64,000 bases of DNA, from contig QHBM01000013.1 in assembly GCA_003244145.1 (NCBI GenBank), positions 1 through 64,000 on the forward strand, in the 5' to 3' direction. Both the position numbers and the translations under genes were made by a program. Positions 1 to 64,000 of this stretch are shown here, piece after piece (within the stretch, counting starts at the first letter, position 1; every line of letters begins with the position of its first letter). The notes under the pieces were generated by a model. That model saw only the letters and a program-made list of their open reading frames with translations, had not been told where the DNA came from and did no database searches. Source of the DNA: Chthoniobacterales bacterium. Its GTDB lineage: Bacteria > Verrucomicrobiota > Verrucomicrobiia > Chthoniobacterales > UBA10450.

Positions 1-719
1 GAATTCGGGATCGGACTTTTCTTCGGCCAGCGATAGCTCGTGACCGGTTTGAAGTTCGCGGAAACGCCCGACCCCGCCGGCAGCCGGTCGGAGTCCGAGC
101 CATCGGCGTCCACGTCCATGTCGGATTGCAATAGCACCGCGCGGCGCTTGCTCTCTGGGTGGCGCAATTGCAGCACCGTCTGGCAATCGTAGAAGTTGTG
201 GCGCGACATAAGTTGATCGAGCCGGACCAGGTTCTCCCGGAGATTCCTCAACTTCGTATCGTAAAGCTCCTTGAAAAAAGGCGAGACGGAATCCGGCGTG
301 AGCATGGCGCTAAGACCAGGCAGCAGCCGCGGCAATTCCGGGCTGACCTTGGCCAGCTCTTCGATGCTCGCGTTCGGCGCCGGCACCCGTGCGTGCAATT
401 TCAATTCCAGGACATAGCTCTGGGGATCGACGCGTTCGTCGGAGGCCGCCCCGCCCGGGACCGGATCGACCGCGGCATGGACGGTGATCCCGCTAAAAAG
501 ACGCGAGGTATCGAGCTTTCCGGTGATGACCGGCACCTTCGGCGATGAAGCCGGCGTGGGCGTTTTCTCCGGGATTTCGATCTCGATCGGCGTGGTCGGT
601 TCGAGCTGCGCGCGATGCCATTTCTCGAGGGAAATCCAGCGGAGGACGATGGCCGAGAGCACGGCCAAGAGCAAAAGGATCGCGAAAAAACGCAACGTCC
701 TCAGACGAAATTTTCGCAC
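1..719 (-). CDS. GH75 chitosanase-like secreted protein, partial
   Basis: A minus-strand frame is open from a GTG at 719 through the left edge; about 239 codons are visible and the 3' end lies outside the window. The N-terminus is basic, followed by one hydrophobic helix (about residues 10-27) that is a signal peptide or anchor, then a Pro/Thr-rich linker. Near the edge is the acidic motif DMDVDADGSDSD followed by KPVTSY. I recall this pattern from fungal-type chitosanases of glycoside hydrolase family 75, where a catalytic Asp sits in a DxDxDG segment; that is family memory, not a search result. The gene lies 8 bp behind the TMEM14-like gene, so it is probably co-transcribed. The GTG has no clear ribosome binding site. 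The GH75 call is moderate; that it is a secreted or anchored enzyme is safer. Confidence 0.5.
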   Translation of the reverse strand, partial: MRKFRLRTLRFFAILLLLAVLSAIVLRWISLEKWHRAQLEPTTPIEIEIPEKTPTPASSPKVPVITGKLDTSRLFSGITVHAAVDPVPGGAASDERVDPQSYVLELKLHARVPAPNASIEELAKVSPELPRLLPGLSAMLTPDSVSPFFKELYDTKLRNLRENLVRLDQLMSRHNFYDCQTVLQLRHPESKRRAVLLQSDMDVDADGSDSDRLPAGSGVSANFKPVTSYRWPKKSPIPN

Positions 720-727
720 GCCAGCGA

Positions 728-1063
728 TTACTTTTTGATCCAGGCGACGATCGCCAGGATAACGCCGATCACGCTCAAGACCGACATCAGCCCAGCCGGC
801 ATGACCTGCCCTGTTTTCATGAAGGCGGGAATGAACCGCCCGGCGAGGAGGATTGAAACGACGGCGGCGATCCCGAGCCCAACGGCGAGGTTCGTGGGCA
901 AGAGGAAGGCGGCGACGATGAGAAGAATTCCCGAAATAGAGCCGGCGATGATCGAGGCTGTGCTGCCGGCTTTGACGAAACCGATTACGCCGCCCACGAT
1001 CGTGAGCAGGCCGAAAATGATGAAATAGATTTTAGCCGGTCCGAGCATAAGAGGCGTCGGCAT
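728..1063 (-). CDS. TMEM14 (UPF0136)-like small membrane protein
   Basis: This 111-residue protein has four hydrophobic segments and almost no soluble part. Two segments match the TMEM14 pattern: GGVIGFVKAGS near residue 24, and a GRF...TGQVMPAG stretch near residue 75, like the G-x-RF...SGK-x-MPAG block of eukaryotic and bacterial members. The family is inner-membrane and its bacterial role is not established. I chose the ATG at 1063; a second ATG at 1048 would remove five residues. The longer reading frame to 1462 overlaps a plus-strand gene and its extra residues are unlike the family. It probably leads an operon with the GH75-like gene. Confidence 0.75.
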   Translation of the reverse strand: MPTPLMLGPAKIYFIIFGLLTIVGGVIGFVKAGSTASIIAGSISGILLIVAAFLLPTNLAVGLGIAAVVSILLAGRFIPAFMKTGQVMPAGLMSVLSVIGVILAIVAWIKK

Positions 1064-1156
1064 TGGTACGCCATCCGGGAGGCGGTGTCCAGTTGAGCCG
1101 CTGGAATGACAGATCGTGCTTGCGATCCTGGGCCGTCGAAACCACACTGGCGCGCA

Positions 1157-1483
1157 ATGAGGCAGCGTTTCAGCGACCGGACCGTGCTCGCGCTTCGAGC
1201 GATTGCCGCCGGCGCCTTTGTCGCAGCGTTTCTGCTTACGCTCGCTCTCTCCGCCTTTCCGCAACTGCACGAACGCCTGCACCAGGCCAGCTCCAGCGCG
1301 AACCACGAATGCGCGGTGACCTTGCTCTCTTCGGGCAATTACCAGCACACTCCCACCGACACGATCGCGATCGTTCCGCCGCCAGCCCGGCTCGCGTCGC
1401 CGTTCGTCAACGGCCATTTTCAACTCGTCAGCCCGCGCCTCGAATTCTCTCTGCTCGAGCACGCGCCGCCGGCGCTTTCCTGA
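1157..1483 (+). CDS. Small His/Cys-containing membrane or secreted protein
   Basis: A 108-residue protein with a basic N-terminus and one strong hydrophobic helix (about residues 10-33). The segment after it contains several His and one Cys (HERLH, ANHEC, YQH). This resembles small metal-responsive proteins of the DUF2946 kind, which lie near metal uptake genes; I infer possible metal binding and cannot prove the family. It is the first gene of the plus-strand run leading to the porin, binding protein and permease of a metal uptake cassette, 135 bp ahead of the porin. The ATG at 1157 is preferred over one at 1106 because the hydrophobic segment then sits at the N-terminus. Confidence 0.6.
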   Translation: MRQRFSDRTVLALRAIAAGAFVAAFLLTLALSAFPQLHERLHQASSSANHECAVTLLSSGNYQHTPTDTIAIVPPPARLASPFVNGHFQLVSPRLEFSLLEHAPPALS

Positions 1484-1618
1484 CCATTGGGTGTTCCGCT
1501 TCGGCGGACAGTGGCCTCCGCGCGTTCCGCCGGCTGCTGATCCAATGCGCGCCGAACGCGAAGAGTCCGTTCAGAAATTTTGTCGGGCGAAAACGACCCG
1601 ATCCAATCAGGAAAGTAC

Positions 1619-3217
1619 ATGAAAAATTTTGTTAAGGTGGCGTTCACCTGTTGCGCGATGACACGCGCGTTCGCCTACGCCGCGGAGCCTCCAGCGCCGC
1701 CGTCCACTACTTCTACGCCCGCCTCAGCCGCTGAATTCGAAGCGTTGCGTCAGCAAGTCCAGTCGCTGACCACGCTGGTGCAAACGCTCCAACAGCAGAT
1801 GAAAGATCAGCAGGCCGCAACGGAAAAAAATAATTCCACCGCGCCTACTCTGCCGCAGAACCCGGAACCCGAAACCGCCGCGACGACTTCCAGTTCGCCC
1901 GCGCCCGCGACCACCACGACGGCCCCGCTCTTTCCGACGACCGATAGCGCAGTCGTCGCTTCCGCGCCGTCCGTGAACGCGAATGGCACCGCGACCGGCG
2001 CCTTCCCCACCACGGATGCGTCCGTCACCACGACTTCAGCGACTTCGGACACCGGCTCTCCCTTGACCCAGCCGATCCCGATCACCGGGGGCGGAAACAA
2101 GAACTACATGAACATCTCCTTCGACGGATTATTCGCGCTGGCCGCTTCCACCGACCGCAATCTTGATCGCATCCAAGTCGGCGACCACGATCCGCAACAG
2201 CGCGGCTTCAATGCGCGCAACGCGGAAATCGCCATCGACGGCGCGGTCGACCCTTACTTCGAGGGTTTCGCGAACATTGTCCTGAAGCTCGACAACAACA
2301 ACCAAACCCAGATCGAGCTCGAAGAGGCGTTCCTGCAAACAACGAGTCTGCCTTATGGTTTGCAGATCAAGGCCGGGCAATTCTTCGACGCCTTCGGCCG
2401 CATCAATCCCACACACCCGCACACCTGGGAGTTTGCGGATTCTCCGCTCGTGAATGGGCGCTTGCTCGGCCCCGATGGATTGCGCGGCGTCGGCGCGCAA
2501 ATCGCGTGGACGGTTCCCGTTCCCTGGTATTCGCAAGTCATCTTCGCCGTGAAAAACGGCCGCGGAGGTACCGCCTATTCCTTTCGTAATCCGGGCGACG
2601 CCGGAGTTTTCTACGGACGGATGACGGACGATCGTGAGATGCGGGGCCTGCGCGATTTTCTCTATGTGCCGCGCTGGGAGAATTCGTTTAATCTCAGCGA
2701 GACGCAGACTGTGCTTATTGGGGCTTCAGGCGCGTTCGGCTCGAATGAAACCGGCGCGCATACGCACACCCAGATCTACGGAGGCGATTTCCTTTACAAA
2801 TGGAAGAGCGCGCGCGCCGAGGGCGGATTCCCGTTTGTGAAATGGCAAACGGAGGCGATGTATCGGCGCTTCGAGGCCGGGCGCGGCCTGGATGACACCT
2901 TCCCGATCAGCGAAACGTTTCACGATTGGGGGGCGTATTCACAAGTGCTCTGGGGTTTCAAGAAAGGCTGGGTCGCGGGCCTTCGCGGCGATTACCTGCA
3001 TATGACTGAGTCGCTTTTCACCGATGACTTCGCTCGCCAATCGCGATCGCGCATTTCGGCGAACCTGACCTGGTACCCGACGGAATTTTCCAAGATCCGC
3101 TTGCAGTACAACCACGATTTTCTGGAGGAGAATGCATTTCTCGCGGGTCGCGACGTCGATTCCCTCTTCGTCCAATTCGAATTCATTCTCGGCGCCCACG
3201 GCGCTCACAAATTTTAA
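1619..3217 (+). CDS. Coiled-coil outer-membrane porin, metal-cassette associated
   Basis: A 532-residue precursor. A signal peptide ends near AYAAEP, then a short coiled coil (about residues 35-65, heptads rich in Leu and Gln), a low-complexity Ala/Thr/Pro/Ser linker to about residue 160, and a long C-terminal domain with alternating aromatic and hydrophobic strands ending in Lys-Phe, typical of an outer-membrane beta-barrel. Coiled-coil-plus-barrel porins are common in Gram-negatives; the linker may span the periplasm or bind peptidoglycan. The ATG at 1619 has a good ribosome site (AGGAAAG at 1608-1614), better than the ATG at 1580. It lies 4 bp ahead of the metal-binding lipoprotein-like gene, so it probably carries metal or a chelate across the outer membrane. 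Substrate is inferred from context. Confidence 0.75.
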   Translation: MKNFVKVAFTCCAMTRAFAYAAEPPAPPSTTSTPASAAEFEALRQQVQSLTTLVQTLQQQMKDQQAATEKNNSTAPTLPQNPEPETAATTSSSPAPATTTTAPLFPTTDSAVVASAPSVNANGTATGAFPTTDASVTTTSATSDTGSPLTQPIPITGGGNKNYMNISFDGLFALAASTDRNLDRIQVGDHDPQQRGFNARNAEIAIDGAVDPYFEGFANIVLKLDNNNQTQIELEEAFLQTTSLPYGLQIKAGQFFDAFGRINPTHPHTWEFADSPLVNGRLLGPDGLRGVGAQIAWTVPVPWYSQVIFAVKNGRGGTAYSFRNPGDAGVFYGRMTDDREMRGLRDFLYVPRWENSFNLSETQTVLIGASGAFGSNETGAHTHTQIYGGDFLYKWKSARAEGGFPFVKWQTEAMYRRFEAGRGLDDTFPISETFHDWGAYSQVLWGFKKGWVAGLRGDYLHMTESLFTDDFARQSRSRISANLTWYPTEFSKIRLQYNHDFLEENAFLAGRDVDSLFVQFEFILGAHGAHKF

Positions 3218-3221
3218 ACAT

Positions 3222-4127
3222 ATGAAAACCAAACTTCTTCTTGTTCTCGGCGCGATCTTTGCCGCACTAATCCTGCCCGCTCACGCGAAGCTCAAAGTCG
3301 TCGCCACGCTGCCGGATTTTGCTTCGCTCGCCCGTGACATCGGCGGCGACAATGTTGAGGTCAGCGCAATGGCGAAGCCGACGGAGGATCCCCACTTCGT
3401 GGACGCGCGTCCGAGCTTTGTTGTGCAGTTGCGCAGCGCCGATGTCCTGATCGATGGCGGCGCGGAACTCGAGCTCGGCTGGCTGCCGCCGCTTCTGCAA
3501 AATGCGCGTAACCCGAAAATCGAAGTCGGCAAACCGGGGCGCGTCCAAGCGTCCCAAGGCGTCCGCCTGATGAACGTGCCCGCGAACGTGACTCGCGCCG
3601 CTGGAGATGTTCACGCCTTGGGCAATCCGCATTTCATGACCGATCCGATCATCGCCAAGACGGTAGCGCTTCACATTGCCCAATCCTTCTCCGCGTTGGA
3701 CGCGCCGAACGCGGCGACGTACGACGCGAACTACAAGAAGTTCGAGGCCGCCATTAACGCCAAACTCCAGGAATGGGGCACGGCGATGCTGCCGTTTAAA
3801 GGACAAAGCGTCGTCGCCTATCACGACTCCTGGGTTTACTTCGCGCATCGCTTCGGCCTGAACATCGACATCTTCCTCGAACCGAAACCCGGCATTCCGC
3901 CATCGCCTTCGCACCTCGCGGAAGTGATCGAGAAAATGAAAGCGCAGAAGATCAAGGCCATCATCGTCGAGCCGTTTCACGATCGAAAGATTGCCGAGAA
4001 AGTCGCCAGCTCGACCGGCGCGAAAGTGGTCGATTTCGCGCAATACCCGGGTGCGCTTCCGAGCACGGATTCGTATGTAAAACTGATCGACGCCCTGGTT
4101 TCGCGGCTCTCCGCCGCCATGAAATAA
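3222..4127 (+). CDS. Metal ABC transporter substrate-binding protein (TroA/ZnuA family)
   Basis: A 301-residue periplasmic protein with a clear signal peptide (cleavage near AHA-K23). Ligand residues line up with the TroA type: His58 (in EDPHF), His137 (in GNPHF), His201 (in YHDSW) and Asp271 (in VVDFAQ). The family binds Zn, Mn or Fe and passes it to a membrane permease. The His-rich loop of classic ZnuA proteins is absent, so Mn or mixed specificity is possible. It lies 4 bp after the porin and 4 bp before the permease. The start at 3222 gives the signal peptide directly; the longer frame from 3132 runs inside the porin gene. Confidence 0.9.
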   Translation: MKTKLLLVLGAIFAALILPAHAKLKVVATLPDFASLARDIGGDNVEVSAMAKPTEDPHFVDARPSFVVQLRSADVLIDGGAELELGWLPPLLQNARNPKIEVGKPGRVQASQGVRLMNVPANVTRAAGDVHALGNPHFMTDPIIAKTVALHIAQSFSALDAPNAATYDANYKKFEAAINAKLQEWGTAMLPFKGQSVVAYHDSWVYFAHRFGLNIDIFLEPKPGIPPSPSHLAEVIEKMKAQKIKAIIVEPFHDRKIAEKVASSTGAKVVDFAQYPGALPSTDSYVKLIDALVSRLSAAMK

Positions 4128-4131
4128 GATC

Positions 4132-4968
4132 ATGTGGGACGTAATGTTTTGGCCCATCGTGGCCTGTGTTCTTCTGCCGTGGCTGCTCGTTTATCTCGGC
4201 CTTCATGTCGTGCAACGCGGCATCATCTTCATTGATATCGCCATGGCGCAAATGGCGTCGCTCGGCATCTGCGTCGCGTTGCTTTTCCGCGTAGATCTTC
4301 AGAGCCCGGCCACGTTTGCGATCGCGCTGAGCTTTACGCTGATAGGCGCGGCGATTTTCTCGGTCACGGGTAAACGAACGAGCCAGGTTCCGCAGGAAGC
4401 CGTGATCGGCATTGCCTACGTGGTGGCGGCGGCGGCGGCGGTTTTGTTGCTGAGCCGCGCGGCCGAAGGCGACGAGCAAATCAAACAGATGCTGGTTGGA
4501 AATATCCTGCTCGTCACACCGCTCGAAGTTTGGAAATGCTTCGGCCTCTTCGCCGCCGTCGGTGTGCTTCACTTCATTTTCCGAAAGAATTTCCTGCTCG
4601 TCTCCTACGATCGGGATGGCGCTTATGCAAAAGGGTTGCGGGTCCGCTGGTGGGACTTTTTCTTTTACGCTGCGTTCGGTCTCGTCGTCACCAGTTTCGT
4701 CCGGATCGCGGGCGTGCTTCTCGTCTTCAGCTATCTGATCGTGCCCGCGGTTTGCGGGATCAATCTGGCGGGTTCGCTCAGTCGGCGGCTCCTGGTCGGC
4801 TGGTTCATTGCCTTGATCGGCGGAGTGGGTGGCCTCTTCTTTTCGTTTTGGTGGGACTTGCCTTCCGGCGCCGCGATCGTTTGCACCTTCGGCGCATTAT
4901 TGATCGTGGTGTCGGCGATCTCGGTGCTCATACCCAAAAGGCCGACTCAGGCTCCGACGGAGTCGTAA
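4132..4968 (+). CDS. Metal ABC transporter permease (ZnuB/TroC family)
   Basis: A 278-residue membrane protein with about eight or nine hydrophobic segments, the usual length of metal-type ABC-3 permeases. Features include the AMAQMASLG stretch in an early helix and a conserved Gly-rich segment near residue 190. It forms the inner-membrane channel for the metal delivered by the binding protein just upstream. Such permeases need a cytoplasmic ATPase, yet none is encoded in this cluster or anywhere else in the window. The next gene, lysA, begins 3 bp after its stop and is probably co-transcribed although unrelated in function. Confidence 0.9.
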   Translation: MWDVMFWPIVACVLLPWLLVYLGLHVVQRGIIFIDIAMAQMASLGICVALLFRVDLQSPATFAIALSFTLIGAAIFSVTGKRTSQVPQEAVIGIAYVVAAAAAVLLLSRAAEGDEQIKQMLVGNILLVTPLEVWKCFGLFAAVGVLHFIFRKNFLLVSYDRDGAYAKGLRVRWWDFFFYAAFGLVVTSFVRIAGVLLVFSYLIVPAVCGINLAGSLSRRLLVGWFIALIGGVGGLFFSFWWDLPSGAAIVCTFGALLIVVSAISVLIPKRPTQAPTES

Positions 4969-4971
4969 ATC

Positions 4972-6270
4972 GTGCATTCATTCCGGTATCAGGACGGCAA
5001 ACTTTATTGCGAAGGCGTTGATCTCGAACGCGTCGCCGAGAACTATGGAACGCCGCTTTATGTTTACAGCGCGGGCACAGTTCTCGATCACTACCACCGG
5101 CTCGACTCGGCCCTGAGCGATCTCGACCACCTGATCTGCTACGCGGTCAAAGCCAACTCCAACCGCGCGATCCTCAAGCTGCTTTCCGAACAAGGTTCCG
5201 GCTTCGACATCGTCTCCGGTGGCGAACTCTTCCGCGTCCTGGCCGCCGGCGGCGATCCGCAACTCTGCACGTTCGCCGGAGTGGGCAAATCGCAGGAGGA
5301 AATCGAATACGCGCTCGATCAGCGTGTTCTCAGTTTCAACGTCGAGAGCGAAGCGGAGCTTGCCTACATCGACCGTATCGCGCGCGGCAAGAAGACGCGC
5401 GCGCCGATCGCGCTCCGGGTGAATCCCGACGTCGATGCCGGGACGCACAAGTATGTCTCGACCGGACGAAGCGAAAACAAATTCGGCATCGCCCTCGATC
5501 GGGTCGCGTCAGTTTACGAGCAGGCGGCGCGCATGCCGAATATCCTTATTCGCGGCGTGCAGATGCACATCGGCTCGCAGATCACTGACGCCGCGCCTTT
5601 CGCGGAGGCGATCGAGAAAGTCACGCCGCTGATTTTGGAATTGAAGGAGCGCTACGCCCTCGAATTTTTCAGCGTCGGCGGCGGCATCGGGATTGTTTAC
5701 GAATCATCCTTCGCCAGCGGCCGCGGCGATTGGTGGAGCGAAAAGGACCGCGTCGAAGCGACGACCACTCTGCCGCTGACGATTCACGATTATGCTGCGG
5801 CGATCCTGCCGCCGCTCCGCGCCATCGGACTTCGCGTCCTGCTCGAACCTGGGCGTTTGCTCGTCGGCAACGCCGGCGTCCTGCTCACACGCGTTCGATA
5901 CCTCAAACAAACCGAGCACAAGAAATTCGTTATCGTCGATGCGGGCATGAACGACCTCATCCGACCGGCGCTTTATCAAAGCTATCACGAGATCGTGCCC
6001 GTCCGGGAGCCGCGGGGCTCCTCACGCGAGCTGGTGGATGTAGTCGGGCCGGTCTGCGAGAGCGGCGATTTTTTTGCGCAGGATCGCGAGCTGCTGGCGA
6101 TGAAGCAGGGTGATCTCGCCGCGATCATGAGCGCGGGCGCGTATGGTTTTGTCATGGCCTCGAACTACAACTCGCGTCCGCTCCCGGCCGAAGCGCTGGT
6201 GCGCGGCGACCGCTTCTCGCTCATTCGTCAGCGCCAGACGATGGAAGATTTGGTGCGGGGAGAATGCTAA
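4972..6270 (+). CDS. lysA: Diaminopimelate decarboxylase
   Basis: A 432-residue fold-type III PLP enzyme that decarboxylates meso-diaminopimelate to L-lysine. The PLP lysine is K60 in YAVKANSN, the HIGSQ segment lies near residue 200, the Gly-rich phosphate loop SVGGGIG near 228, and the active-site Cys is C362 in GPVCESGD, all standard for LysA. A 20-25 residue insertion around residues 245-270 (SGRGDWWSEKD) is longer than in E. coli. The start is GTG, 3 bp after the permease stop; no in-frame ATG lies near the N-terminus. It acts in the cytoplasm. Confidence 0.95.
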   Translation: MHSFRYQDGKLYCEGVDLERVAENYGTPLYVYSAGTVLDHYHRLDSALSDLDHLICYAVKANSNRAILKLLSEQGSGFDIVSGGELFRVLAAGGDPQLCTFAGVGKSQEEIEYALDQRVLSFNVESEAELAYIDRIARGKKTRAPIALRVNPDVDAGTHKYVSTGRSENKFGIALDRVASVYEQAARMPNILIRGVQMHIGSQITDAAPFAEAIEKVTPLILELKERYALEFFSVGGGIGIVYESSFASGRGDWWSEKDRVEATTTLPLTIHDYAAAILPPLRAIGLRVLLEPGRLLVGNAGVLLTRVRYLKQTEHKKFVIVDAGMNDLIRPALYQSYHEIVPVREPRGSSRELVDVVGPVCESGDFFAQDRELLAMKQGDLAAIMSAGAYGFVMASNYNSRPLPAEALVRGDRFSLIRQRQTMEDLVRGEC

Positions 6271-6272
6271 AA

Positions 6273-6368
6273 TTCCTGCTCTTGCTCCTGATCGTGATCC
6301 CAATCTTTTAGATGGCACCGGCCCAAACCCCAAGGATCAAGAGCACCGATCAAGATCATGAGCAGGAA
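6273..6368. repeat. Imperfect inverted repeat made of hexamer units
   Basis: The left arm (6273-6307) reads as degenerate hexamers of the type CTGCTC, TTGCTC, CTGATC, GTGATC. The right arm (6332-6368) is its near reverse complement; the two share TTCCTGCTC at their outer ends and most later positions. The arms could pair over about 33 bp in DNA or in the transcript between lysA and the next gene. It may be an interspersed repeat, or act as a processing or termination structure; there is no strong T-tract. Confidence 0.6.
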
Positions 6369-6431
6369 GGGAATCCCGCGGATAGTTGCAACAAGTCCGA
6401 TTCCAGCATAAATACTGCTCCCACCCTTCTG

Positions 6432-7145
6432 ATGAAACGACTGCTTCCGATCCTGCTTCTTTTTGGCCTGCTTCTCGCGCAGCGCACCCAAGCCGCTCCT
6501 GCTCCCGTCGCGGGCGAATATGTTCTGCTCGTCGGCGGTCCTTCCCTGATGCAGTGGGAAAAATATAAAGGTCCCCAGGCGCACGATCATTGGTGGGCAA
6601 ATTTCGTCCGCGCCGCGCGCGTCCGGACTGAGCAGATCCGCGCCGCCGCCGGCCCCGACGCCAAGATCACCTGGCTGGTTTACAAACAGGGTTACATCGA
6701 TCGCGCCCAACAGGACAAACAGGATTTGATCGCCCTCATCGGCACCATTCGAGACAAGTACAATCTCAACCTGGTTTATTTCCACAACGGCGACGACGTC
6801 ATTAACTACCTCAACAGCGGCCAGCCGCGCGACACGTTCAAGATCGCGGACTTCGAATACTTCGGCCATTCCAACGCGAAGTGCTTCATGTTCGATTACA
6901 GCAGCAATATCGAGAGCGCGTGCAAATCGTGGCTGCACGAGAACGACGCGAAAAAAATCAACGGCCGGGTCTTCGCGCGAAATGCCTTTATCAAGAGCTA
7001 TGGCTGCCACACCGGCGAAAGCATGTCGCAAAAATGGCGCGCGGCTACCGGGACCCAGATGTGGGGCGTGGTCGGCAAGACCCAGTACATGACGAACGAA
7101 TTGCCGATGATCGTCGGCAAGGACGCCAAGTGGGTCAGCCGGTAG
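6432..7145 (+). CDS. Secreted protein of unknown function with possible His/Cys dyad
   Basis: A 237-residue protein with a signal peptide (cleavage near TQAAPA). The mature part alternates strands and helices and has two notable segments: EYFGHSN near residue 140 and SYGCHTGES near residue 190. In caspase-fold (clan CD) peptidases a His follows one strand and the catalytic Cys follows the next, which this spacing could match; this is inference only. The ATG at 6432 has a poor ribosome site but gives the signal peptide. Its 3' end overlaps the convergent pyrD gene by 11 bp. Function otherwise unknown. Confidence 0.75.
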   Translation: MKRLLPILLLFGLLLAQRTQAAPAPVAGEYVLLVGGPSLMQWEKYKGPQAHDHWWANFVRAARVRTEQIRAAAGPDAKITWLVYKQGYIDRAQQDKQDLIALIGTIRDKYNLNLVYFHNGDDVINYLNSGQPRDTFKIADFEYFGHSNAKCFMFDYSSNIESACKSWLHENDAKKINGRVFARNAFIKSYGCHTGESMSQKWRAATGTQMWGVVGKTQYMTNELPMIVGKDAKWVSR

Positions 7146-8160
7146 GTGGCAGACTTTCCCCGATCTCACGCACTAACCCCGGGCCTCGATAGACGTAGCC
7201 GGTGTAAACCTGAAGAAGCTGCGCGCCGGCTTCCAGTTTTTCGCGGGCACTCTCGGCGTCGAAAATTCCGCCGCTCGCGATCACGGGTAACCTCGACCTC
7301 GCGGTAATCGCGCGCACGAACTCGGTGGATTTGTTCCGCAACGGCGCGCCACTCAAGCCCCCCTGCTGATCGAGCGAAGATGGAATGCCGGCGTGATCCA
7401 GCGTCGTGTTCGTCGCGACGATGCCGGCGACCTCGTTTTGTTCGCAGGTCGCCAGCACTTGTTCCAGCTCGGACGGCGAAAGGTCGGGGGAAATTTTTAC
7501 CAGAACCGGCGTGCGACTCTGATTCTCTTGGCGAATGACGCGGAGCAATTCGGCGAGCGCATCGTGGCTTTGGAGCGAACGCAGGCCCGGCGTGTTCGGC
7601 GAGCTGACGTTGAGCACGACGTAGTCGGCGAACTCACGGAGGAGGCGAAACGAATAACGATAATCATCGGCCGCTTCCTCGAGCGGCGTGATTTTCGATT
7701 TGCCGATATTGATGCCGACCGGAATTCGCGGCCAGCGACCGTGTTCGCGCAGGTTGCGCAAACGGCCGGCGACGACATCCGCGCCGTCGTTGTTGAAGCC
7801 GAGCCGATTGATCAACGCGGTCTGTTCTGGATAACGAAAAATGCGCGGCCTGGGATTTCCGGGCTGCGCTTTCGCGGTGACGGTGCCGATCTCGACGAAG
7901 CCGAAACCGAGTGCCGCCCACGCGGGAATCGCGACGCCGTTCTTATCGAAGCCCGCGGCGAGCCCGATCGGGTTAGGGAACCAAAGGCCAAAGACGGTCT
8001 TCGGTTTTGCGATTGGTTGGAAAGAGCCGAGAGCGCGGAGTGCGAACGGAAACCGTGAGGCGAGGCGCAAGCTTCCGATCGCCAGATGATGCGCTGTCTC
8101 GGGGTCGAGCGAAAAGAGGACCGGCCTAACGAGGCGTTCGTAGGCATCGGCGGCGTTCAT
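7135..8160 (-). CDS. pyrD: Dihydroorotate dehydrogenase (quinone), class 2
   Basis: A 341-residue FMN enzyme that oxidises dihydroorotate to orotate with a membrane quinone in pyrimidine synthesis. Class 2 marks are the N-terminal helix segment (residues 1-45) and the motifs NPIGLAAGFDKNG near 60, EIGTVTAKAQPGNP near 85, NRLGFNNDG, NVSSPNTPGLR, and a C-terminal GGI...GA...VYTG FMN site. The start at 8160 is set by an ATGA overlap with the stop of mnmE; the reading frame extends four codons further upstream. It is the last gene of the GNAT-hisC-mnmE-pyrD run. Confidence 0.95.
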   Translation of the reverse strand: MNAADAYERLVRPVLFSLDPETAHHLAIGSLRLASRFPFALRALGSFQPIAKPKTVFGLWFPNPIGLAAGFDKNGVAIPAWAALGFGFVEIGTVTAKAQPGNPRPRIFRYPEQTALINRLGFNNDGADVVAGRLRNLREHGRWPRIPVGINIGKSKITPLEEAADDYRYSFRLLREFADYVVLNVSSPNTPGLRSLQSHDALAELLRVIRQENQSRTPVLVKISPDLSPSELEQVLATCEQNEVAGIVATNTTLDHAGIPSSLDQQGGLSGAPLRNKSTEFVRAITARSRLPVIASGGIFDAESAREKLEAGAQLLQVYTGYVYRGPGLVREIGESLPPTG

Positions 8161-9518
8161 TTGCCGATGCAAAACTGCGCGAAAACGGAATTGAGAATTT
8201 CCTCAACGTTGTCCGCGCCGGTGATTTCTCCGACGGCGCGCAGGGAAGCCCGGAGATCGACCGCCATATATTCGGGAGCGAGGCCGGCTTCCATCGTGCC
8301 GGCAGCCAGATCGCAGGAAGCGAGCGCCCGCGCGAGACAGTCGCGATGCCGCGCGTTAATGGCGACCGCGCTCTCCGGCCGCAAATGACGCTGCGCAATC
8401 TCCTCAAAAATTGCGCCCTCCAAACCGTGCAGTCCGTTTTCCTCCAGGCAAGAAATGCGCAAGGCATCATGGCCGGTCCAATCGGGATGCTCCGGCAGAT
8501 CGCTCTTGTTCAACAACACGATGCGGATCTGGTCCGTGGCACTCTCGTCGAACGCCGGCGGTTTGGGGGCATTGTGATCGAGCACTTGCAGGAGAAGATC
8601 GGCGCTGGAGAGAGATTTTTCCGTGCGATCCATGCCCGCCCGCTCCAGCTCGTCGTCGGAATCGCGCAAGCCGGCGGTATCGAGCAATCGAATCGGTATC
8701 CCGCGCAGGTTGATCACTTCTTCGATCGTATCACGCGTGGTCCCCGGTTTTTCGCTGACGATGGCGCGGTCGTAACCGAGCAGCCGGTTCAACAAGCTCG
8801 ATTTCCCGGCGTTGGTCGGACCGTAAATGACGGCACGGATTCCCTCGCGCAAGATCCGACCACGGCCAGCGGTCGCAAGCAGGTCGCGCATTCTTTGCCG
8901 CACCGCCTCGAGACGCGCGCTCAGCTTCGCGTCTTGATCGGGCGCGATGTCTTCATCCGGAAAATCGATCGAGGCCTCGACATGCGCGAGCATTTCGATC
9001 AGTTGCGCGCGTAACGCTTCGATCTCGGCGCCGAGCCGGCCTTCCAACTGTTCGGTCGCGGAACGGAGTGCGAGATCACTCTGGGCCCGAATCAGGTCCA
9101 TGACCGCTTCGGCCTGGGTCATGTCCATCTTGCCATTCAGGAAAGCGCGCTCTGTGAATTCGCCGGGACGGGCAGCGCGAGCGCCGGCTTTCAGGCATGT
9201 TTCCAAAACACGCGCGGTGACGAGAACGCCGCCGTGGCAACTGATCTCGACCAGATCTTCTCCCGTGTAACTGGCCGGCGCGCGATGCACCGTGAGCATG
9301 ACCTGATCAATCAGTTGATCGTCTTCAACGATCTCACCCAGGCGCTGAGTCTGCGCTGGAAACGCCGAGGGCTTTTCCGCGCCGCGATAAATTTGATCGG
9401 CCAACGCCACGGCGTTCTCGCCGGAGATGCGGACCACGGCAATCGCACCTTCCCCGACTGGAGTGGAGATGGCGGCGATGGTTTCCCGTGGCGCGACCGG
9501 TGGTGCGAGCGAGGTCAC
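8157..9518 (-). CDS. mnmE: tRNA uridine-5-carboxymethylaminomethyl GTPase MnmE
   Basis: With the GTG at 9518 the protein is 453 residues, the normal size of MnmE (about 454). It has the N-terminal tetrahydrofolate-binding domain, then the G domain with GPTNAGKSS (G1, about 226), GTTRDT (G2), DTAGL (G3) and NKSD (G4), and the C-terminal CIGK tail whose Cys is conserved. It modifies the wobble uridine of tRNAs together with MnmG. The start is fixed by a GTGA overlap with the hisC stop; the longer frame to 9602 would run 88 bp into hisC and add residues unlike the family. Confidence 0.95.
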   Translation of the reverse strand: MTSLAPPVAPRETIAAISTPVGEGAIAVVRISGENAVALADQIYRGAEKPSAFPAQTQRLGEIVEDDQLIDQVMLTVHRAPASYTGEDLVEISCHGGVLVTARVLETCLKAGARAARPGEFTERAFLNGKMDMTQAEAVMDLIRAQSDLALRSATEQLEGRLGAEIEALRAQLIEMLAHVEASIDFPDEDIAPDQDAKLSARLEAVRQRMRDLLATAGRGRILREGIRAVIYGPTNAGKSSLLNRLLGYDRAIVSEKPGTTRDTIEEVINLRGIPIRLLDTAGLRDSDDELERAGMDRTEKSLSSADLLLQVLDHNAPKPPAFDESATDQIRIVLLNKSDLPEHPDWTGHDALRISCLEENGLHGLEGAIFEEIAQRHLRPESAVAINARHRDCLARALASCDLAAGTMEAGLAPEYMAVDLRASLRAVGEITGADNVEEILNSVFAQFCIGK

Positions 9519-10621
9519 GCCGGCCGGTTGCGCAATACTTCCCGCAACGCGGCAATGCATCGTCGATTTTGCTCCATCATGCCGACTGAAACTCGAATCC
9601 ACTCCGGTAGATTGTAGCCTTTTAGGGCGCGAACGATAATGTGCCGGTCGAGCAACGCTCGAAAAACTTTGGCGCTATCGCCGACGTTGACGAGAACGAA
9701 GTTCGCCACGCTCGGGACGAAACGAAGCTTCATTTCCCCGAATTCCTTCTCCAGATAAGCGCGGCCTTCGTCCGTGACACGCTTGGTCGCTTGGCGGTGT
9801 TCATCGTCGCTAAGGCTGGCGAGCGCGGCAGCCTGGCCGATGCCGTTGACGTTGAATGGCTGCCGGGTTTTTTGCAGCACGCGGATCAGCTCGGGCCGCG
9901 CCATCCCATAACCAATGCGCAGACTCGCGAGACCCTGAATTTTCGAAAAGGTGCGCAGAACTGCAACGTTGCGGCCGGCGCGGATGAAGCGAAGCGTGTC
10001 CGGCGGATGGTCGAGGTATTCGAAATAGGCCTCGTCGAAAACGACGACGATATCTTCGGGCACGCGCTCAATGAACCGGTCGAGTTCCTCCTGGCCCGCG
10101 AGAGTGCCGGTCGGGTTGTTAGGATTCGCGATGAAGATGAGCCGGGTTTTCGCGGTAATGGCGGCAATCATCCCATCGAGATCGTGGCGCAGGTTGGGAC
10201 TCGGGACTTCGATGGTGCGGGCGCCGAAGATGGCGGCCACGAGTTTGTAGGCGATGAAAGCATGCTCGGAGGTAATGACGTCATCGCCGCGATTTAGAAA
10301 AGCGTGACCGAGAAACTCGATGATCTCGTTCGAACCGCTGCCGAGAATGAGGTGCTCGCGGCTGAGATCGAGTTTCTCCGCGAGCGCTTCGCGCAAATAA
10401 AAGCCGCCTCCATCGGGATAGAGATGCGCGGATTCGAGCGCGGCCCGCATGGCCACCAATGCTTTCGGCGACGGGCCGAGCGGGTTTTCGTTTGAAGCGA
10501 GCTTGATGATCTTCGCCGCATCCGCACCGAGCTCGCGCGCGGTTTCCTCGATCGGTTTGCCGGGCTCATAAACCGCGAGATCGCGCAACTGTGGATTGGC
10601 GGCGTCCCAGATGGATGACAT
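9515..10621 (-). CDS. hisC: Histidinol-phosphate aminotransferase
   Basis: A 368-residue fold-type I PLP enzyme converting imidazole-acetol phosphate to histidinol phosphate. It shows GSGSNE near residue 95, NPNNPTG near 165, DEAYFEY near 195 and the PLP-lysine segment RTFSKIQGLASLRIGYG near 225. The ATG at 10621 is preferred to a TTG three codons upstream. It overlaps mnmE by 4 bp and follows the GNAT gene after 37 bp. No other his genes are in the window, so histidine synthesis is dispersed or this enzyme is a broader aromatic aminotransferase. Confidence 0.88.
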   Translation of the reverse strand: MSSIWDAANPQLRDLAVYEPGKPIEETARELGADAAKIIKLASNENPLGPSPKALVAMRAALESAHLYPDGGGFYLREALAEKLDLSREHLILGSGSNEIIEFLGHAFLNRGDDVITSEHAFIAYKLVAAIFGARTIEVPSPNLRHDLDGMIAAITAKTRLIFIANPNNPTGTLAGQEELDRFIERVPEDIVVVFDEAYFEYLDHPPDTLRFIRAGRNVAVLRTFSKIQGLASLRIGYGMARPELIRVLQKTRQPFNVNGIGQAAALASLSDDEHRQATKRVTDEGRAYLEKEFGEMKLRFVPSVANFVLVNVGDSAKVFRALLDRHIIVRALKGYNLPEWIRVSVGMMEQNRRCIAALREVLRNRPA

Positions 10622-10658
10622 CGGGGGCAATCTTAGGTCGAACCGCGGGGGCGGCCAA

Positions 10659-11105
10659 TCAAATCAGCTTGAGTTGAAAATGGTGCGAGGTGATGTCCAT
10701 GCCGCGATTCAGATAGAAGCGGTGGGCGGCGAAGCGCTGCACGCCGGAATCCAGGGTGAGGTGCTCGCAACCCTGCTCTTTCGCGTGCTCGATGAGCCAG
10801 TCGAAAAGCGCGGCACCCAATCCGCGGGATCGGTCGGAGTCGTGCGTGACGAGATCGTCGATGTAAAGGGTGCGGCCGGAAAAGAGGAGATTGAAGATGC
10901 GAAAGCCGGCCACGGAACGGACCGCGCCATCCTGTTCGAGAAAGGCAAGCTGGTATCCTTCCTCTTGTTGACGGAGCACGCGCGCAGCGAAATCGATCGC
11001 TTTGATGTGGGGCCGCAGCTCGCGCATGACCGAGCAGCAGCGGCCGATTTGTTCCGGTGTTTGCGCCAGGTTAATTCTCGAGGCGGGCGGCTTCGCGGTG
11101 GACAT
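10659..11105 (-). CDS. GNAT-family N-acetyltransferase
   Basis: A 148-residue single-domain acetyltransferase. The acetyl-CoA pyrophosphate loop RSRGLGAALFDWL is near residue 92, and the strand-helix FLNRGM pattern at the C-terminus is typical of GNAT enzymes. Substrate unknown. It is the first gene of the minus-strand operon that continues with hisC. Confidence 0.85.
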   Translation of the reverse strand: MSTAKPPASRINLAQTPEQIGRCCSVMRELRPHIKAIDFAARVLRQQEEGYQLAFLEQDGAVRSVAGFRIFNLLFSGRTLYIDDLVTHDSDRSRGLGAALFDWLIEHAKEQGCEHLTLDSGVQRFAAHRFYLNRGMDITSHHFQLKLI

Positions 11106-11199
11106 GGCAATTTCATCGCCCGCGCGGCGCGGAGTTCAAGCGCTCGATTGTGACAAAAAGCTGGTCGCCTTCCTCGATCTGTCGGAACGTCTTTCCCTT

Positions 11200-11541
11200 A
11201 TGAACAGCCTCCATTTTCTGGCCGAGACCCAGGTCTTTGGCATCTTGATTCATCCGTGGAAAATCGTGGGACTGTCCGGCAGCCTCGTTTTCGGCCTCCG
11301 CTTCGTCATTCAATGGATCGCCTCGGAACGAGCGCGCAAAAGCGTGATCCCATTCGGCTTCTGGGAATGCAGCGCAATCGGAAGCCTGCTCATGCTAAGT
11401 TATTTTGCGATCTACCAGCGGGATTCCGTGGGCGTGTTGAGCACCGCGATGCCATTGCCGATTTATCTGCGCAATCTTTACTTTCGGTACACCCATCGCG
11501 CGCCGCAGCATCCCGGTAATGCGCCAAGACCCCCGGAATAG
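11200..11541 (+). CDS. LAB_N domain membrane protein (lipid A biosynthesis N-terminal-like)
   Basis: A 113-residue protein with three hydrophobic helices and the signature HPWKIVGLSGSLVFGLRFVIQW near residue 17, then SVIPFGFWECS and a Leu-Pro-rich end with IYLRNLYF. These are marks of the LAB_N family found at the N-terminus of some lipid A disaccharide synthases and as free small proteins, here stand-alone. It probably lies in the inner membrane with a lipid or envelope role that is not established. The ATG at 11200 is preceded by a GGAA at about 11184; longer starts overlap the divergent GNAT gene. Confidence 0.8.
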   Translation: MNSLHFLAETQVFGILIHPWKIVGLSGSLVFGLRFVIQWIASERARKSVIPFGFWECSAIGSLLMLSYFAIYQRDSVGVLSTAMPLPIYLRNLYFRYTHRAPQHPGNAPRPPE

Positions 11542-11598
11542 CGCCGCCAGAGCGCGCTTTACGCCGGCTGCATCGATATTCTAAACTGAACCCGTCCC

Positions 11599-12786
11599 AT
11601 GATCTCAAACGAGCAGATCATTTATCTCGATAACAACGCCACCACTCAGCTCGACCCGGCTGTGCTCGAGGAGATGTTGCCCTTTCTGACGCAGTATTAC
11701 GGGAACCCCTCGAGCGGCTATGGGTTCGGCGCGCAAGTGCGGCAGGCGATCAATCTCGCGCGCGAGCGGCTGGCCGCACTGCTCGGCTGCGAGCCGGGAG
11801 AAATTGTCTTCACCAGTTGCGGAACGGAGTCGAACAACGCCGCGATAAATTCGGCCCTCCAACTCGATCCCGGCCGGCAGCATGTGATCACGACTGCAGT
11901 CGAGCACAGCGCGACCTGGCGGCATTGCGATCTGCTCTCGAAAAAAGGGAACCCGGTCACGGTCGTTGGCGTCGATGGCGAGGGGAATCTGGATTTGGAA
12001 GGACTGGAGAGAGCGATCACGCCGCAAACCGCGATCATCTCGGTGATGTGGGCCAACAACGAAACCGGCGTCTTGTTTCCAGTCGAAAAAATCGCGGAGA
12101 TCGCCCGGCGAAAACGGGTCCTGTTTCACACCGATGCCATCCAGTCCGTGGGAAAGATCCCGATCCGTCTGGCCGATTCGACGATTAATTCCCTTTCGCT
12201 CTCCGCCCACAAACTGCATGGTCCGAAGGGCGTCGGCGCGCTTTACCTGAATAAACGCTCGGCTTTTAAGCCGACGCTGATTGGTGGCAGCCAGGAAAAC
12301 AACCGCCGCGCCGGAACGGAAAATGTCGCCTCGATCGTCGCGCTCGGAAAAGCCGCGGAATGCGCGGCCGCCGCCCTGGCCGAGGAAGCCACGCGCGTCC
12401 GTGCGATGCGCGATCGATTTGAAGCGGCTATGCTGGCAGGCGTGCCGGACACTTTTTTGAATGGCGATCCGGCGGCGCGCCTGCCGAACACTTCGAATCT
12501 CTCCTTTGCCGGGGTCGACTCCGGGGCCGCGCTCCTGATGCTCGATCGCCAGCAACTTTGTTGCTCAGCGGGTTCGGCCTGCCGCACCGGCTCGATCGAA
12601 TCCTCCCACGTCCTGCGCGCCATGAAAGTGAACGATGAGAGGGCGCGCGGCAGCATGCGTTTTTCGTTCGGCCGTTTCAACACCGAACGCGACGTGGACC
12701 TGGCCTTGGAAATTGTGCCCGCCGTGATCGCCCGGTTGCGGGAGCTTTCTCCCGCGAAGACGGTGCGCGAAACCGTTGTCGCCTGA
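11599..12786 (+). CDS. NifS/IscS-like cysteine desulfurase
   Basis: A 395-residue PLP enzyme that takes sulfur from cysteine to form a persulfide for Fe-S clusters or thiolation. Motifs: NNATTQ near residue 12, VEHSA near 98, HTDAIQSVGK near 177, the PLP lysine K205 in SAHKLHGPKG, and the active-site CSAGSAC segment with C328. It starts at the ATG 11599 and lies 57 bp after the LAB_N gene. No scaffold (IscU) or regulator is nearby, so it may act in tRNA thiolation or a general role. Confidence 0.92.
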   Translation: MISNEQIIYLDNNATTQLDPAVLEEMLPFLTQYYGNPSSGYGFGAQVRQAINLARERLAALLGCEPGEIVFTSCGTESNNAAINSALQLDPGRQHVITTAVEHSATWRHCDLLSKKGNPVTVVGVDGEGNLDLEGLERAITPQTAIISVMWANNETGVLFPVEKIAEIARRKRVLFHTDAIQSVGKIPIRLADSTINSLSLSAHKLHGPKGVGALYLNKRSAFKPTLIGGSQENNRRAGTENVASIVALGKAAECAAAALAEEATRVRAMRDRFEAAMLAGVPDTFLNGDPAARLPNTSNLSFAGVDSGAALLMLDRQQLCCSAGSACRTGSIESSHVLRAMKVNDERARGSMRFSFGRFNTERDVDLALEIVPAVIARLRELSPAKTVRETVVA

Positions 12787-12801
12787 CTTCGGCGAAGCGA
12801 T

Positions 12802-13191
12802 CTAAGAAAGCGCAGCGCTCAACTCGGTGACGGCACCGATCAATTCGCCGCTCTTGCCGGGCTTGTCGATCACCCGATCCACCTGCAAGTCGGTATAACG
12901 TTTCCGGTCTTCCGGACTCAGAGAATTCGCGAAGACGATGATTTTCCCGTGAAAGCCGGCTGACCGTGCTTCCCGGACGACGCCAAATCCATCCAGGCGC
13001 GGCATGCGCGTGTCGGTCACGATCAATTGAAAATAATTCGGATCCTCGGCGACTCGGGAAACGGCGGCGCGTCCGTCGGTAGCGACTTCGACATGATGAC
13101 CGGCGGATTGCAGCGTCTTCGAAAGCATGTCCAAAACGAGAGCGTTGTCGTCCGCGCAGAGAACCCGGAGTGGTTGCGCGGGGTTGATCAT
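12802..13191 (-). CDS. Stand-alone receiver-domain protein A
   Basis: A 129-residue receiver (CheY-like) domain without an output domain. The acidic pair is D14-D15, the phospho-acceptor is D60 in IVTDTRMP and the conserved lysine is K110 in IDKPGKSGEL. The position usually held by Thr/Ser is A88 (in IIVFANS). It is the paralogue of the receiver gene at 14926 with the same ending K-P-x-x-S-G-E-L. The partner kinase is not in the window. It reads convergently with NifS, 15 bp apart. Confidence 0.9.
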   Translation of the reverse strand: MINPAQPLRVLCADDNALVLDMLSKTLQSAGHHVEVATDGRAAVSRVAEDPNYFQLIVTDTRMPRLDGFGVVREARSAGFHGKIIVFANSLSPEDRKRYTDLQVDRVIDKPGKSGELIGAVTELSAALS

Positions 13192-13374
13192 GTTCCACTC
13201 ACGGTCGCCGCCAGTAATGCCCTCGCCGCCTCAGGAGTGTCAATAAGATTTCCTGCGATTTCCCGTATAAGAGCCTCGCCTGAACTAAGGCACAAGCGTT
13301 CTCATCCTCGGTGACCGGGACCGAAGAGAAACGGTGTGCAAACGGTGTCTGTCTGATAGGCTGTTTCCGGAACC

Positions 13375-13761
13375 ATGGAACGCACCAAAGCTCGCATCCT
13401 TCACGTAGACGACCATCAGGACACCAGACTGATGATGGCCGCGCTCCTGCAAGACTGCGGGTACGGCGTGCTCACCGCCGGGAGCGTGGTCGAGGGTTTG
13501 GAATTGGCGAAAGAAATCGATTTCGATCTCTACATCCTGGACGTGCGTTTGCCGGACGGCACCGGTGTCGAGTTGTGCCAAAAGCTGCGCGAGCTTCATC
13601 CGACCGCGCCCATCCTTTATTATTCCGCCTACGGCAACGAAGCGGACCATCACGACGCGCTGGCCATTTGCGGCGATGCTTACCTCAAGAAGCCGGTTTG
13701 CATTGCGGACATCGAGACCTCCATCGCGCGGTTGCTGGATGACCGCGCGGAAAAGGAGTAG
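13375..13761 (+). CDS. Stand-alone receiver-domain protein B
   Basis: A 128-residue receiver domain with D12-D13, phospho-acceptor D56 in LYILDVRLPDG, Ser84 at the Thr/Ser site (LYYSAYG) and a Lys-Pro near 105. Unlike its two neighbours it keeps the Ser at the activation site and has a different C-terminus, so it is a separate receiver type. It ends 4 bp before the convergent exostosin-like gene. Likely a diffusible phospho-relay protein. Confidence 0.9.
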   Translation: MERTKARILHVDDHQDTRLMMAALLQDCGYGVLTAGSVVEGLELAKEIDFDLYILDVRLPDGTGVELCQKLRELHPTAPILYYSAYGNEADHHDALAICGDAYLKKPVCIADIETSIARLLDDRAEKE

Positions 13762-13765
13762 CGGC

Positions 13766-14764
13766 TTACCCGAGGGCGCGGCGAAGCGCGCGATACCTTG
13801 CGCCCAGCATGCGCCGCAGATGAAAGGGGCGCAGGCATTGCAAATACACAGGCCAGCGGGCCAGGCTTTCCGGAACGCGCCGGCTTTTCTTAATCTCCAG
13901 ACAAAGCTCGACCAGGCGGTGAAAGAGAACCTCATCGGCAAACCACTCTTCCCATTCCCGGCGGGCTAGTTCTCCCATTTCGACCGCTTCCGCTTCGCGC
14001 TCCTCGAGAATGCGCGGGATCTGAGCAAAATCTTTTTCTCGAATCTGGATGGCGAACTTGTCCCAGCAGGGGCCCGCGGGCGCCACCCAGCCGTCCGATA
14101 AAATCACCGGGACACGTCCCATGCGCATTGTCTCAAAGAGCCGGATGCTGGAAGCGCTCAGTCCTCTTGGACAGAGCACGAACTTGCTGACCTTGGTCAG
14201 CTCGGCGTAACGCCGGTCGTAATCGAGTCGCTCGCGCTGGCTCATCTTGCGGTGCTGAATGCGATCGAATTCCTCGGCGGTATTTTGAAAAAAACTTCGC
14301 GGGTGCTTTAGCATAGCAAGGTCGCGCCGGACCGGAGCATTCCTGATCGAGCCCATGAAGCTGAAGAGGTACGGAAGATCGTGGGCCGATGGCGTGTAGG
14401 TAGTGAATTCGTTTTTCGTTCGGCCGAGATAAGTTCCGGCGCGCGTTCGCGGCGAACTCCAGCGTTTCTCGACGCCCGCGTAGATGCCGGGCAGGAACGG
14501 AATCACGTAAGGATTCGCGCAGAAAACGAAACACTTGTCGCGGAACTTCCTCACCAGCGGATGCTGCCGAACACGTTCCAAGTACCATCCGGAGCCGTAG
14601 AATTCAGCGAAGAGAATGACTTCGGCAACCTCGGGATCGGACGAAACTGAGTGGATCCGGAAACGATCGAGCTCCGCGCATTTTTGCAGATCGAGCAGGG
14701 GCGCGAGATTGAAGTCGGTCTCATCGTCTTCGGGAGTTGCCGAAAGTAGAACTACGCGCGCCAT
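13766..14764 (-). CDS. Exostosin-family (GT47-like) glycosyltransferase
   Basis: A 332-residue protein with the exostosin core: SKFVLCPRGLSASSIRLFE followed by GRVPVILSDGWVAP near residues 195-235. This segment forms the nucleotide-sugar site in exostosin and GT47-type enzymes. Bacterial members build surface glycans. Donor and acceptor unknown. I prefer the ATG at 14764 to a TTG at 14788. It stands between receiver proteins and is not linked to the large glycan locus at 41-59 kb. Confidence 0.8.
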   Translation of the reverse strand: MARVVLLSATPEDDETDFNLAPLLDLQKCAELDRFRIHSVSSDPEVAEVILFAEFYGSGWYLERVRQHPLVRKFRDKCFVFCANPYVIPFLPGIYAGVEKRWSSPRTRAGTYLGRTKNEFTTYTPSAHDLPYLFSFMGSIRNAPVRRDLAMLKHPRSFFQNTAEEFDRIQHRKMSQRERLDYDRRYAELTKVSKFVLCPRGLSASSIRLFETMRMGRVPVILSDGWVAPAGPCWDKFAIQIREKDFAQIPRILEEREAEAVEMGELARREWEEWFADEVLFHRLVELCLEIKKSRRVPESLARWPVYLQCLRPFHLRRMLGARYRALRRALG

Positions 14765-14925
14765 GATTTTCGACAGCTCAACCAGCAACTGCCAAGCCGA
14801 GAAAGAAAGTAGCGTTCCTTCCCATCACTGTGAAGTCTGCGCCTTTGGGCGAGGCGGCGGGCACGGCCATAACTCTCCACAATTCTTGCGCTTGCGAGGC
14901 CGCGCGATTCGTTCGTTAGTGATTC

Positions 14926-15303
14926 TTGATCCCACGACTGAACCTGCGCATTCTTTGCGTCGATGATAACGACGCCATCCTCAACGCGCTAACGTTGGCC
15001 TTCAAGGCGACCGGCTTCGACGTCCAGACGGCCTACAACGGTTTCACCGCGCTCGCGAAAATCGCCAAGAACCCTCAGGGTTTCCAAGTCGTCATCACCG
15101 ACCTTCGCATGCCCGGAGTCGATGGTTTCGGCTTGATCGAGCAAAGCCGGTCGGCCGGTTACGCCGGACCCATCATCGTCTATGCCGCTGCCATTTCGCC
15201 GGACGCCAGGCAACGGCTGCAAGAACTCCGCGTCACTCTCATCATCGAGAAGCCGGCGCGTAGCGGTGAGTTGATCGCCGCGGTCAGGGAATCGCTGGGC
15301 TGA
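14926..15303 (+). CDS. Stand-alone receiver-domain protein C
   Basis: A 125-residue receiver with D13-D14, phospho-acceptor D59 in VITDLRMPGVDG, A87 at the usual Thr/Ser site (IIVYAAA) and K109 in IEKPARSGEL. It is a paralogue of the protein at 12802, sharing the Ala substitution and the ending. The start is TTG, which gives an N-terminus matching its paralogue; no ATG lies closer. Weak ribosome site. Confidence 0.85.
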   Translation: MIPRLNLRILCVDDNDAILNALTLAFKATGFDVQTAYNGFTALAKIAKNPQGFQVVITDLRMPGVDGFGLIEQSRSAGYAGPIIVYAAAISPDARQRLQELRVTLIIEKPARSGELIAAVRESLG

Positions 15304-15345
15304 AGTTGAGCGAATTTCATCTCTCCTCAGACGTCTCCGCGCCCA

Positions 15346-15642
15346 TCACACGGCGCGATTTTTCGTCCGCCTCGTAAGGGAGGCACGGACGGCTGTCTGC
15401 GCGGATCTGACGGGAGGGACCTTGAGCCGGATCTTGCAAGTTGTTCGGCCCGGACCTTCGTCGAGCCACGCGTAACAGCGTTCGGCTTGCGGATGGCCAG
15501 TCAGATCGAACACATCCACCTGACCGCGCCAAACTCCGCCTTGCGGCAGCTGTTCCACGATGATTCTCGAACCCACGTGCCGGGCGTTGCAATGGTGCCG
15601 GCGCTCGATCGCGCGTCTAAGTCGTGCAATTCGGAAGATCAT
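15346..15642 (-). CDS. Small conserved protein of unknown function
   Basis: A 98-residue basic protein. It begins with a hydrophobic and Arg-rich helix, and its middle contains VWRGQVDVFDLTGHPQAERCYAW and a conserved-looking PPVRSAQTAVRASL end. I recognise the pattern as a small soluble family seen in Verrucomicrobiota but know no function. It shares the strand with nothing close and has no clear ribosome site. The overlapping frame to 15592 is a shadow. Confidence 0.6.
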   Translation of the reverse strand: MIFRIARLRRAIERRHHCNARHVGSRIIVEQLPQGGVWRGQVDVFDLTGHPQAERCYAWLDEGPGRTTCKIRLKVPPVRSAQTAVRASLTRRTKNRAV

Positions 15643-15843
15643 TGTCTGTCAGGAGGTGTCGCGGCGGCGAAGCGGCGGAGCCGATCGGAGAAGGCGGCGA
15701 ATTCGCCGCTGAGAACTGGTAAAAGCATGGCAGTCGATAGACGAGATAACGCGCTCCGCATTCATAGTTCCTTAAAGGAGCGGCGGAAAAAGCGACAACC
15801 CTGACGGTTTTGTTGTTCGAGCACGGCGCATGTAGGCTCCGCG

Positions 15844-16743
15844 ATGCGTCGGCTTTTCCTAGCTATCCTGAGTGTGGCTGCGTTCGCCGCGATCTCCGCT
15901 GCGGCCGAAGAGGAAAACGAACACCGGGTCGTAGTGAACGGCCAAGAGGCAGGCGAAGAATTTGAAGAGCCGGGCGGATACGGACAACCACAATGGGCCG
16001 AAAGGAGCCGCGCTTCCGCTACGACCAAGCTTTATGTCCTTTCGCCTTTCGAAGTGTTCATCGGCGCGCTTTCGGAAAGTGACATTCTTCGCCATGGAGG
16101 CAGCGTGCACGATCTCACTCAGGAGATCGAAGTCGGTCTGCCCTACCGATTCGAACTCGATTTCGAAAATCATCTTGGCCTCGCCGGCAGCCGCGTCGCG
16201 GAAACAGAGGCGAGCATCGGCGCTCGTTACGCCTTCGCCGCATGGGGCAAGATTCCCCTCAACCCCACGCTTTCCGCCATGTACCAATTTGGCACGGGTG
16301 ATCGTGTCGTCGATCGTTTCGAACAGACGCGCGATCGGACCCAGTCCGGCGGTTACGAGCTGCGCCTCTTGTTTGGCCAGGAGTTTGTTCCGCGGCTGCA
16401 ATGGGCCGCAAATCTTTTTTTCCAGAACGACCTCGGCTCGGCGCACGATCGGCAAATCGGGTTCACCCAGGACATCGCTTATCTCGTTGTGGCCGACAAA
16501 CTGGAGCTCGGCGCGGAAATGCGTTACACGAACGCGACGCGGCGCGGTGAAAATCGCGACGCCGCCCATGAATTCGTGATCGGTCCGAGCGTGAATTGGA
16601 AGCCAAACCTCCACACCGTGGTCAGCCTCGCGCCGCTCTTTGGCTGCACCGCGGAATCGCCGCGCGTCTCTATTCTGGCCTCCGTCTCGTTGGAGTTTGG
16701 CGGCGGAGAATCAAAGACGAGACCGATGCCAATAAGCCGTTAG
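15844..16743 (+). CDS. Outer-membrane beta-barrel-like secreted protein
   Basis: A 299-residue precursor with a signal peptide cleaved near AISAAAEEE. The mature protein has many amphipathic strands (YRFELDFENHLG, ATRRGENRD) ending with a Phe-rich strand and a final SLEFGGGE segment, the pattern of a small outer-membrane barrel. No known family is evident. It may be a general porin or hypothetical outer-membrane protein. Confidence 0.75.
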   Translation: MRRLFLAILSVAAFAAISAAAEEENEHRVVVNGQEAGEEFEEPGGYGQPQWAERSRASATTKLYVLSPFEVFIGALSESDILRHGGSVHDLTQEIEVGLPYRFELDFENHLGLAGSRVAETEASIGARYAFAAWGKIPLNPTLSAMYQFGTGDRVVDRFEQTRDRTQSGGYELRLLFGQEFVPRLQWAANLFFQNDLGSAHDRQIGFTQDIAYLVVADKLELGAEMRYTNATRRGENRDAAHEFVIGPSVNWKPNLHTVVSLAPLFGCTAESPRVSILASVSLEFGGGESKTRPMPISR

Positions 16744-16892
16744 TTAAACAACTCTCGTGTCGATGAGGCGGACGGTTTCAGGCAAAACCGATAGCCGGTT
16801 CCCGGTGAGTCGCATTTTCTGGCGCGACGGGCCGGCAGGCGCCGCATTCATAAGGGACCGGCACCCATTCTGCTCAAAGCGGAAGCATGCAA

Positions 16893-17195
16893 ATGCACTC
16901 CCGGCCGAAAGAGCAGCGCGAAGCCGTGCGCCAACTGTTGCATTCCGTGCTCACCCGCGACATGGGCACGTTTAATCCCGAGCGGTTCAAGGATTGGATC
17001 AAAGATGTCGACACGCGATTTCGCAAAGTCGGGTTGACGCTCGTTTTCAACATCCGCACCCGGGCGGTCCACTTCACGATCAAAGAGCTGCGCACGTCCC
17101 GAACCGCCTTCAAGTTTACCGCGTCGACCCACGTTCCTTTCGATGACCGCGATGTCGTCATGAAAGTGGAAGATTTCGGACAAACGAGCCACTAG
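16893..17195 (+). CDS. Small protein of unknown function
   Basis: A 100-residue soluble protein, slightly basic, without membrane segments. GGAAG at 16881-16885 lies 7 bp before the ATG at 16893, better spaced than the ATG at 16887. It contains FKDWIKDVDTRFRKV and a hydrophobic end. I do not recognise a family; the opposite-strand frame over the same stretch looks less protein-like. Coding status is moderate. Confidence 0.5.
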   Translation: MHSRPKEQREAVRQLLHSVLTRDMGTFNPERFKDWIKDVDTRFRKVGLTLVFNIRTRAVHFTIKELRTSRTAFKFTASTHVPFDDRDVVMKVEDFGQTSH

Positions 17196-17282
17196 CCGTT
17201 TAGCAATCCAATCCGCGGAGAAGCGTTGAGTCGAGACGCTCGGTCCGCATTCCCGCCACGATTCAGTTTAGTCTTTCGGATT

Positions 17283-18608
17283 ATGGCAACAAAACGCACG
17301 CGCTCCAAACATTGGCTGAATCAGCAGATGTGGAAGCTCGTCCTCGCGGAGTGGATCGGTCTCTTCCTAGTCGTCATCGCGCTCGTCCTGATTTTTTGTC
17401 TTTTTTTTATCCGGCGAAAAACGCTGGAGTATAAGCTCGATCATACTTTCGCGGTAAGTTCCCCGGAGTTCTTCGGCTCGGCCCTCGCCCTAACGAACCC
17501 AGTGCCGCAGACGGGAAACAAAATCGAGGTCCTGCAGAACGGCGATCAATTCTTTCCCGCCATGCTTACTGCGATTCGATCCGCGAAAAAGACGGTTAAC
17601 TTTGCCGCTTACATTTTTGAATCCGATTCGACGGGCCGGGCGTTCCGCGACGCCCTCTGCGAACGCGCGCGCGCAGGAATCGAAGTGCGCATTTTGCTCG
17701 ATGGCATCGGCTCGGGCTGGGGGCTCGATAATTCCGACGTTCGCATGATGACCGATGCCGGTTGCAAATTCGCCTACTACCATCCGGTGCAATCGTGGCG
17801 GATGGATCGCGCCAATCGCCGATCGCATCGCCGCATGCTCATCATTGATGGCAGGATCGGATTTACCGGCAGCGCGGCGTTTTCAGACAAGTGGAGCGGC
17901 CACGCGCAGGACAAAAATCATTGGCGCGATCTGCACGCGCGTTTAGAAGGCCCGATCGTGGCCGAACTGCAATCCGCTTTCCAGGGGCATTGGGTGAAAA
18001 CATTTGGGGAAGCCTTGACCGGGGCGGGCCAATTTCCGGCCCTTCCCGCCGCTGGCGACCTCAAGGCCCAGATCGTGGAATCGCATTCCTTCTCCGCCGC
18101 GGCGCCGGTGCCGATGGTGCAGGCGGTCGCGTTCGCTGCCGCGGAGAAACGGATCTGGATTACCAATCCTTACTGCACTCCCACCGACGACCAGGTCGAT
18201 CTCCTGGTGAAGGCAGTGCAAAGGAAGGTGGACGTTCGCTTACTCCTCCCTGGTCCGTATAACGATCAACCCATGACTCAATCAGCCGGGCGCACCGCCT
18301 ATGGCAAGCTCCTGGAAGGCGGCGTAAAAATCTTCGAGTACCAACCGACCATGATCCACGCCAAGACCATGGTGATCGATGGGCTCTTCTCTATGCTTGG
18401 ATCATCCAATCTCGACCCGAGGTCCTCGGAGATTAACGAAGAGATCGATGTTGTTATCTACGACGAAGGGTTCAGCCGGATAATGGAGCAAACCTTTGAG
18501 AAGGACCTGGCGCAATCGCATGAGTACACTTTGCAGCAATTCAAGAATCGTTCTGTATGGGAGCGCACGACCGAATGGCTGATGCTGCCGTTTCGCTCGC
18601 AGTTGTAA
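17283..18608 (+). CDS. Phospholipase D / cardiolipin synthase-like protein
   Basis: A 441-residue protein with one N-terminal membrane helix (about residues 20-43) and two phospholipase D half-sites. The first is H182-x-R184-x4-D189 (HRRMLIIDG), with Arg where the standard motif has Lys; the second is standard, H359-x-K361-x4-D366 (HAKTMVIDG), followed by GSSNLDPRS. The fold transfers a phosphatidyl group, as in ClsB-type cardiolipin synthases. The start at 17283 gives the anchor helix; a longer frame from 17226 adds a soluble leader. Confidence 0.88.
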   Translation: MATKRTRSKHWLNQQMWKLVLAEWIGLFLVVIALVLIFCLFFIRRKTLEYKLDHTFAVSSPEFFGSALALTNPVPQTGNKIEVLQNGDQFFPAMLTAIRSAKKTVNFAAYIFESDSTGRAFRDALCERARAGIEVRILLDGIGSGWGLDNSDVRMMTDAGCKFAYYHPVQSWRMDRANRRSHRRMLIIDGRIGFTGSAAFSDKWSGHAQDKNHWRDLHARLEGPIVAELQSAFQGHWVKTFGEALTGAGQFPALPAAGDLKAQIVESHSFSAAAPVPMVQAVAFAAAEKRIWITNPYCTPTDDQVDLLVKAVQRKVDVRLLLPGPYNDQPMTQSAGRTAYGKLLEGGVKIFEYQPTMIHAKTMVIDGLFSMLGSSNLDPRSSEINEEIDVVIYDEGFSRIMEQTFEKDLAQSHEYTLQQFKNRSVWERTTEWLMLPFRSQL

Positions 18609-18617
18609 CAGCCGTGG

Positions 18618-19061
18618 TTATCGATGCGGCGGCAGGATAATACGAAGAACGTCGACTGCTTGCGCAACGCTTAGGTCTGCCGCCGCGGTAGCTACCTCTG
18701 CCGGCACCCAGGCCGGAAACTTCGTCAGACTTATCTTGTGGCTGCCTGAAGCAGTGTGAGTCTCACGGATAGCTGCCAGCCTCCTGGTTGGAAAACGATC
18801 GGCTAAGCGCACCAGCGCCGGCCAAAGGCGGCGATGCACGTACGTTACTTTTCCGCCGACGAGACGACAGGTGAGAACATCCGCGGAATCCCGAAGCGCG
18901 CGCGAACATCGAAAGATAATTTTGCTCTTGGGATGCCCCCACCAGCTGCCCCGTAGCGGCGCTCCCGCTATTGTCTCAGCCAGGCTGGGGACCGGTCCCC
19001 GGCCAGACTCAAGCGCAATCCCGCTGCGCTCGACAAAGGCCAGAGCCTGCCTTGCGGTCAT
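18618..19061 (-). CDS. Conserved hypothetical protein
   Basis: A 147-residue soluble protein. It starts MTARQALAFVE and contains SWWGHPKSKIIFR near residue 40 and KISLTKFPAWVP near residue 108; the pattern suggests an alpha/beta domain of unknown function. It follows the membrane protein gene by 16 bp on the same strand, so the two likely form an operon. Function not recognised. Confidence 0.65.
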   Translation of the reverse strand: MTARQALAFVERSGIALESGRGPVPSLAETIAGAPLRGSWWGHPKSKIIFRCSRALRDSADVLTCRLVGGKVTYVHRRLWPALVRLADRFPTRRLAAIRETHTASGSHKISLTKFPAWVPAEVATAAADLSVAQAVDVLRIILPPHR

Positions 19062-19077
19062 ATCCGCCCCTCGAGGA

Positions 19078-19989
19078 TCACGCCTTGACCTTCCCTTCAG
19101 CGCGCTGCTTGATCGCTCGCAGCCACATTCGACGAATGATGTCGCTGCCGGGATGAATAACGCGCCAGTAAATCACGAACCGGCGCAAGGCCGAGCTGTT
19201 GTTCGCGTAAATGCGCGTCTCAGTGGAAATAGTTGATCCACCGTGATCGTCCGGCCTGACGAGAAAATTCATGGCGGCGAGCGCCACGCCGGGCGGGAGC
19301 GTCCTCCGGAATAGCTCGGGCGTCAGGCCTCCTGATAGAGCACGCGTTCCGCGAGGAGCGGCGATAACAGTGCCAATGACTATCTCCCGCGGCGCTTCTT
19401 CGGCCAGAAGCACGAACGTTGTCTGCGTCGCAACGTCGAGCAGCGGTTTTTGCGCTGGTGGGTTCATAATGCTCTCCGGCCCCGTCTGGTAACAACTCCG
19501 GATGGCGATCAAAGTTCGAAAGAGGAAAATCTCGTCAGCGCGCACAGCGTGGATCGCGGCAAAGACAGCTTCAGGCGGGGCCGCGATATGAATGACGTGC
19601 CGCTCTCCGATTTGCCAGCGAGGCATCCAGTCATCAATCCTGGCGACAGGCGCGGACACCTTCTCCGCGCCGGTTGGGAGTAAGAGCGCAAGGATTAAGA
19701 GAAGCAGGCCGGCCGCGATACCTATTGCCGCTACGCGCCGAGTCTCAACGAAGAGAAACCCTATCGGCCGGATAAGCGACAGCAACCCGGCCAGGGTCAG
19801 GACAAGGCCGAAGTAAACCAGAAAAGAGTCCAGCATGTTCCCGGCGGCAAACTCCAGGAACACTCCGACCCCGACAGCTATTACCGCGATTCGTCTCGTC
19901 CTCAGCCCAAGCCATCGCATCGGTTTGATAACCGAAACCAAACCGGCGCTGATAAGAACAAAGCCGAGATAAATCAGAGCCGATTCCAC
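19078..19989 (-). CDS. Membrane protein with duplicated N-terminal helices and a soluble C-terminal domain
   Basis: A 303-residue protein. The N-terminal third holds two copies of a helix-pair unit, beginning LIYLGFVLISAGLVSVIKPMRWLG and LVYFGLVLTLAGLLSLIRPIGFL, each followed by an Arg-rich loop (LRTRRIAVIAVGV; VETRRVAAIGIAAG), an internal duplication. The C-terminal part (residues 130-303) is soluble with strands and a WxxIHPGS segment, perhaps a START or SRPBCC-like fold, which is inference. It is the first gene of the pair with the protein at 18618. Confidence 0.7.
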   Translation of the reverse strand: MESALIYLGFVLISAGLVSVIKPMRWLGLRTRRIAVIAVGVGVFLEFAAGNMLDSFLVYFGLVLTLAGLLSLIRPIGFLFVETRRVAAIGIAAGLLLLILALLLPTGAEKVSAPVARIDDWMPRWQIGERHVIHIAAPPEAVFAAIHAVRADEIFLFRTLIAIRSCYQTGPESIMNPPAQKPLLDVATQTTFVLLAEEAPREIVIGTVIAAPRGTRALSGGLTPELFRRTLPPGVALAAMNFLVRPDDHGGSTISTETRIYANNSSALRRFVIYWRVIHPGSDIIRRMWLRAIKQRAEGKVKA

Positions 19990-20059
19990 CGGAACTATTC
20001 AGCGCTCTGTGAAAGCGGCAGGCAACCTAATTCCGTAGCCGTTCGTCGATCACCAGAAC

Positions 20060-20083
20060 CGCGTCGTCAAAGCAGGCGACGCG
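20060..20083 (-). terminator. Hairpin downstream of the giant gene, possible terminator
   Basis: A perfect 7 bp stem (CGCGTCG and its complement) with a 10-base loop lies 7 bp past the stop of the giant minus-strand gene. It lacks a following T-tract, so it is at best a weak or Rho-linked end, and could serve both the giant gene and the convergent region. Confidence 0.35.
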
Positions 20084-20090
20084 TCCGGAG

Positions 20091-23000
20091 TTACTTCAAG
20101 TTATAGATCTCGACCAAGGCGACACCGCTGGCGCCGTTCTTGTCGACCAGGATCGCGGTGAATTGTCCCGGCGGCGCGAGCGCCGTGAAGATGCCCGATT
20201 CTTTCGGATTCGATAGCGCCAAGCCAGCGGCCGTCAGGTTCGCTGCCGCCACCGGATCGTCGGTCCAATTGTCGTTCGAGATCATGATCGTTCCGTTGGC
20301 GTTGTGCAGTTCCAGGGTAGGATCGGGCATGACGTTGTTTATCCCGAATTGAGTTAGCGAAGGTCCGAGGCCGCGCACTGCGATCCGGGTGGGGTTGGGA
20401 TTTCCACCCAGGGTAAAGCCGCCGATCATGACGTTGAGGCCGGTCTGGACAAAGCCGCGGGTGCTGATGTTAGCCAACTGCGAGTCGCTCGCCTGATTGT
20501 TGTCGTAGACTTCCACCAGGCCGATACCGGTGTCCGCGACTCCACCAGTCACTGCGCCGGTCAGGATCGCGGTGTAATTTCCGGGCGAGAGCGTGGCTAG
20601 GATGACTGATTCGCGATTGTCGGTCGGCTGGAAGATGGTGCCTTGGATCTGCGGTGCTTGCGGGCTGTTGATCCAGTCGTCGTTCGAGGTGATCAAAGCG
20701 CCATTAGGCCCGTGCAACTCCAGGAACGGATTGTGGAGGACGGCGGCATCTGGCACCCCGTTGTTGACCAGCGATGGTCCCATCCCGCGCAGGACGACTG
20801 CCTTGGGGCTGTTCCCGGTGATGATGAAGCCGCCGATCATGACTTTCTCCCCGGTATCCACCCGCAGCCGGGTGGAGATGTTCAAGGCCTGGGCCGGAGT
20901 CGGCGTAGGTGTGGCCGTTGGGCTAGGTGTAGGGCTCGGACTTGGGCTAGGTGTCGGCGTAGGCGTGGGAGTAGGTGTCGGCGTAGGTGTCGGGGTAGGG
21001 GTCGGCGTAGGCGCGTTGACTATTTGACCACCCGCGAGTGAGCCACTGCTGCCATTGAAGTTAGTGTCCGCCGTGTAGGTCGCGGTAACGGAGTGCGGAC
21101 TGCCGGCTACCGTAAGGCTAGAAGTGCTGGTCTGGGCCTGGCCGCCACTTAAAGTTACAGGAATCGCGGCCCCGCCATCGATGGCGAAGTTAACGGTGCC
21201 GGTGGGAGTTCCCGCACCCGGCGATACTGCGGCGACCGTGGCCGTGAAGGTCACGTTCTGCCCGCTCGCCGATGGGTTAGCTGATGAGGTGACGCTCGTA
21301 GTGGTATTGGCTTTGTTGACCGTCTGAGAGACGCTCGCATTGCTCGTAGTGTAGTTGCTGTCTCCCGAGTAGGTGGCTTTGATCGTATGCGCTGCGCTGA
21401 CACTTAGCGTTGAAATGCTGAACTGAGCCTGGTTGCTACTCAAGGTAACAGGGCTACCGGCGTTGACGCCGTCCACCTGGAACTGGACCATTCCAGTCCG
21501 CGTCGTCGTAGCGGGTGCATTGGCCGCCACGGTGGCCGTGAAGGTGACGCTCTCGCCAAAGACGGTTGGACTCTTCGACGTGGTGAGAGTCGTGGTCGTG
21601 GTGCCTTGCGCTATTGTGACCGATTCCTGGGCCACGCCGCAGGCGCCGGTTACACTGTTGTTATTGGCATCGCCGCTGTAAGTAGCAATCCAGTTGTAGG
21701 TCCCGGCTGCGGTCGGCGAAAAGCTGCCCGAGCCGTAGTTGTTGGCGTTGCCGTTGACCGGGATGGCCGCCGAGGTAAAGACCGCTGTGCCGGCGCAGGT
21801 GGCGTCGTTCGGTCCATAGAGCTTGAAGGTGATCGAGCCTGTCGGGCTAGCCCCGTTGGCGATGCTCGCCACATCGAAGACAGAGCTTCCAAGAGGTCCG
21901 TTCCCGGAAGCTGCCGTGGCTAGGTTGGGAGTTACCTTGGCTACTATCACCGATTCGTTCGCGTCGTTGCACGCTCCGGCTACGCCGTTGTTGTTCGCGT
22001 CCCCGACGTAGGTGGCAATCCAGTGATAAGTCCCGGCTGCTGCCGGCGTGAAATTGCCCGAACCATAAATGTTCGTGCCCGCCGTGACCGCGAAGGGCCC
22101 TGCCGTAAAGATCGCCGCGTTGCCGCAACTATTATCGTTTGGCCCATAAAGCTTGAACGTAATCGTCCCAGTATGGTTGAACCCGCCGCTCAGGGTCGCG
22201 CTGTCGGAGACCGTGCCGCCCACGGGAACCGTGCCCGAAGCGGTGGTCGCCAGACCCGGTGTAGCTTTACTCACGATGACCGACTCGTTGGGTGCGTTGC
22301 AGGCCGTCGTCACGGAAACATTATTAGCGTCGCCGCTATAGCTCGCTTTCCAGTAATAGGTCCCCGGCGCGGTTGCCTGGTAATTACCGGAAGAATAAGG
22401 CCCGGGTCCATTGACCGCGAAGGGCCCCGCAGTAAAGACCAGGTTGCCAGCGCCGCAGGCATTGTCGTTTTTGTAAAGCGTAAACGTGATCGTCCCCGTC
22501 ACGTTGTATCCGCCAGAGATGGTGGCGCTGTCGGAAACGTTGTTCCCCACGGTCGTGGCCGCGGAAGCCGTGGTGGTAACCGTCGGTGTAGCCTGGCTGA
22601 CTACGGTGTTTTCGTTCGCATCATTACAAACTGTCGCTATCGCCGCGTTATTGGGGTCACCGCTGTAGCTCGCGGTCCAGCGGTAGGTGCCAGGCGCGGT
22701 CGGAGTGAAGTTACCTGAGGTGGCGGTGTTACCGCCCGTGAGCGGAACCGTCGAAGTAAAGATCGCCGCGGCGACGCAGGTGTTATCCGCCGGTGCGTAA
22801 ACATTAAACGTCACAGTGCCGGTGGCATTGACTCCGCCACTAAGCGTCGCGGTATCGGTGACAACTGTTCCCACCGTCGTGGCGGCTGTGGAAACCTGGG
22901 TCACCATCCCGGTCGTCGCCGTATTATTCGTGAGCGTGAAGTCGGCGGAACTGTAGCCGGTCGCGCTGGCAAAGACGTGGTAGGTGCCGGCGGTGTTGTT

Positions 23001-26000
23001 GGCGGTGTTGTTGGCGGTAAAGGCCGGCGCCGTGACAATTCCGGACGCATCGCTTAATTGCGCATTGCTTACATTCGTGCCCGTATCGGCAAAGGTGCCG
23101 CTCGCTCCGCTGGCGGGTGCGGTGAAGGTAACCGAAACGCCGCTGATCACGTTTCCAGACTCCGACACGGTGGCTTTCAGTGCCGTCGTAAAATTGGTGC
23201 CGACCGCCGCGCTCTGCGGCGTCCCAGCGGTAGTGGTAATGATGTAGTTCGCCTCGATCGCGCCGATGTCGACTGTCGTGTTAACCACGCGCGCGAAGCC
23301 GACACCGCGTTGATCGACCGGCAGCGGCTCCGCTACGTCCGCATCGTTATCCAGGTCAAAGGTGTCGGCAGGTAACAGAGCATTGCTGCCGTTGTTAATG
23401 GCCGCGCTGCCAAGGGCAGGAAGGTGCGTTTGCGTAGGTCCGCCGTTGTTACCCAAAGCTCCGAGCTGCGGATTCACGTTCAATTGATTGTTGCCGCCGG
23501 TAACGTTCGCACCGGTGATATCGCCGATCAGGCTGAAGTCGGCGTTGACCGAGCCGGCGATGTCATGCGGCGTGGTGGTCGGGCTCCCACCTTTAAAGTT
23601 ACCAGAGACGATCGTGTTCTTCAGGGTAACCGTTCCGCTAAAGGCTCGGATACCTCCCCCGTCCCCAGTAGCATCGTTGTTATTGTCCGAGCGATTGTCG
23701 GATACGGTCACATTCGTCAGCGTCACTGTCGCGTTCGCAGCGGAAGCACTGTTCGTGTTGTAGAGACCGCCGCCATCCCCATTGCTGGTGTTCCCGCTGA
23801 TCGTGGTATCGACGATGTTCGCCGTCGCGACCCCAGAGTTAGCCGAGCCAACGTTGAGAATCCCGCCACCGGCTCCGGCAGAAATGTTCCCGCTAATGGT
23901 GCTAGTCAGGACGTTCAACGTGGCGGTCCCGTAATCGCCATAGTTGTAAATCCCGCCACCGTTTCCGTTCGCGCGGTTACCGCTGAAGGTGCAGTATTTG
24001 ACCGTCGCCGTCGCCGTGCCGCTCAGGTAGCCGCTGTTGAAGATGCCGCCTCCGCCGTCACCAGCAGCGTTACCGCTGAAGACGCAACTGGTGACGGTCA
24101 AGATGCCATGGTCATTAAAGATGCCGCCACCTTCATTGGCTGGGAACACGCCGCTGGCGCTGCCGTTGGCGATGGTGAGGCCAGAAATGTTTGCCGTCGT
24201 TCCGGGCGTGATCTCAAATACGCGGCTGGCATTGTTGCCACTAACCGTAACGACTGAGCCGCCCGGCCCTGTGATCGTCACGTTCTTGTTAATCAATAGC
24301 TCCGCCGACGTGAGCGTGATCGTACCGGTAAGCCCGGCTTGGAAATTAATCGTACCACCTGCGCAAACATCGAGCAGTGCCTGACGCAACGATCCCGCGT
24401 TCGCGTCATTCAGGTTCGTGACCGTGGCTGGATTGGCACAGAGCAGGGTGATGGTCGGGTCGGCCTTGCCACCCACGTTCGGATCATCGGTAAGAACGTC
24501 GGCGGCGAGATTGGTCCCTTTGACCGTTCCCTGGTTGGAGATCTGGGTTGTGTTTGCCGGCACCAGCGGATTCTCGACCTGGACCGAGAAGGTAACGACA
24601 ACCGTCTTCCCGGGTGGAATGTCGCCGATGTTCACGGCCGAACCTGAGTTGAGGTATTGAATCTTCGGATGATCGCTTGCCATGGCCCCTAAGGCATCGC
24701 CCGCCGCAGGAACGCGACGCTCACCCGTCGTCAGGTATCCATACATGACCTTGTCGCGGTCCTTGGCGTCATAAGCATCAGGCAGACCAAGGGCGTGACC
24801 CATCTCGTGCATGATCGCCGTGAGCAGGTCGACGCGACCGGCCGGCGCGCCGGCTGGATTGGTATAGCTGCGAGTAGCTGAGACAGACTTACCAAATCGC
24901 GAGTTATCGGCAGCGGTAGAACTAATGAACCAGCCATTGCCGCCGGCATTCCGGCTGACGCGAATGTGGTTGCCGGCAGTTTCGCCAAGTTTGAGACTTG
25001 GCAGATCGGCTACTTCAAAGCTTAGCCCGCGCAAGGTGGCGATCTGTGCGTTTGTTAATCCTGTAGCTGACCAACGTTCAACTGCAGCAGCGACCGTTGA
25101 GTCGAGTTGCTGTTGGTCGAGCGCGCTGGTGATACCCGAAAACTGACCAGATACGCCGCCAGGAGCGAGCAGTAGTGGGCAGCCCCCGCTGTTGCTGAAT
25201 GCCGGCGAGGTGTTACCGGCGATGACGAGCTGCTTTGCGGATGCTGCATTCTGAGGGGGTGGACCAACGTGATTTGAAACGCCAGGGTTCTGCCCCCGGA
25301 TGTAGTCGGCAACATTGCCGACGGTGTTGGCCGGTCCGGTGGTACTGTCCACAACGCCTGACGGGTCGTCGGCATAATCCGTTGCCGGAGTGAACCCAAC
25401 TATGGCGAACGAGCCGGAGGCCGTGGTTTGCGAGAACACGCGAATGGAACTTTGATGGCTCGTGCCGAGACTCCATGTTCCGGTGATGGTGTTGCCAGAA
25501 ATTTCCAGGCATGTATCCGTCGAGTCGGCCTGAGTACTAGTTCCTGACTCAATTGCGATAGCCGGATTAGCCGCGCCGGCGTTCTGATCCGGGTTGGTGA
25601 TCGTGTTGCCTTTAACAATCCAGGACACAATACTGCTATCGGGCGCGCCCCCGGAAATGATCACTATGCCCGAACCCTCGGGGTCGTGAATCGTGTTGCC
25701 CTGAATCGTCAGCTTGTGCGTGCCGGCGGAGTTATTGGTGATATCAATGCCGTCGCAGCCGGCGATCTGACAAGTCGAATTCGCATTGCCGGCCGTTCCG
25801 GTCGTGTTGTTTTCAATCAGGCCGGTCCATGTCCCCGAGGCGGTAGACCTGTTAACACCGATCTGGTTCGTGGCGCCGGCGTCCGGGTTTACGCCTACCG
25901 TGATGTTCGTGGTGTTATTGCGGACCTTGTAGGTCATGCCACCGGTGTTCGCCCCGGTGATGGAGATGGCTTGGTTACTGTTGGTGATGGTGTTGCCGTT

Positions 26001-29000
26001 GCCCGCGCCGGTGGCCGGTCCAATGTTGGCGATCATGCTGCTCGAGTTGGCCATATCAAGGCGGATGCCCTGAGCGTAGATCCGGTCGACCGTGCAGTTC
26101 GTGATCGTCGGACTCATCGTGGCGGCGTTGTGCGTCGCCAGGAAGAGACCGGAGTTGGCGGTGGTGTTGGAGGGTGTGCTGGCAGTGACGGGGAAGGTCG
26201 TGTTACTGAACGTCGCCGAGTCAACGTTCACCGTCAAAGCGCCGCTGCCGTTCTGCACCTCGAACTGGTCAGAGGCGTTGTCCTTGTAGAGGCCGCCGGA
26301 CACGGTCAGCGTGCCGGTGAGATTCGCGATCTGGACGCCGTCTTCGCCGACCTCGTTGCCGTTGCCGGTAGCGGTCACGTTCGTGAGCGTCAGGTTCGAG
26401 CCGCCGTTTACATCGATGCCGATCTGTTTGCTCCCCGTGGCGGTAACGTTATTGAGCGTTGCAGTTGTGACGGTCAGAAGGCTGATATTGGAGTTGCAGT
26501 TCGTCGGACCGTTCGTGCCGTTGAGCGCGTCACCGCACGTCGTCGCAGCGCCTAGATTGGCCGTTGCGTTGTTCGTGAAGTTCATGTTCTTGAGCGTAAC
26601 GTTGCTCGCACTACGGAAGTCCGCGCCCTTCGCCGAACAATTTTGAATCGTGCCGCCGCTACCAGCAGTCGTCCCCGTGCCGGTAACGCTGAAGGCACCA
26701 GAACCGGTGACGTTGAGCAACATACCGTTAGTCGTGCCGTTGACGTTGATTTTTTGGAAGGTCACGCCGCTGCCGCCTATTGTGGTGTTATCAATGTTCA
26801 CCGCGGCGGCCGACAAAGCAGTCGTTCCGCCGATGGTGTTACCACTGTTTGTAACGTTGACGGTGCCTCCACCGGTGGCAGTGAAGGCTGTGGTGCCGCC
26901 GGTATTCAGGGTCAAAGCTCCGGTCAAGTTGATCGTGCCGCCGCTGTTAGTGGTAAGTGATATCCCACCGTTAGAATTGGTAACCGATCCGGCATAGGTA
27001 ATTGTCGCCGTTGAGCCGCTCACATTGACGGCTGCCGCTGTCGCCCCCGAGGAAGCTCCCGCATTCATCGCCAGGGAGCCGCTCACGTTAGTAAGGAGAA
27101 TGTTATTGACCCCGCCGGTAGAGGAAACGCTATCGAACACCATCGCGACTGGTTGGCGGTTAGTGGTGTTGTTGAACCCGGTAATCTCCACGGCGCTGGC
27201 GGCAAGGGCACTGATGGTGCCGCTGGTCGACGTAACCGTTCCCGGAACCCCGGCAACAGTATTGGAAATTACAAGGGCTTTTTGCCCGCTGTCGGGCGAG
27301 ATATCGAGGTCGGCGAAGGTCACAGCCCCTGCGTTATTAATCAGAGAGACACCTACCCCGCCACTGCCGGTGACGTTTACATTGGCAAAGCTGATGCCGT
27401 TGCTCGCCGCGGCGACGTTAACGAGGATACCGGTCGAACCGCTGTTGTTAATAGTCGTCTGTCCAGTCACCACGGTCCTGCCGCCGCCCCCGACGCCGCC
27501 ATGGGTTAAGCCCTGGCCCCCGCTCTCGCTGATCGTCAACGTCCCGAAAGTAAAGGTATGCGCGCCAGCTGTAACATTCGCCTCCAGCCGCAGGCCCTCC
27601 TGGCCGCCGCCGCCGCCGCTGTTTGCGACGCCCACAGTTCCGATGGTGGTATTGCCGAAGCTCACGTCCACGTCTGAAGCGGTGACGAAGATGCCTTGGA
27701 TGGCAGAGTTGTTGATCGTGGTGCTGCCAAAGGAAACCGTCCCGTGAATGGTATCCAGCTTGAGGCCATGCTGGCCGGCGGCAGTGCTGGTAGATGCCAC
27801 CGAAACAAAGCCGCTGGCGGCCGCGAAGGTTCCATTCACTAGATCCAGCGCCTTGCCCGAGCCGCTCACCTGCACGTCAGGCGACGTGCTGTCGCCGATT
27901 AGAACCGTGCCGAAGGCGGTTCCAATAATCTTGGCCGCAGTCGTGTTGGCCACGTTAAGTCCGCGGATGGTGTTGCCAGTGCCCAAAGTGATGCCGCCGG
28001 TGACGATCGTTGGCCGTGCGGCGGTGTTCATCGCCGGTGGCGCGCCGCTGTCCGCTGGGAAGGTCAGTCCGGTGATATTCGTTGGATTGCTGTTGGCACT
28101 ATCATTAGCCAATGCGCTGGACGCGCCCTGCCCGATCAGTTTCTCGCTCGTCTTCAAAGTAACCGGGCCGGTGTAGTTGGTGGCGGAGCTGTAGAGGAAA
28201 ATATTGTCGCTCGCCGCATCCACACTGGTGACGGCGGCCAGGGTCTTGAACGGGCTGCCGAATCGCCCGTCGCCATTCGACGCTACGCTTGTATCGATAA
28301 ACCAGATACGGCCGGCGCCGATTGGGATCGTGACTGTGGCTTGCGCCGAGCCGAAGCCATTGCTGACACTGTAAACGATGGTGCCGTTGCTGTTGGCCGC
28401 GGCCGCAGTGGCTGGGTTGAAGGTGAACTTGCCGTTGCTCGAAATGGCGCCGTTCCCATTGGTGGCGCTGACAAATGCCGCCGTAATCTGGTCGCCCGTG
28501 TCATTACTCAACACGCTGAACTGCGAGGAGACTGAGGTATCGATGCCTACGTTGCGAATGAGCGTCGTCGGATAAGTCTCGTTATTCGCCCCTGGACGCA
28601 CACCGACTGCGAGAGAGACTGTCGCGGTGCTGCTGGCAGTCGTATTCGTGATCGTGTATTTAAATGAGTCGAGTCCGGTAAACGTGGCGGACGGCGGCGT
28701 GTAGTTGAAAGAGCCGTTGGCCAATACCTTCACGGTCCCACCGGCTGCGCTCGCTCCGTTAGTGTTACTCGCAACCGTTGTCTCAAGTCCCGTAGAAGGT
28801 CCGAAGCTCGATACCGTCGCAGCCGGTTGACCCGGCGTATCGTTGGCCAGGAGGTTCGGGCTGCTACCGCTTGCAATGGAAGTATTGATGGCGATGTGAT
28901 ACGGAATCGAGCCCGGCGAACTGTTGGATGGGATGCCGCCGGTCGGATCGTTCGCCGCGGTCGGACCTTCGTTGACGGTGAGAGTGAAGGACTGTTGCGC

Positions 29001-29783
29001 ATTCGGCGCGACCCCGTTGCTGGCGGTAAACGTGAGAGGATAGACGCCGCCCTGTCCGACTGCCGGAGTGCCAGAAAGCGTCGCGGTCCCGTCGTTGTTA
29101 TAGACGAAGTTCACGCCGGTAGGCAGGGTTCCCGTCTTGGTAATCGACGTCACGGTCGGGGTGCCGGAGGTGGTGATGTTGAAGGGTGTCGCGAGGACGT
29201 TCGCGGTGAACGTGACGTTGTCCGCGCTCGTGAAGGCCGGCGGCGCCTGCACGTCTAGGGTCACGATCGCGGTGTCGTTAGGCAGTTGGGTGTTGGTTAC
29301 CGTGTAAGTGAACGTGTCCGTGCCGGTAAAGTTGTTGGGCGGATTGTAATCGAAACTGCCGTTTGCGTTCAGCGTGACCGTGCCGCCCTGACTGGTCGCC
29401 CCACCTGCAATCGGAACGGCGGTTGGCGTAGGAACTCCCTTGTCATTAGCCAAAACGCCCGTCGCGCTGATCTGTAGCAAAGTATTCTTGACCGCGTTGT
29501 AGGCGTCGGGAAAGGCGAGAGGCGAGACCTTGTATGACCCCACGTCGGCTGTGTGCGCTGGCGCGGCATCGGTGAGTGAGACGGCCGTGGCGGTCTCCAC
29601 TCCACTGGTGTTCGTGATCGTGACTTTGTAATCGATCTGTCCGCCCGGCTGGGTGGACCCGCCGGGACCGCTCGCCGTCGTCGCTTCCTTCGTCGCCGTG
29701 ACCGTTGGCGCGGCGATCGCGAAAGACGGCATCACCATTACGCCGAGCAACGCAAGGGCGGTCAGTTGAGCTTTGATTTTCAA
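20091..29783 (-). CDS. Giant secreted multidomain protein with embedded metzincin-like motif
   Basis: A 3,230-residue secreted protein. The signal peptide ends near SFAIA. Residues about 27-490 hold Ig- and cadherin-like domains, 490-1430 a long right-handed beta-helix of T/N-rich repeats, then a segment with [11 protein letters not shown] (H1659, E1660, H1663, D1669) and M1680 in VMYG, the zinc site and Met-turn of a metzincin-type peptidase. Residues 1778-2170 are a second beta-helix starting with a [10 protein letters not shown] segment, and 2290-2720 hold four ~105-residue repeats, each ending near ESVTI or ESVIV. Then come two Ig-like domains, a Thr-Pro tract (about 2921-2968) and two copies of a C-terminal domain starting ISTR. 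The start is TTG with no ribosome site. It is probably surface-bound or released, with adhesion, glycan degradation or peptidase roles; which of these is unknown. Confidence 0.88.
20880..21020 (-). repeat. Thr-Pro-coding tandem repeat tract
   Basis: A degenerate 6-bp tandem repeat encoding Thr-Pro and Ser-Pro pairs (residues about 2921-2968 of the giant protein) separates the Ig-like domains from the C-terminal pair. It is a flexible linker, and such tracts can vary in length through slippage. Confidence 0.85.
21620..22906 (-). repeat. Four tandem repeats of about 105 residues within the giant gene
   Basis: Four diverged copies of one domain occupy residues about 2290-2720. Each starts with a Thr/Ala-rich strand (TTVG or a similar form), has a TGT(I/V)TF core, a Cys pair, a GTYxWxAxYxGDxNN segment, and ends with a C(N)xxxES(V) segment. 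The two Cys in each suggest disulfide-stabilised Ig-like modules. Confidence 0.8.
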
Positions 29784-29823
29784 AGGGGCGTTAGATCAGT
29801 AATTTAGGGACCGGTCGGCGTAG

Positions 29824-29852
29824 TTTTTAAGGAAAAGGCGGAATCCTGTCGA
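29824..29852 (-). promoter_or_regulatory. Possible promoter of the giant gene
   Basis: On the minus strand TCGACA (29852-29847) and TAAAAA (29829-29824) are separated by 17 bp, close to sigma-70 consensus with one and two mismatches. It lies about 40 bp upstream of the TTG start. Prediction from sequence only. Confidence 0.3.
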
Positions 29853-29884
29853 GGATTTATTTTCGAGTCCGTTGAAGAGTTTTG

Positions 29885-30871
29885 TCATGCCTGCGACTTG
29901 AGTTCCGGCGTTTGAAAGGCCTGCTCGATCCGGCTCGCGTTGTCGAACGCTTCCCGCCAATAGACATCTTCCAAAAGAGCGGCATCGATCCAGCCGCGCG
30001 TGTCTTTTTCACCTGCTTCTCGGGCACCACGTAAAACCAGACCGCTCCGTCGGAGTACGACTGACCAAAAATTTCTCGCACCCGGTCGAATTCCCCGAGC
30101 GCGGTTTTGACTGCACTGGAAATCAGCGGCGTGGCGATTGCACTCTTCACATCATCCGTCCCGGCCAGGGCTGCGAAGGCCGGCAGGCCGCGCACAAAGG
30201 CGGCGGCAATTGGATACGCTGCTTTTGGATGCGCGCTGGACTTCACTAATTGCGCTTTCCATTTCGCGAAAGTTTCGCCTTCCGGCACCGCGGCCGCGCG
30301 CGCGTCACCAGTCCCGCGCATCGCCACTTCCAACGCAGCCGGCGTTTTGGTCGGGCGATTAATCAGCTTCAGCTCGCCCGCGTTTAAACTTCCCAGCGGA
30401 TCGTCCAATTGCTTCGCGATCGGATCGTAGCTGAGCGCATCGTGAGCAAATGCGATCTTCTCTTTGCTGCTCAGCTCGGCGAGACGCGCCGCGAAATCTC
30501 GCGGCGAAAGGGTTCTCGATCACATGGCCGCTCCCCTGCGCAACAAACGAAAGCGAATTCGCTTTCGCATAAAAGTTCGGGAAAGGCGCGCGCAGCAGCG
30601 CCTCCGAGAGCTTGGCAAAATCGGTCACCTGGACCAGCACGCGCATACCGCAGCCACTCTCCGGGTGGAAATGGCCGAGGACGGAAGCGCCCGTCAGCCT
30701 AACGACCGAGCTGTAGCTCGAGACGAAATCGAGGAGGTGCATCTCCGTCGCGTCGAACGAAAGAACGCCGGGCGTTTTCTCGCCGAAGGCGAAAAGCAAT
30801 TGGGGACGCAGAACGCTGCCGCAAACCAGCAATGACCCGACGCGGAGAAAAGAGCGGCGATCGGATATCAT
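29885..30871 (-). pseudogene. Twin-arginine-type secreted protein, split by two frameshifts
   Basis: Two overlapping frames (30871 to 30359, and 30408 to 29857) join into one protein of about 328 residues. It has an RR-containing N-terminus (SDRRSFLRVGSLL) that fits a Tat signal. The frame breaks near 30507-30512 inside AAAGGG (minus CCCTTT), where one extra C would restore it, and again at 30005-30009 in a run of five T (minus A5), where one extra A gives KKDTRGWIDAALLEDVYW and a stop TGA at 29885-29887. Both breaks are one-base losses in homopolymers, which fits assembly error as well as true decay. Function unknown. Confidence 0.7.
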
Positions 30872-30960
30872 TTAATAATTTTCGAGGAAAAGAAACGCGG
30901 AGAAGTTTGGTCATAGTTTTGCGGTCCAAGTCAAGCCTGTTTGAGACAGAAAAGCAGGGC

Positions 30961-31031
30961 CACGGATGAACACGGATGGGAAAACAACGGAACGGATGAC
31001 TGTCATCAGATTCCATCCGTGCAAATCCGTG
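30961..31031. repeat. REP-like inverted repeat
   Basis: Arms at 30961-30982 and 31011-31031 are nearly reverse complements (CACGGATGAACACGGATGG outward), and a perfect inner palindrome GATGAC-T-GTCATC lies between them. The pattern CACGGATnnnCACGGATGG occurs as dispersed repeats in many soil bacteria. It lies upstream of the membrane protein gene at 31110 and would form a hairpin. Confidence 0.75.
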
Positions 31032-31109
31032 TTACCCGCGGTTAAAATTCCTATCCATATCGCAAAATTGGAATTGCCAGAGAACACAAAACGAGCATCC
31101 TCGCGCCTA

Positions 31110-31688
31110 ATGAATTGGGCAGCATTAAAAGCGAAGCTGACGCGAAAACATAATCTTCCGCCGCGCCCTATCCGGCATCTGGCCCGGCTCGCCTTTGTCG
31201 CTTTTCTTCTCACCTTCGTCATCTCGCGCGTCTGCGTGATCCTCATCATGACGCGCCGGATGCCGAACCTTTTCTTCCACGCGGGCGGGACCCACGTGCA
31301 TCATCTCAATTACGGGATCTTTCTCCTTTCGATCACGGGGGCGGTGCTGCTCTTCGCGCCGTTCCCACGTGAGAAACGCGGCTTGTGGGCGCTCCTCTAT
31401 GGACTCGCCATGGGCCTGACCTTCGACGAATTCGGCATGTGGCTGAACCTCGGCGGGAGCTATTGGCAGCGCGCCAGTTTCGACGGTGTGATCGTGGTGC
31501 TGACCGCCTTCGGCCTGATCGCTTTCGCGCCCCGCTGGGAACGCGTCCGCTCGCATCACTTCATCAGCGGCTTGCTGCTGCTAGTTGTGGTCGGGTCGTT
31601 CTACCTGGTGCTCTTCAAATCGCTCCGGCACGCGAATGAGATGCTCATGCCGCGCCTGATCGAGATCGAGGAAGCCGGGCCGCGCTAG
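31110..31688 (+). CDS. Integral membrane protein of unknown function
   Basis: A 192-residue protein with about five hydrophobic helices. The segment THVHHLNYGIFLLSITG near residue 60 and LAMGLTFDEFGMWLNLGG near residue 95 match a family of bacterial integral membrane proteins with a HVHHL signature, whose role is unknown. The start at 31110 avoids the repeat-derived leader of the longer frame. It precedes the GxxExxY element by 12 bp. Confidence 0.7.
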   Translation: MNWAALKAKLTRKHNLPPRPIRHLARLAFVAFLLTFVISRVCVILIMTRRMPNLFFHAGGTHVHHLNYGIFLLSITGAVLLFAPFPREKRGLWALLYGLAMGLTFDEFGMWLNLGGSYWQRASFDGVIVVLTAFGLIAFAPRWERVRSHHFISGLLLLVVVGSFYLVLFKSLRHANEMLMPRLIEIEEAGPR

Positions 31689-31700
31689 CCCGAGAAACTT

Positions 31701-32276
31701 AACCGCGGATTACGCGGATGACTCGGATGGGAAAGGACTGAGGAAGGAATCGACGCTGGGACCGGGCTACTGATAATTTGCCTTGTCAGTGCAATCCGCG
31801 TAATTCGCGGTCAACAATCGCCTCGGATGGGGAACATAATTCACGAGCAACTTAGCAGGGCGATCATCGGGATCGCGATGGAGGTGCTTAATGAGTTGAA
31901 GCCTGGACTTGATAAGGCGCTTTACGAGCGTGCGATGGCGATAGAGTTGCGCCGACAAGGTCATGTCGTGGCCGTGCAGCAATCCTTTCCGGTGTTTTAT
32001 CGCGCCGAGTTGATCGGAAGTCTCGTTCCTGATTTGATCGTCGATATCTCTATCATCGTGGATACGAAAGTTGTCTCTGCGTTTTCCGACACGCACATCG
32101 CCCAAATGATTGGCTACTTGAACATCACCGGGTTGGAACTTGCGCTGCTTCTAAACTTCAAAAACGCCCGGCTCGATTGGAAACGAGTGGTGCGCCAACA
32201 GAAGATCAGCGACGCGCATCCCCCCGATCTTAAATCCTTATTCTCCCTATCCGTGCCATCCGCATAATCCGCGGTT
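31701..32276. mobile_element. Inverted-repeat element carrying a GxxExxY gene
   Basis: Near-inverted repeats of about 31-36 bp, starting AACCGCGGATTA, lie at 31701-31735 and 32241-32276 (27 of the first 31 positions match by eye). A third inverted copy sits at 31793-31812 and can pair with the left arm. The right repeat covers the last codons of the GxxExxY gene. Related motifs (CGGATG) occur in the REP-like repeat at 30961. The layout resembles a small non-autonomous repeat unit with a passenger gene. No transposase is present. Confidence 0.6.
31827..32267 (+). CDS. GxxExxY-family protein (PD-(D/E)XK-like nuclease fold)
   Basis: A 146-residue protein of the GxxExxY group, which has a PD-(D/E)XK nuclease-like core. 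The expected GxxExxY motif reads GLDKALY, with Lys replacing Glu; the catalytic-like segment is VPDLIVDISIIVDTK (Asp where E is typical), followed by HIAQMIGYLNITGLELALLLNF. Such genes are widespread and sit inside repeats. Whether it cleaves DNA is unknown, and the altered residues argue for lost or changed activity. Its C-terminus is encoded by the right inverted repeat. Confidence 0.85.
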   Translation: MGNIIHEQLSRAIIGIAMEVLNELKPGLDKALYERAMAIELRRQGHVVAVQQSFPVFYRAELIGSLVPDLIVDISIIVDTKVVSAFSDTHIAQMIGYLNITGLELALLLNFKNARLDWKRVVRQQKISDAHPPDLKSLFSLSVPSA

Positions 32277-32282
32277 GCTCCC

Positions 32283-32798
32283 CTACTTGATCACCTTAAT
32301 GGAATCGACGATGGCGCCGATATCATCGCCATGCTTTTGCATGGCGACGGCGAGCCCGCTGAACATCAGGAAATAGGCGTCGCCTCCCTCTTTCGGTTCG
32401 ATCGCGAGCAACTCCGCCGTGATCCCCTGACCCGACGACTTCCCTTTCACGACATAAATCGTCCCCTTCACGCCGTTCTTGTTCGTGTCGTCACCCAGGT
32501 CCTTGGATTCGACCTCCTTCATGCTGGCCGCTTTCGTGAAAGTCTTTGCCAGGTCGGGCAACTGTTCTTTCACCTGGGGAAAGGTCTGGCCCATTTTGTT
32601 CACGTTGAGCGTGAGCCCTTGCGCATCGCCCGACTTGCAGACCAGATCGCCGTCCTTGTCCGCCTCCACGGTCCAGCCTTCGGGCAACTTGAAACTAAAG
32701 TCCGGATCCTTTTCCGGGAACTTGATGCTCTTGGCCTGGAGCGCGGTTACGGCGGAAAGAAAGAGGCAGGCAGCGATCGTGGTGTAGTTGATTTTCAT
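32283..32798 (-). CDS. Secreted protein, PsbP/DUF1795-like, paralogue of the next gene
   Basis: A 171-residue precursor with a signal peptide (cleavage near LQAKS). The mature domain begins with a F-x-LPEGWTVEADKDGDL segment and has a DSIKVIK end, resembling PsbP-like or DUF1795 domains that occur in the periplasm. It is a paralogue of the upstream gene at 32825, 26 bp away, sharing the WTVE-x-DG pattern. Function unknown. Confidence 0.75.
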   Translation of the reverse strand: MKINYTTIAACLFLSAVTALQAKSIKFPEKDPDFSFKLPEGWTVEADKDGDLVCKSGDAQGLTLNVNKMGQTFPQVKEQLPDLAKTFTKAASMKEVESKDLGDDTNKNGVKGTIYVVKGKSSGQGITAELLAIEPKEGGDAYFLMFSGLAVAMQKHGDDIGAIVDSIKVIK

Positions 32799-32824
32799 AA
32801 GGTTGGATTTGAAGTCAGGGCGTA

Positions 32825-33325
32825 CTAGTTATCGACGGCTTTGATCGAGCGAATCAACTCGTTCATATCTTTATCGTGCGCTTTGTCGAGGGTCTTGGGC
32901 GCCGCGCCGACAATTGAAAAAAAATTGTCGGGACTCGGGGCGAAAACGATGGCGTTCAGCGACATCTCGGTGCCATCGACCGTGCCGTGGCCTTGCATCA
33001 CCACCATTAACATGTTCTTCAGCTCCCGGACGTGAGGCCCTTCCGTCTTGTAGTTCTCGCACTTCATCGCGTCCGCCATGCCCTTGAGAATCTTGGGAAG
33101 AAGTTCCTTCGCATCATCGGTGTTCTTGACGGCGGGGGACGAGACGATGCCGATCTTGAAGCCATCTTCCGAGGTGCAATAGATCCGGCCATCCTTTGCT
33201 GTCTCAACGGTCCAGCTATCCGGCATGGTGAAAGTGAAGGCGGGGGATTTCTCCGGAAATTCAACCGTCTTCGCGAAAGCGGGTGTGAGGAGAGCGAAGA
33301 CGATCGCGAGAGAAAGTTTTTTCAT
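32825..33325 (-). CDS. Secreted protein, paralogue of the gene at 32283
   Basis: A 166-residue precursor with a signal peptide ending near AFAKT and a domain starting EFPEKSPAFTFTMPDSWTVET, closely like the neighbouring protein. The pair arose by tandem duplication. The end SIKAVDN mirrors SIKVIK. Likely periplasmic; function unknown. Confidence 0.75.
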   Translation of the reverse strand: MKKLSLAIVFALLTPAFAKTVEFPEKSPAFTFTMPDSWTVETAKDGRIYCTSEDGFKIGIVSSPAVKNTDDAKELLPKILKGMADAMKCENYKTEGPHVRELKNMLMVVMQGHGTVDGTEMSLNAIVFAPSPDNFFSIVGAAPKTLDKAHDKDMNELIRSIKAVDN

Positions 33326-33375
33326 GGCGCCGTTCTACAGGCGGAGGAGAAGATTGTAAACACACATCGGGTTTT

Positions 33376-33410
33376 CATCCTCCATCCTCTATCCTCTATC
33401 CTCCATCCTC
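33376..33410. repeat. Five tandem 7-bp units (YATCCTC)
   Basis: Five back-to-back heptamers: CATCCTC, CATCCTC, TATCCTC, TATCCTC, CATCCTC. On the minus strand these read GAGGATR. The array covers the 3' end of the yidD-like gene, whose TAG stop lies inside it, so the last few residues of that protein come from repeat sequence. Heptamer arrays are known in several phyla as slippage-prone repeats. Confidence 0.85.
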
Positions 33411-33793
33411 GCTTTCGGAACGGGATCTTCCGTTCCGAACGGCACCCACGGCATGCAACGAAACAACCTCGATGTCGTCATCCAGAGTCCTTTGGGAAAA
33501 CCGTGCGCGTGCATCGCTTGTTCCGAATAGACGGAGCAAGTCGGCCGGAAACGGCACCGGATAAAATAACGGCCGGGCGGTTGCAGAATCAGCCGGTAGC
33601 CGTCGATGACAATAACCTGGTAGAGAAGCACGGAAACCTGCTTATCGGGCGGCCGCGTCCAATCGCACAGCGCGGCTATGGCCAGAACCACCGCCGCGAT
33701 GCAAAAAATCCGACGTCGCCGCTTCCTTACGGGCGACCGCAATGAGGACAGACCGCGCTGCCTTCCAGGCGCTTCTTCTGGCAGTTCGGACAT
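33389..33793 (-). CDS. yidD: YidD-like membrane insertion efficiency factor
   Basis: A protein of about 134 residues with an N-terminal hydrophobic helix and the YidD core: an IDGYRLILQPPGRYFIRCRFRPTCS-type block with YSEQAMHAHG and RLFRCMPW. The conserved Cys residues and the Cys-Arg-Phe-Pro-Thr-Cys-Ser segment are typical. YidD helps YidC insert membrane proteins. The start is uncertain: the ATG at 33793 overlaps the upstream gene by 67 bp, and a TTG nearer to the helix is possible. The C-terminus runs into the heptamer array. Confidence 0.75.
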   Translation of the reverse strand: MSELPEEAPGRQRGLSSLRSPVRKRRRRIFCIAAVVLAIAALCDWTRPPDKQVSVLLYQVIVIDGYRLILQPPGRYFIRCRFRPTCSVYSEQAMHAHGFPKGLWMTTSRLFRCMPWVPFGTEDPVPKARMEDRG

Positions 33794-34149
33794 GCGACGA
33801 GGTTGCCTTTCGGGCGGGTGACGAGATGAACGATCAACGCGATGACCCAGGTAAATGGAATCCATCCCAGGACCGTGACGAGCTGGGCGTTTTCGGATTG
33901 GCGGCTCTTGGCGTCGCGCATGATCCAGATGGCCGTGAAAATCCAGGCCCCGATCGCCGCCGCGATCAATAGAAAATAAACGATACAGCAGGCGACGCCG
34001 ACTCCGGCCAGCCCGGTCGCGGCGGCCGCAGCTGCGGCCGCATCCTCGGTGCTGGGCGAACTATTGGGACTAACGCTCGGGGTGGCGCGTTGCGCGAACA
34101 GTGTCGCCGCAGTGAAAAAGAGTGGCAGTGCGGAAACGAGTCGCTTCAT
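33727..34149 (-). CDS. Membrane protein with C-terminal zinc ribbon
   Basis: A 140-residue protein: a signal-like N-terminus, an Ala-rich stretch, two hydrophobic helices with WIMRDAKSR between them, and a C-terminal zinc-ribbon CPNCQKKRLEGSAVCPHCGRP (two CxxC pairs). A paralogue without the ribbon is at 34342. The ATG at 34149 has AAGGA at about 8 bp, better than the GTG at 34155. Role unknown; a short membrane regulator or scaffold is possible. Confidence 0.75.
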   Translation of the reverse strand: MKRLVSALPLFFTAATLFAQRATPSVSPNSSPSTEDAAAAAAAATGLAGVGVACCIVYFLLIAAAIGAWIFTAIWIMRDAKSRQSENAQLVTVLGWIPFTWVIALIVHLVTRPKGNLVACPNCQKKRLEGSAVCPHCGRP

Positions 34150-34175
34150 GAGCACATCCTTAGAATTTTTCGGGG

Positions 34176-34194
34176 GTGCGTGTCAACGCAATTA
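34176..34194 (-). promoter_or_regulatory. Upstream 19-bp conserved block, first copy
   Basis: A 19-bp stretch (34176-34194) is identical to 34680-34698, and both sit 27 bp ahead of the start codons of the paralogous membrane proteins (34149 and 34653). On the minus strand it contains TTGACA and a dyad TGCGT-TGAC-ACGCA. It may be a shared promoter or operator. The -10 match is weak in this copy. Confidence 0.45.
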
Positions 34195-34341
34195 GCAGAA
34201 CATCCCGCGCGGAGCGCCGTTAGCCTAACGACATCGCCGCGGCTGCAAAGGCAACCGCGGCGATTCAATTCGTTCGAACCGAGACGCGCGTTCCGCCGGA
34301 AAACCGGCTGGCGCGCGCGCTCCCGTCACAATTTTTTTCGG

Positions 34342-34653
34342 TTACGGATTCGGGCCGCCCGGGATCGTTTTCGGACGCGTGATCAGATGCACGATCAGGC
34401 CCACGGGCCAGACGAGCCATCCCAGCACGGTCACCAGGGTCGCGTTCGGCGAATTGCGCTTTTTCGCATCGCGCATGATCCAGATCGCGACGAAAAGCCA
34501 GATCGCGATCATGATGATCTGGAAGATGCAAACGCCGCCAAAAATGCCGGCGGCGGCAGCGCCGCTCAGGTCTGCGGGAGTGGGTGAGTCAGTTTGCGCG
34601 AGCAAACTGGTGACGGTTAAAACCAACGGGAGTCCGAATAGAAGTCGCTTCAT
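34342..34653 (-). CDS. Membrane protein, paralogue of the gene at 33727 without the zinc ribbon
   Basis: A 103-residue protein with a signal-like N-terminus, two hydrophobic segments and the shared loop WIMRDAKKRNSPNATLVTVLGW. It matches the first 110 residues of the neighbour at 33727 but lacks the zinc-ribbon tail. The two genes arose by duplication with their upstream 19-bp block. Function unknown. Confidence 0.75.
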   Translation of the reverse strand: MKRLLFGLPLVLTVTSLLAQTDSPTPADLSGAAAAGIFGGVCIFQIIMIAIWLFVAIWIMRDAKKRNSPNATLVTVLGWLVWPVGLIVHLITRPKTIPGGPNP

Positions 34654-34679
34654 ATTTTTCTGATTACGAAGTTCTGCCT

Positions 34680-34698
34680 GTGCGTGTCAACGCAATTA
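34680..34698 (-). promoter_or_regulatory. Upstream 19-bp conserved block, second copy
   Basis: The second copy of the block described at 34176. TTGACA lies at 34690-34685 with TAATCA 18 bp away (34666-34661), a plausible sigma-70 pair; transcription would then begin close to the ATG at 34653, giving a very short leader. Confidence 0.45.
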
Positions 34699-34718
34699 CC
34701 AAATTTTCTTTCCCGCTT

Positions 34719-35258
34719 TTACTTGTGAGACGATTCCAGAATCCCCTGCAAAGCCGCCAGACCGCCAAAAAAGATGAGATAGATTACCCACGAAACGATG
34801 GCGAAATATCCGATGATCAGGCCCGTTAACGCCAAACCCCGGCCCTGCAAGGTGGGATTTGCCGCAATCTTCGATAAACCGAGGTGTCCGCAAATCACCG
34901 CGGCAATCCCAAGGATAGGGCCACCGCAACAAAATCCCAGGAGCCCGACCAAACTCAGCACGAGCGACCAAATCGCCAGCGGCTCAGTCCGAGCTGCGGG
35001 GATCGCCGCGGCTGGAACGACGGGACCGGCGGCTGCGGCCGGAGCAGCGCTCGGAGTAATTGAGGCAGGAAGCGTCGGGCTCGCGCTGGCGGCAGCGGCG
35101 CTCACTCCCGGGATGGTCGAGAGTGCAGCCCAACCCGCGGCGCCTTCGTACCACGCATTGTCGGTGAGGGTCAGCGTTCCAGCCGCCAACTGGCGGTTGA
35201 TTTCCTCCAGCGAAAAAGGCCCAAGCTGTTTTCCATCGCGCGCGATATAAATCTGCAT
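34719..35258 (-). CDS. DUF4339 (GYF_2) plus DUF4190-type membrane protein
   Basis: A 179-residue protein. Residues 1-50 form the DUF4339/GYF-like domain (IYIARDGKQLGPFSLEEI...WYEGAAGWAAL), a predicted peptide-binding module. An Ala/Pro-rich linker follows, and residues 95-179 hold two helices of the DUF4190 type (GCCGGPILGIAAVICGHLGL). Proteins of this layout are common in Planctomycetes and Verrucomicrobiota; function is unknown. Confidence 0.85.
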   Translation of the reverse strand: MQIYIARDGKQLGPFSLEEINRQLAAGTLTLTDNAWYEGAAGWAALSTIPGVSAAAASASPTLPASITPSAAPAAAAGPVVPAAAIPAARTEPLAIWSLVLSLVGLLGFCCGGPILGIAAVICGHLGLSKIAANPTLQGRGLALTGLIIGYFAIVSWVIYLIFFGGLAALQGILESSHK

Positions 35259-35393
35259 GCGCCCAGTGTGTTAAGCGCGAGCGAAAAGCGTCAAGCCGAA
35301 ACCCAGGCGCGGCGCGATTCGCGGATCGCGTTTCCATTCAAAAGAAACGCTTGTCAGATTTCTCCTCGCTCGCCAGCATCCGGGGAAACCCAC

Positions 35394-36290
35394 ATGGAAG
35401 AACCGAAAAAATCCAAGCTGCCTTTAATCATCGGGGTTGTGCTTTTGCTCCTCTTTGCCGGCGCCTACATTTTTGTCCTCAACGCCTACAAGAACGAAAC
35501 TGCCAATCGCGCCGCCGAGCTCACGGCTGACACCCAAAAAGCCGGCGAGAACCACATCGATGTAGTTGGCCGAATCGTGACCGTCGACCCGATCAAAGGC
35601 GACGTGGTGGTGCGGCTCGAATTCACTCCAAAGGGTTCGTTGGGATCGGCCGATGGCGCGACTCTCGCGCGCGACCTCGATCTCTACGTCGCGAGCTCCA
35701 CGGGCAAGAACGTACACGAATTCAAAAAGGGAAAGCGGATGAATCCAGTCGAGGCGGTCTTCGAGATCTACGAAGGCGAGGTGATGGATTATCCGTTCGA
35801 TACCCACACGGCGGAAATCGGGTTCTTCTTTGAACCGCCGGTTAAGGGTGGCGAGAGCGGAGGGAGCGAGTCGGTCCCGATGGCGGTGGAACTGCGCGGC
35901 TCAGTGGCCGGCCTGCGCATCGACGCGGAATATGCGAAGGAGAACACACCGGACCACGCGGTTATCGAAGTCAACGTCCAGCGCGCATCCACGGCGGTTT
36001 TCTTCTCCGTGTTCATCATGATCGCGATGTGGGCGCTGACCATCGGTGTGCTCTGCCTGGTGTTCCGCGTCTTCGCCGGGCATCGCAAGATCGAGATCTC
36101 GATGTTTTCGTTTCTAGGCGCTCTTCTGTTCGCTTTTCCGGCTCTGCGCAATAGTCAGCCGGGCACTCCGCCCATCGGGACGATGAGCGACTTTCTCGCT
36201 TTCTTCTGGGCGGAAGTGATCATCGCGCTGTCGTTGCTCTCCGTGGTCCTGCGCTGGATCATCCGGGGAGCCGGGGGCGACGCGAAGTAA
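35394..36290 (+). CDS. DUF4436-family membrane protein
   Basis: A 298-residue protein: an N-terminal membrane helix (residues about 10-30), a large extracellular or periplasmic domain with DLDLYVASSTGKN and YPFDTHTAEIGF segments, and three C-terminal helices. The pattern matches DUF4436, of unknown function. The start at 35394 avoids a Pro/Arg leader of the longer frame. It stands alone, divergent to the DUF4339 gene. Confidence 0.8.
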   Translation: MEEPKKSKLPLIIGVVLLLLFAGAYIFVLNAYKNETANRAAELTADTQKAGENHIDVVGRIVTVDPIKGDVVVRLEFTPKGSLGSADGATLARDLDLYVASSTGKNVHEFKKGKRMNPVEAVFEIYEGEVMDYPFDTHTAEIGFFFEPPVKGGESGGSESVPMAVELRGSVAGLRIDAEYAKENTPDHAVIEVNVQRASTAVFFSVFIMIAMWALTIGVLCLVFRVFAGHRKIEISMFSFLGALLFAFPALRNSQPGTPPIGTMSDFLAFFWAEVIIALSLLSVVLRWIIRGAGGDAK

Positions 36291-36365
36291 AGGACTGGTG
36301 TCTATTTCAGATCGCGTTGAGTCATTAGGCTCCGGTTTGACCACGCGCGACGGTTGCACTCGGAC

Positions 36366-36400
36366 GTCCAACGTCCAACGTTCAACATCCAACGTTCAAC
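36366..36400. repeat. Five tandem 7-bp units (RTYCAAC)
   Basis: GTCCAAC, GTCCAAC, GTTCAAC, ATCCAAC, GTTCAAC run end to end and stop 7 bp before the ATG of the SIS gene, so they cover its ribosome-binding region; no Shine-Dalgarno sequence is seen there. A slippage change could move any upstream signals. A second heptamer array of the same copy number lies at 33376. Confidence 0.85.
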
Positions 36401-36407
36401 GCTTCTG

Positions 36408-37031
36408 ATGAAACCCACTTCGTCACTCTTACAGCGTTATCCGGTTCTCCATGCCTGCGAGCAGGATCTGAGTGCGGCGTTTGATATTCTGACGCGCGCT
36501 TATAAGGCCGGAAACAAACTGCTCGTGTGCGGCAATGGCGGCAGCGCGGCGGACAGCGACCACATCGTCGGAGAGTTGATGAAAGGATTCTTGAAACGCC
36601 GGCCTATTTCCGCTGCGCACGCAGCCCAGCTCAAAGCCGAGGGTGGAAAAAATATCGCCAGCCGGCTCCAGGGAACGCTGCCCGCGATTTCCTTGCCCTC
36701 CCAGGTGGCGCTGGTCACCGCAATTGGCAACGACATTGGCTATGACATGGTTTTTGCCCAACAGGTTTATGGATTGGGGCGAACCGGAGACGCCCTCTTG
36801 GGCATCAGCACTTCGGGACAATCGGAGAACATCTGCAACGCCGTCATCGTCGCGAAAGCGTTTGGCCTGAAATCAATCGCGCTCACTGGCCGATCGGGAG
36901 GCAAGCTCGCGCCTCTGGCCGACGTAGCCATCAAGGTCCCCGCCGACGACGTGGCGGAAATCCAGGAACTCCACCTACCGGTTTACCATTGGTTATCGAC
37001 AGAGCTGGAAGCGGTCTTCTTCGCCGAGTAG
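36408..37031 (+). CDS. SIS-domain sugar isomerase (GmhA-like)
   Basis: A 207-residue protein of the sedoheptulose 7-phosphate isomerase type. It has the SIS core CGNGGSAADSDHIVGEL near residue 42, with His and Glu placed as in GmhA zinc sites, GISTSGQS near 127 and the C-terminal QELHLPVYHW near 190 giving the Gln and His ligands. It probably makes glycero-manno-heptose 7-phosphate, or isomerises a related sugar phosphate. Convergent with the aldolase/dehydrogenase gene, 4 bp apart. Confidence 0.85.
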   Translation: MKPTSSLLQRYPVLHACEQDLSAAFDILTRAYKAGNKLLVCGNGGSAADSDHIVGELMKGFLKRRPISAAHAAQLKAEGGKNIASRLQGTLPAISLPSQVALVTAIGNDIGYDMVFAQQVYGLGRTGDALLGISTSGQSENICNAVIVAKAFGLKSIALTGRSGGKLAPLADVAIKVPADDVAEIQELHLPVYHWLSTELEAVFFAE

Positions 37032-37035
37032 CACC

Positions 37036-39012
37036 CTAGATCACGCGCTCGTTGCCGCCGTCGACCGGAATCTGCGCGCCTGTAGTCTTCGCATAGGTGG
37101 GTCCGCATAACTCAGCCGCTAGCTCCGCTACATCAGTGCTTCGAACTTCGGTCCTGAGAATGTTGTTCTTCTTGTAAGCCTCGACCGACAAGCCATAGCT
37201 TTCAGCCCGCGCTCTTAGCACCTCATCTGTCCAGATAGCCGTGTCGAAGACGGCGTTCGGATGAAGGATGTTTACCCGAATGTTCGCCCTACCCCATTCT
37301 AATGCCGCTACGCGTGCTAGTTGAGTGAGCGCGGCTTTGGAGGCGGAGTAAGCGGCCGCTCCGGGTCCGGGCGCGGCGACGTTTTTGGATCCGATAACCA
37401 CTACCCGGCCACCGCCCGGCGCCAGTTTCAGAAGCGGATAACATTCGCGCATCAGGGTCAGGTTTGCGTCCACGTTGACCGCGAAAACTTTTCTCCATTC
37501 TTCGAGCGAGAGCGCTTCGACAGGCCGGCTCGCGGGAAAGACACCTGCATTCAAAATCAGCATGTCCAATCCGCCGTATGTTCGAACCGCGCTTTCCAAC
37601 GCGCGCGTAATCGCGTCTTCGGAGGTGATGTCGCATTGCAACCCGAGAAAATCCGAACGGGAGCCGGCTGTTGTCGCGACTTGAGGATCTAGATCGAGAC
37701 CTGCCACCGCCGCTCCGCGTTTCAGCAAAGCTTCCACGCAAGCTTTCCCGATTCCGGAGGCGGCGCCGGTCACCAGTGCGATCTCGCCCGCGAAAACCGG
37801 CTGCTTCCCCGCGCGCCGCAACTTTGCCTGTTCCAAATCCCAGTACTCAAATTGAAATAGTTCCTGCTCCGAAAGAACGTGATAACCGCCGAGTGCTTCC
37901 GCCCGCGAAATCACATCGATGGTATGTGAGTAAAGATCGCGCGCGATCCCGGCCTCCTTTGCGGAGCGCCCAACAGTCGCTAGTCCAAATTCCGGATCGA
38001 GAATTATTCGCGGCGCTGGATCGAGCATCGTCTTCGCTTCCTTGATGCGAGAAGCGTTGCGCGAAAAATATTCGCGATAGCCGGCGGCATAGGCCTTCAC
38101 GTCCCGGCCCAACAAAGGCAGACGTTTCGTGCGCAGGATGTGGTCGGGTGTGGCGGGCCCGCGTTGCGATACTTCCCGCACGTTGCCACCCTGGGCGAAC
38201 GCGAGAAACTTTGCCTCCGAATGCGTGGACAACACGACCGGCGAACCGGCGGCACTGGCCACATCATATCTGAGCGCCGCCAGCTCCAGCCGCACCGACT
38301 TCGGCGCGACCGGTTTTTCTGCGACCGGCAAATCCCACGCGCCTTGTTGTTTCAAATAACTCTCGGCCCGCTCGACCAGAGCAATCATGCGGCCGTACGA
38401 TTCTTCCGCCGTCGCACCGAAGGAGAACACGCCGTGCTTGAGCAAGACCATTCCGATCGTTGATGGCTTCGCTTCCGCGCTGAATTTTTTTGCGCAAACT
38501 TTCGCCAGCTCGAATCCCGGCATGACGTACGGGACAATCACGACGTCGTCGCCATAGATTTCGCGGATGCGCGCTTCGCCATCGCCGGTGTTCGTGATCG
38601 CGAGGACCGCGTCGGCATGGGTGTGATCGACGAATTTATGGGGGATGACCGCGTGCAGGATCGTTTCGACCGAAGGCGACGGCGCACCTGTGCGAGTGAC
38701 ATTCGTCGCCAGCTCGTTGACCATCTGCGGATCGGACAACGTCTCGAGCTGCGCCAGTTTCAGCAAAGGCGCCAGGCGCACCGGGGCGAATCCATTCACT
38801 TCGATTGTTTCCAAATCCCAGCCGCTGCCTTTGACGTAAAGAATTTCCTCCTCTTCGCCGGCGACATTGCGCTCCTTCACTTTCATCGACGTGTTGCCGC
38901 CGCCGTGGAGCACGAGGGTATCGTCGCGCCCCAATAACCGTGAGCTATAGACGCGCAGCTCCAGATCGGTGGTGCATTTGCCGGCCTCGGCGGCGTCCCA
39001 AAGATTCTTCAT
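37036..39012 (-). CDS. Bifunctional class II aldolase / short-chain dehydrogenase (RhaD-like, first copy)
   Basis: A 658-residue fusion. The N-terminal class II aldolase domain has GGGNTSMK near 38 and the HTHADAV metal pair near 130. The C-terminal short-chain dehydrogenase (from about 418) has TGAASGIG, NAG near 495, a Ser in VIGSKN and the YSASKAAL catalytic Tyr/Lys. Such fusions act as rhamnulose-1-phosphate aldolase plus lactaldehyde dehydrogenase, or on similar deoxy-sugar phosphates. The ATG at 39012 is chosen; a longer frame exists to 39477 but overlaps the aminotransferase. A second copy lies at the right edge. Confidence 0.88.
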   Translation of the reverse strand: MKNLWDAAEAGKCTTDLELRVYSSRLLGRDDTLVLHGGGNTSMKVKERNVAGEEEEILYVKGSGWDLETIEVNGFAPVRLAPLLKLAQLETLSDPQMVNELATNVTRTGAPSPSVETILHAVIPHKFVDHTHADAVLAITNTGDGEARIREIYGDDVVIVPYVMPGFELAKVCAKKFSAEAKPSTIGMVLLKHGVFSFGATAEESYGRMIALVERAESYLKQQGAWDLPVAEKPVAPKSVRLELAALRYDVASAAGSPVVLSTHSEAKFLAFAQGGNVREVSQRGPATPDHILRTKRLPLLGRDVKAYAAGYREYFSRNASRIKEAKTMLDPAPRIILDPEFGLATVGRSAKEAGIARDLYSHTIDVISRAEALGGYHVLSEQELFQFEYWDLEQAKLRRAGKQPVFAGEIALVTGAASGIGKACVEALLKRGAAVAGLDLDPQVATTAGSRSDFLGLQCDITSEDAITRALESAVRTYGGLDMLILNAGVFPASRPVEALSLEEWRKVFAVNVDANLTLMRECYPLLKLAPGGGRVVVIGSKNVAAPGPGAAAYSASKAALTQLARVAALEWGRANIRVNILHPNAVFDTAIWTDEVLRARAESYGLSVEAYKKNNILRTEVRSTDVAELAAELCGPTYAKTTGAQIPVDGGNERVI

Positions 39013-39135
39013 GGCGCTAGGTGCATCTTCATTGGTCGGGCGAGACTCTGTCGAGCGGAACATCGCTTCGTCGATTACGCATTGACACTGCGCCATCCGC
39101 CGCCGGATACATCCCAGCGTGAGTGACGGTCTGCG

Positions 39136-40257
39136 ATGATACTTCAAAACGACTTCAAGCGTCAGTGGGAGTTCGTCGAAGAACGTGCCGTCGGCGCGGT
39201 GCGTCGAGTGGGCGCGAGCGGCTGGTTCATTCTCGGTCTGGAGGTGGAGGCGTTCGAGAAAGCGCTCGCAGAATTTTGGGGCGTCGCGCATGCAGTCGGA
39301 ACGGGGAACGGACTCGACGCGATCGAGATTGGCCTGCGCTGCCTGAAGCTCCAGCCCGGCGACAAGGTCCTGACGACACCGCTCTCCGCCTTCGCCACCA
39401 CGCTCGGTATTCTTCGGGCCGGAGGCGTGCCGGTCTTTGTCGATGTGAATACGACCGGCGGTATCGATTTGCAGCAATGCCGCGACTTATTGAAGCGAGA
39501 TAACTCGATTCGCTTTTTCGTTCCCGTCCACCTTTACGGTTGTGCGCTGGAGATGGAGGAGCTGGCCCGCCTCAAATCCGATTTTGAATTGCGTGTAGTG
39601 GAAGACTGCGCGCAATCGATCGGAGCGTCTCGGGGGGGAATCCGCGCGGGAACCGTAGGTCAGGTCGCGGCCACCAGTTTTTATCCCACGAAAAATCTCG
39701 GCGCGCTCGGGGATGCCGGTGCACTCCTAACTAATGATGCTGCCGTAGCCGAAGCGGCGAGAAGCATGCGGAATTACGGACAGTCCGCGCATTACGTCCA
39801 TTCCGAGTTTGGCCTGAATAGCCGGCTCGACGAACTGCACGCAGCGATCCTGCGCGACGCGTTCCTTCCCAACCTAACGACCTGGACCGACGCGCGCCGC
39901 CGCACCGCCAAAAAATATCTGGACCGGATCGAGAACCCATCGCTGCAATTCGTCGCGCCTTCCTCGGTCATGGATTCCGTCTGGCATCTGTTTCCCACTT
40001 TGGTTGCACGCGGATTGCGCGAACAATTTCAGGGCCACCTTCGCGCGCGAGGAATCGTCACGGGCGTCCACTATCCGCGCCTCATTCCCGAACAAACGGC
40101 GTTGAAGAAAGGTGCGTGGCACAATGCGATGGACCCGGTGAACGCTCGCCGGTTTGCTCAAGGCGAACTATCGTTGCCGATCCATCCGTTTCTGACCGAG
40201 CCGGAAGTTGATGCGGTCATCGCGGCCTGCAACGATTGGAAACCTGATCAGTCATGA
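39136..40257 (+). CDS. DegT/DnrJ/EryC1-family sugar aminotransferase
   Basis: A 373-residue PLP aminotransferase acting on nucleotide-linked keto-sugars. The PLP lysine is in SFYPTKNLGALGDAG near residue 185, with VEDCAQSIGA near 155 and NSRLDELHAAIL near 230, standard for the DegT family. It overlaps the epimerase by 4 bp (ATGA), so the two are translated together. They probably make an amino sugar for the envelope glycan. Confidence 0.92.
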   Translation: MILQNDFKRQWEFVEERAVGAVRRVGASGWFILGLEVEAFEKALAEFWGVAHAVGTGNGLDAIEIGLRCLKLQPGDKVLTTPLSAFATTLGILRAGGVPVFVDVNTTGGIDLQQCRDLLKRDNSIRFFVPVHLYGCALEMEELARLKSDFELRVVEDCAQSIGASRGGIRAGTVGQVAATSFYPTKNLGALGDAGALLTNDAAVAEAARSMRNYGQSAHYVHSEFGLNSRLDELHAAILRDAFLPNLTTWTDARRRTAKKYLDRIENPSLQFVAPSSVMDSVWHLFPTLVARGLREQFQGHLRARGIVTGVHYPRLIPEQTALKKGAWHNAMDPVNARRFAQGELSLPIHPFLTEPEVDAVIAACNDWKPDQS

Positions 40258-41237
40258 AAAGCGAGTTCGACGGAGCGCGGGTCCTGATTACCGGAGGGAT
40301 GGGCTTTATCGGTTCCAACCTGGCCCGGCGCCTCGACGGTCTCGGAGCGGACATTACCGTGATCGATAGCCTGATCCCGGATTACGGCGGCAATCTTTTC
40401 AACGTGGACGGCCTCGAGCAGCGTCTTCACGTCAACATTTCCGATGTGCGCGATACCTACAGCATGCGCCACCTGGTCCAGGGCAAGGATTACCTGTTTA
40501 ACCTGGCCGGACAAACCAGCCATCTCGATTCCATGCTCAATCCGATGCCCGACCTGGAGATCAATTGCCAGGCGCAGCTCTCGATTCTCGAAGCCTGTCG
40601 CGCGAGCAATCCGGCGATCAAAATTATTTTTGCCAGCACCCGCCAGATTTATGGACGTCCGGAAACTCTGCCGGTGCCGGAGACCCATCCGTTGCGACCG
40701 GTGGACGTGAACGGGATAAACAAGATGGCGGGCGAGAAGTATCACCTTCTTTACAGCGACCTCTATGGCATTCACGCCACTGCCTTGCGCCTGACGAACA
40801 CGATCGGGCCCCGGATGCGCATCAAGGACGCGCGGCAAACTTTTGTAGGTCTATGGGTGCGCCAGTTACTCGAAGGCCGGCCGATCGAAGTGTGGGGCGG
40901 CAAACAATTGCGCGACTTCACCGATGTCGAGGATGCCGTCGACGCTTTCCTGATCGCGGCGACAACGCCTGCGACCAGGGGACAAGTGTATAACCTCGGC
41001 GGAAGCGAAGTGCTCGATCTTGCCAGCCTCGCCAGGTTAATGGCCGAGGTTAATGGCGCGGGCGAATATGCCATTCACGAATTTCCCGCCGAGCGACGCG
41101 CGATCGACATCGGCGATTACTACGCGGACTTTACCAAGATCCGTTCCGAGCTGGGATGGACGCCTAAGAGAACTCTTCGCGAAACGATCGAGTCGACCTT
41201 GCGTTACTTCCGGGAGTTCAAGTCCCACTACTTATAG
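40254..41237 (+). CDS. NAD-dependent epimerase/dehydratase
   Basis: A 327-residue extended short-chain dehydrogenase with TGGMGFIGS near residue 15 for NAD binding and the later VDVNGINKMAGE segment near 145. The catalytic Tyr of the usual YxxxK is Asn here (N-G-I-N-K), with the Lys retained and a conserved STRQIYG segment preceding. Similar sequences form a subfamily in glycan clusters, so this may be natural. Partner of the aminotransferase; the substrate is likely a nucleotide sugar. Confidence 0.88.
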   Translation: MKSEFDGARVLITGGMGFIGSNLARRLDGLGADITVIDSLIPDYGGNLFNVDGLEQRLHVNISDVRDTYSMRHLVQGKDYLFNLAGQTSHLDSMLNPMPDLEINCQAQLSILEACRASNPAIKIIFASTRQIYGRPETLPVPETHPLRPVDVNGINKMAGEKYHLLYSDLYGIHATALRLTNTIGPRMRIKDARQTFVGLWVRQLLEGRPIEVWGGKQLRDFTDVEDAVDAFLIAATTPATRGQVYNLGGSEVLDLASLARLMAEVNGAGEYAIHEFPAERRAIDIGDYYADFTKIRSELGWTPKRTLRETIESTLRYFREFKSHYL

Positions 41238-41243
41238 CAATCG

Positions 41244-41969
41244 TCAGAGCTTGAACCCCGCTGCGACGGCATCCTTGTGAAACATCCGCACGGTATCGAG
41301 AGATAACTCGGCCAGATCCATTCCTCCCAGTTTGGCGACCTTATTGAGAATGTCGTGCGGCACGGTCACGATTTGGCAGCCGCAGGCGGCGGCCTGGAAG
41401 ATGTTCAGCACTTCGCGCACGCTGGCCCAGAGAAGCTCGGCGTCCGGAAGTCCGCGCAAGATTTCCAGCGACTGCTTCATCAGCGGCATCGGATCCACGC
41501 CGGTGTCCGCGATCCGGCCGGCGAAGACTGAGACCACGCAGGGCACTTCGCCGCTGACCGCTCCGGCCACGCCCTCGACCTGATCGCGGGTCAGAATCGC
41601 GGTGAGGTTCAGTTTCACCCCTTCGGCGCTCAGGTCGCGAATAAGCGGAAGAGCGGATTCTCCGCGAGTGTTGGTGATCGGAATCTTGACGTAAACATTC
41701 TCCTGCCACTTCCCTATCATGAGTGCCTGTCGGCGCATCTCCGGGAATTCGTCGGAAAAAACCTCGAACGAGATCGGCTTCTCTTTCACAACCTCGAGCA
41801 CGCCACGAGCAAACTTCTCGTAGTCGGCAACTCCAACTTTCCGCATCAAGGTCGGATTGGTCGTTAGGCCTTTGATGTACGACTTGGCGTAAAGGGCAGC
41901 GATGCCTTCCTGATCTGCGCCGTCGGCGAAAATCTTGATCGGCAAATCCTCGAGCAGCTGCGTGTTCAT
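41244..41969 (-). CDS. Transaldolase / fructose-6-phosphate aldolase family protein
   Basis: A 241-residue class I aldolase of the transaldolase family. GLTTNPTL is near residue 34, the Schiff-base lysine lies in VYVKIPIT near 92, and NLTAILT is near 130. It is 32 bp behind GmhB at the end of the heptose module. A transaldolase that makes sedoheptulose 7-phosphate would supply the substrate of GmhA; substrate choice is inferred from context. Confidence 0.88.
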   Translation of the reverse strand: MNTQLLEDLPIKIFADGADQEGIAALYAKSYIKGLTTNPTLMRKVGVADYEKFARGVLEVVKEKPISFEVFSDEFPEMRRQALMIGKWQENVYVKIPITNTRGESALPLIRDLSAEGVKLNLTAILTRDQVEGVAGAVSGEVPCVVSVFAGRIADTGVDPMPLMKQSLEILRGLPDAELLWASVREVLNIFQAAACGCQIVTVPHDILNKVAKLGGMDLAELSLDTVRMFHKDAVAAGFKL

Positions 41970-42001
41970 GAGACTGGACGCTAGAGCCGATTGCGTGCCC
42001 G

Positions 42002-42574
42002 CTACAAGTGGTTTCGCGCGATCGCGCGCAGGATCGCAGCAACCGCTTCCTGGAAATTGGCCACGGTGAACTCGGGGCGTTCGCGTAATGTTTCCCGGTA
42101 ACCGTGATCGATAAAAACGGCGCGACAACCGGCGGCATGCGCGCAATCGATATCGCGCCAGCGATCGCCGATAACGAAACTTTGTTTCAGATCGATCTCG
42201 TGGGCGGCGGCGGCGTGCAGAAGCATTCCCGGTTTTGGTTTGCGGCAATCGCACGGTTCGCCGTGAGCGCTGCCGGCATGAAAACAAACTTCAATCCCGT
42301 CGAGCAAAGGAATCGAAACGCGCAGTTGTGCGTGGATGGCCTCAACTGATTCCCGGCTTTGCGTTCCGCGGCCGACATCCGGTTGGTTCGTGACCACGAT
42401 AAGGAGGAACCCGGCCTCCTTGAGTCGTGCGCAGCTTTCGGGGACATCGGGATAAAGCTCGAACTCGGCCAGCGTGGCGGGCGGAAAGGGGAGGCCATCT
42501 TTGACGACGGGCCGATTGAGCACGCCATCACGATCGAGAAAGACGGCGCGTCTTTTTATTTCGTGCTCTCCCAT
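42002..42574 (-). CDS. gmhB: D-glycero-D-manno-heptose 1,7-bisphosphate 7-phosphatase-like
   Basis: A 190-residue HAD phosphatase with the FLDRDGVLN nucleophile motif near residue 12, TNQ near 55 and a Cys/His-rich CFHAGSAHGEPCDCRKPKPG segment near 100, which matches the zinc site of GmhB. It removes the phosphate at C7 of heptose bisphosphate. The ATG at 42574 overlaps the end of gmhA by 19 bp, a mark of coupled translation. Confidence 0.9.
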   Translation of the reverse strand: MGEHEIKRRAVFLDRDGVLNRPVVKDGLPFPPATLAEFELYPDVPESCARLKEAGFLLIVVTNQPDVGRGTQSRESVEAIHAQLRVSIPLLDGIEVCFHAGSAHGEPCDCRKPKPGMLLHAAAAHEIDLKQSFVIGDRWRDIDCAHAAGCRAVFIDHGYRETLRERPEFTVANFQEAVAAILRAIARNHL

Positions 42575-43152
42575 TTCGTCTGCGCTGCCTTCAGCGCGGG
42601 ATGAGAGACGAACAAATGCCAGACTACCGCTTGAAACGCTTCCGCGTGCGGCGTTGTATTCATCGGGTTCACGGTCGGAATGATGATGCAAACATCAGCG
42701 ACCTGCGCGGTGTAGCCGCCGTCGCGCCCGACAATCCCGAGGACCGCGCTGCCGCGTTCCTTTGCCAGTTGCAACGCCGCCACCAGATTAGGGCTGACAT
42801 TTTTTTCGACATTGCCGCCGCCCACTGAAAGTACGAGGAGCCCGTCCTTCTCGGTCAGCCGGCTGCCCTTCAACCATTCCACGAAGACCGTGGTCCAACC
42901 TTCATCGTTCGTACGCGCAGTCAGCTCCGAAACATTGTCTGTCGGCGCATAACATTCCATGTCGGCGATCTTGCGGAAATCGTTGACGGCGTGAGAAGCG
43001 TTCGCGGCGCTGCCACCGACACCCAGGATAAAAAGACGGCCGCCGCGTGATCGCACGTTTACCAGCAGCTCAACTGCCTTTTCGCAGAGAGCCGGGTCGA
43101 GCTTGGCGACGACTTCAGCAGTCTCACGAAGGTGTTGTTCGGAATAGTTCAT
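42556..43152 (-). CDS. gmhA: Phosphoheptose isomerase (GmhA-like)
   Basis: A 198-residue SIS protein with FILGVGGSAANASHAVNDF near residue 42, a LSVGGGNVEKN segment near 109, and EAFQAVVWH near the C-terminus. It isomerises sedoheptulose 7-phosphate to D-glycero-manno-heptose 7-phosphate. The usual Glu ligand beside the first His reads Asp here. It overlaps the nucleotidyltransferase by 4 bp (ATGA). Confidence 0.88.
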   Translation of the reverse strand: MNYSEQHLRETAEVVAKLDPALCEKAVELLVNVRSRGGRLFILGVGGSAANASHAVNDFRKIADMECYAPTDNVSELTARTNDEGWTTVFVEWLKGSRLTEKDGLLVLSVGGGNVEKNVSPNLVAALQLAKERGSAVLGIVGRDGGYTAQVADVCIIIPTVNPMNTTPHAEAFQAVVWHLFVSHPALKAAQTKWESTK

Positions 43153-43862
43153 GGTCTGACCGAGAGTGGCTGTGCGCGCAAGAGAGAGTCAAGTTCGGCG
43201 AGGCCTTGCGGCGAACCGATCTCGTAAAAGCGCTGGCTCACTTCGTAACCGGCCAACTGTTTTTCGCGCACTAAATCCTGATAAACGTCGGCCAGACCGA
43301 AAGCTTTTTCTTCAGGGCGATGAGCCAGAGCCTCCGCACGCAAAAAGCCCACGCCGTAATCGATGTGTTTCATCTCAGGGACGAGATTGCGTTTGTCGTA
43401 TTGTTTGATTTCACCAGCCTCGAACCAAACGTTGCTCGGCTCCCAGCGGCTTTCGTTCTTGAACACTGTCATCAACCCCAGTTTTCCGCTGCGGGCAAAC
43501 GCGCGCGCCGGCTCGGCGTAATCGACCGGCAGGTAGGAGTCGCCGTAGAGCACCATGAATTCTTCGCCCAACAAAGGAAGCGCCTTTTTGATGGCGCCGC
43601 CGGTGCCGAGCAAATTCGGGCCATCGAAAGAATATTTCAGTTCGATTCCAAACGCGGCGCCATCGCCGAATTCCTCTTCGATCATCTCGCCGCGATAACC
43701 GACACAAAGCACGACCTGCCTGACGCCGGCTGCGTGCAGCAACCGGAGCTGGTGCGCCAGAAACGGCTGACCCGCCACCGACACCAGCGCTTTCGGAATT
43801 GTTTCCGTGATCGGCCGCAAACGCGTAGCCAATCCGCCGGCGAGGATTGCCGCCGGGCTCAT
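43149..43862 (-). CDS. hddC: Nucleotidyltransferase for heptose 1-phosphate (HddC-like)
   Basis: A 237-residue sugar-nucleotidyltransferase. The N-terminal AAILAGGLATRLRPITETIPK motif and the later GDSYLPVD near residue 108 are typical. In the D,D-heptose pathway HddC transfers GMP to D-glycero-alpha-D-manno-heptose 1-phosphate. The neighbourhood with a kinase, GmhA and GmhB supports that role, though specificity for GTP is inferred. Confidence 0.82.
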   Translation of the reverse strand: MSPAAILAGGLATRLRPITETIPKALVSVAGQPFLAHQLRLLHAAGVRQVVLCVGYRGEMIEEEFGDGAAFGIELKYSFDGPNLLGTGGAIKKALPLLGEEFMVLYGDSYLPVDYAEPARAFARSGKLGLMTVFKNESRWEPSNVWFEAGEIKQYDKRNLVPEMKHIDYGVGFLRAEALAHRPEEKAFGLADVYQDLVREKQLAGYEVSQRFYEIGSPQGLAELDSLLRAQPLSVRP

Positions 43863-44839
43863 TGGTTAAGTATCCGGGTCCCCTCGAAATCGAATCGAAA
43901 CCGCACTTCGGCCAGGCCCATCTCGCGCATGACGTGGCGCAGCTTCACTTTGTCGCCCGCATAGAACATGAGGAAGCCGCCGCCGCCGGCGCCGATCAGC
44001 TTGCCGCCGAGCGCGCCGTTCGCCATCGCGGAATTATACCAGTCATTGATATCCGGATTGCTCATCCCGCGGGACCGCTCCTTCTTGCGCTGCCAATGCA
44101 CGTCCATCAGCCGCGCGAACTCGCCTAGGTCGCCGCTCTCGAGCGCCTTCTGGCTTTGTTTTCCGAGGTCCTTGATGAAGTGAAGGTTCTCCGTCATCGC
44201 GGCGTCGGCCTGCTTACTCTTGTCATCTTGTTCCTTCAGAATCGCGGAAGCGGAGCGCGAGTAACCGGTGAAAAAGAGTAACAGGTTATCTTCCAGGTTG
44301 AACAAGGTCTCCTCCGAGATTTTCAACGGCGCGGCTACCACCCGCCCGTCCGGCAGGAATTGGAAGCAAGTAATACCTCCATAGGCCGCGATGTATTGGT
44401 CCTGCTTGCCGATTGGTTCGCCCAGTTTTTCCAGCTCGATGCAGCAAGCCTGCTCGGCCAACTCGGACGGGTGCACGAGGTTCTTCTTCAAAGCATGAAA
44501 AGCTTTTAACAAAGCCGTGGTGAAACTGCCTGATGACCCCAGTCCCGTCCCCGCGGGGATATCGGCCATGCTTGTGATCTCCAGGTTGCGCTCCTGGATG
44601 TCTACCAGCTTCAACGCTTCGCGAATAATAGGATGCTTGATCTCATCGACGGTGGCGGCCTCTTCCAAGTGGGAATATTTGAGAAGGAAACCTTCCACAA
44701 AACGCCGGTGGACATTGATGTAGACATACTTGTCGATCGCGGCCGCAATTAGAAAGCCAGAATGTTCGCGATAGTAAGAGGGTAGGTCGGTCCCTCCGCC
44801 ACCCAGCGAAATCCGAAGCGGTGAGCGTGTGATGATCAT
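43859..44839 (-). CDS. hddA: D-glycero-alpha-D-manno-heptose 7-phosphate kinase-like (HddA)
   Basis: A 326-residue GHMP kinase with RISLGGGGTDLP near residue 10 and the ATP loop DIPAGTGLGSSGSFTTALL near 95, and a C-terminal GAGGGGFLMFY segment near 287. It phosphorylates heptose 7-phosphate at C1. It overlaps the neighbouring genes by 4 bp on both sides, consistent with one operon. Confidence 0.88.
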   Translation of the reverse strand: MIITRSPLRISLGGGGTDLPSYYREHSGFLIAAAIDKYVYINVHRRFVEGFLLKYSHLEEAATVDEIKHPIIREALKLVDIQERNLEITSMADIPAGTGLGSSGSFTTALLKAFHALKKNLVHPSELAEQACCIELEKLGEPIGKQDQYIAAYGGITCFQFLPDGRVVAAPLKISEETLFNLEDNLLLFFTGYSRSASAILKEQDDKSKQADAAMTENLHFIKDLGKQSQKALESGDLGEFARLMDVHWQRKKERSRGMSNPDINDWYNSAMANGALGGKLIGAGGGGFLMFYAGDKVKLRHVMREMGLAEVRFRFDFEGTRILNQ

Positions 44840-45615
44840 GGTGAGGTCTTGCGAGCTACGGCCACCACCTGCCAGCCGAACGGTGAGTCAAGGAGGTTAG
44901 CATGAAAGAGAGAGCGGAACAGTTTCATTGTATAGTTAGCCAGGGTTGATGACGCACGGCCCGATTGCGTTTCCACGTCCCGCGTCAACCGCTTCCCTCG
45001 CGAGATCACAAGTAAACGGTAAAGATTGAAGAAGGGAAAGCCAGCAAGGTAAATCCGTTCGACCGAGTAACCCGCTTCTTCGAGCATTGCCCGGATTTTC
45101 TGGCGATCAAAGTGCTGTCGATGTCCTATGTGCCGGTCAAACCCTGACATCGGGCCGCCTGGGACCGTGACAATCAATCGAGCATCCGGCGCCAGATACT
45201 TGCGGGCGTGCTCGAGAAAGGAGGCCGGATCATCGACGTGTTCCAGCACCTCGGAACATACCGCATGCGTGGCCCAGCCCACGAAATCATTTAGAGCCGC
45301 CGGGGGTTGAAAAATATCCGCTACCAGAAAGGTCGCTCGCGGAACCTTGCCCTGGGAAATCGCCACGCCGCTTTCGCTCAGCTCCGCTCCGAGAAGTTTC
45401 GCTTTCGGCAGGAGTGGCTGCAGCTTTTCCATTAGATCGCCCTGACCGCTACCTAGATCGAACACCTGCGCCCCGGAATGGTTTGCGGTTTCGCAAAGCA
45501 GTCGGGCAATCAGATCGTGCCGCATGCGTTGCCCTGGGTTGAATCTGGCGGACTCGGCATAATGGTCCCAGTGAGCGTCCCAGTCGTCCTGTGCTGAACG
45601 AAGTTGGCTAGACAT
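44836..45615 (-). CDS. Class I SAM-dependent methyltransferase
   Basis: A 259-residue protein with the SAM motif VFDLGSGQGDLMEKL near residue 52 and SEVLEHVDDPASFL near 120. It probably methylates a glycan or lipid-linked sugar. It overlaps the kinase gene by 4 bp and the second methyltransferase by 8 bp. Substrate unknown. Confidence 0.88.
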   Translation of the reverse strand: MSSQLRSAQDDWDAHWDHYAESARFNPGQRMRHDLIARLLCETANHSGAQVFDLGSGQGDLMEKLQPLLPKAKLLGAELSESGVAISQGKVPRATFLVADIFQPPAALNDFVGWATHAVCSEVLEHVDDPASFLEHARKYLAPDARLIVTVPGGPMSGFDRHIGHRQHFDRQKIRAMLEEAGYSVERIYLAGFPFFNLYRLLVISRGKRLTRDVETQSGRASSTLANYTMKLFRSLFHANLLDSPFGWQVVAVARKTSP

Positions 45616-46225
45616 CTTCGCGACGAGCTACCGCGAAAAGGTTAAGACGAAACTTATGGTAACGAAGCTTGATCAGACTTGGTTTGAAGCCGGCCTGCAC
45701 CAGCAAAGGCCATAGGCCCCGCTTATCGTAATACATCTTATGATCGTCCATTTCGATCTTGGGACTTAGACCCAGGCGGAACGCAGAGAACTCCAGGAAG
45801 CTCTTGCCGAGCCACGTGGGGACGTTAATGAGCAGCACGCCGGAAGGCTTGAGCAGCCGCCGGGCCGTTTCAATCACGACAAGAGGATCGCGCAAATGCT
45901 CGAGCACGGAGATGAGCAGCACAGCATCAAAGCGCTCGGACTCCAGCTGGGGGAGGATTTCCTCAATGGCGCCTTCGTAGAAAGTAAACTTTCCCGGAGT
46001 CTGTAGTTCCGGAGCGATCCGGAAGTCCACGCCAATGCCTCGCTTGAGCCGCGGACCCAGCGCCAGCAGCTGCGTCGCGCCGAAGCCGCAACCCAGTTCC
46101 AACACTTCAAGGTCCGAGCGCTTGGGAAGGTAACGTGATATGGCTCGCTGCGAGAGCCACACTCCGGCCCGATCCACCGGTGTCAGACCCTGCTGGCCGT
46201 AAGCTTCGTCGGGGCGCGTGTTCAC
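45608..46225 (-). CDS. Class I SAM-dependent methyltransferase
   Basis: A 205-residue protein with LELGCGFGATQLLALG near residue 44 and SVLEHLRDPLVV near 106 (the loop before the substrate). It overlaps the polyprenol glycosyltransferase by 4 bp. Together with the preceding methyltransferase it suggests a glycan with two methyl decorations, or a remethylated chain end. Confidence 0.88.
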   Translation of the reverse strand: MNTRPDEAYGQQGLTPVDRAGVWLSQRAISRYLPKRSDLEVLELGCGFGATQLLALGPRLKRGIGVDFRIAPELQTPGKFTFYEGAIEEILPQLESERFDAVLLISVLEHLRDPLVVIETARRLLKPSGVLLINVPTWLGKSFLEFSAFRLGLSPKIEMDDHKMYYDKRGLWPLLVQAGFKPSLIKLRYHKFRLNLFAVARREDV

Positions 46226-47418
46226 ACTTTTTCTTTGGGAGCTACTCGCTGCGCCATCTCCAGTAACAAGGTGAAGCAGAAAGTCTGGAAGCCGACAATG
46301 ATAAGGAGAAGCCCAAAGATCGCCGGATGCGAAATCTCGTATAACCTAAACTCGGAATGCAAATAATGGTAAACCAGCGTGCCCAGGAGAACAATGCCGA
46401 CAAGCACGCAGCCGGCCGAGATAACCATGCCGCGATCGTAGGTGAGAGCTTGTTGCAGCCGCCTTAGAGACTGTGCGCGCAGTCCATGCATGACTCTGGC
46501 CAGGACGCCGATTTGAATCGAGCTATAACCAAGAGTTACGCAGGTCACTCCGAAAAGCATCCAGTAAAGGCTAAAGCCAAAGCCGCCGATCGTGATGGGT
46601 CCCATGGCCAGCGCACTGGCAAGGATAGCGCCGATGCTTGTAAGCACCATTCCTGGCTTCAACAGAAAAGAATCGGGTGTATACACCAGCATAACCTTGA
46701 GATTCAACCATCCAGCTATCCAGGGCGAGAGCCAACCCATCCGCCGATGATGACTGAAACGCCCTGCGCGGTCCTTGTAGAATTTTACGGGCACTTCGGC
46801 AGTGGCCAGGCGCAACCGGGCAGCCTTGAGCACCATCTCGCTGGCATACTCCCACGACTGAGACTTTAAGTCGATCCGCTCCAGCGCCGCCCGCGTCAGG
46901 CCACGCATGCCACAGTGGATATCGGAGTAACGGCTATGATAGATTCGGTTCAAGATCCAGGTAGTCAGCGGGGTGCCGAAGTAACGATGCAATCCCGGCA
47001 TCGCGCCCTTCTCGATGCTGCCGCGAAAGCGGCTGCCCATGATGAACTCGGCGCCTTTCCGAAACTGTTCCACGAAAGGCGCCAGTTCACGAAAGTCGTA
47101 GGTCAAGTCGGCGTCTCCCATAATAACCCATTGGCCCCGGATGTATGGAATAGAATCAATGTAGGCGCGGCCTAAGCCGCGTTTCGGAGTCCGCAGCACC
47201 TCGCCGCCGTGCGCCAAGGCGATGTCGGCAGTTTGATCAGTCGAACTATCGATGATCAGGATTTGCCCGGTCACACAGGCAGCAGCCAGTCCTTCTTTAC
47301 ACCAGTCGACGAATTCTCCGACCGTGATTTCTTCATTCAATGCTGGGACGACGATAGAAACCTCTTCGCCTCCAATGACAGCGTCGCGAGGAGTAAGGTG
47401 AACAGGCTCCTTATCCAT
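46222..47418 (-). CDS. GT2 glycosyltransferase with C-terminal membrane helices (DPM-like)
   Basis: A 398-residue protein. The GT-A domain has SIVVPALNEE near residue 20, GDADLTYDF near 105 and a later GSRFRG segment. Four hydrophobic helices at residues 250-390 anchor it. This layout matches polyprenol-phosphate sugar synthases that hand sugars to membrane-linked transferases such as a GT-C protein. It lies 10 bp after the epimerase gene. Confidence 0.88.
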   Translation of the reverse strand: MDKEPVHLTPRDAVIGGEEVSIVVPALNEEITVGEFVDWCKEGLAAACVTGQILIIDSSTDQTADIALAHGGEVLRTPKRGLGRAYIDSIPYIRGQWVIMGDADLTYDFRELAPFVEQFRKGAEFIMGSRFRGSIEKGAMPGLHRYFGTPLTTWILNRIYHSRYSDIHCGMRGLTRAALERIDLKSQSWEYASEMVLKAARLRLATAEVPVKFYKDRAGRFSHHRRMGWLSPWIAGWLNLKVMLVYTPDSFLLKPGMVLTSIGAILASALAMGPITIGGFGFSLYWMLFGVTCVTLGYSSIQIGVLARVMHGLRAQSLRRLQQALTYDRGMVISAGCVLVGIVLLGTLVYHYLHSEFRLYEISHPAIFGLLLIIVGFQTFCFTLLLEMAQRVAPKEKV

Positions 47419-47428
47419 GGTTCTTTGG

Positions 47429-48412
47429 CTATTCGCCCTCGATTTCCTTGATCATCGCCCGGATCGCGTCGCGGATTGCCTCCGCGGAGTTACGCTCGGC
47501 ACGCCAGCCTAAGGATTTGATTTTCGTCACATTAAAGCGAACCACCGGCACGTCACCTTTCCAGCCCCGGTCGCCTCCCGTATAGTCGTAGCGGACGGAG
47601 CCCGCGCTCAACCCGCATTCGGTCACAGCAATATCAGCGATTTGTTTCACCGTGATGTAATCATCCGTCGCCGCGTTAAACACGTCGAAGCGTTCGGGGC
47701 AATGCTCCGCGACGGTGAAGATCGCCCGCAGGACATCGTCGACATGAATGTAGGACTTGCTTTGGGTGCCATCGCCGAGAATCCGCAGGCAGCTCGACTC
47801 CTCCTTTAATCGGCGCACGAAATCGTAGCCCACGCCATGGGTTTGACGCGGACCAACCACGTTGGCAAAGCGAAATGCGCAGCCCGTCAGATCGAACATA
47901 TGGCAGTAAGCGGCGATAAGACCTTCGCAGGCGAGCTTGCTCGCGCCATAGGTGGAGATAGGTATGCAAGGGCCATAGTCTTCCCGGAAAGCTACCCCCG
48001 GGTTTTCCCCATAGATACCGCTGCCAGATGTATACAGAATCTTGCGGACCTTGTTCACCCGCATCGCCTCGAGGACATTCTGAGCCAGGTAGGTTCCCTC
48101 CCAGAAATCGATGTCCGGTTGAGTCACGGCTTTGGCAATGTCGGGGTTGGCCGCGAGGTGAAAGACGGTATCGCAGCCGGCCATGGCGGAAGTAACCGCG
48201 CCAAGCTCCTTTAAGTCGGCCTCCACGATCTGGACCCGGGGATCATTAGACGCTTCGGCGATGTGCGATCGGTGGCCCGACGTAAAGTTATCGAATATAA
48301 CAATCCGCTTTACCCCGGCACTCGCGAGCAGGAAGCGTAGAAGATGGCTGCCAATAAACCCGGCGCCGCCGGAAATGAAAACGTCGTTTCCCACGGAGGT
48401 CTTGGTTACCAT
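47429..48412 (-). CDS. NAD-dependent nucleotide-sugar epimerase/dehydratase
   Basis: A 327-residue extended short-chain dehydrogenase with ISGGAGFIGSHLL near residue 13 and the standard active site YGASKLACEG near 155 (Tyr and Lys both kept). It resembles UDP-glucose 4-epimerase type enzymes. It provides a nucleotide sugar for the cluster; donor base unknown. Confidence 0.9.
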   Translation of the reverse strand: MVTKTSVGNDVFISGGAGFIGSHLLRFLLASAGVKRIVIFDNFTSGHRSHIAEASNDPRVQIVEADLKELGAVTSAMAGCDTVFHLAANPDIAKAVTQPDIDFWEGTYLAQNVLEAMRVNKVRKILYTSGSGIYGENPGVAFREDYGPCIPISTYGASKLACEGLIAAYCHMFDLTGCAFRFANVVGPRQTHGVGYDFVRRLKEESSCLRILGDGTQSKSYIHVDDVLRAIFTVAEHCPERFDVFNAATDDYITVKQIADIAVTECGLSAGSVRYDYTGGDRGWKGDVPVVRFNVTKIKSLGWRAERNSAEAIRDAIRAMIKEIEGE

Positions 48413-48428
48413 GTCGCGACAGCTAGCT

Positions 48429-51400
48429 TCACGGATGCTTTCTCCCTTCGCTCGAAAGCGCCTCCGCGTGAGGACTCCGAAGCGTAACTGTCATCCAAAG
48501 GCCTAGAAGCAGCGCCCCAACTCCCGCCATAACTAACGAAGCGGTGAAATGTTTCGGCCAGTAGGAATAGGAAATCACGTACTTGCCAGCCGCCGGAAGG
48601 TTGACTCCGCGAAAAGCATGGTTAACTCGAAAGTAATTGGCGGGAGCTCCGTTGATCCGCACGATGAAGTCCCCGGGAACGTAGGCTTCAGTGAGAACCG
48701 CCGCACCGGGTGCGGGCGCGTCAATTGTGAAAGTGGTGGTGTTGTTGGTCAAGTGGTAATCGTAAGCAGGTGTGATTGGTGCGGCGGCTATGGTATTTGC
48801 ATTGTCTGAGGCGAAAACGTCGGGCGGCACGCCGATTCCTTCTGCATTCTGAACGGCGGCGAACGGATGTGAATCGGCTTGGCGCAGCATGTCCAGAAAT
48901 TGCTCGACGGGGTCGTAGCGCCGAATCTTTTCGGCAAAGAAGGCCCGGGGCCACATGCCTTCATTCTTGGAAACGTCCAAATCCAGGGGCGGCCCATTGC
49001 CCGAAGCGGCGGGCGACCTAATGTTCTCCGGCATATCCAGAAAAAAACGAAGGTTGAGCATACTATAGAGCGGCAAATTTGCCTTCAGGGTCGAACGTTC
49101 GACGATCCACCGCCAATTCCATTCCTGCTTGACCCCACCTGAAGCCAGCAACTCATGATAGTAGGGATTGGCGAGGGGATCCGGGCCATAAATGGTTTCC
49201 ACTCCCGGAATGCCATTGACCCCGGGAAACAGGACATTGCCGAAGCCGACGGTGCGAAAGACGCCGGGCTGACTCGCAATGGAGTCAAGCGCAGTGGAAT
49301 GCGCGCTGAGGTCGAGCCGCGGCGCGGGATTAACGACGTAATCATCCAGCTGCGTTACCCCCGTATTTAGTTGGAAGCCATGCCTCCAGTGCAAACAAAC
49401 CAGGCACAAGAGGGCGAAGGGAACAGCCAGGAAAATGAAACGGGACCTTCGCATGATCGCTCTCACCAACCAGGGCAATGCCAGCAAGGCCGAGGCCACC
49501 GAAAAACTATAAAGGTAGAAAAAAGCATTACGCGAGTTTGCCTCACCGAGTGGAGCAAACTCGTTCGGAATTCGCTGCAAGGAATGAGTCAAGCCAAGGT
49601 AGGAACCGAACAGAGCAAATAGCGCCAGCGTGATCAAGACGAAATCCATTTTCCATCGTCTGCGGGCCCCGCGTTCGAGGAAACACCTGCAGCCAAATCC
49701 TGCCAGTACGAATAACTCGATCAGCAAAGGACACGAGAAGGTATTATCGATGTGCCAGATGTGGTTGATCATGGGGATTTTCTCGATCAGAGACGGCGGG
49801 ACAGCTCCGAAGATTAGGGCGAAGGACAAGAGCGCGCCCAGACTTATTCCTACAAACACTGGGTCCCGGAGCAGGCGTCTGAAATAGATTAGGGCAAGGA
49901 TAGTCCCGAGGAGAACCAGGAAGTTCACGGAAGGATTGTAAACCAAGCCCGCGGGATTAACCGCGCGATAAAAAATGTCGTCAAAGAAACCGATGAGAAG
50001 CCCCGGTTGAATTTGATAGGCCAGCGCGGCTTCCTTGTAAGGAACGTATGCTTTTTGCAGCGCTTCGAAAAACGTGAGCCACACCGGAGCGGCCAGGAGC
50101 AGAAAGACGGCGCCTACGATGCCGAGGTTGATCAACTTTCTGGTTCGGTGAGCGGTCGGACTAAGAAGAAAGATGAGCAACCCACACCCATGCAGACTTA
50201 GCAGGAGCATGTAAGCCTCCTTGACGGTGCCACTATTCAACTCCGCCCAGGTGGCCAGCAGCAGTCCTGCTATCCAGCGAGCGCCGGCGCGCGCCGTGGG
50301 CGCTCGCGTGATCTCAATCCAACACAGGAGCAACCACGGCGCGTAACAGACGCTGAAGAAGGCCGGATGATTAAATCGATAGGAGAAGAAGCCGATAAAG
50401 GCCGAAGAGAAGGCGAAGAGTAGCGCGGTGGGCAAGTGCCTGGAGGAGGTATGAACGGCAAGACCCAGCCCAAAACAAAAGAGGATCTTGGCCAGCAGAA
50501 ACTTGATGTCCCACGACCAAGCCTCGCCGCCCCCGGCCAGCACCAGCATGTGCAAGGGGTCTCCGAACATGGACTGACCTTGCCCAAGTAGGGTCAGCCC
50601 GCAGGAATTGAACCGGTTCCAAAGCGGCAATTCGCCGTCCCGAGCCAAAGCCCGGCTTTGAATAAACGAATTCGGCACATCATGCCACATCATCGCGCCA
50701 GCATCCGAGCCCTTGAGGTTTTCCGATCGTCGATCGGAATGACCCGGCAGGGTAGGGGCGCCCGGATACAGCATCGGAGCGACGTTGCCCGAGACAAAGC
50801 TCCGGCCAAAGAACACGACGGGGTAACAACTGACCAGCACGCTGATCACCGCGATAACGAAAATCGCCCGGCGCGGATTGCGTTGGCTCCATGCCGTTAT
50901 TCTTTCCCACCGCGGCTGGGCTTTTTGCCAGAGTTGCGGCGCAAACCTCAGCCAGATGATCCCGGCCAAACTGACCGGCACAAAACAAAAGAGGAAAACC
51001 CGCAACCCATAGAGCCAAACGGCTGCAGGCGCGGCGCGGAGGGATAGAATCCTTCGTGGATCCAGGAGCAGGGTCGGGTCTTTTTCTCCAGGTCCCACGC
51101 TCAGCCTCGTTTCACTACCAGCCACTTCCAGCTGTGAAACCCCGGAACCGGCAATTATGTCGGTTGGCGAGAAACCCTTCACCGAGTGTCCGAACAAGTC
51201 GACGATCCGGACGTTTTGGATCGCAATCTCACAATTGCCGCCATCCGCCGGATGGAACTGGAGCGTTCGATATTCACCCTGGGAGAGGGGAAATCGGTAG
51301 ACGGTGCGAGGCGAACTCTGCAAGGCAAGCTGAGCAGAATCCCGCGCATTGATACCCGCGCCGATATCGTAGAAGACGCGAGCACTGCCGCCCCGCGACG

Positions 51401-51527
51401 AGGTCATTGAAATTTCGAGGTAAAACGGCGGCGTCAGGGGGCAGGCGATGAACGCCACGGCAGCCGCGAAAAAAGCCGCCAAAGCTAGCACCAGCCTGAT
51501 CTGCACGTTCGGAACGGAAAACTTCAT
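48429..51527 (-). CDS. YfhO-like large membrane protein
   Basis: A 1,032-residue protein with about thirteen hydrophobic helices between residues 170 and 720, flanked by soluble N- and C-terminal domains; the C-terminal one has aromatic and Pro-rich strands and ends in a last helix. The arrangement is like YfhO family proteins, thought to add sugars to lipid-linked or wall polymers, which fits a glycan locus. The N-terminal 95 residues are nearly repeated in a truncated gene copy at 53045-53327, behind a toxin-antitoxin island. The start is ATG 51527. Confidence 0.8.
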   Translation of the reverse strand: MKFSVPNVQIRLVLALAAFFAAAVAFIACPLTPPFYLEISMTSSRGGSARVFYDIGAGINARDSAQLALQSSPRTVYRFPLSQGEYRTLQFHPADGGNCEIAIQNVRIVDLFGHSVKGFSPTDIIAGSGVSQLEVAGSETRLSVGPGEKDPTLLLDPRRILSLRAAPAAVWLYGLRVFLFCFVPVSLAGIIWLRFAPQLWQKAQPRWERITAWSQRNPRRAIFVIAVISVLVSCYPVVFFGRSFVSGNVAPMLYPGAPTLPGHSDRRSENLKGSDAGAMMWHDVPNSFIQSRALARDGELPLWNRFNSCGLTLLGQGQSMFGDPLHMLVLAGGGEAWSWDIKFLLAKILFCFGLGLAVHTSSRHLPTALLFAFSSAFIGFFSYRFNHPAFFSVCYAPWLLLCWIEITRAPTARAGARWIAGLLLATWAELNSGTVKEAYMLLLSLHGCGLLIFLLSPTAHRTRKLINLGIVGAVFLLLAAPVWLTFFEALQKAYVPYKEAALAYQIQPGLLIGFFDDIFYRAVNPAGLVYNPSVNFLVLLGTILALIYFRRLLRDPVFVGISLGALLSFALIFGAVPPSLIEKIPMINHIWHIDNTFSCPLLIELFVLAGFGCRCFLERGARRRWKMDFVLITLALFALFGSYLGLTHSLQRIPNEFAPLGEANSRNAFFYLYSFSVASALLALPWLVRAIMRRSRFIFLAVPFALLCLVCLHWRHGFQLNTGVTQLDDYVVNPAPRLDLSAHSTALDSIASQPGVFRTVGFGNVLFPGVNGIPGVETIYGPDPLANPYYHELLASGGVKQEWNWRWIVERSTLKANLPLYSMLNLRFFLDMPENIRSPAASGNGPPLDLDVSKNEGMWPRAFFAEKIRRYDPVEQFLDMLRQADSHPFAAVQNAEGIGVPPDVFASDNANTIAAAPITPAYDYHLTNNTTTFTIDAPAPGAAVLTEAYVPGDFIVRINGAPANYFRVNHAFRGVNLPAAGKYVISYSYWPKHFTASLVMAGVGALLLGLWMTVTLRSPHAEALSSEGRKHP

Positions 51528-51716
51528 TGCTCTGGTCCCGCTTTAATCGTCTGGATTCGCCCGTCGTGTCACGAGAATACTTGTTGGCGAACGATGGAGG
51601 TCGCCGATGGAAACCTGGGTGCAGCACTCCTGCCAGATCAATTGACCATGAAATCTCTGGCTCACTTGCTCCGGTCTGCCGGAAGTGGGCGACGGTGAGT
51701 CGTAGCAGGCAAAAGG

Positions 51717-51872
51717 GTGGCCTTGGCTGCCCACCTTCCCAAGTATGGGCACGCCATGGTCATCGGGCTTGTAGAGACCGACTCGGAAGACAACCAATGG
51801 CGTCATACGGCGTACGACCAATTCATGAGACCCGACAGCGTGGAAGACTCCGTTTACGATGGCGGGCTGTGA
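51717..51872 (+). CDS. Candidate antitoxin of the MazF-like toxin (about 51 residues)
   Basis: Not a known family. The open frame ends at TGA 51870-51872, and the next gene's GTG starts at 51869, so the two overlap by 4 bp (GTGA). I chose GTG 51717; an upstream stop is at 51696. The protein has an acidic C-terminus with hydrophobic and aromatic residues (YGHAMVIGLVETD, then TAYDQFMRPDSVEDSVYDGGL), a pattern compatible with a toxin-neutralising tail. The opposite-strand frame over the same stretch is less convincing. Real but unproven. Confidence 0.5.
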   Translation: MALAAHLPKYGHAMVIGLVETDSEDNQWRHTAYDQFMRPDSVEDSVYDGGL

Positions 51873-52174
51873 GTTTGGAAGACATTTTTCTCTGCCGATT
51901 TCCATTTACATCGGGCGAGTTCAGCAAACCCTGGCCTGTGCTCTTCGATTTAGAGCCAGAGGTCATGATCTGCCGGATCACGTCGATGCTGCGTTCCGAT
52001 CGGTTAGCAATAGCTATTCAGAAGTGGGAATCGGCTGGTTTGGCCAAACCCTCCGTGGTTAGATCGGATCGTCTCGTTACCGCGGAGAAAACTCTGCTCA
52101 CGAGGTATCTCCGTCGCTTGCACGTCACAGACAAAGCAGAAGTAAAGGCTGCGTGGAATCTTATGATTCTTTGA
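51869..52174 (+). CDS. MazF/PemK-family toxin
   Basis: A 101-residue protein beginning at GTG 51869. It has EDIFLCRFPFTSGEFSKPWPVL near residue 3, MICRITS near 30, and AGLAKPSVVRSDRLVTAEK near 52, matching the MazF/PemK ribonuclease fold (GD-x-x-L-x-x-x-FPFT start and PSVVR-x-D-x-L). It would cleave RNA and slow growth when free of its antitoxin. The GTGA overlap with the upstream small gene supports a toxin-antitoxin pair. Confidence 0.8.
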   Translation: MSLEDIFLCRFPFTSGEFSKPWPVLFDLEPEVMICRITSMLRSDRLAIAIQKWESAGLAKPSVVRSDRLVTAEKTLLTRYLRRLHVTDKAEVKAAWNLMIL

Positions 52175-52361
52175 TCCGGACGGTGGCTCTCCCTCCCACA
52201 GCAGGCGGTTCGATTCCAACGCGGTGCAAAATCTCGCGGATCTGATCTGCACCTGTAGAGGAAGCTGTCAGCTTCCCGTCTGCCACGATCCAGCGCGCCA
52301 TAGACCCGGCTGTTAACGAGGCACGATCTTGTCCGCCAAAAGCATTCAAATAAAACGGCAT
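52161..52361 (-). CDS. Small hypothetical protein
   Basis: A 66-residue frame between the two toxin-antitoxin pairs, convergent with the MazF-like gene (3' ends overlap by 14 bp). The sequence is of ordinary composition with a possible inner start at residue 21. No family is recognised; coding status is doubtful. Confidence 0.3.
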   Translation of the reverse strand: MPFYLNAFGGQDRASLTAGSMARWIVADGKLTASSTGADQIREILHRVGIEPPAVGGRATVRIKES

Positions 52362-52410
52362 GAATGCGATATGTTGACCTCGCGCACTCTGTATTGCACT
52401 GTCTTACATC

Positions 52411-52629
52411 ATGAGAGAGACGGTCACGATTAGCCTTCCAAAAGAAATGAGACGGCAATTGACAAAAGCTGCCAAAGCAGACGGAACAACGCAAAGCGAA
52501 TTTGTCCGGAGAGCGGTAAAAACACAGCTTTTCCGAAGCGCCCTCCGTGCGGCTTATGTTGACCTTGTCCCCAAAGCGCGCGCACTCGGCATCTACACCG
52601 ACGAAGACGTTTTCAAAAACGTCTCGTGA
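52411..52629 (+). CDS. RHH antitoxin (CopG/Arc-like)
   Basis: A 72-residue protein with a ribbon-helix-helix start: TVTISLPKEMRRQLTKAAKADGTTQSEFVRRAV. Such proteins bind DNA and repress the operon while their C-terminal part blocks the toxin. It overlaps the PIN gene by 4 bp (GTGA). Confidence 0.85.
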   Translation: MRETVTISLPKEMRRQLTKAAKADGTTQSEFVRRAVKTQLFRSALRAAYVDLVPKARALGIYTDEDVFKNVS

Positions 52630-53024
52630 GAGTCCTTTTTGACACGAACGTTCTGTTCGCTGCGTTCACAGTCAGGGGATTTTGCCAGGAGCTCGTCGAA
52701 GAAACGGTTGCCTTGGTGACCATCATTTGGTCGCCTGCATTGCAAAAGGAGCTTGTCGCCGCGCTTCGGAAAAAGGATCTGCTTTCCAAAGCCGCCCTCG
52801 CGGCGGCCGCTTCTTTCGCAGCCCTGTGCGAAATGCACCCTCCGGTTGTATTACCGAAACGAGTCTCACGAGACCGAGACGACGATATTGTCCTCGGTGT
52901 GGCCGTTGCCGGGCGAGCAAATGTTATCATTACCGGCGATAATGATCTGCTCGTTGTAAAAAAATACGAGCGAGTGCGGATTATGTCGCCTCGGCAATTT
53001 TTGGAACTTTTGCATTCGCAATAA
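52626..53024 (+). CDS. PIN-domain toxin (VapC-like)
   Basis: A 132-residue PIN nuclease starting at GTG 52626. The acidic residues are in VLFDTNVLFAAF (Asp6), SRDRDDDIVL near 83 and TGDNDLL near 105, which form the metal site of PIN ribonucleases. Together with the RHH gene it is a type II toxin-antitoxin pair. It is read against the strand of the surrounding glycan genes. Confidence 0.85.
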   Translation: MRVLFDTNVLFAAFTVRGFCQELVEETVALVTIIWSPALQKELVAALRKKDLLSKAALAAAASFAALCEMHPPVVLPKRVSRDRDDDIVLGVAVAGRANVIITGDNDLLVVKKYERVRIMSPRQFLELLHSQ

Positions 53025-53044
53025 CCAGCGCGCGCTTTTTTCTG

Positions 53045-53327
53045 CGTTATCGCGATCGACCGGATGGAACTGAAGGGTGCGGTATTCGGCCTCCGGCAGA
53101 GGAAAGCGATACAGCGTCCTTGGCTCGGCTTGCAACGGGAGCTGGGTTGAATCGCGGCCGTTGATGCCCGCCCCGATATCGTAAAGGACGCCAGCGTTTC
53201 CACCCCGGGACGAGCTCATCGACACCTCGAGGTGAAACAACGGGCTGAGCGCGCAAGCGACAATCGCCACCGCGGCGGCGGAAAGCGCCGCCAGAGCAAG
53301 CGCCAACTGGATAATGTTTTTAGGCAT
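53045..53327 (-). pseudogene. Truncated paralogue of the YfhO-like gene (N-terminal fragment)
   Basis: About 93 residues align with the start of the YfhO-like protein (signal-like helix, then SSRGGN...YDIGAGIN, RTLYRFPL, YRTLQFHP). The likeness stops at about 53045, and the frame then runs into antisense sequence of the PIN gene. It lies at the border of the toxin-antitoxin island, so the island or a deletion probably removed its remainder. Confidence 0.7.
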
Positions 53328-53401
53328 CGTGAGGGGCCCTGCGGGGAACGAGGCTTGCCGATGGAAACAGCCGAATAACGTGCCGGGCGGGAATGGGTGG
53401 C

Positions 53402-54517
53402 TTACTCGTCAAGGATCCTCCGGTAGAAGTCCAGAGTCGCAGCGGCGGTCCGGTCCCAGCTAAATTCCTTTGCGCGGCGTCGGCCGGCCTCGCGACATTG
53501 CTGGCGGCGCACAGGATCCTGTTCCAAAAGGAGCATGGCATCGCAGATTGATTCGGGCTGCGAGGGATCTATGTAGAGGGGGACATCGCCACCTACTTCG
53601 GGCAAGCTTGTTCGATCGCTGCAAATAACCGGGCAACCATTTTGCATCGCCTCGATCACGGGCAATCCGAAGCCTTCGTACCAGCTTGGAAAAACCACGC
53701 CAATTGCCTGGTGATACAACGTGGCCAGTCGTTCTTCATCTACATAACCCAGGATACAGACACGGCCTTTCGCCTCGAGATCGATCGCCCGGTTTCGAAT
53801 TGCCTCATTTTTCCATCCTGCTGCTGCTGCTATCCAGAGCGGAGAAGGATTTTTGCTTTCTAACCAATATCGATCGAGCGCGGAAAAGATTGCTTCGTAA
53901 TTTTTTCTAGGTTCCATCGAACCCACCGCAAGCCAGAAGCGTTCCGTCGTCTCGGGTGGGCGCTGCGTCTCGATGCGCGACGCCAGAGGTATGGCCGCGG
54001 AAGGTTTGCGATTTCGTTCCAGCCAGCCCGGGAAAAGATTCTCAAACTCGGTTCGGCCGGATTCGGAAATAAAGAGAAAGCCGTCCGCTCGTTCTAATGC
54101 TTCCAGGACTCCATACTGGCAGTTGAGGCGGTTTGCCTCCGTGGTGAACTCGGGATAACTCCAAAAGCTTGTATCGTAAATCACAAACACGAGCTTCGCC
54201 CCGGCGGTCGGAATTACCTGAAACGAATTGCTTTGGACAATTTGAGGATCGCCCGGCAGCCTCTCCGCCGTTCCACTGCGGCTCCAGAGGGCTCGCGCCC
54301 TCTCGGGACCGATTCCCCAAAAGGGCATTTGCACCGATGGATGTTCGACAAAAGTGCCGAGCCTTGTGTCATCGTTAATCCAGCGCCCAAACTGGTGATA
54401 GAGAAAATACTCGTTCTCTGGCGCGACCTCGACCAAGGCGTGGGCCAACGAGTCAGCATACCAAGCGCAACCAGCCCGCTCGGCACAGGTCTGAGCAACA
54501 TCAAAACCGATTCTCAT
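53402..54517 (-). CDS. GT4 glycosyltransferase
   Basis: A 371-residue GT-B enzyme. The C-terminal half has SMEPRKNYEAIFSAL near 205, VVFPSWYEGFGLPVIEAMQNGCPVI near 280 and SLPEVGGDVPLYIDP near 315, which form the donor site. It adds a sugar to the growing glycan. It overlaps the GT2 gene upstream by 4 bp. Confidence 0.92.
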   Translation of the reverse strand: MRIGFDVAQTCAERAGCAWYADSLAHALVEVAPENEYFLYHQFGRWINDDTRLGTFVEHPSVQMPFWGIGPERARALWSRSGTAERLPGDPQIVQSNSFQVIPTAGAKLVFVIYDTSFWSYPEFTTEANRLNCQYGVLEALERADGFLFISESGRTEFENLFPGWLERNRKPSAAIPLASRIETQRPPETTERFWLAVGSMEPRKNYEAIFSALDRYWLESKNPSPLWIAAAAGWKNEAIRNRAIDLEAKGRVCILGYVDEERLATLYHQAIGVVFPSWYEGFGLPVIEAMQNGCPVICSDRTSLPEVGGDVPLYIDPSQPESICDAMLLLEQDPVRRQQCREAGRRRAKEFSWDRTAAATLDFYRRILDE

Positions 54518-55389
54518 ATTGGTTCCGAGGCCGGCAGCATCTGTTCAAGGCTGGTCAGGAAATCCGCACGTAAGGGAATGTGGTGCAAGTCCGCGTTCTC
54601 GATTGCCGCCTCGATCAGCAGGCCGCGTCGAGTGCCTTCGTCTATCTCGCCGTCCCCGTTCTTTAATCGTGCCGTTTCCACGATGACCGATGAGAGATTC
54701 ATCAGCCAGCGGTAGGGGGGCTCCGCGCCGTGCCGCATCACCACTTCCAGGATTTCGTGGTGGGCCTTGACCCGATGTTTGAGGGTCTTGGTCCCCTGAT
54801 GGAGGCGGGAGCCGGCAAGATAGGCCCCTTCCAGATAGTGAAAATCAAGTCCCACCCCAACCCGCAACCAATAATCGTAATCGAGAGCGTACTGCAGAGT
54901 CACATCGAAGAGACCAAAGTGCTCCATGACCTCTCGCCGCCAGAACACGGCCGGCTGACAAAGATAACATATCTCAAGCAGGCGAAGGTAGGACCATGGC
55001 TCCGTATAGTAACGCTCCATGATCGAACCATCTTCGTGCAAGTGCCAGGCATCCCCGTACAACACCTGACATTCCGGATGCTTCTCAAAGTATTGAACAA
55101 CGCGCCACAAACAACCGGGGTAGTAAATGTCGTCAGAGTTAAGGTAGGCCAGAATCTCTCCGCCGGCCATTTGCAAGCCTTGATTGATCGCATCTGCCTG
55201 ACCATCATCTTTCCGGGAGACGAACTGGACCTCGTTATCGTAACGCTGCAATACCGAAAGGGTCTCGTCGGTGCTTCCGCCATCGAAAACGAGGACTTCC
55301 ACGGGACAATCTTGAATGAGCAGACTATCCAGGGTAGCGTGCAGAAACGGGCCCTGATTGAACGAAGGAACAACTACACTGACCTTCAT
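54514..55389 (-). CDS. GT2 glycosyltransferase
   Basis: A 291-residue GT-A enzyme with VSVVVPSFNQGPFL at the start, DGGSTDET near residue 38, DDGQADAINQG near 62 and a metal-binding YLNSDDIYYPG (DxD-like) near 84. Overlap of 4 bp on each side within the cluster suggests one transcript. Sugar donor unknown. Confidence 0.92.
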   Translation of the reverse strand: MKVSVVVPSFNQGPFLHATLDSLLIQDCPVEVLVFDGGSTDETLSVLQRYDNEVQFVSRKDDGQADAINQGLQMAGGEILAYLNSDDIYYPGCLWRVVQYFEKHPECQVLYGDAWHLHEDGSIMERYYTEPWSYLRLLEICYLCQPAVFWRREVMEHFGLFDVTLQYALDYDYWLRVGVGLDFHYLEGAYLAGSRLHQGTKTLKHRVKAHHEILEVVMRHGAEPPYRWLMNLSSVIVETARLKNGDGEIDEGTRRGLLIEAAIENADLHHIPLRADFLTSLEQMLPASEPI

Positions 55390-56951
55390 GACAACCTGGA
55401 CGAGTGAGATTGTTCGAACAAAAGGATGCGACGTCCTCCAGCGTCACTCGCGACAATTCTGGTTATGGAGATACCACCGGCATCCGGACTGGACCGTCCG
55501 TTCGCATTGCTGCCTCGGGCGACACGCAACGCAAGCGTCCGCCCCGCGGGCCGGCAGACGAAAGAGAACGTGTGTTCCGCCCGAGTGGCGGGGCCGAAAG
55601 AGGCGAACGGCCAATCATCCAGGTAAATTGCACACTTTCCAAAGGAGGACTGAGACTGAAACTGGATATCGATTTTCCAGCGGTCGGCGGAGCCAGGAGT
55701 GGGAACCGCCAGGATGGGCGGGACGCAGGAGTAGCGCGGCTTGCGCGGCAGATCGTCCTCTTTGCGCACCACAGAGCAGAAGGCCTCTAAGAGCGTATGC
55801 GCCGCGGCCTTTACCTGGAACAGTTCGAGGCGTAGCCAACCCGATCTGATCAGCCTGGCTCGGCATTCTTCATCCTGGCTGACCTCGCCGAGAGCCTCCG
55901 AAAGGGAAGCTGGTTTTCTGGGATCGATAAGATAACAGGCGTCGCCCGCGATTTCCTTTAAGGCAAAGCCTTCGCCGGTGATGATCGGAACGCCATAATG
56001 CATCGCTTCAAGCAGAGGAATGCCGAAACCCTCATGCAGGGAAGGAAAGACCAAGGCCCCGGCGCGCAGCCAGAGTCGGTGAAGGTCCGCCTCGTTTTGG
56101 AAACCCATGAAATGCACCCGGCCGGCAACGCCCAGAGTTCTTGCGAGCGACCTTAGATATCCCGCGCGAGCTTCTTCGTGAAAGGTAAGGACAAGATCCC
56201 ACGCCTCTTTCCCTGTCTCATGCCAATAGCGCGCATAACTCACAAGGAGCACTTCGTGATTTTTGTGGAGCCAAAGATTGGCTGGATAAAAGAAGAAGGG
56301 CCTTTCAGTTATCGCGTTCTTAGGCTCGGTGGAGTCGGCACCAGTCTGCTCGAGGCGCGCGTGGATTGGAAGATAGGTATAGAACAATCTATCGCCTTGG
56401 ACCTGGTAGTGCTCGGTCACTCGTTCCATCCCGGAGCGGCTGATGCATTGCAAAAGTGTGGAGTCGTGCACGGTCTTTTGAATGTACGCTTCCCGTTCGT
56501 CGATTTGCTGTTCCGTCAGGGTAAACGGGTAGTCCCTATGCAGGAGGTCGGCGATAAGCGCGATAGTCGGAGTACCGGGAACATGGAAAGTAGTGGCGCC
56601 AAATGGACAGTAGAGAAGATCGGTGCCAATAGCCTGGACCAGCTTGTCCGGAGCAGGCGCGAGTTTGAACTCGTTCGTCCGCGGATCGAGCGCGTCATAG
56701 GGATGCCGTAATTCTTCCCGCGCACAGATCAAGATGTCGTTCGGTCCGGCCATGTCACGGACCTGAGCATGCGAAGCCGAATTCGTCAAAAAAACGAAGA
56801 CCAGCTTGTCGGGCGCTTCGGCGCGCACCGCGGGCAAAAGGGTAAAGATGGCGGGTTTGATCCCTCCATTTTCCCCCCCGGGCCGGAGAGGCAGGAGATC
56901 GACTGCGACGACAAGCCGGCTCAAATTGCCTCTCCCGATATCCATACCCAT
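55386..56951 (-). CDS. GT4 glycosyltransferase with extra C-terminal domain
   Basis: A 521-residue GT-B enzyme. The donor domain contains FFYPANLWLHKNHEVLLVSY near 218, LVFPSLHEGFGIPLLEAMHYGVPII near 305 and a FALKEIAG segment near 332. The last 115 residues (from about 405) are an added beta-rich domain, perhaps a carbohydrate-binding or structural part. Starts at ATG 56951 or at an ATG two codons later. Confidence 0.88.
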   Translation of the reverse strand: MGMDIGRGNLSRLVVAVDLLPLRPGGENGGIKPAIFTLLPAVRAEAPDKLVFVFLTNSASHAQVRDMAGPNDILICAREELRHPYDALDPRTNEFKLAPAPDKLVQAIGTDLLYCPFGATTFHVPGTPTIALIADLLHRDYPFTLTEQQIDEREAYIQKTVHDSTLLQCISRSGMERVTEHYQVQGDRLFYTYLPIHARLEQTGADSTEPKNAITERPFFFYPANLWLHKNHEVLLVSYARYWHETGKEAWDLVLTFHEEARAGYLRSLARTLGVAGRVHFMGFQNEADLHRLWLRAGALVFPSLHEGFGIPLLEAMHYGVPIITGEGFALKEIAGDACYLIDPRKPASLSEALGEVSQDEECRARLIRSGWLRLELFQVKAAAHTLLEAFCSVVRKEDDLPRKPRYSCVPPILAVPTPGSADRWKIDIQFQSQSSFGKCAIYLDDWPFASFGPATRAEHTFSFVCRPAGRTLALRVARGSNANGRSSPDAGGISITRIVASDAGGRRILLFEQSHSSRLS

Positions 56952-56972
56952 GCGGCGAGAGATGCGAAGTTC

Positions 56973-59123
56973 TTACTTCGTGAAAATCCCCGCGTAATCC
57001 AAATAACCCTTGAAGTCGCCCAGCTCAAAGTACGGCTGGAGCCGCTCGACCCGCGTCGAGCCAAATCCTGTCTGCCGAGCAGCGAAACAGAGTAGCTCCT
57101 GGGGGATTGGATTGCGGTGCGTAGGGTCGAGGTAGAAGCTGTAGGCCGGGACCCGGGCGCATTCCGGATTAGGCGTTTCAAAGATAGCGGTGCCTTGAGG
57201 ACATAAAACCCGAAAACTCTCGCGGAACAGGTCGAAGAGCTGAGCAAAGGGAAGGTGCTCGACGATATGGAACCCGGTCACCAGCGACAATGAAGCGGAA
57301 GGGAGATCCCGCAGGTACGCGATCGCATCCGCGCATTCGACCTTCAAGCCACGAGAACGGCATTCCTCCACCATGCAAACATTCAGGTCCACGCCCACGC
57401 CCTGGTAACTCTGTTCGCGTAGAAGTTCGAGCCATTCGCCCCGCCCACACCCAAGGTCGACCGCCGAAGCGTTTCCAGTAGTGGCTTTGCTCTCTTCAAC
57501 AACCGGCATATAGAAACGCAGGCGCGCGGTGATCAATTCGCGATCGCCCCGAAATTGGTTTTCAAAGGCCAGATAAAAAGCATCCGTCTCATGCTTCTTT
57601 AAATCTTCGCTTAGGGAAGGTGCGATGGCTCTAAAGGTCTCGGTCGACTCCGCGCGCAAGAGATGCGCCTGGATGATGGCAAAGGAAGCTTGCGCGGCAT
57701 TGACCCTATCGCGCAGGCTTCCGACCTCGGTCACCAGGGCAGAGTCAGGAAGAGCTCTCGCCTGCAACGCCTCGAACCCGCCGCGAATCTCGGCCAAGCG
57801 TTCTTGCTGTTCTCTCAGTTGACGTTCCTCTTCGATGGTCTGCTCTTCCTGGGCTCGAATGAAGCCCTGCATCTCCGCCAGTTGTCCCTTGGCCCGCTCT
57901 AATTCCTCGCCGGTCAGGTGATAACGCGCGCAAACATCGTTCTGGTATTCGATGAGTTTAAGATTGAACTCTTCCAGCTGACGCCGCTGCTCCTCGAATC
58001 GCTTTTGTTCTTCGGATCTATGCGCCCGTTGATCGTCGACGAATTGTTGTAGTTCGGACAATTGCCGTTGCTCTTCGGCTGTTTGCTTCTGCTGCGCAGC
58101 CACCGAGGCCTGCATCATTTCACGCGCTTGCGTCAGTTGACCTTGTTGCTCCTCGAGTAGGCGGGAGTCTTCCGCGTTTTGCCGGTGCTGGGCATTAACA
58201 AATTCCTGCAGTTCGGTCAGTCGGCGGCCGTCCTCCTGCCGCTCCTCGGCTAGTTCTCGCGCTAGCTCGGTCAATTGCCGATGTTCTTCCACCCTCTGCC
58301 TCTCCTGCTCCCGAACGAAATTCTGGAGGTCCAATAATTGTCTCTTGTCTAGAAGTTGTTGCGCGGCAGCTTCCTCGAAACGCGCACTGATTTCCCCCTG
58401 AAAGGCTATAAGCTTGTAGCTCAGATCAAGGAGCTGTCTTTGCTGTTCTTCCATGCGTCCGTTCTGCTCTCGGACGCGTCCTTCCTGCCTGGTCGATTCC
58501 GATCGGCGCTCCTCAATCTTACGTTCGAGTTCGGCCAATTGTTGACTTTGTCGCCCCACGAGATGTTCCGCTTCCGTGGCCCGTCTACGATGTCGTTCCG
58601 CCCGCTCTTCCTGTTCCGTAATTTGACGAGCCAGGTCGCCCAACTGTTGATTGTCTTGCTCGGCTCGCTTCTCCTGTTGCTGTCGGAATTCCACCAAATG
58701 GCGTTGTTGCTCGTCACCTCGCCGTCCTTGGTCGGAAGTGCGCGTCTCAAGCAGCGTAAATTTTTGGCGAAGCCATTCAGCGGTCTCGAGAATGGATTCA
58801 ACCGCGCCGATGAGCGATTCATTGACGGCGCCTTGATTGCGGCGAAGGCCCCGTAGAAAGCGCGGCCATCGACGGACATCGTCATTTTTCGACGCGGCGC
58901 GATCGAGTGCGCCGTGCGCTCGCTTCAGGCGGGGTTTTTCCGGGAACTGCTTGCTCGGGAGCGACTCTTGGGGGGGCATCGCTTCCGGGCTAGAACTTGC
59001 CAGGACCAATGCCGGCTGAGGTTCTTGGTCCGGTTGGGCTTTCTCAAGTGCAAGCTTCCTCTTCCGCACTTCGCTGCGGACCTTCTGCAGCAATGCCTCG
59101 GGATCGTTATGACCGTTTTGCAT
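56973..59123 (-). CDS. Long coiled-coil protein with C-terminal methyltransferase domain
   Basis: A 716-residue protein. After a basic region, residues about 115-490 form a very long coiled coil, rich in Gln, Glu and Arg with repeated LxxLQxFVxxQ and EEQRQLxEL patterns. Residues about 545-716 are a SAM methyltransferase with AVDLGCGRGEWLELL and FHIVEHLPFAQLF. In WbdD-type regulators a methyltransferase and a coiled coil set O-antigen chain length; here the coiled coil is N-terminal. First gene of the glycan run. A role as chain-length ruler or chain terminator is inference. Confidence 0.85.
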   Translation of the reverse strand: MQNGHNDPEALLQKVRSEVRKRKLALEKAQPDQEPQPALVLASSSPEAMPPQESLPSKQFPEKPRLKRAHGALDRAASKNDDVRRWPRFLRGLRRNQGAVNESLIGAVESILETAEWLRQKFTLLETRTSDQGRRGDEQQRHLVEFRQQQEKRAEQDNQQLGDLARQITEQEERAERHRRRATEAEHLVGRQSQQLAELERKIEERRSESTRQEGRVREQNGRMEEQQRQLLDLSYKLIAFQGEISARFEEAAAQQLLDKRQLLDLQNFVREQERQRVEEHRQLTELARELAEERQEDGRRLTELQEFVNAQHRQNAEDSRLLEEQQGQLTQAREMMQASVAAQQKQTAEEQRQLSELQQFVDDQRAHRSEEQKRFEEQRRQLEEFNLKLIEYQNDVCARYHLTGEELERAKGQLAEMQGFIRAQEEQTIEEERQLREQQERLAEIRGGFEALQARALPDSALVTEVGSLRDRVNAAQASFAIIQAHLLRAESTETFRAIAPSLSEDLKKHETDAFYLAFENQFRGDRELITARLRFYMPVVEESKATTGNASAVDLGCGRGEWLELLREQSYQGVGVDLNVCMVEECRSRGLKVECADAIAYLRDLPSASLSLVTGFHIVEHLPFAQLFDLFRESFRVLCPQGTAIFETPNPECARVPAYSFYLDPTHRNPIPQELLCFAARQTGFGSTRVERLQPYFELGDFKGYLDYAGIFTK

Positions 59124-59429
59124 GGAATTTAGCTTTACTCACCTTGGGTAAAAGAATTTTGCCGCACGAAAAAAGGATCATCATTGATGGGGCTTTAATG
59201 TGATCTCAAATGGCCCCTGGTTCAAGCTCTCGTTCGGGACGCGACCGATGGAGTCCTTCCATTGACACCCAACCCGAGCGACCTCCCAGGCTGGCCAAGT
59301 GTTTGCGGAATCGTTCTTCAGGCCTCGCTCTGGCGGCGGAGGGGGTTTGATGTTGGCATGGGGGCAATCCTGGCTAACAATCGCATTATGAAGGTATTTC
59401 AGCTGCAACCAGTCCAGCCCCGTCCCGTC
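59124..59429. other. Intergenic stretch without recognised gene
   Basis: This 306-bp interval between the divergent methyltransferase gene and the SIS remnant holds no gene I can support. The promoter of the glycan operon should lie here on the minus strand, but I see no clear -35/-10 pair. An extended open frame starting at 59262 is likely spurious upstream of residue 57. Confidence 0.6.
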
Positions 59430-59612
59430 GTGGCCAAGGCCTTGGAGTGCGAGACGATTGCTCTGAGGGGCACGTCGGGTGAGTACCTTGCTTTGTTATC
59501 CGCCCCCGTTATCCGAGTCCCGGCCGATGGTGTTGCCGAAATCCAGGGGTTTTACCTTCCGTCGTTTTACGCTTTCTGCATCGACTTAGAGGGGGCCTTC
59601 TTTTCGTCCTAA
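59430..59612 (+). pseudogene. C-terminal remnant of a SIS isomerase gene
   Basis: About 60 residues match the C-terminal end of the SIS protein at 36408: the TIALRGTSGEYLALL stretch, RVPADGVAEIQGFYLPS and a final EGAFF. The zinc-site His and catalytic region are lost, so it is a decayed copy. Its TAA overlaps the ATG of the LhgO-like gene (TAATG). Confidence 0.7.
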
Positions 59613-60811
59613 TGGCGGCGTCTGATTTCCTAGTGATCGGCGGCGGAATCGTTGGCCTCAGCATTGCGCGAGAACTGAAGAGCCGTTTCTCCGATGCGGC
59701 TGTTACCTTAATCGAAAAAGAGCCTGCCTGCGGCTTGCATGCCAGCGGAAGGAACAGCGGCGTTCTCCACGCCGGCTTCTACTATTCCGCGGATAGCCTG
59801 AAGGCGAAGTTCACCCGAGTTGGCAATGAAGCGATGACTGCTTATTGCGCAGCGCGAAACATTCCGTTGAACAAGTGCGGCAAGCTTGTCGTAGCGAAAA
59901 ACGAAGCTGAGGTGGCCCAGCTCGATGAGCTGCTCCAGCGCGGTGCCCGGAACAAAGTGCCACTGGAAAACCTTACCGAAGAGCAGGCGCGGGAAATCGA
60001 GCCGCGCGTCAAGACTTACCAGCGCGCGATTTTCTCTCCCACGACCTCATCGGGCGACCCGCGCCGGGTTATTCAGGCGATGGAACAGGACGCCAACCGG
60101 GAGGGCATATCGATTATCCGGGGCGAGCGATACCTCAAGCGAGCGCCAGGCGGGATAATCACGCCGAAAGGCCATCTTACCGCGCGACACATTATCAATG
60201 CCGCTGGCCTTTACGCCGACAAGATCGCCTTGGACTTTGGCTTCTCCGAAAAATACCGCATTCTCCCATTCAAAGGTTTGTATTTGCACTCGAACGAACA
60301 GCCTGGAGCGTTGCGGACGAATATTTATCCCGTGCCCGACCTGCGGAATCCCTTTCTTGGTGTGCATTTCACCGTCAAGGACGATGGGCATGTCAAGATT
60401 GGCCCGACCGCGATACCCGCATTCTGGCGCGAACAATACGGCGCCTTTGATAACTTTCGCTTTGGCGAATTCATCGAAATCCTGTTTCGCGAGGCCGGAC
60501 TCATGTTTTCCTCCAGCTTTGATTTCAAACAACTGGCCGTGGAAGAATTAAAGAAGTATTCGCGGCCCCACCTGGTAGCGCTTGCTTCGCAGCTTGCCAC
60601 AGGGGTTGACACCAGGCATTACCGACGCTGGGGTCCACCGGGCATTCGCGCTCAATTGCTCGATATAAAATCACGAAAGCTGGAAATGGATTTTGTGATC
60701 GAAGGCGACGAACGCTCCACTCATCTGTTGAACGCGGTCTCGCCCGGCTGGACCTGCTCGCTCCCCTTTGCGAGTTATGTCGTCGATCGGATCGAGAAAA
60801 TCGCCCGCTAA
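59612..60811 (+). CDS. lhgO: L-2-hydroxyglutarate oxidase-like FAD protein
   Basis: A 399-residue FAD oxidoreductase (DAO family) with FLVIGGGIVGLSIARELK at residue 6, GRNSGVLHAGFYY near 47 and a final GWTCSLPFA. The LhgO motifs suggest oxidation of L-2-hydroxyglutarate, though glycerol-3-phosphate or related substrates are possible. It begins with the ATG at 59612, overlapping the SIS remnant stop. Confidence 0.85.
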   Translation: MAASDFLVIGGGIVGLSIARELKSRFSDAAVTLIEKEPACGLHASGRNSGVLHAGFYYSADSLKAKFTRVGNEAMTAYCAARNIPLNKCGKLVVAKNEAEVAQLDELLQRGARNKVPLENLTEEQAREIEPRVKTYQRAIFSPTTSSGDPRRVIQAMEQDANREGISIIRGERYLKRAPGGIITPKGHLTARHIINAAGLYADKIALDFGFSEKYRILPFKGLYLHSNEQPGALRTNIYPVPDLRNPFLGVHFTVKDDGHVKIGPTAIPAFWREQYGAFDNFRFGEFIEILFREAGLMFSSSFDFKQLAVEELKKYSRPHLVALASQLATGVDTRHYRRWGPPGIRAQLLDIKSRKLEMDFVIEGDERSTHLLNAVSPGWTCSLPFASYVVDRIEKIAR

Positions 60812-60852
60812 TTACGAAACGACGCGCCCTCGCAAACTGCTTCGATAAGACA

Positions 60853-61419
60853 TTAACCTAATCCGCTACGGTCGGCGATCGCCCTTTCAATATGGATGAA
60901 GGCGGCGAGCAGGTTCTCAAAAAGGGGGGCACCGAGTTTTTCTCGGGTGTGTCCGGAATCGGGGGTCGTCAGTCCCGAACGGGCCGCGCACGCGCGTATT
61001 CCGGCCGCCCGGCCGGTTTCCCAATCCGAGGGTGAATCGCCTACCATCCAACAACAATCGCGAGTGAGTCCGTGCTTTTGCATAACCTCAAGAATGAAAC
61101 GCGGCGATGGCTTGCGATACAAGACAGGTTGATCGGGCGCCTCCGGCGCGATGCAGATTCCGGCGAAGAGATCCGCACTTAAACCGAGCAGCTCAAGCAT
61201 TCGAGAATGGACTGATTCCACATCCTCCAGCCGGAAGAGTCCACGGCCTATGCCCGACTGATTCGTGAAGAGAAACAATTTCCAGCCTTGATCCCAGGCC
61301 CTCTTGAGCGCGACGTTTGCCATCGGCACAAGCTGCACTTCGTCCGGCTGATGAAGGTAAGGTTTGTGAGTAATGATCGTTCCATCGCGATCAAGGAAGA
61401 TGGCTACAGGAACAACCAT
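60853..61419 (-). CDS. Second GmhB-like HAD phosphatase
   Basis: A 188-residue HAD phosphatase with IFLDRDGTIITHKPYL near residue 8, TNQSGIGRG near 50 and KPSPRFILEVM near 104, close to the histidinol-phosphate and heptose bisphosphate phosphatase group. The Cys-rich zinc loop of true GmhB is reduced (one Cys in GICIAPEAP), so specificity may differ from the gene at 42002. The ATG at 61419 fits; a longer frame to 61611 overlaps the VTT gene. Confidence 0.8.
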   Translation of the reverse strand: MVVPVAIFLDRDGTIITHKPYLHQPDEVQLVPMANVALKRAWDQGWKLFLFTNQSGIGRGLFRLEDVESVHSRMLELLGLSADLFAGICIAPEAPDQPVLYRKPSPRFILEVMQKHGLTRDCCWMVGDSPSDWETGRAAGIRACAARSGLTTPDSGHTREKLGAPLFENLLAAFIHIERAIADRSGLG

Positions 61420-61587
61420 TTTACAGTGGGTGCCGAGAATGCATGCTTGGAACTTGCCGGGGATTCGATCACTTGATCGCACGCCCCCAACTCTGACGCA
61501 ACGGGCGCAGCGGACCTTCAGCGCCGCGGCTCGGGTTTTGGTCAAGACGCTTGACGGCCGCGGATACGAACCGTACAGGCTCCTTAG

Positions 61588-62292
61588 GTGTCGTCTCAAG
61601 CATTCTCTCAAAACAAGAAAGCCCGACGGCTGAAAGTTGCCATTCTGGCAATCGTTCTGGTGGCGGGCTTGGTTCTCATGATGCGCGGTGTTAACGTGCT
61701 TGAGCTGGGCGAGCGGAGTATCGTTGCGATTCGCGATGCCGGGCCGGGGATTTTCTTCGTAGCAATGGCGCTCCTCCCCGCCTTAGGCGTGCCGATGCTT
61801 ACCTTTACCCTGACGGCGGGGCCGATGTTCGGGCAACGTCTCGGGATAGGGGTGGTAGTCGTGCTCTCGCTGGCGGCGATCACAGTGAATTTTATCCTGA
61901 GCTACTTCCTGGCGCGCTACACGATGCGGCCCGTTCTGGAGAAATTAATGGCCTGGCTGGGATACAAGCTTCCGAAGATTGGGGAGGGTGACGTCACGGA
62001 TGTGACCATCATCGTTCGCGTAACGCCAGGCATTCCCTTCTTCGCCCAAAACTATCTGCTTGGGTTAGCCGGGGTCCCGTTCCGAAAATACCTCGCGGTT
62101 ACGTGCATTCTTACCTGGACTTTAAGCGCGGCATTTGTGCTCTTCGGCGACGCCCTGATGCGCGGCGAGGGCAAGATCGCATTGATTACGGGCAGCCTGG
62201 TGATAGCGGCGGCGGCGATAACGCACTTGATCCGCAAACATTACTCCAAGAAAAAGCTGCAGTATGCAGCTCACCCGCCGCGAAACGATTGA
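61588..62292 (+). CDS. TVP38/TMEM64 (VTT-domain) membrane protein
   Basis: A 234-residue membrane protein with about six helices. The VTT/SNARE-associated Golgi-type segment is FTLTAGPMFGQRLGIGVVVVLSLAAITVNFILSYFLARY near residue 70 with VRVTPGIPFFAQNYLLGLAG near 142. Function in bacteria is likely lipid scrambling or membrane homeostasis. Start is GTG 61588. Confidence 0.88.
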   Translation: MSSQAFSQNKKARRLKVAILAIVLVAGLVLMMRGVNVLELGERSIVAIRDAGPGIFFVAMALLPALGVPMLTFTLTAGPMFGQRLGIGVVVVLSLAAITVNFILSYFLARYTMRPVLEKLMAWLGYKLPKIGEGDVTDVTIIVRVTPGIPFFAQNYLLGLAGVPFRKYLAVTCILTWTLSAAFVLFGDALMRGEGKIALITGSLVIAAAAITHLIRKHYSKKKLQYAAHPPRND

Positions 62293-62322
62293 CGTTTGCG
62301 CGCGAAAAGTTAGCCTTTTGTC

Positions 62323-62853
62323 ATGTCTTCCAATGCGAGAGATGGGTTGCGGGCTGCTATTCGTGATGTAGCTGATTTTCCGAAGGCGGGGATCATCTTT
62401 AAGGACATCACGCCCATCCTCAGCGATGGAAAACTCTTTCGCGCTTCGATCGATCTATTTCTCGAACGGTGTCGCGACAAACAGATCGACAAGATTGTGG
62501 GAATTGACGCGCGCGGCTTCCTTTTTGGCTCGGCCGTAGCCTATGAACTCGCCGTGGGTTTCGTGCCGATTCGTAAGAAGGGCAAGCTGCCTTATAAGAC
62601 GAACCGCGCGGCTTACACGCTGGAATACGGCGAAGCGGAAATGGAGATGCACATTGACGCGATCACGCCGGGTGAACGGATCGTCCTCGTCGATGACCTG
62701 CTGGCTACGGGAGGGACTTCTGCTTCCGCCGCCACCCTTATCCGAAAAATGGGGGGCGATCTCCTGGAAGCACAATTCCTCATCGAACTCGAGTTCCTGC
62801 ACGGTCGCGAAAAACTCGCGCCTACTCCGATTGTCTCCTTCCTAAAGTACTAA
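62323..62853 (+). CDS. apt: Adenine phosphoribosyltransferase
   Basis: A 176-residue enzyme that salvages adenine to AMP using PRPP. The PRPP motif VLVDDLLATGGTSASA is near residue 122, the PKAGIIFKDITPIL segment near residue 20, and IDARGFLFGSAVA near 60. Length and motifs are standard. Confidence 0.95.
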   Translation: MSSNARDGLRAAIRDVADFPKAGIIFKDITPILSDGKLFRASIDLFLERCRDKQIDKIVGIDARGFLFGSAVAYELAVGFVPIRKKGKLPYKTNRAAYTLEYGEAEMEMHIDAITPGERIVLVDDLLATGGTSASAATLIRKMGGDLLEAQFLIELEFLHGREKLAPTPIVSFLKY

Positions 62854-62942
62854 GCGAACCTATATCCAATTTCTTCGCGGCGGCCGCGAGCGGAGCCGTT
62901 TGCTCGGCGCGCTCCGGTTGCTCTCTTTTTTTATAATGCACA

Positions 62943-64000
62943 TTATATAACCCGATCATTCCCCCCATCGATGGGGATTTGTGCACCGGTCGTGCGACTA
63001 AAAATTGGGCTGCACAACGTGGCCACCATCTCTCCCACGTCGCGACTCGTTATTTCGGTTCCTAATACGTTATTCTTCCTGTACTCGGCCTCACTTAGCC
63101 CATAATGCGCTGCCCGTTTGGCCACGACATCATTTGTCCAAAGTCCGGTATCGAAAACGGCGTTAGGATGGACCACGTTTATGCGAATACCGTCGCGACC
63201 CCACTCGAGCGCGGCAACGCGCGCGAGTTGAGTTAGCGCGGCCTTCGATGCGCTGTAAGCTGATGCTCCGGGTCCTGGTGCCCGAACATTTTTAGAGCCG
63301 ACGATCACCGCCCTTCCGCTCCGTGGTGCGAGCTTAAGAAATGGATATGCGTCGCGCATGAGAATCAGGTTCGCGTCAAGATTGATCCGCATAACGCGAC
63401 TCCAATCGGTTAATGCAAGTGAACTAATCGGTGTGCTAGGTGGAAAAATTCCTGCGTTTAGAATAAGCATGTCCAATCCTCCAAAGTGTCGGATTGTCAT
63501 CTCGACAATTGATCGCACGTTGCCTTCGTCGCCAAGATCGCGCTGGATTCCGAGCCAGCTGACACTGCTGAACGCTTTTTCCACGGCCGGATTAATATCG
63601 ACCCCGACCACGGCTGCTCCGCGCGTCAATAACGCTTCTGCGCAAGCCCTCCCGATCCCGGAGGCGGCGCCAGTCACAAGGGCAATCTCGCCCGCGAACG
63701 GGGGCGGAGTGCCCTGACCGCGCAACTTCGCCTGCTCCAAGTCCCAATACTCGACCTCGAAAATCGAATTCGCTGGAAGGGCTTTGTAACCGCCGAGAGC
63801 CGTTGCTCGCAAGATGCCTTCGATCGTGTGACGATAGATCTCTTCAACGATAACAACCTCTACCGCCGTCCGCCCCGCTGTGAGCAGGCCCCAGTCCTTA
63901 TCAACTACGACACGCGGCGCCGGATCCAGCATTGTCAATGACTCTGTCCCCGCCATCGTATGGGCCCGAAAGTAAGCGGTATAAGCGAGACGATAAGCGT
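62943..64000 (-). CDS. Bifunctional class II aldolase / short-chain dehydrogenase, second copy, partial
   Basis: The last 352 codons or so of a protein that closely resembles the one at 37036-39012; the reading frame is open past the right edge. It has TGAASGIGRA, NAGIFP, VIGSKN and YSASKAAL in the same places, and ends in the same GGNDRVI-type tail. It lacks the N-terminal aldolase half only because of the window border. The two copies sit about 25 kb apart, on both sides of the glycan locus. Confidence 0.88.
   Translation of the reverse strand, partial: AYRLAYTAYFRAHTMAGTESLTMLDPAPRVVVDKDWGLLTAGRTAVEVVIVEEIYRHTIEGILRATALGGYKALPANSIFEVEYWDLEQAKLRGQGTPPPFAGEIALVTGAASGIGRACAEALLTRGAAVVGVDINPAVEKAFSSVSWLGIQRDLGDEGNVRSIVEMTIRHFGGLDMLILNAGIFPPSTPISSLALTDWSRVMRINLDANLILMRDAYPFLKLAPRSGRAVIVGSKNVRAPGPGASAYSASKAALTQLARVAALEWGRDGIRINVVHPNAVFDTGLWTNDVVAKRAAHYGLSEAEYRKNNVLGTEITSRDVGEMVATLCSPIFSRTTGAQIPIDGGNDRVI

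Follow-up and report, generated by a model that had tools for sequence, protein, structure and literature searches.

Anatomy of the unit

The window analysed here, a stretch of 64,000 nucleotides from a Chthoniobacterales bacterium, carries a short unit at positions 31701-32276 that lies between two protein-coding ORFs and outside rRNA (Table 1). Its outer arms are 31 nt each, are 87% complementary and leave 514 nt between them. The preliminary description had recognised near-identical inverted repeats around a gene with a nuclease fold, a third copy of the repeat inside, and a right repeat that encodes the end of the protein. Each of these features was recovered: the enclosed protein matches the family profiles TIGR04256 and PF13366, the inner copy is inverted and 90% complementary to the left arm, and the right arm covers the last residues of the protein.

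Table 1. Features of the unit and its neighbours, in window positions.
Feature	Position	Strand	Remarks
Upstream neighbour, putative membrane protein ORF	30966-31688	+	Kept at the orthologous site in G020 and G026
Left arm	31701-31731	+	Three ~9-bp iterons: AACCGCGGAT TACGCGGAT GACTCGGATGG
Inner inverted arm	31794-31814	-	With 31701-31731, closes a ~112-bp palindrome of the gene-less type ahead of the gene
Gene-proximal iteron CTCGGATGG	31822-31830	+	Contains the start codon ATG at 31827
GxxExxY gene (146 aa), PD-(D/E)XK nuclease superfamily	31827-32267	+	
K30 codon	31914-31916	+	In place of the GxxE glutamate (GLDK; congeners GLDE)
Right arm	32246-32276	-	Inverted iterons as in the left arm; codes for the C-terminus and stop
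Downstream neighbour, putative secreted protein ORF	32283-32798	-	Convergent; its 74% identical G026 orthologue marks the empty site

Rather than plain terminal repeats, the arms consist of a ~9-bp word (CGCGGATTA) repeated in a short array, and in congeners the left arm continues directly into the start-codon iteron, the counterpart of CTCGGATGG in the window. A degenerate fourth copy of the repeat lies at 31025-31042. The 22-nt core of the arms has two matches in the window, against 0.00 expected from 100 shuffles. Chance repeats were ruled out, since the shuffles lack the core and a reversed-pattern control lacks matches in the genome.

Protein family and fold

The window protein scored 113.6 bits against TIGR04256 (cut-off 35) and 107.6 bits against PF13366 (cut-off 22). 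The GxxExxY motif itself is absent: the protein reads GLDKALY where congeners have GLDE..Y. Its membership of the family is based on the whole profile, and the loss of the motif is specific to the window copy. Across the family, the D, E and K of the nuclease site are invariant or near-invariant. The window copy, which has lysine for the motif glutamate, may be inactive or altered. It keeps an unbroken reading frame, and comparison with the G026 copy gives a dN/dS of 0.06 at a dS near saturation.

An AlphaFold model of the protein is confident (pLDDT 88). The best structure matches were weak and were led by PD-(D/E)XK exonucleases (LHK-Exo) and SSO0001; lower ranks included tRNA splicing endonucleases and a Holliday resolvase. 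An assignment finer than PD-(D/E)XK was dropped because the matches were too weak. The Cas4 profile gave weak, marginal matches for one typical GxxExxY relative and no match for the window protein, and none of the GxxExxY loci that were read has a cas neighbourhood. We also dropped an anti-phage annotation, because the marginal Cas4 matches came from a relative alone and phage families were unmatched. The weak fold matches to LHK-Exo and SSO0001 and the weak Cas4 matches of the relative are shared ground with the Cas4/RecB/lambda-exonuclease-type PD-(D/E)XK nucleases, and so is the arrangement of D, ExK and a QxxxY-like element in GxxExxY proteins, which we take to resemble the motifs of these nucleases. 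In contrast to them, the GxxExxY protein consists of a core of ~115 aa alone, and the similarity lies at the margin of significance.

Four genes, four words and dispersed palindromes

The source assembly (3.6 Mb, 88% complete, 173 contigs) contains four GxxExxY genes. Inverted iterons bracket each of them, and the word differs from gene to gene: CGCGGATTA at the window locus, CAGGATTTA between gyrB and gyrA, CACGGATGA between helicase-like and malQ-like genes, and CAGGAAAG between nuoF- and nuoG-like genes. These flanking genes were named by eye from the translated sequence, not from profiles.

The preliminary description had proposed a search of the genome for the repeat with and without the gene. 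The window word was found at ~30 sites, compared with 0 for the reversed-pattern control, many of them in palindromes without a gene. Sites that were read out are gene-less palindromes, mostly of 69-166 bp and with mostly unrelated loops. Palindromes of other subtypes are built from other words, among them CAGGATTTA and CGCAGATTT. The window-type repeat is present in 65 of the 83 genomes of the window's family, and genome G022 has 27 window-type sites although it lacks a GxxExxY gene. Hence, the expectation that repeat number follows gene presence was not borne out.

Bracketing across the family and beyond

A locus was called bracketed at a flanking inverted match score of at least 27, with outer windows of the same loci as controls. 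In the window's own phylum, 114 of 123 GxxExxY loci, mostly from the window's family, were bracketed by inverted iteron arrays, compared with 6 of 224 controls. In a second set, drawn with a single protein as query and mostly from other phyla (record titles point to Bacteroidetes, Proteobacteria, Deltaproteobacteria, Chloroflexi and further groups), 64 of 80 named GxxExxY loci were bracketed, compared with 3 of 142 controls. The sampled loci were the top-scoring matches to the family, and the bracketing rates therefore apply to typical family members.

GxxExxY genes were present in 74 of the 83 genomes of the window's family and in 164 of the 289 sampled genomes of its phylum. The GxxExxY protein of one genome of this phylum is identical to a protein from a Lentisphaera MAG. 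The iterons have a period of 8-10 bp in 98 of 101 arms and of 7 bp in none of the 101. In the set drawn mostly from other phyla, the GxxExxY gene was oriented with its neighbours at 29 loci (++) and against them at one (--), loci of unclear strand not being counted. The window locus, with its convergent downstream neighbour, is atypical and unlike the co-directional majority.

Arms and protein change together

Arm 5-mer similarity tracks protein identity. At 87 loci compared between genera of the window's family, the Mantel correlation was 0.80, with a largest value of 0.07 among 999 permutations. Over all 162 loci r was 0.58. After removal of pairs with homologous flanks, the correlation between genera was still 0.55, with permutation maxima <0.08. 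GxxExxY copies inside one genome, by comparison, have different iterons and a mean arm similarity of 0.09. Most close pairs of loci are at orthologous loci, and shared inheritance of these loci contributes in part to the covariation. Shared inheritance as the sole cause was rejected, given the correlation that persists without homologous flanks and arms that outlast fourfold-degenerate sites. Across 274 cross-genus orthologous pairs the arms were 0.77-0.78 identical, compared with 0.33 for fourfold-degenerate sites; applied to random 30-mers, the arm measure gives 0.48. Purifying selection acts on the gene, with dN/dS of 0.02-0.11 among pairs with an estimable dS, several of them near saturation.

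Left and right arms were compared in seven orthologous groups, with arms that were not picked by their mutual match, which avoids inflating identity within a locus. In four of the seven, the arms within a locus were closer to each other than to the opposite arms of orthologues, and this likeness points to concerted change. Sense-strand mismatches compatible with G-U pairing were not in excess (86 vs 118, 81 vs 94, 48 vs 45). Pairing as RNA would predict such an excess, so that recognition of the iterons as DNA is favoured.

A second family with iteron brackets, and an RNA-level reading

Proteins of the S23/IVP family are known from intervening sequences of 23S rRNA with complementary ends, and the family is said to have no known function (PMC4990558). 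The source genome has 11 matches to these four-helix-bundle genes (PF05635). S23/IVP loci were bracketed in 33 of 39 cases, compared with 0 of 68 controls. Their iterons have a period of 7 bp in 57 of 60 arms, and arm similarity follows protein similarity here too (r 0.76, 33 loci). The loci read out in the source genome and its family (L066-L076, L321-L350) carry inverted 7-bp iterons and lie outside rRNA.

S23/IVP elements, including the 23S rRNA intervening sequences, resemble the GxxExxY unit in that inverted ends enclose one small gene, which runs in the direction of its surroundings; in the window's family, their brackets are likewise iterons that vary with the protein. They differ in an unrelated protein without a nuclease site and in a period of 7 bp rather than 8-10 bp, and the GxxExxY unit is intergenic instead of lying in rRNA.

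The resemblance raises the alternative that the GxxExxY unit acts at the RNA level, as 23S rRNA intervening sequences do: the two arms would form a stem in the operon mRNA around a loop that contains the ORF, the hairpin would be processed in an RNase III-like manner or would insulate translation, and the gene would be carried along. The bracketed layout found here for S23/IVP genes, whose proteins are known from rRNA intervening sequences (PMC4990558), is in line with this alternative, as are the joint change of left and right arms and the orientation bias in the set drawn mostly from other phyla; yet the same bias is expected if the gene relies on read-through transcription. Moreover, a stem needs neither short regular iterons nor subtype-specific words, and the G-U-compatible mismatches show no excess. 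We consider an RNA-level element rather unlikely.

Locus stability, empty and decayed sites

Most GxxExxY copies sit, co-directionally, at a locus common to several genera. Subtypes occupy mostly one or two loci each, and a few hold more than one; the CAGGAAAG type keeps a single locus across nine genera.

The spacer that holds the unit in the window carries the gene in G020, whereas in G026 it contains no more than a palindrome of this repeat family, 110 bp long, i.e. an empty site of the kind that the preliminary description had asked for in relatives. With ~30 genomic sites of the repeat and this empty site in a relative, the refuting condition named in the preliminary description, unique repeats and no empty site, does not apply. 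The window-type gene of G026 lies instead between two pilT-like genes. The G023 copy at the same pilT-like place lacks its middle part and largely retains its arms; at its malQ-like locus, G023 has a decayed copy of which the arms have decayed too. Window-type genes thus occupy two different loci within the genus, and which congener has the nearest window-type protein differs with the measure used. The pattern across G020, G026 and G023 fits relocation or differential loss.

Between gyrB and gyrA, the genes of G026 overlap without an insert, G000 and G025 carry the GxxExxY gene, and other congeners have different elements. No clean junction for a target-site duplication was found at gyrB-gyrA, where the overlapping genes constrain junctions. 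As a side observation, the contents of this spacer differ among the eight congeners (L010, L098-L104) and comprise overlapping genes, a short spacer, palindromes with 7-bp iterons, a GTCATCCCGAGC repeat, a toxin-antitoxin-like pair of small genes, and GxxExxY. At locus L320 of G020, two palindromes that flank the gene share an insert of ~36 bp (CTCGCCACGGCGGAGCCCGTCCTTGGGCGGAGGCGGG) at the same point of the iteron arm; upstream of the gene, a pair of palindromes has loop sequence in common. The shared insert and loops suggest local copying.

These data bear on the proposal in the preliminary description of a small, non-autonomous mobile unit with a passenger gene. The unit is real and its repeat is dispersed, but frequent mobility does not agree with copies that mostly share a locus across genera. 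The terms 'non-autonomous' and 'passenger' are not supported: arms and protein covary, arm conservation exceeds that of synonymous sites and purifying selection acts on the gene, so that it is no arbitrary cargo. We regard it as unlikely that the unit is MITE-like and moved by a transposase encoded elsewhere, with the gene as cargo and the gene-less palindromes as its deletion derivatives. Such an origin would account for the dispersed gene-less palindromes, the empty site, the middle-deleted copy in G023 and the two loci of window-type genes within the genus. However, the arms are specific to the protein subtype and differ within one genome, no target duplication was seen, and locus stability across genera, arm conservation and purifying selection misfit neutral cargo. 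Classical bacterial MITEs are likewise short, dispersed units with inverted ends and mostly without a gene; GxxExxY units differ from them in their stable loci and in arms that track the enclosed protein.

A proposed nuclease element with cognate palindromes

A host regulatory unit, in which the protein binds its own arms and controls its own or operon expression without mobility, is very unlikely, for although sites in core operons under strong selection (gyrB-gyrA, nuoF-nuoG-like), a start codon within an iteron and an iteron spacing of 8-10 bp, about one helical turn, would suit it, by itself it leaves unexplained both the gene-less palindromes in many unrelated spacers and the invariant or near-invariant D, E and K of the nuclease site.

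Our preferred reading, to which we assign a probability of about 0.55, is that the unit is a vertically inherited single-gene nuclease element with cognate dispersed palindromes, similar to REPIN/RAYT but non-homologous to it, rather than a plain MITE that carries a passenger. The iteron arrays, with about three words of 8-10 bp per arm, would most likely serve as the DNA sites that the protein itself recognises, with a separate word for each protein subtype. A subtype would typically have one gene copy, kept vertically at a preferred and usually co-directional intergenic locus, with gene-less palindromes of the same arms scattered through the genome. The nuclease would recognise and process these palindromes, probably when they form cruciforms or single-stranded hairpins. 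Processing may copy or homogenise the arms, and repair may occasionally move a palindrome or the gene, much as RAYT serves its REPINs. What is observed comprises the bracketing, the covariation of arms with protein subtype, the conserved arms, purifying selection on the gene, the palindromes without a gene, the empty site, the decayed copies and the orientation bias; binding, cleavage and mobilisation by the GxxExxY protein are what we infer. Points against this reading are the part of inheritance in the covariation, repeat numbers that do not follow gene presence, an orientation bias that would also suit a role as RNA, and the missing motif glutamate of the window copy.

In REPIN/RAYT systems, the transposase gene exists as a single, vertically inherited copy that goes with repeats of its own (PMC3116915, PMC8049555). 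The GxxExxY units share with them the dispersed intergenic inverted doublets, the different repeat types in one genome, and, for each repeat type, one distinctive gene that is inherited vertically and flanked by its own repeat. In contrast, RAYT is a Y1 HUH transposase, while only PD-(D/E)XK profiles match the window protein; a REP is one imperfect palindrome, while GxxExxY arms are arrays of 8-10-bp iterons; and the GxxExxY gene is enclosed by a doublet, with one arm on either side. Hence, the unit is outside REPIN/RAYT by its protein and closely similar by its anatomy.

The GxxExxY family is almost absent from the open-licence papers searched, and a paper that names it does so only beside a cas4 question. 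We found no earlier description of the pairing between GxxExxY proteins and iterons in the titles and abstracts of these papers, and it may have been described elsewhere. Tentatively, and with less confidence than for the unit itself, we suggest a class of repeat systems that is absent from the literature searched and extends over many phyla, in which the GxxExxY nuclease and, separately, the S23/IVP protein each co-evolve with their own iteron palindromes (8-10 bp and 7 bp, respectively) and process and disperse them. Such a class would be a non-homologous counterpart of REPIN/RAYT, and it might also explain the origin of ORF-bearing rRNA intervening sequences. From the pairing of subtype and iteron, a substrate can be predicted for each orphan nuclease, and some of the dispersed intergenic palindromes can be predicted to be linked to it. 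For S23/IVP, the rule of 7-bp words provides a lead on a family with no known function (PMC4990558).

Other repeats in the window

A second gene-less palindrome, with CACGGATGA and CGCGG iterons, spans 30961-31050 across the start of the ORF upstream of the unit. The first codons of this ORF look repeat-derived, so that its true start may be further in; homology with G026 starts at residue 38. Short tandem arrays of 7 bp, of the type that brackets S23/IVP genes, lie at 33376-33410 (CATCCTC) and 36364-36401 (ACGTCCA), with no S23/IVP gene noted there. Finally, a 12/24-bp tandem repeat (TAGGTGTCGGCG) at 20948-21013 lies within a 3230-aa ORF (20091-29783), where it codes for a Pro-Thr-rich linker.
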